Positions 1-28,356 of a stretch of DNA of 28,356 nucleotides are shown here, in pieces. The DNA is from a virus. The notes beneath the pieces are model-generated. The model had not been told where the DNA came from and ran no database searches. It saw nothing but the letters and a program-made list of their open reading frames with translations. Every line of letters begins with the position of its first letter. The first letter of the stretch is position 1. The translations under genes were made by a program, and so were the position numbers. The DNA lies in IMG/VR virus record IMGVR_UViG_3300043427_003205, positions 1 through 28,356 of that record, one strand, 5' to 3'.

Positions 1-2
1 TG

Positions 3-1574
3 AAGATCGAGGACTCGTTCGAGAACGCCGAGCTCGGGGACTACCACCTGATGGAGCTGGTGCGGGACGCCGGCCTGATGAACGTGTTCCGGTCGGGGCC
101 GCAGGTGCGGGCGGCGCTGGAGCGGTTCATGCTGCACGAACAGCAGGAGCTGGACGAGGCGGACTGGCAGGAGAAGTGTCGGGGCCAGCGGGACTATTTG
201 ATCCCGGACTTCGTGTCGAGGCCCAGCTCGATCATGCTGCACGCCCGGGGCGGCCTCGGGAAGACGCGGCTGGCGGTGCTGATCTCGAAGATCGTGGGCC
301 AGCAGCAGACCATGAGGGTGCGGGGGCTGGAGGTGCAGCCGACGCTCTCGGGAAATGTGCTGTTCATCGGCAACGACATGTCGATGACGGACTACGCCGA
401 GTATTTCGATCAGCAGGGGATCGATACGTCTGGGCCGGATCGGTGGATGAAGTTCAAGCCGCAGTGGCAGCAGTCGCAGTACAAGGTGCTGCTGCGGTGG
501 CTGACCGAGTACAAGCCGGTGCTTGTGGTGATCGACTCGCTGACGTCAGTCAGCACGATGATCGCCGCCAAGGAGTACGAGAAGGAGTACGCGACGACGC
601 TGTATCGGCTGGCGCGGGAAAACGGGACGGCGTTCCCGGCGACGACGTTCCTGTGGATCCACCACGACAAGAAGGACGGGACGGGGTTCCGGGGCACGGA
701 CACGCTGCGGAATGCGGTGCATGAAACCTGGCATCTGAAGGAGCTCTCGGATGAGGAGCGGGCGAAGTTCGGGGACCACGCGCTGATCCTCGAGATCGAC
801 AAGAGCCGGGGCATGCGGGGCGGGGACCGGTTCCTGGTGCGGGAGGACATCGAGGAGGCCCTGAGCCTGGAAGACCTCACGCCGACCGTGAAGCGGGACA
901 ACCGGGGCCAGGGCGACGAGACGCCGCGGACCCTCGTCCTCGGGATCCTCAAGGAGGCGGCGGGGCCGCTGACGGTGAAGGAGCTGCGGTACGAGCTCAA
1001 CAGCCGGCTGTCGGGGCGCCGAGGCCAGGGGACGCACGTCTCGAGGAGGACGGCGGAGCGGTGGCTCAAGCAGTGGGTGTCAGCCGGCCTCGTGGAGGCG
1101 ATCCAGGTGAGACCGTCTGGACAGAAGGGAGGGAGGCCTTCGACGGTGTTCCAGGTCGTTTCCCCTATATACGAGGCAAAAAATGACCAAAACCCCCCTG
1201 GATTCCCCGAGAACGACTGCGCTGCAGTGGAAGAGGTTTTGGTCACGGGTTTTGACCAAAACCCCTCTGGAGGGGAAATGACCAAAACCCCCGAGGGTGT
1301 CCCGCCTGAGACCGCTGCGACGGGGGATCTCCCCAAGGACGAGGCAAAAGAGGTGACTGAAGTGCCACCGGATGAGGTCGGCGCCGCCGGGCAACCGGTT
1401 TTGGTCACCGAGGTCGAAAAAACGACCGTGACCAAAACCCCCTCCCCCGAAACCGGCTCCACCACAGGGATTTCGGATGACGAGGCCGAGGTTTTGGTCA
1501 TTCCGGCACAGGTAAAGGAGAAGCCCGTCCTCCGCTACGAGCTCGACGACTGGGGCTCGGTTGACTGGGGGTGA
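3..1574 (+). CDS. RecA-fold ATPase / replicative helicase (RepA/AAA_25-like), 5' end outside window
   Basis: Likely the phage replicative helicase or helicase loader, an NTPase acting at the fork. The frame is open to the left edge and residues before the first ATG (51) look coding, so the true start is probably outside the window; residue numbers here count from that ATG. Walker A is GGLGKT (K71). Walker B is VLVVIDSL (D162), followed by an IHHDKK motif, as in RepA/DnaB-type RecA cores. Residues about 295-365 look like a winged helix (TVKELRYEL ... SRRTAERWLKQWVSAGLVEA). The last 130 residues are low-complexity and acidic/proline-rich, and their DNA carries a repeat array described separately. 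It is followed after 75 bases by a second helicase and then a DNA polymerase, which supports a replication role. A primase or prim-pol domain could lie in the missing N-terminus. Helicase class is inferred from motifs only. Confidence 0.85.
   Translation, partial: KIEDSFENAELGDYHLMELVRDAGLMNVFRSGPQVRAALERFMLHEQQELDEADWQEKCRGQRDYLIPDFVSRPSSIMLHARGGLGKTRLAVLISKIVGQQQTMRVRGLEVQPTLSGNVLFIGNDMSMTDYAEYFDQQGIDTSGPDRWMKFKPQWQQSQYKVLLRWLTEYKPVLVVIDSLTSVSTMIAAKEYEKEYATTLYRLARENGTAFPATTFLWIHHDKKDGTGFRGTDTLRNAVHETWHLKELSDEERAKFGDHALILEIDKSRGMRGGDRFLVREDIEEALSLEDLTPTVKRDNRGQGDETPRTLVLGILKEAAGPLTVKELRYELNSRLSGRRGQGTHVSRRTAERWLKQWVSAGLVEAIQVRPSGQKGGRPSTVFQVVSPIYEAKNDQNPPGFPENDCAAVEEVLVTGFDQNPSGGEMTKTPEGVPPETAATGDLPKDEAKEVTEVPPDEVGAAGQPVLVTEVEKTTVTKTPSPETGSTTGISDDEAEVLVIPAQVKEKPVLRYELDDWGSVDWG
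1184..1500. repeat. Iteron-like array, seven copies of TGACCAAAACC in both orientations; candidate origin or operator
   Basis: Copies reading TGACCAAAACC on the plus strand start at 1184, 1253, 1279 and 1429. Copies reading GGTTTTGGTCA occupy 1235-1245, 1397-1407 and 1490-1500. The pair at 1235-1263 forms an inverted repeat with a 7-base spacer. The array lies inside the 3' coding part of the ATPase gene. The same DNA word is read in different codon phases (DQNP, TKTP and VLVT/VLVI), so conservation is at the DNA level rather than the protein level. A short A/T-rich stretch lies just upstream, around 1165-1186. Lambda ori inside gene O is the known precedent for iterons within a replication gene. 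Origin function is inference; a repressor or regulator operator is the alternative. I saw the intact word nowhere else in the window. Confidence 0.7.
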
Positions 1575-1649
1575 CCAATTCGGGAACCGGGGGCCTTGCC
1601 ATCAGAGGTGGTGGGGCCTAGGGTGTCCTGACCAGAACGTGAATCGTCG

Positions 1650-3134
1650 ATGTCTCTTGCTGTATTGCCTCGCTTGTCCACCGTGGACGCATTGCGAGAC
1701 GTTTTTGGTCTGGCTTTGACAGAGCAGCAGCAGGAGGTCATCGCCACGCTCAAGGAGTGGTGCCTGGGGCCTGGAGACGGGTCTCAGGCCGTGCTCTCGG
1801 GGTACGCCGGCACTGGGAAGACCACGATCCTCCAGGTGCTGGTCCTGGAGTTGCTGAACGAGGATCCCGAGCGCGTGGACTGGATCTGGGTGACAACCCC
1901 GACGCACAAGGCCACCAAGGTGCTGGCAGGCAAACTGAGGGAGTGGGAGGAGCTGGCGCAGACCTCGGTTCCGGATCCCTGCACGATCCACAGTGCGCTG
2001 AGCCTCAAGCCGAAGCGGACGAAGCCCTACGAACCGGAAGGCTTCGTGACGTCAGGTCAGGTCCGGGTGCCACCGGGGTCGCTGATCATCGTTGATGAGT
2101 GCTCGATGGTCGGAGCGGAGCTGTACCGGATCATCACCGAGGTCGGCAAGAACTACGGGTGCCGGGTGCTGTTCACAGGGGATCCGAAGCAGCTGCAGCC
2201 GGTGAACGAGCGCAGGAAGAGCCTGAGCTTCGACGCGTCGACGAAGGTGGAACTGACCAAGGTCTTGCGCCATGACGGGGCGATTCTGGATCTGGCCACG
2301 CTGGTGCGCAGCACGCCGCGGGGGGCTGTGCCGAAGATTCGTGCTCGGGGGAGTGCCGAATCCGCGGTCGAGACTCATGGGACTCTGGATGAGCTTGTCT
2401 GTCGCTGGGTCGAGGCGCTGGTGGATGACCCCGAGAACGTCTTCTTCCTTTGTTGGACTAATAAGATCAGGCGTTTGTATAACAAGCGCGCACGGCAGTT
2501 ACTTTATGGAGAAAATGTGCCTGATTTTATGGCGGGCGATAAGTTGGTTACGCTGGCAGCTTTCGAGCGCAATGGGCAGGTACTGCTAAGCAACAACGCG
2601 GATGTGGAGGTTGAATCAGCTACGCAGACGCATCATAAACCTCTCGATGATCTGCCTTACAGCTATGACTGCTGGGAGTTAAGGCTTAAAAACTTTGGTA
2701 CGGTGTATGTGCTAGCTGATCATGCTCATACACAGTTCAAAGCTGATGTGAAGAAGCTGGGTGAAGAGATTAAAGGAGTCAACGATAAAGTCAAAGCTGA
2801 ATATGAAGTCGTGACGCAAAGACTTAAGAAAGAGCTTAAGCTATCAGATAGAGAACTGCAAGGTCATTCTGCTTTGCGTGAAGCGCGTGAAAGAGTCGCT
2901 GTAGCTAAGCGACGCTGGTCAGAAGAGTTTTTTGCTTTGAAGCATTACTTCGCGGAAGTGGACTTCGGGTATGCAGTAACAATTCACAAGTCGCAGGGCA
3001 GCACTTATCAGAAAGTTTTTATTCACCATGACTATTTCAATAATAAAGCAGAGCGTTTGCAGCTGCTGTATGTGGCAGTGACTCGTGCAACAAAAGAGGT
3101 CCATCACCTCTTGGTTGATAGTGGTTCAAGGTAA
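1650..3134 (+). CDS. SF1 DNA helicase (Dda/RecD2-like)
   Basis: ATP-dependent DNA helicase of superfamily 1B, expected to help fork progression or recombination-dependent replication. Motif I is GYAGTGKTT (K57), motif II is DECSM (D149/E150), motif III is GDPKQLQPV, and the C-terminal UvrD_C_2-type motifs are TIHKSQGSTYQ and LLYVAVTRA. All core motifs are intact and the 494-residue length suits Dda-like enzymes. A charged, probably coiled insert lies at about residues 365-430. The gene starts with ATG at 1650, 75 bases after the upstream ATPase gene, and no strong Shine-Dalgarno is visible. Composition changes inside the gene: a sampled line near 1800 is about 63% GC, lines near 2460 and 2820 are about 42-43% GC, with the switch at about 2440. 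This suggests recombinational mosaicism. Confidence 0.93.
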   Translation: MSLAVLPRLSTVDALRDVFGLALTEQQQEVIATLKEWCLGPGDGSQAVLSGYAGTGKTTILQVLVLELLNEDPERVDWIWVTTPTHKATKVLAGKLREWEELAQTSVPDPCTIHSALSLKPKRTKPYEPEGFVTSGQVRVPPGSLIIVDECSMVGAELYRIITEVGKNYGCRVLFTGDPKQLQPVNERRKSLSFDASTKVELTKVLRHDGAILDLATLVRSTPRGAVPKIRARGSAESAVETHGTLDELVCRWVEALVDDPENVFFLCWTNKIRRLYNKRARQLLYGENVPDFMAGDKLVTLAAFERNGQVLLSNNADVEVESATQTHHKPLDDLPYSYDCWELRLKNFGTVYVLADHAHTQFKADVKKLGEEIKGVNDKVKAEYEVVTQRLKKELKLSDRELQGHSALREARERVAVAKRRWSEEFFALKHYFAEVDFGYAVTIHKSQGSTYQKVFIHHDYFNNKAERLQLLYVAVTRATKEVHHLLVDSGSR

Positions 3135-3368
3135 TGGGCAATCATTGCAGCGGCGAGGCTTCAGCAGTTCTGCTGCGATCATGTCTTTTGCTGTGAAGTG
3201 GTAGTCCACGAGTTTGTGGGCTAAGCCTTTCAGTTGTTCCAGGTCTTGGCATGCTGTGATCATGCGGTGCGCTGATTCGATAGCGAAGGCCCTGGAAGTC
3301 GCATCCATGTCCAAACTGCCGTTGATCAACAATGCCATCTGCGCAAGCAACTCGTAACGCTGAAGCAT
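3126..3368 (-). CDS. Small hypothetical protein, antisense between helicase and polymerase genes
   Basis: Eighty residues beginning MLQRYELLAQMALLING. The sequence is protein-like: balanced amphipathic helices, no runs, and a cysteine pair near the C-terminus (RRCNDC). I do not recognise a family. It fills the whole interval between the helicase stop (3134) and the polymerase start. Its 3' end overlaps the helicase by 9 bases and its ATG (3366-3368) overlaps the 5' end of the polymerase reading frame. If real, its promoter must lie within the polymerase gene. The absence of any plus-strand gene in this otherwise compact interval favours a real minus-strand gene. No clear ribosome binding site is visible. 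Function unknown. Confidence 0.6.
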   Translation of the reverse strand: MLQRYELLAQMALLINGSLDMDATSRAFAIESAHRMITACQDLEQLKGLAHKLVDYHFTAKDMIAAELLKPRRCNDCPLP

Positions 3369-5281
3369 TGCAGCGTCTTGACTACGAGATAATTCGTGGT
3401 CCTAAGGATGCTTCTACATTGAAGACGATGTTGAAGCGGATGGTATCGACGAATAAGTGCTTAGGCGTGGATACGGAAACAACAGGACTTGATCCGCTTG
3501 TGAATCAAGTACGTTTAATTCAGATCGGGTCTGCTGACTTCGCACTGATCGTCGATCTCGATGGGTGGCGACGGCCAGGCGAACGTGCGGTGCCGTGGAA
3601 ATCACCAGGATTGCGGGAGTTGAAGAGCTACCTCGAGAGCGGAGCCCCGAAGGTGCTGCAGAATGCTGCGTTTGACCTGAACTTCCTGGGAGGTGAGGGA
3701 GTCGTCCTCGGGGGTGCGCTGTTCGACACGATGGTAGCCGCGAAGCTTGTGAACAATGGCTGTGGTGTGCGCAACGACTTGGGATCGATTACTGATCGTG
3801 TGCTTAAAGTCAAGCTTCCTAAGGAGCTGCAAAAGGCTGATTGGTCTGGCGAGATAACCGATGAGATGTTTCATTACGCAGCGCGAGATGTGATATGTCT
3901 GCCGATGCTTGTGAAGCCTTTGTCTGAAGCGCTGGTTGGATCGAAGATTAAGCCAGGCTTTACGTTGTGGGATTTGTTTCAGATTGAGATGGAAGTATTG
4001 AAGCCGATTGCGTTGATGCAAGGGCATGGTTTTGCTTTTGATCGAAAGAATGCGATTGAGTTACGCGCTCAGCTAGAGGAAGAAGCTGAGGCGTTGAAAC
4101 TGTCGTTCCTTCAGCTTTTAGAGGTGGAAATCAAGAAGCGACACTCAGAGGAGTCAGGTTTCTGGTTACCTCGTGAGGCAGATGGGAGCTTCAACACCAG
4201 GGAAAAGGAGTCGGGCTCGGTGCGGAAGGGCACGAAGCTTTACGCCGGGTTCAACCCGAGGTCGACCAAACAAATGGCCCAGCGGTTTGAGCAGGCCGGG
4301 ATTCTGCTGCCGCCAGATGAGAAGGGTGTCACGAGCCTGGATCAAAACCTGCTTGCGTTCTTACGAAAAGACTACGAGTTGATCGACAAGTATTTGACGT
4401 GGAAGACAGCTGTTACGCGCGTCTCCAGTATGGATACGTTGCTAGAAGCGATCGGCCCTGATGGTCGCATTCACTGCAATTACAAGCAGATGGGGACGGA
4501 GACGGGGCGTCTGTCGGCAGCGTCGCCGAATTTGCAGCAGGTGAATCGGAGCCCTGAGTTTCGGAGCAAGTTCATTGCGGAACCCGGGCACGTCCTCGTG
4601 GTGGCCGACTTCAGTCAGATCGAGCTGCGGGTGGCGGCGGAGCTCTCGGGGGAGGAGCGGATGCTCGAGGCATACCGGGCCGGGAGGGATCTGCACACCG
4701 AGACCGCAGCACTGATGACGGGTGTCGCCCTCGGGGAAGTCACCAAGAAGCAGCGCACTTCGGCCAAGGTGGCCAACTTCGGACTGCTCTACGGAGCTGG
4801 GGCGGCGACTCTGCGCAAGCAAGCTGTCGCTCAGTACGGCATTGATATAGAGCTCGAAGAAGCTCGTGAGATCGTCAACGGCTTTCGTAGTGCTTATCCT
4901 CGCCTTTATCAGTGGCAAGTGCAAGAGGGCAACAAGACGACGAAGGCGGTGACGACCGCTCTCGGGAGGAGGCGGATGCTCGTGGGGTTCAACGACAAAT
5001 ACACGACGCGGATCAACACCCAGGTGCAAGGGACCGCCGGGGACATTGCCAAGCTGGCGATTCGACGCTTGTGGCGCGAGATTTGTCAAGCGCCTGGGGG
5101 AGAAGCGAAGCTCATCGCCATGGTGCACGACGAGATCGTGCTCGAGGTGAGGGCTGAAGCCGCGGAGCATTGGTCTCAGGTGCTCAAGCGCTGCATGGAG
5201 GAAGCGGGCGCGGAGATCTGTAAGGAAGTGCCCATCGTTGCTGAGGTGTCGACAGGAGCGACGTGGGCAGACGCGAAGTGA
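3332..5281 (+). CDS. Family A DNA polymerase with 3'-5' exonuclease (DNA polymerase I-like)
   Basis: Phage replicative polymerase that copies DNA and proofreads. Exonuclease motifs: Exo I DTETTG (D47), Exo II NAAFD (N111-D115), Exo III YAARD (Y182-D186). Polymerase motifs: A DFSQIELR (about 426), B QRTSAKVANFGLLYG (about 474-488), C VHDE (598-601). There is no 5'-3' exonuclease domain, as in T7-like and many phage Pol I relatives. The position equivalent to E. coli Pol I 762 is Phe (F483). Start choice is uncertain: ATG at 3332 is given, but the TTG at 3368 or the ATG at 3416 are possible because the first 12 codons lie antisense to the small minus-strand gene. Composition alternates along the gene (A/T-rich at about 3780-4180, GC-rich after 4180). 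It follows the two helicase genes and precedes a regulator gene. Confidence 0.96.
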   Translation: MPSAQATRNAEALQRLDYEIIRGPKDASTLKTMLKRMVSTNKCLGVDTETTGLDPLVNQVRLIQIGSADFALIVDLDGWRRPGERAVPWKSPGLRELKSYLESGAPKVLQNAAFDLNFLGGEGVVLGGALFDTMVAAKLVNNGCGVRNDLGSITDRVLKVKLPKELQKADWSGEITDEMFHYAARDVICLPMLVKPLSEALVGSKIKPGFTLWDLFQIEMEVLKPIALMQGHGFAFDRKNAIELRAQLEEEAEALKLSFLQLLEVEIKKRHSEESGFWLPREADGSFNTREKESGSVRKGTKLYAGFNPRSTKQMAQRFEQAGILLPPDEKGVTSLDQNLLAFLRKDYELIDKYLTWKTAVTRVSSMDTLLEAIGPDGRIHCNYKQMGTETGRLSAASPNLQQVNRSPEFRSKFIAEPGHVLVVADFSQIELRVAAELSGEERMLEAYRAGRDLHTETAALMTGVALGEVTKKQRTSAKVANFGLLYGAGAATLRKQAVAQYGIDIELEEAREIVNGFRSAYPRLYQWQVQEGNKTTKAVTTALGRRRMLVGFNDKYTTRINTQVQGTAGDIAKLAIRRLWREICQAPGGEAKLIAMVHDEIVLEVRAEAAEHWSQVLKRCMEEAGAEICKEVPIVAEVSTGATWADAK

Positions 5282-5342
5282 GGCGGCGATTTACGCTGCA
5301 GGCTTGTGCAACCTAGTCTGGTTAGGCCTTCCACTTATCCCA

Positions 5343-5726
5343 ATGCTGACAGGCGCAGAACTGATCGATTTCGTCAAGGCGTCGGAATCGGCCAACGACA
5401 TGGAGCTCGCTCGTGCTGCTGGTTATGTGCGCACGACCAAGACTGGTAAGGAGCAGGTTCTGAAGAAAGCCTTCACGAACGCTCTGCTTGCTGCCAAAGG
5501 ACTCGAGCGTCCGATGGGCCGCGGGCCCGGCAAGACGGCCCGCTATGAGACCTCGGTTCACAAGAACGGTGTCATCCTGATCGGCAAGACGTACTCGGAG
5601 GTCTTCGGCCTGAACCCCGGCGACTTCCTGGACATCGTCATCGAGGCTGACTGCATCAAGCTGGTGCCGCAGCCCTTCGATGAGGAGGCTGAGGTGGCCG
5701 AAACCAAAGGCAAGGCCAAGGGCTGA
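5343..5726 (+). CDS. Cyanobacterial AbrB-like transcriptional regulator (cyAbrB family)
   Basis: Predicted DNA-binding regulator of 127 residues. The N-terminal part (MLTGAELIDFVKASESANDM ... LARAAGYVRTTKTGKEQ ... AFTNALLAAKGL) matches my memory of cyanobacterial cyAbrB proteins. Residues about 60-115 (TSVHKNGVILIGKTYSEVF ... LNPGDFLDIVI ... IKLVPQ) resemble the AbrB/SpoVT swapped-hairpin barrel that binds DNA. The C-terminus is acidic then lysine-rich. The reading frame is open upstream into the polymerase gene, but the ATG at 5343 starts exactly where family similarity begins. In cyanobacteria cyAbrB proteins are global regulators of carbon and nitrogen genes. A phage copy could act on phage promoters or modify host transcription; that role is inference. 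The next gene begins 3 bases after its stop. Confidence 0.85.
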   Translation: MLTGAELIDFVKASESANDMELARAAGYVRTTKTGKEQVLKKAFTNALLAAKGLERPMGRGPGKTARYETSVHKNGVILIGKTYSEVFGLNPGDFLDIVIEADCIKLVPQPFDEEAEVAETKGKAKG

Positions 5727-5729
5727 CCT

Positions 5730-5957
5730 GTGAGCAGCGCTGAAGAACGCGCTCGGTTGCTGAGTCGTCTTCAGCGCATCGCGGAGAAGCTCCCTAGTGG
5801 GCTTCTCCACCGCTTGGTATTAGATGCGCAGTTTTTTCACGATTGGAACATGCGTAAGAAAGGTGCGCGATCATCAGCGCGCCTTTCTCAATATAAAGCC
5901 CGCATAGAGCGGGCAGATGAAGCTTATTGGAAAAGAATCAAGCAGGGTTTGAGCTAA
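5730..5957 (+). CDS. Small basic hypothetical protein, 75 residues
   Basis: Starts with GTG 3 bases after the AbrB-like gene, so it is probably co-transcribed and coupled with it. The protein is basic and helical (LLSRLQRIAEKL ... QYKARIERADEAYWKRIKQGLS) with no signal peptide or membrane segment. I do not recognise the family; small phage DNA-binding proteins can look like this. Its last 4 bases overlap the end of the convergent excisionase-like gene. The coding DNA also contains three strong hairpins (listed separately), so part of the conservation here could be at RNA level. Confidence 0.65.
   Translation: MSSAEERARLLSRLQRIAEKLPSGLLHRLVLDAQFFHDWNMRKKGARSSARLSQYKARIERADEAYWKRIKQGLS
5783..5914 (+). 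other. Cluster of three strong hairpins inside a small gene
   Basis: Hairpin 1: GGAGAAGC (5783-5790) pairs with GCTTCTCC (5801-5808), 8 bp around a 10-base loop. Hairpin 2: positions 5857-5868 pair with 5877-5888, 12 bp with one G-T wobble and an 8-base loop. Hairpin 3: GCCCGC (5898-5903) pairs with GCGGGC (5909-5914), 6 bp with a 5-base loop. None is followed by a T tract on either strand, so simple intrinsic termination is unlikely. They lie just before the convergent boundary with the integration genes. They may be a structured RNA, a processing region or a rho-type boundary; role unknown. Confidence 0.55.
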
Positions 5958-6259
5958 CTCACCCTATTCCAGAACTGGTTGACAGCCTTGATACGGTGAA
6001 ATCTGTATCGGGGCCTTTTTGCTGTGCCGATGTTGCGGATGGCGTCACCGTGGATGATGCCTTTGCTCATCTGGTACACGAGTTGCTTGGGGTCTTTTAG
6101 ACTCACTAAACGGCAGAACTCTCGAGAGTCGACCCACTCACTGAGTTCTGTTTTAGCTTTATCGCTCTGTTGTTGATCGATGAACTCGATCAGCAGCTTC
6201 TCGATGCGTGCGATGCGGTCGGTGAGCTCATCGAGGACGAGGGGATCGATCACGGTCAC
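5954..6259 (-). CDS. Small DNA-binding protein, excisionase-like (candidate recombination directionality factor)
   Basis: 101 residues. The N-terminal half is a coiled-coil-like amphipathic helix (LDELTDRIARIEKLLIEFID). The C-terminal half (WVDSREFCRLVSLKDPKQLVYQMSKG ... RNIGTAKRPRYRFHR ... VNQFWNRV) reads like a helix-turn-helix followed by a basic wing, as in Xis/MerR-type small proteins. It lies 44 bases downstream of the integrase on the same strand, as expected for an int-xis pair. The start is GTG at 6259 with a second in-frame GTG two codons later. Its stop overlaps the stop region of the convergent 75-residue gene. Function is inferred from context and fold impression; it could instead be a general DNA-binding protein. 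Confidence 0.7.
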   Translation of the reverse strand: MTVIDPLVLDELTDRIARIEKLLIEFIDQQQSDKAKTELSEWVDSREFCRLVSLKDPKQLVYQMSKGIIHGDAIRNIGTAKRPRYRFHRIKAVNQFWNRVS

Positions 6260-6275
6260 GGGGATGGGCCTATCC

Positions 6276-6291
6276 GGGTCTGGTTAGACCC
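6276..6291. other. Inverted repeat between integrase and excisionase-like genes
   Basis: A perfect 6-bp stem with a 4-base loop (GGGTCT, GGTT, AGACCC) in the 44-base gap between the integrase stop and the next gene on the minus strand. The central word TCTGGTTAG also occurs at about 5318 in the gap upstream of the AbrB-like gene. No T tract follows on the minus strand, so this is not a standard terminator. It could be an operator or a mild attenuator. Confidence 0.35.
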
Positions 6292-6303
6292 TAGCACCAT
6301 TCT

Positions 6304-7371
6304 TCAAAGCTGAATGCCGGCCAGGGCTTTCTGGATCCGGTCGGCCTCGATCCACCGTTTGTAGACGGCCTGGTGCGTGCTCAGGCTGTGTCCCATGAGT
6401 CTTGCCCCGAGCTCGGGGGCGACGCCGCGATCCATGAGCCGGAGGGCGTAAGCGTGGCGGAGGTTGTAGGGGCGGATCGCCACGCCGTCGCGATCCAGGG
6501 CGTCGAGGAAGGCTTTGGTGATGGTGCGGGCGCTCTGCCGAGGACGGTCGAGCTCGTGGAGGTGGAAGTGGGTCACCCAGCGGCTGGGGCAGGGGGTGAC
6601 GCGGCGGGCGCCGGTTTTGGTGGCGTCGCCGATCTGGATCCAGTCCTCGGGGAGCCACTCGAGGGCGGCGCACTCGTGGGGTCGAAGGCCGTAGGCGGCG
6701 CACATTCCCCAGGTCCATTGCCAGTGAGGGAGGCGGATGCGAGACCAGGCGGATTCGATGGCGGCGTCGGTGGGGATGTCGCGCTCGGTGAGCTGCTCGA
6801 CGCCGTAGCCGCGGCAGGCGGCGAGGAGGGGTTCGTGGTCGAGGCCCAGGGACTTGGCGACCTGAGCGAGGAGGTTGCCTTGGTCGCGGCGGCTGGCGCT
6901 GCCGGCGGGCATGCCACGGATGATGCGCAGGAGGATGGCTTCGGTGGCCGGGCCGGCGATCGGGAGCTTGTTGAGGGCCGGGCGCCATTTCTTTGACCAG
7001 GCGACGGAGCCGCGTTCGGGGTCGCGGGCGTATTTGGTGGCGTGGAGGCGTTCCGCGGCGGCGCGGAAGTCGGCCATGGTGAGGCCGCCCTCGGGGGTGG
7101 GGGCCGCGGGGGCCTCCCAGGCGGCCCAGGAGAAGGAGCCGGTGCGGAGCTGGTGACTGAGCTCGATGGCCTTGCGCTCGGCCTCGGAGAGGGCGGCGTA
7201 GTCGGCGGGGAGGCCCAGGGCGATGCGCTGGCGGCGGGCCGGACCGGTCCCCTTTCGGTCCACCAGGGTCGCCCGGAGGACCAAGCTGGCCTTGCGGCGC
7301 TCGATGGCGCACTTGTGGTGGCCTGCCTTCAGGCGGGTGTTGAGGTCGGCGAGCGCGGCGTCGATGGACAC
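6304..7371 (-). CDS. int: Tyrosine-family site-specific integrase
   Basis: Catalyses recombination between attP and a host attachment site. The tetrad residues are visible: box I arginine in GLRPHE (R230), box II arginine in YNLRHAYALR (R305), histidine in LMGHS (H328) and nucleophile tyrosine in HQAVYKRW (Y337). The usual box II first histidine is tyrosine (YNLRH), a common variant. I chose the GTG at 7371, giving 355 residues, because similarity to cyanobacterial integrases (SIDAALADLNTRL ... IERRKASLVLRATL ... QRIALGLP) begins there. The frame stays open up to 7617 but that extension reads through a terminator and a tRNA fragment. It reads in the same direction as the tRNA-Pro fragment, so after integration it would lie directly downstream of the restored host tRNA. 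A tyrosine integrase implies a temperate life cycle or temperate ancestry. Confidence 0.92.
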   Translation of the reverse strand: MSIDAALADLNTRLKAGHHKCAIERRKASLVLRATLVDRKGTGPARRQRIALGLPADYAALSEAERKAIELSHQLRTGSFSWAAWEAPAAPTPEGGLTMADFRAAAERLHATKYARDPERGSVAWSKKWRPALNKLPIAGPATEAILLRIIRGMPAGSASRRDQGNLLAQVAKSLGLDHEPLLAACRGYGVEQLTERDIPTDAAIESAWSRIRLPHWQWTWGMCAAYGLRPHECAALEWLPEDWIQIGDATKTGARRVTPCPSRWVTHFHLHELDRPRQSARTITKAFLDALDRDGVAIRPYNLRHAYALRLMDRGVAPELGARLMGHSLSTHQAVYKRWIEADRIQKALAGIQL

Positions 7372-7374
7372 GGC

Positions 7375-7395
7375 GGTGGACCGGAAGGTGGACCG
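7375..7395 (+). repeat. Candidate arm-type binding sites, left pair (GGTGGACCG x2)
   Basis: GGTGGACCG occurs at 7375-7383 and 7387-7395, a 12-base period, just upstream of the integrase start. A matching pair lies on the other side of the tRNA fragment at 7606-7625, and an inverted copy (CGGTCCACC) lies at 7256-7264 inside the integrase gene. Paired repeats on both sides of a core resemble the arm sites bound by integrase N-terminal domains or excisionases in lambda-type attP. Assignment as arm sites is inference. Confidence 0.6.
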
Positions 7396-7440
7396 ATTCT
7401 GTCGTCTGCGTTGGTCTGCTTGGACCCCGCAAGCACTTAA

Positions 7441-7470
7441 ATAGAAAAACCGCCTCCTGTGGGAAGCGGC
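7441..7470 (-). terminator. Intrinsic terminator on the minus strand just after the tRNA-Pro fragment
   Basis: Reading the minus strand, a 9-bp stem (arms at 7470-7462 and 7457-7449, with two G-T wobbles) closes a 4-base loop and is followed by five T residues (7449-7445). It lies about 32 bases downstream of the tRNA 3' end, where a host tRNA-Pro terminator would be expected. The plus-strand reading lacks a T tract. The phage seems to carry a tRNA terminator together with the tRNA 3' end, which would separate host tRNA transcription from integrase after integration. Confidence 0.8.
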
Positions 7471-7502
7471 TCTGCGACTGGGATCTCGGGATTTGACTGG
7501 AT

Positions 7503-7547
7503 CGGAGCGACAGGATTTGAACCTGCGACCCCCACTACCCCAAAGTG
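7503..7547 (-). other. attP core candidate: 3' half of tRNA-Pro(GGG)
   Basis: On the minus strand these 45 bases match the 3' part of a bacterial tRNA-Pro. They include four bases of the 5' anticodon stem, the loop TTGGGGT (anticodon GGG), the 3' anticodon stem AGTGG, a variable loop, a T arm with loop TTCAAAT, and the 3' acceptor strand CGCTCCG with discriminator A. The D arm and 5' acceptor strand are missing, so it is not a functional tRNA. Phage-type genes lie on both sides and the integrase is adjacent, as expected for an attP that would recreate the tRNA 3' end. Could also be an attL or attR if one side were host DNA, but the polymerase and helicases on one side and tail genes on the other argue against that. 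Confidence 0.85.
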
Positions 7548-7605
7548 CTAGGTAAGAGCTCAGATCGCTTGCAGTAACTGAGCAGCAGGGTTTGGCATGA
7601 GCAGG

Positions 7606-7625
7606 GGTGGACCGCAAGTGGACCG
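7606..7625 (+). repeat. Candidate arm-type binding sites, right pair (GTGGACCG x2)
   Basis: GTGGACCG starts at 7607 and 7618, an 11-base period, 59 bases beyond the tRNA core on the side opposite the integrase. The pair mirrors the left pair in sequence and spacing. It overlaps the first codons of the endolysin frame, so integrase or excisionase binding here could affect lysis-gene expression. Site identity is inferred. Confidence 0.6.
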
Positions 7626-8794
7626 ACCTAGGCTTTGAAAAGTGGTCAGGTAAGCCCGTGGTTCAGGCTCGTAACAAAACGTTTTCGAACACCTGGGATG
7701 GGGTCGTTGCCGCCGCGCAGGCGACCGGCGCTCGCTTCCCCGAGCTCGTGGCGGCGCAATGGGCCCTGGAGAGTGGGTGGGGCAAGCACACGAGTGGCAA
7801 GAATAACTTCTTCGGTCTGAAGGGAGGTGGAACAGCAAAGCAAACACAAGAGGTAATCAATGGTAGAACTGTGACTATCACAGCGAGCTTTATTGATTTC
7901 CCTGATCTTGTGACTTGTGTAAGTTATTTGGTATCGCGTTGGTACAAGGATTGGAAAGACTATAAAGGTGTCAATAATGCAGTTAATCGTGAAGTTGCTG
8001 CGCGTTCGTTGGTTGAGCAAGGCTATGCAACTGATTCGGACTATGCCGAAAAGCTCATTGCACTGATGAATGAGAAAGCTCCGGTCTCGGGGGAGAAGCC
8101 GGGCGTTTCAACGAAAAACACGCCTCTATTTCAAATCACTGCGCTACAAGACACCTGGCTAAAGAAGGAGCCGGTACAGGCCACCGAGCTCGGGGGAAAG
8201 GAAAGGGTGCGCGTGGTGAAGGGGCGAGGCTATGCAGTTCTTGCATATTCCGAGGTCGCGGCGGATGCGCATGCGCGGGTGGAGCTAGCCGCGGGATCAG
8301 GGACGTGGTTTGTGTTCGAGCCTCATTGGAAGCGGGATCAGCCGATCGGTGAGGCGCTATCGGTTTCGGTGGATTGGCACGATTTCGACTGTCTTGTCAC
8401 CCCGAACCTGACTGTCGGTGAAGTTCTGCAGTGGGACCGGCGGAGGATTCCGGGGCCGAGTGCGGCAGTTCGGGCTCGGTTGCTCAAGACCGCACAGGAG
8501 TTTCAGGCAATTCGGGAGGCGTGGGGACAGCCGCTTGGGGTGACGAGCTTCTACAGGCCGGAGCCCATCAACAGGCAGGTGGGCGGCGTGCCCAACTCGA
8601 GGCATGTCACGGGGCAGGCCATGGACATCTACCCGGTGAACCGCGGTCTCGAGGAGTTCTATCAGTGGATTCGCCTCCGGTGGCGTGGCGGCCTCGGGGA
8701 TGGCCGACGCAAGGGCTTCATTCACCTCGACACTGATGGTGGTGGCTTTGTGCCAGGGGGCGGAGCTACACCATCAGCGATGTGGGACTACTGA
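7607..8794 (+). CDS. Two-domain endolysin: glucosaminidase plus M15-type peptidase
   Basis: Peptidoglycan hydrolase for host lysis. Residues about 28-160 form an N-acetylglucosaminidase (FlgJ/LYZ2-like) domain with WALESGWGKH (probable catalytic E55) and NNFFGLKG. Residues about 170-250 resemble an SH3-like linker domain. Residues about 255-395 form a peptidase M15A-like domain with SFYRPEPINRQVGG, SRHVTGQAMD (H333, D340) and FIHLD (H373), the expected zinc ligands and partner motif. There is no signal peptide, so export would need a holin-type partner. The start is uncertain: GTG 7607 is the first possible start after an in-frame stop at 7598, and GTG 7658 is an alternative that would clear the arm-site repeats. 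The gene is alone on the plus strand, flanked by attP and by convergent minus-strand lysis genes. Confidence 0.9.
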   Translation: MDRKWTDLGFEKWSGKPVVQARNKTFSNTWDGVVAAAQATGARFPELVAAQWALESGWGKHTSGKNNFFGLKGGGTAKQTQEVINGRTVTITASFIDFPDLVTCVSYLVSRWYKDWKDYKGVNNAVNREVAARSLVEQGYATDSDYAEKLIALMNEKAPVSGEKPGVSTKNTPLFQITALQDTWLKKEPVQATELGGKERVRVVKGRGYAVLAYSEVAADAHARVELAAGSGTWFVFEPHWKRDQPIGEALSVSVDWHDFDCLVTPNLTVGEVLQWDRRRIPGPSAAVRARLLKTAQEFQAIREAWGQPLGVTSFYRPEPINRQVGGVPNSRHVTGQAMDIYPVNRGLEEFYQWIRLRWRGGLGDGRRKGFIHLDTDGGGFVPGGGATPSAMWDY

Positions 8795-8832
8795 GGAGAC
8801 TGACGTTTCGTTGACCAGCCGGATGTCAGCCA

Positions 8833-9135
8833 TCAGGGCTTCCGGCGTACGAAGCGGCCGTGCTCATCGCGTTCGGCGCTGCTGTGCTGGTCTTCTGGCT
8901 TGCGCAAGGCAGGATTAAAGGTGTTGAATCCGACCGCGTAGCCGACGCCGCTCATGCCACCGAGCCCCATGAGCGTGCCAGCGGTGAAGTAGCAGCTGTC
9001 CCGAGCGCCAGGCCCCTTTTCGGTCAGCCGGCAGTCCACCAGGTACACCGCGCCAAACACGATCGCCGCAGTGCTGGCGCCCTTGAGCAGGGTGGCGCCA
9101 CTGCCCAGGGCGCCAAGAATTGCGGAGAGTTTCAT
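8833..9135 (-). CDS. Small membrane protein, holin candidate
   Basis: 100 residues with two hydrophobic segments: about 16-33 (LKGASTAAIVFGAVYLVD) and about 50-70 (FTAGTLMGLGGMSGVGYAVGF). The C-terminus is charged (SSAERDEHGRFVRRKP), as in class II holins. ATG at 9135 overlaps the stop of the upstream gene by 4 bases, so it is translationally coupled. It lies next to the endolysin, convergent with it. Holin function is inferred from topology and position; I recognise no specific family. Confidence 0.7.
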   Translation of the reverse strand: MKLSAILGALGSGATLLKGASTAAIVFGAVYLVDCRLTEKGPGARDSCYFTAGTLMGLGGMSGVGYAVGFNTFNPALRKPEDQHSSAERDEHGRFVRRKP

Positions 9136-9527
9136 GGCTGGCGGTGCTGTGGTGGTGATTGCTGTTGCTGAATCGCCCGCTCCCGGTTGATGCCAACGCC
9201 CACTAGGGCCAGCAGGGCAATCAACACTGCAGCCCAGGAGGCGCCGGTGCCCAGGCTCCAGGTGGCCACGGCAGCGCCACCGCGGCGGCTGGCGTCGGCG
9301 GCAATCAGGCTGTCAACCTTGGCGGTGAGCTGGGCCAGGTCCGCTTTCGTCACCTGCCGGGATTCCAGCTCCACCAGCCGCTGTTCCAGCCGCTCAACCC
9401 GGGACATGCTGGCCGAGGTCTGCGACTGGCCCTGCACGATCGAGTTCTGCAGGCCGACGAGCAGCCCCTCAAGTCGTCCAAGGCGGTCAACCAGGGTCAT
9501 CAGGCTGATTTCGCCGTTATCCGGCAC
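9132..9527 (-). CDS. Coiled-coil protein with C-terminal membrane anchor, lysis-region hypothetical
   Basis: 131 residues. Residues about 8-80 form a coiled coil (LVDRLGRLEGLLVGL, RVERLEQRLVELESRQ, DLAQLTAKVDSL). A single membrane segment follows at about 100-118 (WAAVLIALLALVGVGI) and the tail is short and glutamine/proline-rich. Such a layout fits a phage membrane accessory protein near holin and spanin genes. The start is GTG at 9527, with ATG at 9500 as an alternative. It overlaps the following gene by 4 bases. Function unknown. Confidence 0.7.
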   Translation of the reverse strand: MPDNGEISLMTLVDRLGRLEGLLVGLQNSIVQGQSQTSASMSRVERLEQRLVELESRQVTKADLAQLTAKVDSLIAADASRRGGAAVATWSLGTGASWAAVLIALLALVGVGINRERAIQQQQSPPQHRQP

Positions 9528-9596
9528 GGCTTTCAGGGCGATTCAAGGCTTAGATGCAGGCTAGGTCTGTTCGCGTGTCCGCTCCAGTCAGCCCCG

Positions 9597-9842
9597 TCAC
9601 TCGGTCGCTTCCTTCAGCTCCTGCTGCAGGTGCAGCAGCATCGCTCGGTCCGCTGGCGACAGCGGTGGCGGCTTCAACTGCAGCTCCAGGATGCGGGTCT
9701 TGAGCTGCTTGGCATAGAGGCTGTTGAGCTGCTCGCGCACGTCCTGCGCCTTGGCGTAGCGGCTCTCGACCGCCACGGTGCCGCCGACCAGGGTCGCCAG
9801 CAGGGCGACGGCAGCAGCGGTGATCTCGAGCTGGCGGGGCAT
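9597..9842 (-). CDS. Small membrane-anchored coiled-coil protein, spanin-like candidate
   Basis: About 81 residues with an N-terminal membrane anchor (LEITAAAVALLATLVGGTVAV) followed by a coiled coil (QDVREQLNSLYAKQLKTRILELQ, ADRAMLLHLQQELKEATE). This resembles an inner-membrane spanin (Rz-like), which would help disrupt the outer membrane of a Gram-negative-type host; no partner lipoprotein was recognised. ATG 9842 is given; a GTG at 9860 overlaps the upstream stop (TAGTG) and would add six residues with coupling. A 69-base gap (9528-9596) separates it from the next gene; I see no clear promoter or terminator there. Confidence 0.7.
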   Translation of the reverse strand: MPRQLEITAAAVALLATLVGGTVAVESRYAKAQDVREQLNSLYAKQLKTRILELQLKPPPLSPADRAMLLHLQQELKEATE

Positions 9843-9859
9843 GGCGTTAGACGGGGACA

Positions 9860-10357
9860 CTAGGGCGCAGGCACCCAGGCTTCATTGATCTCGGGTGTGC
9901 TGGGGTCGTCGGCGCGATAGGTGCCGTCTGGATTGCGGGCGCGAACTCTGGAGTTGAACACCTCCATCACATCTGACGGCAGATGACAGGCTGAGGCGAC
10001 GGCAGACACCTGATCACGCAGCGCATCGGAGATACAGCCGGCTTCACGCAACGCAACCCAGCAGGCACCGAAATCAGCAGGGCCAACGGATGCCATGGCA
10101 ATGGTTGCCGCTGGCAGGGCTAAGGCCGCAGCAGGTGCAATGCCAACGGCAGAAACCAGCGCTTCGTTCACATCGGGGCTGGAAAGGAGTGCTGCCTTAA
10201 AGGTACCCCAGTCGGGGGCGGGTGGTATCGCCAGGTATGCGGCGATAGCAGCCTCCTGTTCTTCGCGATTCATGGACAGCGGCAACACCAGCGGCTCGCG
10301 ATCAGGCGCAGTGTCGTCGGTGACGATCAAAGTGCTTGCGGTGTAGGAAAGTGCCAT
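9860..10357 (-). CDS. Hypothetical protein following the collagen-like fibre gene
   Basis: 165 residues: a beta-rich start ([20 protein letters not shown]), an alanine-rich helical middle (AAALALPAATIAMASVG, FGACWVALREAGC), and a hydrophilic C-terminus (VRARNPDGTYRADDPSTPEINEAWVPAP). The hydrophilic tail might be exposed. Its ATG overlaps the fibre stop by one base (TGATG), so it is coupled to the fibre gene and may be a fibre accessory or assembly protein. I do not recognise a family. Confidence 0.75.
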   Translation of the reverse strand: MALSYTASTLIVTDDTAPDREPLVLPLSMNREEQEAAIAAYLAIPPAPDWGTFKAALLSSPDVNEALVSAVGIAPAAALALPAATIAMASVGPADFGACWVALREAGCISDALRDQVSAVASACHLPSDVMEVFNSRVRARNPDGTYRADDPSTPEINEAWVPAP

Positions 10358-12108
10358 CAGAGTACGGAGTTGATTCTCAGAAACACAGCAGCCGCTCTAA
10401 AAGCGGAACCAAGGGAGTCAAAGGTGCTTGATGTTACGTCTGGCCAAGTGCCATACGTCTGGCCAAGCGCGATTGCTTTAGGATCTATGTTTGCAGCGGC
10501 ATTTGAAACACCTGCAAGCGTTGACGCACCAACAAGGGTTGCAATGCTTGAGTTTGCGCCTGAAAGGGTTGAAAAGGCTAAAGCAGTATTATTTCTATTT
10601 ATTGCTGCGTAGTATAGCTTTCCTGCTTCTAGTGTAAAGGGTGTTAAATCCGCAGACTCTACTGTCGTTGCCGTTGCTCCACTTAGATCTCCGGTTGCGC
10701 CAAGTGGCGTGCCAGTGGGATCGTTTGTTGCATTGGCGGCATAGATAGCAAGTTGAAAATTACTTGACGCAGCTAATGTCGTGACGCGAGCACCGAGCCT
10801 GTTCACCGTAACACTGCGCCAAACAAAAAATGGAAGGAAGAAAATGGTATTTGCGTTAGTTGCACCGCCAGCGACCACCGAAGATGTGTAAGGCCAAATC
10901 CAATTTGAGGCTTTATAGGCTGGCACCACAAGGGCAGACACCGTATTCCAGGTGCCGTCGTCCTTCAGGTACTTGCCGCTGGGCGTGCCGGTCGCCGGCG
11001 CCAGCCCCGCTGTAGACGTGGAGACTAGGGGCAACGTCGCGTCAGTCCCGGTCGAGCTGCGCACCTCTCGGGTGGCGGCGTCGTAAGTGATGTCGGTGGC
11101 GACGTTGACCTGGGCACCACTGGCGATCCCATCCAACTTCGCCTTATCCGCCGCGCTCATCGAGCCCGCAGCGCTGGTCGTGGCCGCTGTGATCGCCACC
11201 GTCTGCGTCGGGGCGTCGTAGGTGAGTGGTGCCGTGGCGGCGACCACGCCGGCGGGGCCCTGGGCGCCGGCTGCACCTGCAGGGCCGGTGGGGCCGGTTG
11301 CGCCAGTTGGTCCCTGAGGTCCGGTATCTCCCGTGTCGCCCTTTGGTCCTGCTGGGCCCGTCGCGCCAGTTGGCCCTTGCGGACCCGTAGCGCCTGCAGG
11401 GCCTTGGGCACCCACCAGCGACGCCAACCACTGCGCTTCGGTGCCGACGAATCCGCCAGCCACCGCCACCTGATAGGCGCTGCTGCCTGCGGCTCCAGTG
11501 GGTCCAACAGCTCCTGCAGGGCCTTGGGCGCCCGTGGCTCCAGCGGGGCCGGTGCCACCGGCTGGCCCCTGAGCACCAGCAGCGCCTGCAGGGCCCACCA
11601 GGCTGACGCCAGCAGGCCACACCCCGCCAGCCTTCGGTCCGTAGATGACCGACGCAGCGGTGTCGATGAAGAAATCGCCGTTGGCGCCTGTGCCGCTGCT
11701 TGGCGCACTGGTGCCGCTCAGTAGCGTCCGCCCGTCAGTCCCGGCTGGGCCTTGCGCACCCGATGTGCCCTGTGGACCCTGCGGTCCAGTTGCCCCTGCT
11801 GGGCCCTGCTGCCCTTGAGCAATGCTGTAGATGGGCGATCCCCAGGCGCCGGCAGCCTTTGGACCGTAGATGTCGCCGTTGGTGGTGTTCAGGTAGAAGT
11901 CGCCGTTGGCACCGAGGCCGTTGGCCGGAACGCCAGCACCCTGCAGCCAAGCGGAGCCGAGTCCGGCGGGGCCTGTCGCCCCTGTCGCGCCGGCTGGTCC
12001 CTGCGGGCCTGGTGCGGTCGCCTCGACCACCCTCGGAACGCTGGCGCCTGTCAGTTCGACGGTCGCCTGCGACGCAGGAACAATCTGGACTTCAACCTGA
12101 TTGCTCAT
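10357..12108 (-). CDS. Collagen-like tail fibre protein
   Basis: 583 residues. Long Gly-X-Y stretches ([27 protein letters not shown] and others) occupy much of residues 30-290 and would form a trimeric collagen-like shaft. Two copies of a globular motif interrupt the shaft: [20 protein letters not shown] and [20 protein letters not shown]. After a short link ([18 protein letters not shown]), a non-repetitive C-terminal domain (about 390-583) probably binds the cell surface. Phage-borne collagen repeats are well known in tail fibres. The start overlaps the upstream gene's stop by 4 bases. The 5' shaft is GC-rich while the C-terminal domain DNA (10360-10920) is more A/T-rich, consistent with exchange of the binding tip. 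Confidence 0.92.
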
Positions 12109-12455
12109 GGCACGTCATCCGTGAGGCCCGGATCCAGGAGTGCTGGACCCTCGAGCCAGTAGTCCGCAGCACCACCGGGCTCGATAACGAGCATGTCCCA
12201 GTAGCCAGGACGATCCAGCAGGCGCGTCTGCGCCCTGGTCAGAGACAGCTTGATTTGCCCTTGCGCACGGTTGACATAAGTAACAGTAAGATCAACAAGT
12301 TTGGTGCGGCGCCTTTCGTCTTCCCAGATTTGGGCTAATACTGTGTAGCCAGTAAGATTAACTGCCGAGCTGCCAGCCTTTAACGTGATCAGCTCCTCAA
12401 GCGTTGCCCGCTGCGGGACACGAAGCGCATAAGAAGCTGGGCAGATCCGGGGCAT
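12105..12455 (-). CDS. Small tail/baseplate-type protein preceding the collagen-like fibre
   Basis: 116 residues from ATG 12455 ([28 protein letters not shown]); the frame is open upstream to 12494 but those extra residues are atypical. The pattern of a short start, RGATxxx-type strand, [14 protein letters not shown] and a later KLSLTRAQT region resembles immunoglobulin-like BppU/fibre-base domains of siphoviruses. It overlaps the collagen-like fibre by 4 bases. It is likely a connector between tail and fibre. Divergent from the plus-strand appendage gene at 12540. Confidence 0.75.
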
Positions 12456-12468
12456 GGGAAGTGCTGGC

Positions 12469-12489
12469 TTGCTCAATTCTACTGAGCAA
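12469..12489. promoter_or_regulatory. Inverted repeat in the divergent fibre-gene intergenic region
   Basis: TTGCTCA (12469-12475) and TGAGCAA (12483-12489) form a perfect 7-bp inverted repeat with a 7-base spacer. It lies between the start of the minus-strand fibre operon (12455) and the plus-strand appendage gene (12540). This 84-base region is the only place from which both fibre sets could be transcribed, so an operator is plausible. No clear -35/-10 pair was identified. Confidence 0.45.
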
Positions 12490-12539
12490 GGCAAGGCCGT
12501 CGCTAGGATTCAAGCGTTGATTGTGCGTACAGCTGCTAG

Positions 12540-13193
12540 GTGGCTCAGGAGATTTACGCCAATCAGAGGCAGCGCTACGACACCGCTGCAAACTGGGAGT
12601 CCAATGACCCTGTTTTGCTCGCGGGTGAAATGGGTGTGGAGTCAGATACGGGAAGATTTAAGTTTGGCGATGGGGTTTTACTATGGAGTGAACTGAAGTA
12701 TGTAAGAACTGACACGATAAAGACGGTGACGCATACAACAGCGAGTCTGGCTGCTGGCGCCACCGAGGACGTCACACTGCAATGCGGGGATTACTTTCAG
12801 CTTTTGGCGTGTGAAGCATCGACGCCTGCATGGATCAGGGTGTTTGGGACTTCGGTAGCAAGAACGGCAGATACGAGGACAGGTCCAGGTGGCGACGTAC
12901 CCGCTGCAGGAACAGAGTTCTACGCTGAGGTTGCAACAACAAGTGCAGGACAGGTCATCAGGTTTTCGCCTGTGCCATTTGTGCAGGCAACCAATGGCGA
13001 TGTGTTTTTGCGAATTGTCAATCGTGACTCCGTCTCGCAGGCGGTAACGATCGAACTTGTGGTTTACGGTTCGGACACTGTGTTTGCGGTGATACCCGTG
13101 CCGCCCTCGGGGGGATCCGGCGATTACTTTGGAAGCTGGGTTGAGCAGAATTATATTTGGTATGCAGAAAGCTATCCGCCTTGGTGGGGATAG
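12540..13193 (+). CDS. Receptor-binding appendage protein with Mtd_N-like N-terminus
   Basis: 217 residues. The N-terminus (RQRYDTAANWESNDPVLLAGEMGVESDTGRFKFGDG, about 10-45) closely fits the short attachment domain found in phage appendages and named after the major tropism determinant N-terminus. The middle is a beta-rich domain, and the C-terminus is aromatic and glycine-rich (SGGSGDYFGSWVEQNYIWYAESYPPWWG). GTG start at 12540 just upstream of the conserved motif. It heads a plus-strand cassette of six fibre/structural genes inserted between minus-strand genes. No reverse transcriptase or variable repeat of a diversity-generating retroelement was seen here. Confidence 0.82.
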   Translation: MAQEIYANQRQRYDTAANWESNDPVLLAGEMGVESDTGRFKFGDGVLLWSELKYVRTDTIKTVTHTTASLAAGATEDVTLQCGDYFQLLACEASTPAWIRVFGTSVARTADTRTGPGGDVPAAGTEFYAEVATTSAGQVIRFSPVPFVQATNGDVFLRIVNRDSVSQAVTIELVVYGSDTVFAVIPVPPSGGSGDYFGSWVEQNYIWYAESYPPWWG

Positions 13194-13229
13194 GTTCTTA
13201 GTGCTACCTGTCCTTTTGGTTAGTCATCC

Positions 13230-13589
13230 ATGGCTGCTCCCAATCTCAAATCTCCAACGACGGTCACTGGCAAGACCGATGGCTACGCCGTAACCACCAC
13301 CCTGGCGGCAGCACTCAGCAACAGCGCTAGCTCGGGAAAGTTGCTGAAGGTGGTGTCTGTCTACTGCGCCAATGTGGACGGCACAGCAGCGGCTGACATT
13401 GATCTGACCTATTACAACGGCACGACGGATTTCTATTTGGCGAAGACCATCACCGTGCCAGCCGATGCGACACAAGTGCTAGTCACGCGTGAAGCGCCGA
13501 TCTACCTGGAGGAAGGCGACAGCCTGCGGGCGAAAGCTAGCGCTGCAGGTGATCTGGAGCTGGTGATTTCGTATGAGGACATTTCGTGA
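13230..13589 (+). CDS. Small structural protein, hypothetical
   Basis: 119 residues, beta-rich, of a kind frequent next to cyanophage fibre genes: a threonine-rich start (SPTTVTGKTDGYAVTTTLAAALSNSASSGKLLKVVSVYCANVDG) then strands ending DSLRAKASAAGDLELVISYEDIS. The layout resembles a jelly-roll or decoration protein. ATG at 13230. Its stop overlaps the next ATG (TGATG). Function unknown; virion protein is inferred from context. Confidence 0.75.
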   Translation: MAAPNLKSPTTVTGKTDGYAVTTTLAAALSNSASSGKLLKVVSVYCANVDGTAAADIDLTYYNGTTDFYLAKTITVPADATQVLVTREAPIYLEEGDSLRAKASAAGDLELVISYEDIS

Positions 13590-14389
13590 TGTTGGGGTTT
13601 AATGGTGGACTGATGGGCGTGCGTCGCACACCAACGACCAGCACAGCATCTGGGCTGTGGTTGCCGAATGAGCAGAGCGTGGCCAAGCGTGCGGCAATTT
13701 GGCCGATTAACTTTGGCACAACCGATCCGACTCCAAGTCTTTCTCCGGTTCTTTGGTACGACTTTTCAGATGAGTCAACAGTAACCACTTCGGGGACTGA
13801 GGTGACAGCAGTAACCAGTAAAGGTTCGCGAAGCTGGACCTTGACAAGGAGTTCAACGGGACCGGAATACGTCACTGGAATCAACAGTCGAAAATGCTTG
13901 GACTGGGGCAGCACCAGTCACGCTAGATCGTTGAGGAATACAAGCACAACATCGACATCAATACATGAGGTTTACTTTGTTCTCGACGCGAGCTTCGGCT
14001 CAACTTTTCCGTCCTCAAATGGTTTAATTAGTGCTACTAGCAGTGGATATTTGCTCGGCGCAAACTCGGGTGGCGCTGGATTTTGGCCGTATTCAAATCT
14101 GCCGAGCTGGTTGTTCGACTCTGCATTTATCAACGGTTCTAGCTCAAATGTCTACGATTCTGCGATTCTGCCTACGATAAATAGTCCTTCGCTTCTGCGC
14201 GTGACGCGAACAACTGGGGCGCTGACTGCCACCGATGGTTTTCTAGTTGGCGGCGACAGAGATTTAAGTGGACGTGGCTGGCTTGGGTTGATTGGTGAAA
14301 TAATAGTTTTTTCTGCTCCCCTTAGTAGCGATAACAGGAGTTCGTTGCATGTTTGGTTGGCTTCTAAGTGGGGCATCACGCTGGTCTAA
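13589..14389 (+). CDS. LamG/concanavalin-like tail appendage protein
   Basis: About 266 residues. After an N-terminal attachment stretch, SPVLWYDFSDESTVT begins a laminin-G/concanavalin-like domain. The C-terminal signature GLIGEIIVFSAPLSSDNRSSLHVWLASKWGI is typical of carbohydrate-binding LamG folds. It probably binds host glycans. ATG 13589 overlaps the preceding stop; a GTG one codon earlier is possible. Part of the plus-strand fibre cassette; its DNA is more A/T-rich than the gene that follows. Confidence 0.8.
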   Translation: MLGFNGGLMGVRRTPTTSTASGLWLPNEQSVAKRAAIWPINFGTTDPTPSLSPVLWYDFSDESTVTTSGTEVTAVTSKGSRSWTLTRSSTGPEYVTGINSRKCLDWGSTSHARSLRNTSTTSTSIHEVYFVLDASFGSTFPSSNGLISATSSGYLLGANSGGAGFWPYSNLPSWLFDSAFINGSSSNVYDSAILPTINSPSLLRVTRTTGALTATDGFLVGGDRDLSGRGWLGLIGEIIVFSAPLSSDNRSSLHVWLASKWGITLV

Positions 14390-14391
14390 CC

Positions 14392-14808
14392 ATGCTCTAC
14401 TCCCACAACACCACCACCCCTGCACCCCTCCCCCACCGCATCCGCTTTGCGGACGGCAGCACCCGCACGGACGCCAGCACCTTCACGCCTGACGAGCTGG
14501 AGCGTGCCGGATACTCCGGCCCCTACGAGCACCCAGAGTGTGACCCGACCACCGAGACCGTGGACTGGGATGGTGCCGCCTTTCTGGTGCGCCCCTACAG
14601 CGCCGACGAGCTGGAGGTGCAGTGGGCCAGGGTGCGCGAGCAGCGGAACCAGCTACTGCAGGCCAGCGACTGGACGCAGATCGAGGACTACGACCTCGGT
14701 GCTGATCGCGCTGCCTGGGCTGTCTACCGGCAGTTGCTGCGTGACATTGGAGATCAGCCGAATCCGTTTGCCATCACCTGGCCGCAGGCTCCAATGCCAT
14801 GGGCATAA
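14392..14808 (+). CDS. Tail-fibre-assembly-like protein
   Basis: 138 residues. The C-terminal region (WARVREQRNQLLQASDWTQI ... AAWAVYRQLLRDIGDQPNPFAITWPQAP) fits the common phage tail-assembly chaperone pattern RxxLLxxxDWT...W..YRQ.LRDI..Q..P....WP. Such proteins help fold or attach fibres. The start is ATG 14392, two bases after the LamG-like gene, although the frame is open further upstream. GC-rich unlike its neighbours, so it may have been exchanged separately. Confidence 0.85.
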   Translation: MLYSHNTTTPAPLPHRIRFADGSTRTDASTFTPDELERAGYSGPYEHPECDPTTETVDWDGAAFLVRPYSADELEVQWARVREQRNQLLQASDWTQIEDYDLGADRAAWAVYRQLLRDIGDQPNPFAITWPQAPMPWA

Positions 14809-14873
14809 GCGTGGTTCGAGCCTCAATTCGTGCTCGGGGGTGGACCTAGACTGGGGCTGAATGCTTGTAAGTC

Positions 14874-15920
14874 ATGCCAGTTACAAAACAGGTTTATACA
14901 GCAACGGCGACGTGGACTGCTTCGCAGTTGGCGAATCTGTTTAGGAGTGCATTTATAGATGCAGGTCTGATGACGGAATGGCATGATACTTTTGCTATTA
15001 GCGGCAGAGAGTATCGTGTCTTGAAGATTGAGCACGACGGAACGAAGACGTACGGATCAACGTTTTATTACTTCACCTTTATTGCAGACGGAAATCAGCC
15101 TGGCGTGTCGATTGCGTCTGGATGGAATACGTCCACAGATACGCCAACCGGAACACAGTTTTTGGATTATCATATTCTGCCAACTAACCTCGGTAACGCA
15201 AATAACAATAATCAGGCTTCGGCTATATCCAGCAATAACTACACGCATTCCTCGGCTTCCAATATCGCTTTAGAGCGTTATACATCACAAGTCGACACAA
15301 AGCAGAGTTGGTTTGTTTTGCGAAACACGGGAAACTCATTCCCAATGAATTTTTTGCATCCACAGACTACCCTGCATACGTGGCTTGATTTAAGCAAAGG
15401 AATTATATCTGGATATACACTGGCACGACCTTGGACATCCTCTCGTACTGGGCTGCTCAGCTTCCAGATTCCGGAAAACATTCAAAGATGTCTTGTTTAT
15501 GGTTCTGTTCTCAGAGGCGTAACCACGACAAATGGAAACGCCGCTTTTCATGCCGCCGGCTTTAATGCGATAAATTACGTTGGCGTCGGCAGTGTTAGCA
15601 ATGATGTTGCCAACAACAGGGCAACTATAGTTGGAGATGCAGGTTCTGGCACGGTCTTGCCTGTCGGCAAAACATCAGCTAATCCAGCATTCACATCTGA
15701 CTACATTCCCATCTGTACTGGTTTGCAATGGTCGCCTTTTACGCCCACATTGCTAGCCTCGGATTTTGCTGTTTACATGCACTACGCCAATAACACGATT
15801 GGGTACGGTGACAAGTTTGTTGTTTCTGCTGGTACTGAAGAATGGCAAGTCATAGCCGCTGCAAATAACGGAACGCTTAACGACGGAGCCTCACCTGTAT
15901 TTATGGCGCGAGTCGTGTAA
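14874..15920 (+). CDS. Hypothetical virion/fibre protein, 348 residues
   Basis: Not confidently recognised. The N-terminus (MPVTKQVYTATATWTASQLANLFRSAFIDAGLMTEWHD) is an attachment-like helix, followed by a long beta-rich, asparagine/serine/threonine-rich body typical of phage receptor-binding or depolymerase-like proteins, and a conserved-looking end (YGDKFVVSAGTEEWQVIAAANNG ... PVFMARVV). Codon use is A/T-rich compared with the preceding gene. The 65-base gap before it (14809-14873) shows no obvious promoter. Its stop overlaps the next start (TAATG). Confidence 0.8.
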   Translation: MPVTKQVYTATATWTASQLANLFRSAFIDAGLMTEWHDTFAISGREYRVLKIEHDGTKTYGSTFYYFTFIADGNQPGVSIASGWNTSTDTPTGTQFLDYHILPTNLGNANNNNQASAISSNNYTHSSASNIALERYTSQVDTKQSWFVLRNTGNSFPMNFLHPQTTLHTWLDLSKGIISGYTLARPWTSSRTGLLSFQIPENIQRCLVYGSVLRGVTTTNGNAAFHAAGFNAINYVGVGSVSNDVANNRATIVGDAGSGTVLPVGKTSANPAFTSDYIPICTGLQWSPFTPTLLASDFAVYMHYANNTIGYGDKFVVSAGTEEWQVIAAANNGTLNDGASPVFMARVV

Positions 15921-16222
15921 TGGCTGACTTTAACATTACTGCAAACACCTTATCTTTAGGTGTAGACACTGGAACACTAACGATTGCCAGCAGTCAACAG
16001 CAGTACAACCAAGTATTTGCTTCATTCACTGTTGGGCCTGTCGTTAGCTTGGCCCTTGTCAATGCTGGAGCTCTTCAGGTGCTTGGCAGTAATCCGACTT
16101 ACCTGGAAGTGCGGCCTAGTCGTGATGCTGGTCCCACGATCGCATTGTTCACAGAAGGAGGACAGGCTGCAACGCTGCCGACCTCGGGGCAGATCTGGCC
16201 TTCTGGACTGTTCAGGCAGTAG
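15920..16222 (+). CDS. Small hypothetical structural protein
   Basis: 100 residues, beta-rich (FNITANTLSLGVDTGTLTIASSQQQYNQVF ... VVSLALVNAGALQVL ... SGQIWPSGLFRQ). Coupled to the previous gene by a TAATG overlap, so probably a partner of that fibre protein. Last gene of the plus-strand cassette; it ends 4 bases from the end of the convergent tube-like gene. Family unknown. Confidence 0.7.
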   Translation: MADFNITANTLSLGVDTGTLTIASSQQQYNQVFASFTVGPVVSLALVNAGALQVLGSNPTYLEVRPSRDAGPTIALFTEGGQAATLPTSGQIWPSGLFRQ

Positions 16223-16246
16223 CGAGCTACTCCGATAGCAATCGGA
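16219..16246. other. Two adjacent short hairpins at a convergent gene junction
   Basis: GTAGC-GA-GCTAC (16219-16230) contains both stop codons of the convergent genes. TCCGAT-AGCA-ATCGGA (16231-16246) follows directly. There is no T tract on either strand, so they are not standard intrinsic terminators. They may limit transcription read-through or stabilise the mRNA 3' ends. Confidence 0.35.
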
Positions 16247-17078
16247 TCGGACCTGTCGTGACGAAGTTGGCCGAACCGGCGATCAAGTCTTCAGCAGAGA
16301 CGTTGATTGATGAAGCCGTGATCAAGATGTTTGACTTGAAGTAGAGAGCGCTTGTGACGGATGTTCGGCTAGGATCTGCACACTGCGCCGCTGCCGTCGT
16401 CTGCTTTAGGTAAAACCGTGTGGTCGCCACTGAACCTTCATCGGTCAACTGCACAGCACGCAGTAGGCGATCGACATCGGCCTCGGTGTTATCCCAGTAG
16501 AAATTGACGAGAAAATCAAAGCTGCCTGATCCTGTGATCACACTTTTGATTGCCGTACCAAAGCGATCACCGAGGGCGCTGGTATCGACCTCGGGGGCTG
16601 AACGGGAGAACTCCCAGCGGCGGAGATCACCCTGGACGGTCAGTGCGTTTGCGGTCGCAGCAGCCTTGTAGGACGCTGCAGAAGTAGGCCAAGCTCGCAG
16701 TGGCGTTTCACTGGTCGCTGCTGTCAATGACGCCACCAAGCTCGACAGCACCTGGATTTGATTGGAATTGGCATTTGCGGCGAGGATCACCGGCTTGGTG
16801 ACATCGACTGCCGAGAACGAAAGCCGTGTGCCTACCGTGTTTGCCAGTGCCCCTGCACGCGTGGAATGCAGGTAGATCCGATCGAGCTCGTCGCGGAACA
16901 CATAGCCCTGAAGTGTGCCACCAAGATGGACTAAGGTCACTTGCTCTGCCAGAAGCCAGTCGTCGTAGTTGACGGTGACGTAGTTGCTGGCCTTGATGAC
17001 TGCGGCAGCGGGAACGACAACGGGCTCGGGGGCAGACCGTTGGAACTTGACGATGCCTTTGTTGCCGATGTAGGCCAT
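16227..17078 (-). CDS. Tail tube-like protein
   Basis: 283 residues. Segment LRRWEFSRSAPEVDTSALGDRFG ... ITGSGSFDFLVNFYW (about 153-200) has the 'VD(V/T)TxLGDxFxxxxxxxxGSGSFDF' pattern seen in siphovirus tail tube and decoration proteins; the surrounding protein is beta-rich. Start ATG 17078 overlaps the stop of the preceding gene (TAATG), so the two tube-like genes are coupled. They lie downstream of the tip genes, not upstream of the tape measure as usual. Major tail protein or a tube-derived tail-end protein are both possible. Confidence 0.7.
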   Translation of the reverse strand: MAYIGNKGIVKFQRSAPEPVVVPAAAVIKASNYVTVNYDDWLLAEQVTLVHLGGTLQGYVFRDELDRIYLHSTRAGALANTVGTRLSFSAVDVTKPVILAANANSNQIQVLSSLVASLTAATSETPLRAWPTSAASYKAAATANALTVQGDLRRWEFSRSAPEVDTSALGDRFGTAIKSVITGSGSFDFLVNFYWDNTEADVDRLLRAVQLTDEGSVATTRFYLKQTTAAAQCADPSRTSVTSALYFKSNILITASSINVSAEDLIAGSANFVTTGPIRLLSE

Positions 17079-17470
17079 TAGAGCGCAGCGGTTGGCTTGC
17101 CGGAGATCTGGAAGTCAATGTCGCAAACTTGAGCGGCGCCGAAGCTGGCACTCAGGCCGACGCGAGTGATGACAGCAGAGGCCGTGACTTTCTTGCCAGT
17201 CGCCGAATCGAAGACCATCTCAACACCCGAGAGCGTGGAGTTATCGGCGTAGACCTGGGTCAGCAGCGCGTCGGTAGCAGCGTCCTCGGGGTCGTAGAAG
17301 AGGCTGGCGCTGCCGGAGGTGGACCGCAAGCCGCTGATGAAGGTGCGATCCAAGTCGCCTTGCTTGGTCGTCGGCAGCGCTTCCCGGTCGATGGACAGCG
17401 AGATGTCCCGGCATTTGCCGATGCGTGTGCCGCCGAAGAACAGCGCTGCAGTGGTGCCAGTGAGGATCAT
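17078..17470 (-). CDS. Tail tube-fold protein (second copy)
   Basis: 130 residues with tube-fold features: GGTRIGKCRDISLSIDREAL, TTKQGDLDRTFISGLRSTSGSASLFYDP, and a closing strand AQVCDIDFQISGKP. The SGLRSTSGSAS segment matches the common tube motif where a loop follows 'DxxxxGLRxxSGS'. ATG 17470, 21 bases after the upstream gene. It may form a heteropolymer or adaptor with the 283-residue protein. Assignment comes from motif memory only. Confidence 0.7.
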   Translation of the reverse strand: MILTGTTAALFFGGTRIGKCRDISLSIDREALPTTKQGDLDRTFISGLRSTSGSASLFYDPEDAATDALLTQVYADNSTLSGVEMVFDSATGKKVTASAVITRVGLSASFGAAQVCDIDFQISGKPTAAL

Positions 17471-17491
17471 GAAGCAAGTCTAGCTTTGGCT

Positions 17492-17878
17492 TTAGAAGTC
17501 TCCTGTAAGCACGACCTGAACCGTGCTGATTCCAGCTTTGACAGAGGATTGCCTGGGTGGTCCGTCGAAGTACCAATCGAGGTGCTCACCAGTTTGGATT
17601 TTGGTGGCGAGCTGTGTGTCGTCGATACCAGCCACGATCTCGGTGGGCAATGCAACGGGAAAGAATCCAGTCAGTGAGTTCAGGTAGGAAGCAATGATCA
17701 AAGCTGCATCAGCGTCAGGGATGTTCTCGAAGCCCAGAGTTAAGCGTGCCTTGCCTGGCTGCGAGCCGAGGAGACGCGGGTAGGAGATGACGCCGACGTA
17801 CTGAGGTAATAGCTGCGCAAACTGAGGCGCTTCGTAGTTTCGGCTCGTTGGTCTGATGGCAGGAAAGTTGATGGTCAT
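17492..17878 (-). CDS. Single-module tail protein (shared 125-residue module)
   Basis: 128 residues made of one module that also occurs inside the two proteins encoded upstream. Landmarks: YEAPQF, RLTLGFENIPDADA, FFPVALPTEIVAGID, LDWYFDGPP, ISTVQVVLTGD. Because neighbours contain the same module fused to other domains, this gene is either the ancestral single form or a trimmed paralogue. The start overlaps the stop of the upstream gene (TGATG). Probably a tail-tip or baseplate component; family not named. Confidence 0.75.
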   Translation of the reverse strand: MTINFPAIRPTSRNYEAPQFAQLLPQYVGVISYPRLLGSQPGKARLTLGFENIPDADAALIIASYLNSLTGFFPVALPTEIVAGIDDTQLATKIQTGEHLDWYFDGPPRQSSVKAGISTVQVVLTGDF

Positions 17879-20409
17879 CAGGGTTCGTCGCGGACTACAT
17901 CATAAGAAGAAAGATCAAAATCAAACTCCAGGCTAGTCTCAAGAGGATCCGCAGTAGTCAGCTCCGAGATCTGAACAGGGCTATCGATGGGGAAAATCAA
18001 CGACTGCGTATCTGAGACAAAATCTGTCAATGGATATCTCGAGTTTCCTAGTTGCCCGTTAAAAATAACAACATTATAAAAAGAGCCAGGCTCATATGGT
18101 GGGTATCGGGTTGAGCTAGTCAATGATTGAATTGTATTGATCGGAGCAATAAGATTTGGGCTGTTAGGCCGCAGAAGAAACTCATTCATAAACACGGTAG
18201 CCGACCCGCCCGTAGCAAGCAAACGGCGATTGGTCTTATCAAGCCAATGCAATGAGGTCGCACGATTTATGGATGAGCCGGCGGTTTGAAGAAACCAGTT
18301 TAGTGTGTTTGATTCGAGATTGACATTAAAAAGCTGCAGCAGATTGTTGCGCTGAAAAACGAAGTAATTGTCGCCAGTGTCATGCTCAAAACAGGGATCT
18401 GAGACATTGATGTTCAAGGTTCTAGAAACCTGAAGGGATGCGTCGAATACAAAGTTGCGATAGATGATGTTATTGCCATTGGCAGTGATTTCCTCGCTGA
18501 TGCCAATGCCTCCGCCCTGGTAGACCTTTGAATTGATAATGCTTGAGTAAGTGGGATCAATTTCGATCAAGCGATTATCCAATGTTGCCAAAACCATGTT
18601 GCCGTTTGGCCTAAACGTGAAAGCCAGCGGGTTGGAAACTGTAGAGACGCGTACTTTCTTCTTCATGCTGCCATCAGCGGCATCAAAGACCGTGATGTCT
18701 GCGCCAGGCCCAGGATCTACAACACTGACAAGTTCATTACGATCGGCCCTGTACCGCGGTTGACCAAAAGCACCTGCGTATTTACACTGGTATATAATGG
18801 CCCCATTGGAGTTGAAAGCTACAAACGTCGTAAAGCTAAGATCTTGCAAGGTGACCACGTAAAAGCTGTCATTAACCTTGGTCAAGGTAATGCTGGGAGA
18901 GCCGAAGGAGTAGATGACATTAAAGTCTATGGCTGCCAAGGAAGCAGCAATCATCCATTGAACCTCGCCCCTGTCGTTATACTTGTAGATCCTGAGCGGA
19001 ACTTCGGGCCTGATAATTGTAAATCCAGAGCTGTTAGACGTAACTAGCTCATCAAATGTGTTATTGCCCACCCTGGCGATGTACACAGACTTATTCGCGC
19101 CGTGAACAGGTCGAGTCTGCAAGCCATTGCCAGCATTTGTCTGAACAACTGGCGAGTAGGTCATCCACTTCAGACCTGTCCTGCCGCTGGTGTCAATCGG
19201 AGGAGGTGGTGATACTGAGAACCCGCCAAACGACTCATACCGAATTGTGTCAATGTAATCAGTAGGGCTGTAGATCCCTGGATTGACAGCGGAGCCAGTT
19301 CCGATTGCACCAGGCGATGTGTAGGCCTTAAGAACAACGCGGATGTTGACCAGGCCTTTCTGGACGAACTCGTATGACGGCGGTTCTTCCCATCGCCAGC
19401 TCAGTGTTGACCCATACAGTTCAACGTATGATTTCAGGCTGCTGTCTAGTCCGCTCAGAAAGTCAGCGGGTAGCGCAATGGGCTTAATCGACCCATTGCA
19501 CTGCTTGTAGAACTCATCGAAGTCATTGGCCAGGCTGTCTCTGACGTTTTCGTAGGTCAGCGTGAGCTGAGCCTGGCCCGGTTTTGATGCCATCAAAAAA
19601 CGCGATGAACGGTTGTTCATCGTGTAGATCTTTGAATCGGCGTAAAGAGGAGGAGTGAACTCGCGGGTGGTCGGCTTGTATGAAGGAAACTCGTTGCCAT
19701 CGCCAGTAACCTGGACTTCTGCATCATTTACAAGTAGTGCAGTCGCCGTCGCGGTTCGGCTGTAGCTCATCGCATAGCCAGAAACCGTTTGATAAGTGCC
19801 ACCGCCTAGTAAAGCGACGTCATATGTCGAACCATCCGCTTTTTCGACTGAGGCATAAACGGGTGGTATTGTGTATGACTGCGCAGGGCCTGCTGGTATG
19901 GATAACGTAAATAAGCCGAAATTTTTGATCGTGATCTTGCGGCCAGGGCCAATTACGAAGGTTTGAGCCTGGTTGCCTGTGCTAACGCCTCCAGTAAAAA
20001 AGGATGGTGAACCGGCCCAACTAGACTCCCATGCAACAATCAGCTTGAACTGAACATCAACTGTGCTGGATGTTGTGTAGGTTTTGACTTCATTGATTCC
20101 ACTGCCTGAAGCAGGCTTCAATGCAGCGACCTGATTGACACGGAGCTCGGAGATGCCGCTGGAGATCCCGATCGAACTGACTGCCGCCGTGATCCGACCA
20201 TCGGAGACACGCAACGTGCTCGGGGTGGAGACCACTTCCACAACACCGAGGACGAGCTCCATAGTCGCCTGGGAGGCGATGGTGGTCGCAGGTGCCTCGA
20301 GGTCGATCAGGCTGACTTCAGCGACCAGCAGACGCTGCGCCAGCAGTCCCGTGCTCGGGGTGTTGACGAGGATGGGCGCGGCTTCAGGTTCGACGCTGTA
20401 GGTCGTCAC
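17878..20409 (-). CDS. Large modular tail protein with shared module and beta-propeller-like C-terminal half
   Basis: 843 residues. Residues 1-110 are beta-rich repeats. Residues about 243-366 are the shared module (QLTLTYENVRDSLA, KPIALPADFLSGLD, LSWRWEEPP). Residues about 440-780 contain repeated strands such as VYIARVGNNTFDELV, VNDSFYVVTLQDLSFTTFVAFN and LAFTFRPNGNMVLATLDNRLIEID, resembling WD/PQQ-like propeller blades. This suggests an adhesin-type or tip fibre protein. The start is GTG 20409, overlapping the upstream stop. The propeller half is encoded by more A/T-rich DNA. Probably exposed at the tail tip and involved in adsorption; that is inference. Confidence 0.75.
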   Translation of the reverse strand: MTTYSVEPEAAPILVNTPSTGLLAQRLLVAEVSLIDLEAPATTIASQATMELVLGVVEVVSTPSTLRVSDGRITAAVSSIGISSGISELRVNQVAALKPASGSGINEVKTYTTSSTVDVQFKLIVAWESSWAGSPSFFTGGVSTGNQAQTFVIGPGRKITIKNFGLFTLSIPAGPAQSYTIPPVYASVEKADGSTYDVALLGGGTYQTVSGYAMSYSRTATATALLVNDAEVQVTGDGNEFPSYKPTTREFTPPLYADSKIYTMNNRSSRFLMASKPGQAQLTLTYENVRDSLANDFDEFYKQCNGSIKPIALPADFLSGLDSSLKSYVELYGSTLSWRWEEPPSYEFVQKGLVNIRVVLKAYTSPGAIGTGSAVNPGIYSPTDYIDTIRYESFGGFSVSPPPPIDTSGRTGLKWMTYSPVVQTNAGNGLQTRPVHGANKSVYIARVGNNTFDELVTSNSSGFTIIRPEVPLRIYKYNDRGEVQWMIAASLAAIDFNVIYSFGSPSITLTKVNDSFYVVTLQDLSFTTFVAFNSNGAIIYQCKYAGAFGQPRYRADRNELVSVVDPGPGADITVFDAADGSMKKKVRVSTVSNPLAFTFRPNGNMVLATLDNRLIEIDPTYSSIINSKVYQGGGIGISEEITANGNNIIYRNFVFDASLQVSRTLNINVSDPCFEHDTGDNYFVFQRNNLLQLFNVNLESNTLNWFLQTAGSSINRATSLHWLDKTNRRLLATGGSATVFMNEFLLRPNSPNLIAPINTIQSLTSSTRYPPYEPGSFYNVVIFNGQLGNSRYPLTDFVSDTQSLIFPIDSPVQISELTTADPLETSLEFDFDLSSYDVVRDEP

Positions 20410-21599
20410 GGCAGGTCAATCCTCGACTTTAATTGTACGGTGAGAGTTGAAACACCCTTGAATACGGATTGAATGACGGGGCGTTCTTCGAAGTACCATT
20501 TGTTCAACGTCCCTGTCAGGCGGATGTAATTTGCTACGGCTGGTGTAGCACTTGCCAGCAACTCATCAGGCAAGAAAAAGCCGTAGCGCTCGCCGTAGGA
20601 TTCGTCGTAGGCATCCGCAACACGACGAGCATCGACATCGCTGATGTTTTCGTAGTCGATCGTGAGCATGGCATTGCTAGGTCGGGAGCACATCAGCTTG
20701 CGAGTGGCGCCGCCACTCATGGCGTAGACCCGTTCGATGCCATAGCGAGGGGCTTCAAAGCTCATGTTGGTCGGAGCAAAGGGAGGCAGGTATCCAGTCA
20801 GGATGCGACGAAGTTCGCCCCTACCACTTCCAATCAGGATTTGGCTGGAGAAGCCAACCAGGAAGTTGTTTTTTAAGACAGCCTGGGGACTGCTGATCTC
20901 AATGGTTGATGGGAGCAGCTGCATCGACAGCTGCGGAGAGATCTGCGTCGCCGAGCTCCCGATGAGAACCGAGGCCGACTCCAGCGTATTGAAATACAGC
21001 TTCGTGATCGAGCTGTAGATACCCAGGTCGAAGGTGATGAGCGAAACCTGCCTGGAATAGACCAGGGTTGCGGCTGTGCTGGAAAGCCTGAGTTCACCTG
21101 ATTGCAGCGACCACTGATCAATGGCGCCCGACCCGACGCTGATGATGCTGGCGGGCGGTGCAAAGTCGCGCAGAAGGATGGCAGTAAGCTGGCCGGATCC
21201 GATTTGGATCGTGCCGCTCTCGGTGCCCCATTGATCGATGACGCCGGACGCCAGCGTGATCGTGCTGGGGAGCAGCGTCAGTTCGCGGATCAGCGTTGCG
21301 GTAAGCGGCCCAGACCCGATCTGAATCGTGCCGCTCTCGGTGGCCCACGGTGCAGTGACAGGCGAGCTGCCGATCGAGACGACGGAGGTCTCGTGCTGAT
21401 ACTTATATTTGTCGAGCCAGAAATTGCCGTAGCTGATAACGGCAATCGTGCTGGGCTGCGCAAGCAGCCTATTGCCCAGCAGGATGATGTAGTCGCGCTC
21501 GTCCGTAGACGAGGTGCCACCGACAACGATGTAGTCCCTGGCGGGAGATTCGCTACTCCCGCCGCCTCTGACTAGATCAATGTCAGATGGATCGATCAT
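20406..21599 (-). CDS. Modular tail protein with tandem N-terminal repeats and shared C-terminal module
   Basis: 397 residues. Residues about 80-190 hold tandem 39-residue repeats (TESGTIQIGSGPLTATL, TESGTIQIGSGQLTAIL, a weaker LQSGELRLSSTAATLV), visible in DNA as a 117-base period between about 21180 and 21350. Residues about 270-397 are the shared module (MLTIDYENISDVDA, YGFFLPDELLASA, WYFEERP). It overlaps neighbours on both sides by 4 bases. Likely virion tail component; the repeats may set a shaft length or give several binding surfaces. Confidence 0.75.
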   Translation of the reverse strand: MIDPSDIDLVRGGGSSESPARDYIVVGGTSSTDERDYIILLGNRLLAQPSTIAVISYGNFWLDKYKYQHETSVVSIGSSPVTAPWATESGTIQIGSGPLTATLIRELTLLPSTITLASGVIDQWGTESGTIQIGSGQLTAILLRDFAPPASIISVGSGAIDQWSLQSGELRLSSTAATLVYSRQVSLITFDLGIYSSITKLYFNTLESASVLIGSSATQISPQLSMQLLPSTIEISSPQAVLKNNFLVGFSSQILIGSGRGELRRILTGYLPPFAPTNMSFEAPRYGIERVYAMSGGATRKLMCSRPSNAMLTIDYENISDVDARRVADAYDESYGERYGFFLPDELLASATPAVANYIRLTGTLNKWYFEERPVIQSVFKGVSTLTVQLKSRIDLP

Positions 21600-22027
21600 G
21601 CGACCAGCTGCAGGTTGATGGCGCCGTTGGATCCATCAAAGTCAAACAGGAAGCCTTCGCCGTTGGACATGGTGATCGAGACTCCGTAGTCATACCAACC
21701 GATCAATGGCTGGCTTGAGGACGTGGAGTTGTAGAGCACGGCGTAGCGCCATGGTCCGATGGTGCCGGTGGCGCTGAGCGTGTAGTCGGCCAAGATCAGC
21801 TTGTAAAGGCCGCTGGTTTGACTCGAGGACGTTGTGGTCAGGGTGATGCCATTGGCGGCATAGCCGTTCTGCGGCGTGATCTCGGTGATATTCGATCGAA
21901 CTGTCTGGCTGACTGAAGGGGCTGTGTTCGTCAGGAGAATCTTGATAACGTCTTGGCTCCAGTCGTGCTTGCCGTGAGCGAGGTCAACGCCCAAGCAGTT
22001 GAACTTTGTCAGGGCAACAGAGGCCAT
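21596..22027 (-). CDS. Small phage structural protein (common siphovirus tail type)
   Basis: 143 residues. The pattern SQDVIKILLTNTAP ... ITEITPQNGYAANGITLT ... SGLYKLILADYTLSATGTIGPWRYAVLYN ... PLIGWYDYGVSITMSNGEGFLFDFD matches a frequent phage structural family placed near tail-tip genes. I recall the family but have no name for it. ATG 22027; 33 bases separate it from the J-like gene stop. Its stop overlaps the next start by 4 bases. Likely decorates the tail or tip. Confidence 0.8.
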   Translation of the reverse strand: MASVALTKFNCLGVDLAHGKHDWSQDVIKILLTNTAPSVSQTVRSNITEITPQNGYAANGITLTTTSSSQTSGLYKLILADYTLSATGTIGPWRYAVLYNSTSSSQPLIGWYDYGVSITMSNGEGFLFDFDGSNGAINLQLVA

Positions 22028-22060
22028 GGTAAATCAAGTGTGTAACACATCCAGTATAGG

Positions 22061-25000
22061 TCAGTTGGTTTTGATGACCCAATTTCCATCGGTCGCATAT
22101 GTCGTCCAGTTCTTGCCAAGCAGTGATACGCCAGAGCTGTCAACCGGGTGATGGACGGCTTCAATATCAATGACGCCGTTCTCGCCCAGTGAAATGGATT
22201 CCACCTTGTAGACACGCACTTCGCTGTTGATGTTCTTCTTGATAAAGACGACGCCAGTGGGAGTAGCAAGGCCGTTGCTGCCGATTGTAATCGTGCCTTC
22301 GACCACGTTGCTATCAGAGCCATCCCAATAGACAGCAGCATGAGTACCGGGCAGCAGCAAGTCTGGTCGCGTGCTGACGATGGTGCCGTCGTCAAGGATG
22401 ACGCCGTTTGCGAACTCATCGTAGAAGGTAAAGTCCAAGGCAACCTTGATGTAATCGCCAGCGCGGATGCCGTTGTCAATGCCTTCGGGTGTCGTCGAGA
22501 ACTTGACCGAGTGCGTGATCAGCCTGCGGACACGGATGATGTAACAGGCGAAGTCAATCGCGTGCTCGAGGTTGGTGCAGTATTCGGCGACGTCGAAGGA
22601 TTCGATCGGAACAGTGTCCGGGGTCGATGTTTCGCGCACTAGGACTTCGCGCTCGACGGGGAATAAGCCTGAAGAGCTGTAGTTCTGGCGCAGGCGCTCC
22701 TCACGCCACTTCACCGAGACCTGAACCGGCTGTCGATCCTCCTCCGCAAGGAACTCCATCGAGAAGGAGTTTTCCACGATGTTGCCCACGGTGAAGATGC
22801 CGCTGATCGGAACTGGCCCGTAGGGGAGGCCTGCAGCGGTCTCGGTGGGGAAGATCAAGGCTGGCTCCAGGGCGAACTTGCCATCGCGTTGCAGGAACTC
22901 CAGCAGCATCCCTGCAGCAGTGTCAGCTGCCCACTGGCGCAGGTTGGTCTTGTCGGCCAGGATTCCGTCGAAGAAGTAGCGGCGGTTCGAGCACCAGAGT
23001 GCTGCCCTGGTGAAGCTCTCCAGGTCGATCTGATCTTCCGTCATCGTCTCCCCGAGGCCGAAACGAGGGGACAGCAACAGGTCGCGGAGGATGTCTGGGA
23101 AAAGGTTGGAAGCCCCGATGGCGTCTTGCTCAAGGAGCTTGCGGACGGTCCGGCCTTGGTTCACATAGACGGACACCTGCGAGAGCTGGGTCCACTGCTG
23201 CGCCGCCAGGATGTTGAGGCCCAAAACCGAAATCTTGTCGTAGCTGGGAATTTCCTCGTTCTCGGTGATGATGTTGACGTAGACGATTTCGTGCTCGGGG
23301 CCGTCGCTGACGGTTGTCTGAATTTCGTCGTAGGGGAAGGCCTCGGCAACCTTTCCCCAGGCATCCGTCATGATGTTGAAGTCGTTGTCGCTGTATGTCA
23401 GGCCGAGGTTCGTACGCGGCTCTATGGAAGTAAGTCGAAATGTGTTGTAGTTATTAGAGATCTTGTAGCCAGAGTAAGCAACCCAAAGACCACCTTGCTC
23501 TTCTTCGAATTCGACAGAAACCGTGCTGACTCGATGATCCAAAACGATGTAGGGAGCGTTGCTTGCATTGTTGCGCAACTCCCAGCTGGAGATCGGTTCA
23601 AAGCGCAGTTGCCAAAGCGCCGATGTTTGAAACTCAAACCGAAGGTAGTTGTAGACTGGCTGCGAAGTATTGCTTTTGACTGCGAAACTGATGCCGATTT
23701 CCTGGAACTCCGATTCGCGGTCTGGACGGCATTGGACCTTGAAGAAGCTGTAGCGGTCTTCAGCGGTTGTGATGACACCACTTGAGTATTGCTGGATTCC
23801 GATAGTCTTGTCTGCATTGTAGACTTTTTCAATAAACTTGCCGCCTGCAGCGTCATTAACCGCTTGATACGACTTTGCGTCGCGGAAGTTGCATAGTCCG
23901 CTAATGCGAATGCCAACGGTTGATTTGATGCCGACCTCGAACACACGAGCTGCACGGGTCAGGGTGATATCGGCAATGTCGCACTTGAAGCCTTGGGTGC
24001 GTTTAGATACAGTGAGCTTGTCGACATCATTGGGAACACCGATCTGCCTGATGTCGGCACCTCTGTAGTAGTCCCACTGCGGCGGACGAATTTCCTTGCC
24101 GCTCCAATTCGGCATGTTGTCACCGGGGGCGTCGACGTAGCCGGCTTTCACGACCTTGAAGGTATAGGTGACAGTGTTGCCGTTGCCTACTGGCAAGTTG
24201 TCAGCGTCACTTTTGAAAGGTTCATCAACAGGCGTACGTCCTACAAGAACTGCAAGGCAGCTACCGACCTTGTAGAGGTCGCCAATGACCATGCTTTGAT
24301 CGATGGCGGTTTGCTTGGATGCGATCGTGCTGGCGATGTCAGAGCAGTTGGCGCGACCATCGGCGGGCTCGGCATCAGGCTCGCGGGCATTGTCCTTGTT
24401 GAAGACGAAGACAGTGCTGGCATCGGAGCTGCGATACAGGCGGTAGTTAAATGTCTCACCGGGTTGGTAGACCTTGGAGGGCCCACTAAAACAGCAGCGA
24501 CGATGATAGGTGTAACGATATTTCCACAGGTTTGCAAGAGCGTTGTAGTCGTCAATCCAGTTAACCTTGAACTTGTTTCCATCGTCGCGTGATTCCTTGT
24601 CAATCTGACCGGTCGGAGAAATCGTCGGATTAACCCGATAGCCCGTGTCATTGGGCAGCCAGTTGGAGAGACCAAAGACAGTGCTCGTGGTTGGCTTGTA
24701 GCAGTAACAGAAGTTGGGTTGGTATTTCTCAACATTATCTGGCCTGTTGGCACTAATAATTTCGTAGACATCTGCGCCACCGCTTTTCTCGGCGTTGCCG
24801 ATGTCCGCACTCGGGTCTCTGCCCCAGGTGTAGTCCTCCTCGCGGATGCGGCCACCTGTCGAGCGGTAGTAGACCGTCAGGCGGGCCGCTGCGTTCATCA
24901 AGTCGTCATCCAGGAGGTCGTAGGCCCCCAAGGTGTTGTCGCCGATGGCCAGGCTCTCGATGGATGCTGTGTTGGCCTCACCGAGCAGGAAGATGGAGCG

Positions 25001-25483
25001 CAGAAACTGGTCGCCGCCGACCGACAGCAGTTGAGACCAGATCAGCTGGAGATTGACCCGGACGCCGCCGTAGGTGCCAGCAGGTCGCTGCGGGCTGGTA
25101 CTCAGTGCAAGATCAGAGCGCTTTGCGTAGACAATCGGGATGGTTGAACCTAGTACCGCTGGCTGCTGGACAGAATCAAAGCCGTAGCGAGGGGCAAACT
25201 TCTGATTCCTGGTGATGTTGTCAGGATCAGACGTGCTGGTTGTGATAGTCCCCTGTTGACGTGCTTTGGGCTTGAAGAAGCTCGCGGCAATCGTGAGGCC
25301 AACACTGAGGACTGTAAAGACAAGAGAAATAATGACAAGCGTCTCTAGCCCTGCTACTGGCTTGCCAGGTTCAATCTTTGCTCGCTTGTAAACCTCGTGC
25401 TTAAACCAGCGATATTCGTCAGGCGACAGGCCGAGCAACGACGCGATGTAACTATCCGAGGGCAGCAGTGGCGGCTGATTCAC
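22061..25483 (-). CDS. Tail tip attachment protein (lambda J-like)
   Basis: 1140 residues, the expected size for a siphovirus tip/host-specificity protein. Residues about 45-70 are strongly hydrophobic (LETLVIISLVFTVLSVGLTIAASFF), as seen near the N-terminus of many J-like proteins. AVLGSTIPIVYAKRS (about 108-122) is the typical 'P-I-YG-R' region. The middle (about 680-930) carries conserved J-like text, and the end VRVYKVESISLGENGVIDIEAVHH (about 1090) is typical of J before fibronectin-like parts; long C-terminal fibronectin repeats are absent. The start is GTG 25483, overlapping the stop of the NlpC-like gene. Order L-K-J supports the call. Confidence 0.88.
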   Translation of the reverse strand: MNQPPLLPSDSYIASLLGLSPDEYRWFKHEVYKRAKIEPGKPVAGLETLVIISLVFTVLSVGLTIAASFFKPKARQQGTITTSTSDPDNITRNQKFAPRYGFDSVQQPAVLGSTIPIVYAKRSDLALSTSPQRPAGTYGGVRVNLQLIWSQLLSVGGDQFLRSIFLLGEANTASIESLAIGDNTLGAYDLLDDDLMNAAARLTVYYRSTGGRIREEDYTWGRDPSADIGNAEKSGGADVYEIISANRPDNVEKYQPNFCYCYKPTTSTVFGLSNWLPNDTGYRVNPTISPTGQIDKESRDDGNKFKVNWIDDYNALANLWKYRYTYHRRCCFSGPSKVYQPGETFNYRLYRSSDASTVFVFNKDNAREPDAEPADGRANCSDIASTIASKQTAIDQSMVIGDLYKVGSCLAVLVGRTPVDEPFKSDADNLPVGNGNTVTYTFKVVKAGYVDAPGDNMPNWSGKEIRPPQWDYYRGADIRQIGVPNDVDKLTVSKRTQGFKCDIADITLTRAARVFEVGIKSTVGIRISGLCNFRDAKSYQAVNDAAGGKFIEKVYNADKTIGIQQYSSGVITTAEDRYSFFKVQCRPDRESEFQEIGISFAVKSNTSQPVYNYLRFEFQTSALWQLRFEPISSWELRNNASNAPYIVLDHRVSTVSVEFEEEQGGLWVAYSGYKISNNYNTFRLTSIEPRTNLGLTYSDNDFNIMTDAWGKVAEAFPYDEIQTTVSDGPEHEIVYVNIITENEEIPSYDKISVLGLNILAAQQWTQLSQVSVYVNQGRTVRKLLEQDAIGASNLFPDILRDLLLSPRFGLGETMTEDQIDLESFTRAALWCSNRRYFFDGILADKTNLRQWAADTAAGMLLEFLQRDGKFALEPALIFPTETAAGLPYGPVPISGIFTVGNIVENSFSMEFLAEEDRQPVQVSVKWREERLRQNYSSSGLFPVEREVLVRETSTPDTVPIESFDVAEYCTNLEHAIDFACYIIRVRRLITHSVKFSTTPEGIDNGIRAGDYIKVALDFTFYDEFANGVILDDGTIVSTRPDLLLPGTHAAVYWDGSDSNVVEGTITIGSNGLATPTGVVFIKKNINSEVRVYKVESISLGENGVIDIEAVHHPVDSSGVSLLGKNWTTYATDGNWVIKTN

Positions 25484-25863
25484 TGTCGCAGTCTGTTGTA
25501 TTGCAGTAATCGTAGCCGGTCAATCGAAAGCGTGATAACGCCTTTCTTGTGATGCACCAAGAGAAGCGTGTTCGGTTCAACAACAATGCCTACCCCGAGG
25601 CCGTGAATGCCGTTTCGAATCAGTGCAAAGGAAAGCAGCTCTGGGTTCTCGATGGGTTCGAAATACCTTTCCACTTCCAGCTGGATCAAGGCGTAGTCAC
25701 CGCGACGTGCCATCTCGATCCAGGGGCCAGGGTCTGGCGGCTGCAGGCCGGCCTCGGTGAGCAGCAGGGTGGTGATGACCAGGCAGCAGGCGGCGCGGCC
25801 TTCTCGAGGGTCAGCGCCGATCTCGTGGGGCAGTCCCAGCCACTGACGCCAGGCCGTGGTCAT
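25480..25863 (-). CDS. NlpC/P60-like tail assembly protein (lambda K-like)
   Basis: 127 residues from ATG 25863 (MTTAWRQWLGLPHEIGADPREGRAACCLVITTLLLTEAGL); the frame continues upstream in antisense-like text, so the ATG after the ATGA overlap is chosen. The ACCLV segment fits the cysteine box of NlpC/P60 peptidases and NTLLLVHHKKGV fits the histidine box. These enzymes, between L-like and J-like genes, act in tail tip assembly or local cell-wall opening during entry. One of the two cysteines is probably catalytic. No long I-like domain follows. Confidence 0.78.
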   Translation of the reverse strand: MTTAWRQWLGLPHEIGADPREGRAACCLVITTLLLTEAGLQPPDPGPWIEMARRGDYALIQLEVERYFEPIENPELLSFALIRNGIHGLGVGIVVEPNTLLLVHHKKGVITLSIDRLRLLQYNRLRQ

Positions 25864-26381
25864 GCGGCTGTGATGTTGCCGGTGGTGGGCACTGAGCCGA
25901 CGAGGTTCTGGCTCAGGACACGGCGAGGAATCTGCTTGCGCACGGCATCCAGCGGCGACGAGAGCGTGATCGTGATCTTCTCGTAGTCCTGGCTCATGGT
26001 GGTGCAGGACCAGAGTTCCGTTGCGATCAGACCGCCTTCGCTGAACGAACCGGCCTCGGTGCCGAGCAACTGGTTGCCGGTGGGCTGGGCCAAGCTGGCG
26101 GCGGTAATCAGGTAGGTGCTGATCTCCAGCAACCAATAGTTCAAAACAGCCTCTGTGCAGATGCCGACCGTCAATGCGTTTGGCACTGTGGTGAGGCTGG
26201 CCTGGGAGGCGTCGCCACCCTTGTTGCTGATGTTGCCTGAGATCCTGAATGGTGCGAAGGGATAGATCACACCGGAAAGCGTCCGCGATTCACCCACAAA
26301 AAAGTTCTGATATGAACGCGAAGCGATGTACGTTCCGTCTTTGTACTTAAAACGGATGTAGTTGGCAAGGGCTACTCTCAT
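25860..26381 (-). CDS. Minor tail protein (lambda L-like position)
   Basis: 173 residues. Segments TYIASRSYQNFFVGESRTLSG ... YPFAPFRISGNISNKGGDAS and the C-terminus KITITLSSPLDAVRKQIPRRVLSQNLVGSVPTTG fit siphovirus minor tail proteins that join the tape measure/tube end to the tip. The L-like cysteine cluster for an iron-sulphur site is not obvious (only C114 and C145 approximately). ATG 26381 overlaps the tape-measure stop by 4 bases. Assigned by order and C-terminal pattern. Confidence 0.75.
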   Translation of the reverse strand: MRVALANYIRFKYKDGTYIASRSYQNFFVGESRTLSGVIYPFAPFRISGNISNKGGDASQASLTTVPNALTVGICTEAVLNYWLLEISTYLITAASLAQPTGNQLLGTEAGSFSEGGLIATELWSCTTMSQDYEKITITLSSPLDAVRKQIPRRVLSQNLVGSVPTTGNITAA

Positions 26382-28356
26382 GAGACGCCGAGCCTCCGAC
26401 GCACTTTGACGGAGTTCTGCAGGCCCTGGTAGGCAAGCTGCTGACCGCGACGGGCGGCCATCTCCATGCCCTTGCGGTGCTGCTCAGCGGTGACGTACTC
26501 GACGTTGTTGATCGTCTGGGACTCGTAGCGGATGTCGAGGGGTGCCATAGGTGGAAGGGCAGCGGAGCGGGAATCGCGGTCTCGGGTGGTGACCCGCCCA
26601 AGCGTGGCGCGGGTTTGCTTGAAGTAATCCTGCGTGTCGCCGTTATTAAGGATCTGACCACTTGTGCCAGGGGTGAACAGCTCGGGACCGAGTTCGCCGA
26701 CGAGGTAGGGACGGTTGGCAGTGACAGGGCCGCCGAAGGCGCGGGCGCCACCGAAGAGTCCCCCGAGGACGCCACGACTGCTGAACATGCCGGTGATGGA
26801 GCCCAGAGAGCCAAAGATGCCGGCTAGGCCCATGAGGGTGTTGTAAGTTCCGCCTTTTTTGATCTGATTGAAGCCTGCGATGCCCATTGCGACGCTGGCG
26901 AGAGCACCAACAGCACCTGTTACAGCAGTCGACAGATTCCCAAACAGTGGGGATGTCTGCTTTGCGGATGCTGCGGTTTCACCGAGGGCTTTAGATGCTT
27001 TATCAACGTTTTTGTTTAGCTCGGTTACAGGTGCAGTAACAGAAGTGCTTGCGGTTGTTGAAGTGGCAACGACGTTTGTAGCAGGTGTGATTGTGCTGCT
27101 CGTTGCGCTGGGGTCGAACTTATCGACGGGGAGGGCCATCGGGCTCGGGGGTGTGGTGCGGGCCTGGGCAGCCTGGAGTTGGGTGTTCGCAGCCTGAAGC
27201 TGTTTGGTGGCGGCGTCCTGCTGTTGTTGAACCAGCGATTGCTCCTGTGTGCGGGCTTCCTCTGCTGCACGGGTCTGCGCTTCCACGAGGGCGGCCATGG
27301 GATCTTGGACGCCGAAGAGACCTTTGAGCTGCTCCTGCCACATTGCTTCGATGGGTTTGAACGCTGCATCGAGCGCAGCAGTCAAGAACTTGTCAGCAAC
27401 GTTTTGGAGCAAACCGTTGACGGCTTCACCAATGTCGCCACCTTGAAGTGCGGTCTTGACGATGTTCTTGTAGCCGTCGGTGAAGGCTTTGGATACTTCT
27501 TTGATTAGGCCCATGGTCTGGGCGAAGTCGCTGGCGGCTTTGTCGAGAGCGGCGAGCTGGGTGGCAGCAGCGCGCTGTGCCGCGGCGAAGCGCCCGAGCT
27601 CGGTGGTGACTTCTTCGACAGAAAGGGTCTGGTCCTGTTCGAGTTGGATGCGACGCTCGGCGATGCGGACTTCGGCGTCGATCAGCCGGCGGCGACCGAA
27701 GTCCTCGTCGCTGCCGAAGGAGCGTGCCATATCGGCGGTGACGCGGACGGTCTCGCGTTGCAGCTCGAAGGGGAGAGCGTTTCTCTCCCGCTGCATGGTT
27801 TGGACGGCCTCGGTGGCCTTCGTGAGCTGCAGATTTTCGCCGCGGAGTTTGTTTTCGCGCTCAAGGAGTGCAAGGAGCTGCACTTTGAACTCAGGAAGTT
27901 CTTTTTCGATCTTGGCAGCTTCGCGCAGTGACTGCAGGTACAACTCCATCTGATCGGGGTTGTAAGCTTTGTCGCCTAGCTTCGATAGAGCTTCTAGCGC
28001 TTGTTTGTTGCTGTTCAGCTCTAGGGTGAGGTTTTCAATGTTCTGTCCCGCCGTTTGCACTCGCTCAACAGCGCGGGTCAGTGGTACGAGTTGATTGCGC
28101 AGGTTTACTTGCTGTTTGAGCTGCTCGTTGTACTTGGTTTCGCGCTCGAGGAGCTGCTTCTGGAGCTCGGCGTATTCGGCAGGGTTGAGGGCCTTCTGGG
28201 CGCGCTCGCGGATCTCGGTGATCTCGCGTGCGCTGATTTCGAGCTGGGCCTGCATGTCGAGCTCAGCTTGCATCCGCTCGGGATCGAAGCCAGCGCTCTT
28301 TTCGATGGCGGTGAGATAGCCGGCCAGGTTGATGCGGGCCTGCTTGATCTGGTTGT
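26378..28356 (-). CDS. Tail tape measure protein, C-terminal part (5' end outside window)
   Basis: At least 658 residues in the window; the frame is open to the right edge, so the N-terminus is missing. Residues visible first are long coiled coils (EITEIRERAQKALNPAEYAELQKQLLERE and following), then glutamine/alanine-rich helices, a Thr/Ser linker, two hydrophobic stretches (LSTAVTGAVGALASVAMGIAGF; LMGLAGIFGSLGSITGMF), and the C-terminal signature GGPVTANRPYLVGELGPELFTPGTSGQI characteristic of tape measure proteins. It sets tail length and is ejected at infection. It starts the tail operon visible here; all following genes are coupled by short overlaps. Confidence 0.9.
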   Translation of the reverse strand, partial: NQIKQARINLAGYLTAIEKSAGFDPERMQAELDMQAQLEISAREITEIRERAQKALNPAEYAELQKQLLERETKYNEQLKQQVNLRNQLVPLTRAVERVQTAGQNIENLTLELNSNKQALEALSKLGDKAYNPDQMELYLQSLREAAKIEKELPEFKVQLLALLERENKLRGENLQLTKATEAVQTMQRERNALPFELQRETVRVTADMARSFGSDEDFGRRRLIDAEVRIAERRIQLEQDQTLSVEEVTTELGRFAAAQRAAATQLAALDKAASDFAQTMGLIKEVSKAFTDGYKNIVKTALQGGDIGEAVNGLLQNVADKFLTAALDAAFKPIEAMWQEQLKGLFGVQDPMAALVEAQTRAAEEARTQEQSLVQQQQDAATKQLQAANTQLQAAQARTTPPSPMALPVDKFDPSATSSTITPATNVVATSTTASTSVTAPVTELNKNVDKASKALGETAASAKQTSPLFGNLSTAVTGAVGALASVAMGIAGFNQIKKGGTYNTLMGLAGIFGSLGSITGMFSSRGVLGGLFGGARAFGGPVTANRPYLVGELGPELFTPGTSGQILNNGDTQDYFKQTRATLGRVTTRDRDSRSAALPPMAPLDIRYESQTINNVEYVTAEQHRKGMEMAARRGQQLAYQGLQNSVKVRRRLGVS

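Follow-up and report, generated by a model that had tools for sequence, protein, structure and literature searches.

The window, that is, the whole stretch of 28,356 nucleotides of viral DNA analysed here (IMG/VR record IMGVR_UViG_3300043427_003205), opens within a replication initiator gene, which is truncated by the left edge. An identical and intact copy of this gene, at locus L008, codes for a protein of about 921 aa which unites primase, zinc, helicase and winged helix-turn-helix (wHTH) parts: a Prim-Pol domain (PF09250) and a CHC2 zinc ribbon (PF01807), both of which lie to the left of the window, then an AAA_25 RecA-like ATPase (PF13481), the winged helix and, last, a tail of low complexity. 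The Pfam scan of the initiator yields the Prim-Pol, zinc and AAA_25 domains only, with no RepA_N domain; the domain scan contains neither a Toprim-type primase nor an SF3 helicase, and the PF09250 Prim-Pol and PF13481 RecA-like domains are found instead. The winged helix is assigned to no specific family by Pfam or NCBIfam. A search with its fold retrieves generic winged helices only (best Foldseek E about 1e-3), and a second structure search gives Z values of about 10, with Fur, PadR proteins and an Orc1/Cdc6 heterodimer on origin DNA among the matches.

The C-terminus of the initiator is acidic and aromatic (DDWGSVDWG in the window, at 1536-1574; EEDW, DWG and DDLDAGF in the relatives L008-L181), and this tip may bind a replication partner. 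The proteins of two relatives end in DDDIPEECR (L099) and DEDIPEECR (L152), both of which resemble the tip of E. coli SSB, DDDIPF. The initiator gene is followed by further genes of a replication module (Table 1). At about 2000-4000 the G+C content drops from ~0.63-0.65 to 0.50-0.54 inside the Dda-like helicase gene, which suggests that this gene is mosaic. Farther along, the minus strand encodes at 10357-12108 a protein of tail type in which long stretches of Gly-X-Y resemble collagen.

Table 1. Positions of the features discussed, in the window unless another record is named
Feature	Positions	Strand	Basis or remark
Initiator gene, 3' part: RecA-like ATPase, winged helix, low-complexity tail	3..1574	+	frame open from base 3
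AAA_25 RecA-like ATPase domain	156..680	+	Pfam PF13481, E 7.7e-10
Winged helix-turn-helix domain	906..1169	+	AlphaFold2 model, pLDDT 82.6; wHTH folds in PDB
Recognition helix RRTAERWLKQWVSA	1044..1085	+	model helix 47-60; covaries with the word's left half, partial Mantel r=0.54
Wing: strands 63-68 and 79-84, loop RPSGQKGGRP at 1110-1139	1092..1157	+	model; covaries with the word's right half, partial Mantel r=0.62
Site 1, TGACCAAAACC	1184..1194	+	
Site 2, TGACCAAAACC	1235..1245	-	
Site 3, TGACCAAAACC	1253..1263	+	additional site particular to the window's subgroup
Site 4, TGACCAAAACC	1279..1289	+	
Site 5, TGACCAAAACC	1397..1407	-	
Site 6, TGACCAAAACC	1429..1439	+	
Site 7, TGACCAAAACC	1490..1500	-	
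Complete array, nested dyad + - (+) + / - + -	1184..1500	none	proposed replication origin
Dda-like helicase gene	1650..3134	+	neighbour, replication module context; PHROG 325
Family A DNA polymerase gene	3332..5281	+	neighbour, replication module context; PF00476
Array of GCCTAACCTC in phage S-LBS1	L227 about 8131-8506 = S-LBS1 record about 34243-34618		

The repeated word and its arrangement

The low-complexity tail of the initiator gene carries seven exact copies of the 11-base word TGACCAAAACC, four in forward and three in reverse orientation within 317 bases, and an exact-match scan finds zero further copies in the rest of the 28.4 kb record. The seven-copy array in the replication ATPase gene, as given in the preliminary description, is thus real, and the word is not common outside its region. 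When up to 2 mismatches are allowed, 20 matches are found against 6.7 expected (100 shuffles, maximum 16), and the repeat score of the tail, determined in L008, is 7.0, whereas none of 30 dinucleotide shuffles, of 30 codon-order shuffles or of the other windows of the locus exceeds 2.5, so that a chance origin of the repeats is ruled out. The copies are read in two forward phases and one reverse phase, being translated as DQNP, DQNP, TKTP and TKTP or as VLVT, VLVT and VLVI.

A similar confinement is observed in the relatives. Whole records of 39-66 kb each contain 6-7 copies of the word TGTCCAAAAC, all within about 310 bp. In none of the eight records examined over their full length is any repeat region stronger than the array, and shorter, 9-base words give at most 3 stray copies per record. 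The repressor sites known as stoperators are scattered over the genomes of mycobacteriophages; such a scatter is absent here, as the words are confined to ~310 bp apart from these few strays. In the 3.5 Mb genome of Vulcanococcus limneticus LL, TGTCSCTCGTT appears eight times, four copies with TGTCG in one array, four with TGTCC in another and zero elsewhere, and these two arrays, one base apart in their words, are never mixed. A separate dense repeat region, unrelated to the initiator word, lies at about 15076-15750 of L202 (record G002) and comprises 3 exact and 8 near copies of GAAGTTAGTA.

Two deeper relatives, L099 (a 52 kb viral contig) and L152 (a cyanobacterial MAG), have a short tail devoid of the array, which is located in the gap after the initiator gene: six copies of the window's exact word in L099, where the Dda-like helicase gene follows, and six copies of TGTCAAAAACC in L152. 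In L150 a stop codon precedes the last sites, and the array extends past the stop. Third codon positions are also more conserved inside the sites (0.96) than outside them (0.79). Since the arrays of L099 and L152 lie between genes, the array acts as DNA and not via the peptide.

The order + - + - + - and the spacing are kept while the word changes, whether the array is coding or not. Start-to-start spacings lie near 42, 31, a centre of variable length, 30 and 43 in coding examples (L079, L091, L132 and L135); they amount to 43, 30, 38, 30 and 43 in the intergenic array of L152, to 43, 29, 29, 29 and 44 in that of L099, and to 53, 42, 120, 30 and 63, plus one additional + site, in the window's subgroup. 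By our reading of these numbers, made without statistics, many arm spacings are close to whole-number multiples of the 10.5 bp helical turn. In the six-site order, sites 1 and 6, 2 and 5, and 3 and 4 pair as a nested dyad (+-+ / -+-), and the flanks of paired sites are more similar to each other (0.37-0.40) than those of unpaired ones (0.27-0.29). The array had been described as iteron-type, with irregular spacing and mixed orientation. The spacing proves to be conserved, within a nested dyad, so that irregularity does not hold; the array is iteron-like, yet unlike classical iterons, as direct repeats of ~17-22 bases in register are absent and the 11-base words alternate in orientation.

Turnover of the word among relatives

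Relatives of the initiator are present in viral contigs, in genomes of Synechococcus, Vulcanococcus and Cyanobium and in cyanobacterial MAGs, so that the hosts are picocyanobacteria; the product of the gene family is a replication protein that their phages and prophages carry. A profile search of genome contigs with the ATPase alignment gave no matches, and the prophages were found with the N-terminal alignment. Records of isolated phages contain no close homologue, the full-length search revealing a Prim-Pol similarity of 33% to phage S-LBS1, and the plasmid collection yields only distant ATPases, in cyanobacterial plasmids. S-LBS1, an isolated freshwater phage, carries an iteron-like array of GCCTAACCTC directly after its replication gene, a different gene of Prim-Pol type.

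The window's word is missing from its closest 34 relatives, with the exception of its own copy, L008. Nearly all homologues carry a repeated word of their own at the matching places, altered in every copy at once. The word of L009, which shows 97% identity in the part that comprises ATPase and winged helix, is TGAGCAAAACC, and TGTCCAAAACC is the word of 13 representative genes; further lineage-specific words include TGTCCGTAAATGC, TGTCGTTAA, TGTCCATCGTT, TGTCCATTGCT, TGTCAATCGTT, TGTCCGTTCAT, TGTCCTTTGC, TGTCCGAACC, TGTCCGCACTG, TGTCCCTCGTT, TGTCGCTCGTT, TGTCCCTATAT, TTTCCGAAAAT and TGATTCGATCA, among others. The word of each tail is a consensus call made in this analysis, and by these calls there are about 23 distinct words, namely 21 in the coding arrays tested, that of L152 and TGACACACCT in L197. 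The repeat score exceeds all of the tail's own shuffles in most of the 53 representative tails, with a narrow margin in a few, and five of the 53 (L077, L137, L138, L139 and L179) have degenerate copies only. Homologues lacking the word had been named as a refutation of the array. Literally they do lack it, but the result points the opposite way, as each has substituted its own word in all copies; this replacement, together with the intergenic arrays of L099 and L152, bears out the earlier proposal that the DNA word is under selection and not the amino acids.

Two differing initiator versions are found within one MAG (L155 and L156, the latter truncated after the wing) and within one genome (L150 and L153). 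Upstream of the initiator gene, several loci (L092 1-450, L094 451-900 and L021 451-900) contain a near-palindrome, CTGAGTCTCA, in 3 exact copies and one near copy.

The word and the winged helix of the initiator

The change of the word is accompanied by changes in the winged helix of the protein encoded by the same gene. Among 48 tails, the distance between left halves of the word (TGACC in the window, TGTCC in most relatives) correlates with that between recognition helices (partial Mantel r 0.54, p 0.001) and not with that between wings (-0.06), whereas the distance between right halves correlates with the wing (0.62, p 0.001) and not with the helix (-0.20); the ATPase distance explains neither, and these tests are made on non-independent homologues, for whose ancestry they control in part. 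Corrected for the divergence of the tail between the sites (46 tails), the values are 0.45 for the right half with the wing and 0.43 for the left half with the helix, and the cross terms are negative. The covarying residues map to helix 3 and to the wing loop of the AlphaFold2 model.

Five close pairs behave as natural exchanges. Identity in L018/L025 is mostly 94-99% up to the helix, about 60% over wing and array and 97% thereafter, and in L133/L134 it is about 99%, then 68-85% over wing and array, then 99-100%; in both pairs only the wing and the right half have changed, and wing and array were exchanged together. In L008/L009, L150/L153 and L099/L152, the helix and the left half differ, while the right half is kept and the wing tip is similar. 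The helix motif RTVRRW accompanies TGTCA in the differing backgrounds of L091 and L152, and TVRRW is also found with TGTCC (L181); no single helix residue predicts the word without exceptions. The DNA-binding part and its sites thus covary and are exchanged as one module.

The array as a candidate origin, and known systems

The array very probably consists of sites to which the winged helix of its own initiator binds, most likely as the replication origin of the phage. We infer from the covariation that in each 11-base word the recognition helix would read the left half and the wing loop the right half, AAAACC being read by a GGRP wing. With three sites on each arm of the nested dyad, the helicase-primase may be loaded on both arms, head to head. 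Because the array lies inside the low-complexity tail of the gene, the presumed reader and its sites are passed on and swapped as one cassette. The family has probably diversified into many specificities, the presumed cause being the avoidance of cross-talk or titration between co-resident elements; the presence of two orthogonal elements in one cell fits such avoidance, and the decoy origins that block lambda (PMC4488673) and the nuclease directed against PLE iterons (PMC8263062) are precedents for such a cause. A protein with Prim-Pol, helicase and winged helix, and with a private dyad array in or directly after its gene, fits a replication origin.

The same protein could also bind the same sites for another end, the array being an operator for autoregulation, a site akin to those used in partition or a roadblock to transcription, which we regard as unlikely. 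Binding by the initiator's own wHTH backs this role as strongly as it backs an origin, and it would be in line with the lack of a GC skew switch at the array, in the window and in the longer records examined, and of an AT-rich unwinding element, as 50-base AT fractions are about 0.3-0.5 around most arrays; both results speak against an origin. However, the protein is a primase-helicase and no repressor, its sites are situated at the 3' end of the gene or after it and not at a promoter, and a nested dyad would be an unusual form of operator. A structural element, with nested hairpins of RNA or single-stranded DNA in which the sequence matters via pairing only, would account for the strong nested foldback of the strand relative to shuffles (z -11.6 in L152, -3.8 in the window and -5 to -13 in others) and recalls the pRN1 origin, proposed as a stem-loop after the Prim-Pol gene (PMC4234260). 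It is nevertheless very improbable, since pairing requires neither one shared word in all 6-7 copies nor a link to helix and wing residues, and the additional, unpaired sites carry the word too.

The preliminary description had considered the AbrB-like regulator encoded downstream as a reader of the word. Its gene (PF14250; 5238-5726 in the window) is present at 38 of the 53 loci and typically lies 2-4 kb downstream of the initiator, yet its DNA is 100% identical in L132/L134 and 99.2% identical in L018/L025, pairs in which the words differ. The AbrB-like protein is therefore rejected as the reader, the winged helix of the ATPase protein being the part that covaries, and an AbrB operator is exceedingly improbable. 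Next to no credence can be given to protein-level repeats or chance duplications, to which a low-complexity and weakly constrained tail might be prone, as the array uses both strands and several frames, is placed between genes in L099 and L152 and past the stop in L150, and fails to be reproduced by codon-order shuffles; protein selection for the repeats is thus rejected.

For an array that serves as an origin read by its own initiator, the wider reading towards which we lean is that of an initiator family with reader and target in one gene, a two-part specificity (helix for the left half, wing for the right) and replication identities that exclude one another and are open-ended in number, two of which can be orthogonal in one cell. 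If this is true, the family would amount to a catalogue made by nature, from which the recognition code of winged helices may be read: as each gene carries the list of its own target sites, every sequenced relative would count as a finished protein-DNA specificity experiment. The joint change of reader and word in the relatives would record how a DNA-binding protein shifts its target, and provide a test bed for how such a protein and its six or seven sites co-change without loss of function, how a winged helix splits recognition between helix and wing, and what drives replicons to vary the signals at which they initiate. Replication modules that are predictable and orthogonal to each other may also be of use in cyanobacteria, where replicon tools are few.

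Origins inside initiator genes are already known (lambda, PMC7466680; RA3, PMC9455977), as are exchanged initiator/origin modules (PLE, PMC8263062). As far as the openly licensed literature was searched, the Prim-Pol/RecA family, the in-gene array with its alternating nested dyad, the number of words and the separate tracking of helix and wing are new. The lambda origin inside gene O, which had been suggested as the nearest precedent, is an apt one. The seven sites, like those of most homologues, occupy the 3' part of their own initiator's gene. The lambdoid origin lies in the middle of gene O and is bound by the O protein at 4 or 6 iterons, whose destruction by synonymous changes abolished transformation with origin plasmids (PMC7466680), and ectopic copies of the lambda origin arrest the phage as decoys (PMC4488673). 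In contrast to lambda, the window has sites that are asymmetric, 11 bases long and alternating in orientation as a nested dyad; a neighbouring AT-rich stretch was not found, and the initiator has a primase and a helicase of its own. In the IncU plasmid RA3, the minimal oriV extends into the 3' end of its own initiator gene, repB, a position shared with the window's family; the available part of that account describes long direct repeats and an AT-rich region, and no turnover of the word, unlike the window's family (PMC9455977). The iterons of begomoviruses are upstream of the gene of a rolling-circle Rep of plant viruses, and the proteins are unrelated to the window's initiator.

In P4, short repeats in both orientations are found at ori and crr. 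The alpha protein of P4 is similar to the window's initiator in that primase, helicase and a C-terminal winged helix, which binds the origin repeats, are contained in one protein (PMC4234260); it differs in its Toprim-type primase and SF3 helicase, where the window's family has Prim-Pol and RecA-like domains, sites in the initiator gene and many specificities. ORF904 of pRN1 also combines Prim-Pol, helicase and winged helix, and its gene is immediately followed by a large dyad (PMC4234260), an arrangement that L099 and L152 share, yet it has no iterons and an SF3 helicase, whereas the window's family has AAA_25 and repeated identical sites covarying with their reader. In the RepA of PLEs, satellites in Vibrio cholerae, the DNA-binding domain varies together with the origin and the two are swapped as a module, experiments demonstrated cognate pairing, and a phage nuclease aimed at the PLE iterons/origin selects for change (PMC8263062). 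This joint swapping is the feature shared with the window's family; the PLEs examined have two module types, a separate noncoding origin and RepA_N, compared to about 23 words and the separate tracking of helix and wing in the family described here.

Follow-up and report, generated by a model that had tools for sequence, protein, structure and literature searches.

Among the nearest described counterparts of the locus reported here is the anticodon-centred class of tRNA attachment sites in the Islander set, in which the phage-type site (attP) holds part of the target gene, so that the gene is restored on integration, the integrase gene lies adjacent and the 3′ type is common (PMC4383910). In that set, 3760 of 3919 islands have 3′ fragments and 159 of 3919 have 5′ fragments (PMC4383910), so the 5′ type is known but uncommon. 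The T7-like cyanophages P-SSP7 and S-TIP37 also combine an integrase with an attP identical to a host tRNA region, and their integration has been shown experimentally (PMC8776855). They are podoviruses, use tRNA-Leu and yield no stable lysogens (PMC8776855), so an integrase together with an attP need not mean lysogeny. P-SS2 and S-LBS1, like our phage, are integrase-bearing picocyanobacterial siphoviruses, and the S-LBS1 tail protein and the P-SS2 integrase are distant relatives of its proteins. Their sites differ, however: P-SS2 has a 53-bp match that includes 36 bp of tRNA-Met (PMC2784084), and the att proposed for S-LBS1 is a 14-nt motif inside open reading frames (ORFs) (PMC6157547). In the Planktothrix phage PaV-LD (NC_016564), a tRNA-Pro(GGG) 3′ half, a terminator-like hairpin, short repeats and an integrase follow one another in the order found here, but the genome and host are others, and the PaV-LD integrase has no tblastn match to the family studied here, with a weak match elsewhere in locus L004 only. 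The layout found here resembles that of helper-embedded PICIs, whose attP has a doubled arm motif on either side of its centre, at 81 bp on the upstream and 132 bp on the downstream side (PMC10111431), and P4-like satellites carry defence hotspots (PMC9122126); both use an integrase and a target other than those described below.

Here we analyse a virus record of 28,356 bases, hereafter the window. We are highly confident that it contains the attP of a cyanobacterial siphovirus, whose tyrosine integrase recombines this site with the host tRNA-Pro(GGG) gene, and that the module is also used by defence islands. Comparison shows part of this explanation, namely the exact 3′ half, the tRNA-type terminator, the flanking arm-like repeats and the homologous integrases 3′ of the gene; the arm sites, the excisionase and the crossover point are predictions from sequence only. 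A site of this kind is ordinary in itself. The notable part is that it is shared with defence islands and that its attP occurs in two polarities: the window's integrase family also includes carriers of the 5′ half, and in the part of the Islander report covered we found no statement on a single family that uses both.

A tRNA-Pro(GGG) 3′ half next to a tyrosine integrase

The minus strand of the window at positions 7502–7547 reads CACTTTGGGGTAGTGGGGGTCGCAGGTTCAAATCCTGTCGCTCCGA, 46 nt that comprise, in this order, CACTTTGGGGTAGTG, the variable region, the T arm, the acceptor strand and the discriminator A. A sequence-only reading had placed a 45-base 3′ fragment at 7503–7547; its tRNA-Pro identity stands, and its start is corrected to take in the discriminator A at 7502, which had been left out. 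Neither ARAGORN nor Rfam called a complete tRNA in the window, as expected where only a tRNA fragment is present. The identical 46-mer occurs at 47 loci of the genome collection, nearly all of them labelled as cyanobacteria: mostly Synechococcus, Cyanobium, Vulcanococcus and uncultured relatives, with a few Leptolyngbya, Acaryochloris-type and other cyanobacteria. At 44 of the 47 loci a canonical tRNA-Pro 5′ half adjoins the 46-mer, and ARAGORN names the gene tRNA-Pro(ggg); the remaining three (L024, L045 and L055) have the 3′ half without a canonical 5′ half, although ARAGORN still calls a tRNA in L055 despite its non-canonical 5′ part. The window fragment is thus identical to a host tRNA from the proposed crossover to the 3′ end, and we judge that chance cannot explain an exact match of 46 nt to a host gene. 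Locus L046, from a metagenome-assembled genome (MAG) labelled Bifidobacterium breve, carries a cyanobacterial tRNA-Pro locus with a picocyanobacteria-like leader and terminator and is probably a mislabelled bin.

The fragment lies 130 nt from the gene for a tyrosine integrase of 355 aa (6304–7371, minus strand), assigned from Pfam PF00589 (E 2.3e-4, with a score under the curated cut-off), a clear match to the PHROG 1 integrase (E 1.8e-11) and alignment. Tyrosine recombinases have a catalytic set of R, K, H/Y-x-x-R, H/W and a Tyr nucleophile, and the window integrase possesses it: R230, K252, Y302-x-x-R305, H328 and Y337 are invariant in an alignment of nine relatives, in all of which (9/9) a Tyr takes the place of the box II His. 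An ORF of 101 aa (5954–6259, minus strand) with no Pfam match follows the integrase directly; it is kept beside the integrase in phages and islands and is a possible excisionase. Past the integrase lie polA, helicase and AAA genes, and of the window proteins that were scanned the only one resembling a regulator is AbrB-like (5238–5726, plus strand; Pfam PF14250, E 1.2e-14). Beyond the opposite end of attP, domain and PHROG searches identify an endolysin with glucosaminidase and M15 peptidase domains (7607–8794, plus strand); its listed GTG start overlaps the left arm, and its true start is uncertain. Phage genes therefore flank the fragment, as the earlier reading had it.

Anatomy of the attP

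The attP is about 250 bp long; the tRNA 3′ half is its core, and it also has paired arm-type repeats and a tRNA-type terminator, with the integrase immediately after it. Read in tRNA orientation from the endolysin to the integrase, the order is two CGGTCCAC repeats, the tRNA 3′ half, the terminator and a second CGGTCCAC pair. The left (P) arm, at 7606–7625 (minus strand), holds two copies at 11-bp spacing, and the right (P′) arm, just before the integrase start at 7375–7395 (minus strand), two copies at 12-bp spacing; each is a putative integrase arm-binding dyad. Four of the six occurrences of CGGTCCAC in the window, counting both strands, are these arm sites. Many relatives have analogous pairs of varied sequence near −254 and −24 relative to the start of the integrase, the left-arm position being the same in several; a scripted search gave none for L082 and L096, and in some other relatives the pairs were on one side only or shifted. 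The repeat pairs around the core, whose placement in the window is much like that in many relatives, may be the arm-type sites of a lambda-like bipartite attP, and we infer that the CGGTCCAC pairs are integrase arm sites.

An intrinsic terminator, detected by a terminator scan, lies between the tRNA 3′ half and the integrase (7443–7473, minus strand; stem 7473–7446), and the fold of 7440–7503 has a free energy of −20.1 kcal/mol (z −3.17). The 62 nt past the tRNA fragment align to the downstream regions of host tRNA-Pro genes, and 14 of the host-collection loci compared, some of them sites filled by related integrases, outscore every one of 200 shuffled versions of the window block. Given this alignment, the phage seems to have captured, or to mimic, the terminator of the host tRNA-Pro gene, which would stop transcripts of the tRNA from running on into the integrase.

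The 3′ half as a whole had previously been taken for the attP core. It does form the core region, but the most probable crossover core is the anticodon stem-loop, CACT-TTGGGGT-AGTG (7533–7547, minus strand), the remainder of the 3′ half and the terminator being replacement sequence. We place the crossover in the anticodon loop because CACTTTGGGGTAGTG, or less of it, the left stem being different in L003 and L070, is the only tRNA sequence common to the 3′-half carriers and to a second kind of viral contig, described below, that carries the 5′ half. The strands would be exchanged over the 7 bp of the anticodon loop, TTGGGGT, and the two sides of the anticodon stem would be the inverted core-binding sites. 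Integration would join the host 5′ half to the phage 3′ half and terminator, so that the tRNA gene would be complete and transcription would stop before the integrase, and the displaced host 3′ half would mark the far end of the element. Genomic islands with anti-phage defence genes have made use of the same integrase and attP module.

Host genomes with a filled site

The sequence-only reading had predicted tRNA-Pro(GGG) as the target, in a cyanobacterial host, and host genomes bear this out. In addition to the 47 loci with the 46-mer, the gene is immediately followed on its 3′ side by a homologous integrase at four of these loci (L020, L032, L041 and L042, the last two integrases broken) and in genome G581, and the duplicated 3′ end that had been proposed as a check exists: three of those genomes have a displaced 3′ half at another place. 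Neither of the two observations named beforehand as contrary to the prediction, a lack of any identical host 3′ half and host genes beside the fragment, was made. For a group of cyanosiphoviruses about which little is known, the locus supplies a host-integration site that can be tested, and the tRNA-Pro(GGG) variant with its terminator provides a sequence tag that narrows host prediction for uncultured phages.

Among 400 genomes from the family to which Vulcanococcus limneticus LL belongs, 224 contain the 3′ half, T-stem variants allowed, and three of the 224 contain two copies (G001, G002 and G581), which in two of the three are on different contigs of a draft assembly. In G002 (MAG MsE-30apr19-67), one contig has an intact tRNA-Pro followed by an integrase of 51% identity and another has a bare 3′ half; compared with the empty locus of Baikal-G1, the match is 95.8% over 4002 nt up to the tRNA and 86.1% over 2253 nt beyond the displaced fragment. 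G001 (Vulcanococcus limneticus LL) has an integrase of 52% identity, and both flanks match L038 at about 79–85%, in pieces. The two copies in G581 are 80.4 kb apart on one contig; its right flank had no blastn match among the fetched host flanks, so the insertion is argued from the presence of both copies on that contig. The sites in these three genomes are filled by homologous integrases and not by the window phage itself. At L045, a bare fragment has a downstream flank that matches L047 and L029.

In G520, an integrase of 53% identity (C49:100873, L186) has no tRNA-Pro upstream, and the genome's tRNA-Pro is intact elsewhere; this is a counter-example in target use and possibly a change of target. 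A phylum-wide genome search gave 102 matches in 386 at E ≤ 1e-40, mainly of a second class near 150–250 bits, which we did not count as filled sites, resident recombinases apparently being among them. Many small picocyanobacterial genomes among the 386 cyanobacterial genomes searched have one related recombinase at about 220–250 bits, possibly a resident chromosomal enzyme.

Defence islands at the same site, and phage lifestyle

The occupants of the site that we examined are defence islands, not prophages. Islands at tRNA-Pro(GGG) with related integrases (L060–L062, L063–L064 and L181–L185) carry DISARM, type I restriction and type I-E CRISPR–Cas genes. The G002 cargo comprises DrmD, DrmMI, DrmA, DrmB and DrmC together with Fic and a HepT-type pair, on the contig of the displaced fragment; because the contigs are separate, we infer its placement inside the element. 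In G001, type I restriction subunits adjoin the integrase module. G581 carries Cas3, Cse1, a CT1975-type Cas protein, two VapE-like proteins, phage-type replication genes and one endolysin match, with no head, portal or terminase family among the matches listed (25 of 46 families). In the G001 and G002 islands the integrase and a small ORF are followed by a Prim-Pol/AAA_25 protein, which the related phage G006 has too, and island and phage integrases interleave on the tree. With their integrase, small ORF, primase-like gene and defence cargo, the islands resemble, in gene content, P4-like satellites with defence hotspots. The tRNA-Pro(GGG) gene is a docking site shared by phages and defence islands of freshwater picocyanobacteria, and a setting for studies of their competition.

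For the phage, integration is well supported and stable lysogeny is possible. The sequence-only reading had gone from the fragment to true lysogeny, which the data do not support: an integrase and an attP give a capacity to integrate, and the occupants read were islands. We see a substantial chance, somewhat short of even, that integration of the phage is no more than a transient or infrequent event within a lytic cycle and gives no stable lysogens, a reading that concerns its lifestyle and leaves the site as it is. Integration into tRNA-Leu without stable lysogens is on record for the T7-like cyanophages (PMC8776855); a relative of the tail gene was present in 0 of 390 host-family genomes, with a query that does match G006; and no repressor was recognised in the part of the window's ORFs that was scanned. 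Yet related integrases belong to islands that are stably integrated here, so stable insertion is within the capacity of this class of integrase, and absence from a set with one genome per species is weak evidence.

A phage family with a conserved attP layout

A single-protein search of viral contigs with the integrase yielded two loci, of which one lies on a contig that is nearly a copy of the region in the window, whereas with a profile built from nine sequences 80 of 113 viral loci were kept as confirmed. Pattern scans found the window's fragment variant in 8 viral contigs and other T-stem variants in 16, and a homologous integrase lies 130–180 nt downstream of the 3′ half in 22 of these 24; the exceptions are L200, which has no integrase, and L206, which stops 80 nt beyond the fragment. 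The phage variants match host variants, including one with a changed T-loop base. G006, a relative of 52 kb, is colinear with the window and has portal, capsid and terminase genes among the gene families listed (25 of 106 with matches); a repressor may be present among the others.

Many public viral contigs are proviruses, so the fragment might be host contamination or an attL/attR junction, with the window a piece of prophage bearing host DNA on one side. We consider this very improbable: the phage genes on both sides, in the same order in many contigs including the 52-kb relative with its structural genes, argue that neither side is host DNA, and no 5′ half adjoins the fragment. Nor, although tRNA genes and fragments can occur in phages, do the near-constant distance to the integrase (22 of 24 contigs), the flanking arm repeats with the exact host match, and the integrase homologues at the same gene in hosts leave more than a sliver of probability to the idea of a captured tRNA in decay, or of an RNA derived from a tRNA, whose function has nothing to do with integration.

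No close isolate was found in the phage collection. Tail matches to S-LBS1, S-CBS1/3 and Mic1 are at 24–30% over about a quarter of the protein, the integrase matches P-SS2 only among phage isolates (29% over 43%), and the sole match in a nucleotide search of named phages with window positions 1–25000 was 46 bp in PaV-LD. L095, with an integrase of 42% identity, has no recognisable tRNA fragment, and the contig of L074 (69%) starts at the integrase, its upstream attP falling outside the contig. Upstream of more distant integrase relatives (28–31%; L099, L105, L111, L138 and similar) lie 3′ halves of other tRNAs, whose anticodons look, by eye, like TCT, TAA and CGA.

An attP that carries the 5′ half

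Nine contigs (L069, L077–L081, L089, L090 and L194) carry the exact 5′ half of tRNA-Pro(GGG), ending TAGTG, with the integrase 161–166 nt downstream, at the same attP position as the 3′ half; in L091, an integrase relative, the 5′ half is degenerate. Anticodon loop and integrase are about equally far apart in both kinds, by 171–177 nt in the 5′ types compared and by 159–192 nt in the 3′ types, among which 171–173 nt is common. The idea that the 5′-half carriers are host junctions was rejected for the eight contigs other than L194, given that 6 of the 9 have a lysin match beyond the fragment and that L089 and L090 have structural phage genes there. Displaced 5′ halves were found in 0 of 400 host genomes, so use of the 5′ type was not seen in hosts. 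In the part of the literature covered, we found no description of one integrase family that uses both 3′ and 5′ fragments. The occurrence of both attP forms at one crossover constitutes a natural experiment on attP evolution.

The 5′ carriers occupy two supported places on the integrase tree, which we first read as two independent switches to the 5′ half. This reading is weakened by the left arms of the two lineages, which are 88% identical against a background of about 60%, whereas the integrases are 66% and the right arms 56% identical. Because of the left-arm identity, a single origin of the 5′ type followed by transfer of the left arm appears at least as likely as two origins. A wider scenario, which we put forward tentatively and think rather unlikely as a whole, is that one integrase and attP module has been shared and repeatedly exchanged between picocyanobacterial siphoviruses and satellite-like islands with DISARM, restriction or CRISPR genes, all docking in one tRNA-Pro gene. 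The islands would parasitise or exclude phages through this common doorway, and the phage attP would have switched tRNA half while keeping crossover and arm geometry, the 5′-half arm moving by recombination.

Two further features of the window lie away from the attP. A tandem duplication of 117 nt (21111–21344), its copies 72% identical, is situated inside an ORF of 397 aa, and a protein of 583 aa (10357–12108) shows, by eye, collagen-like G-x-x repeats.
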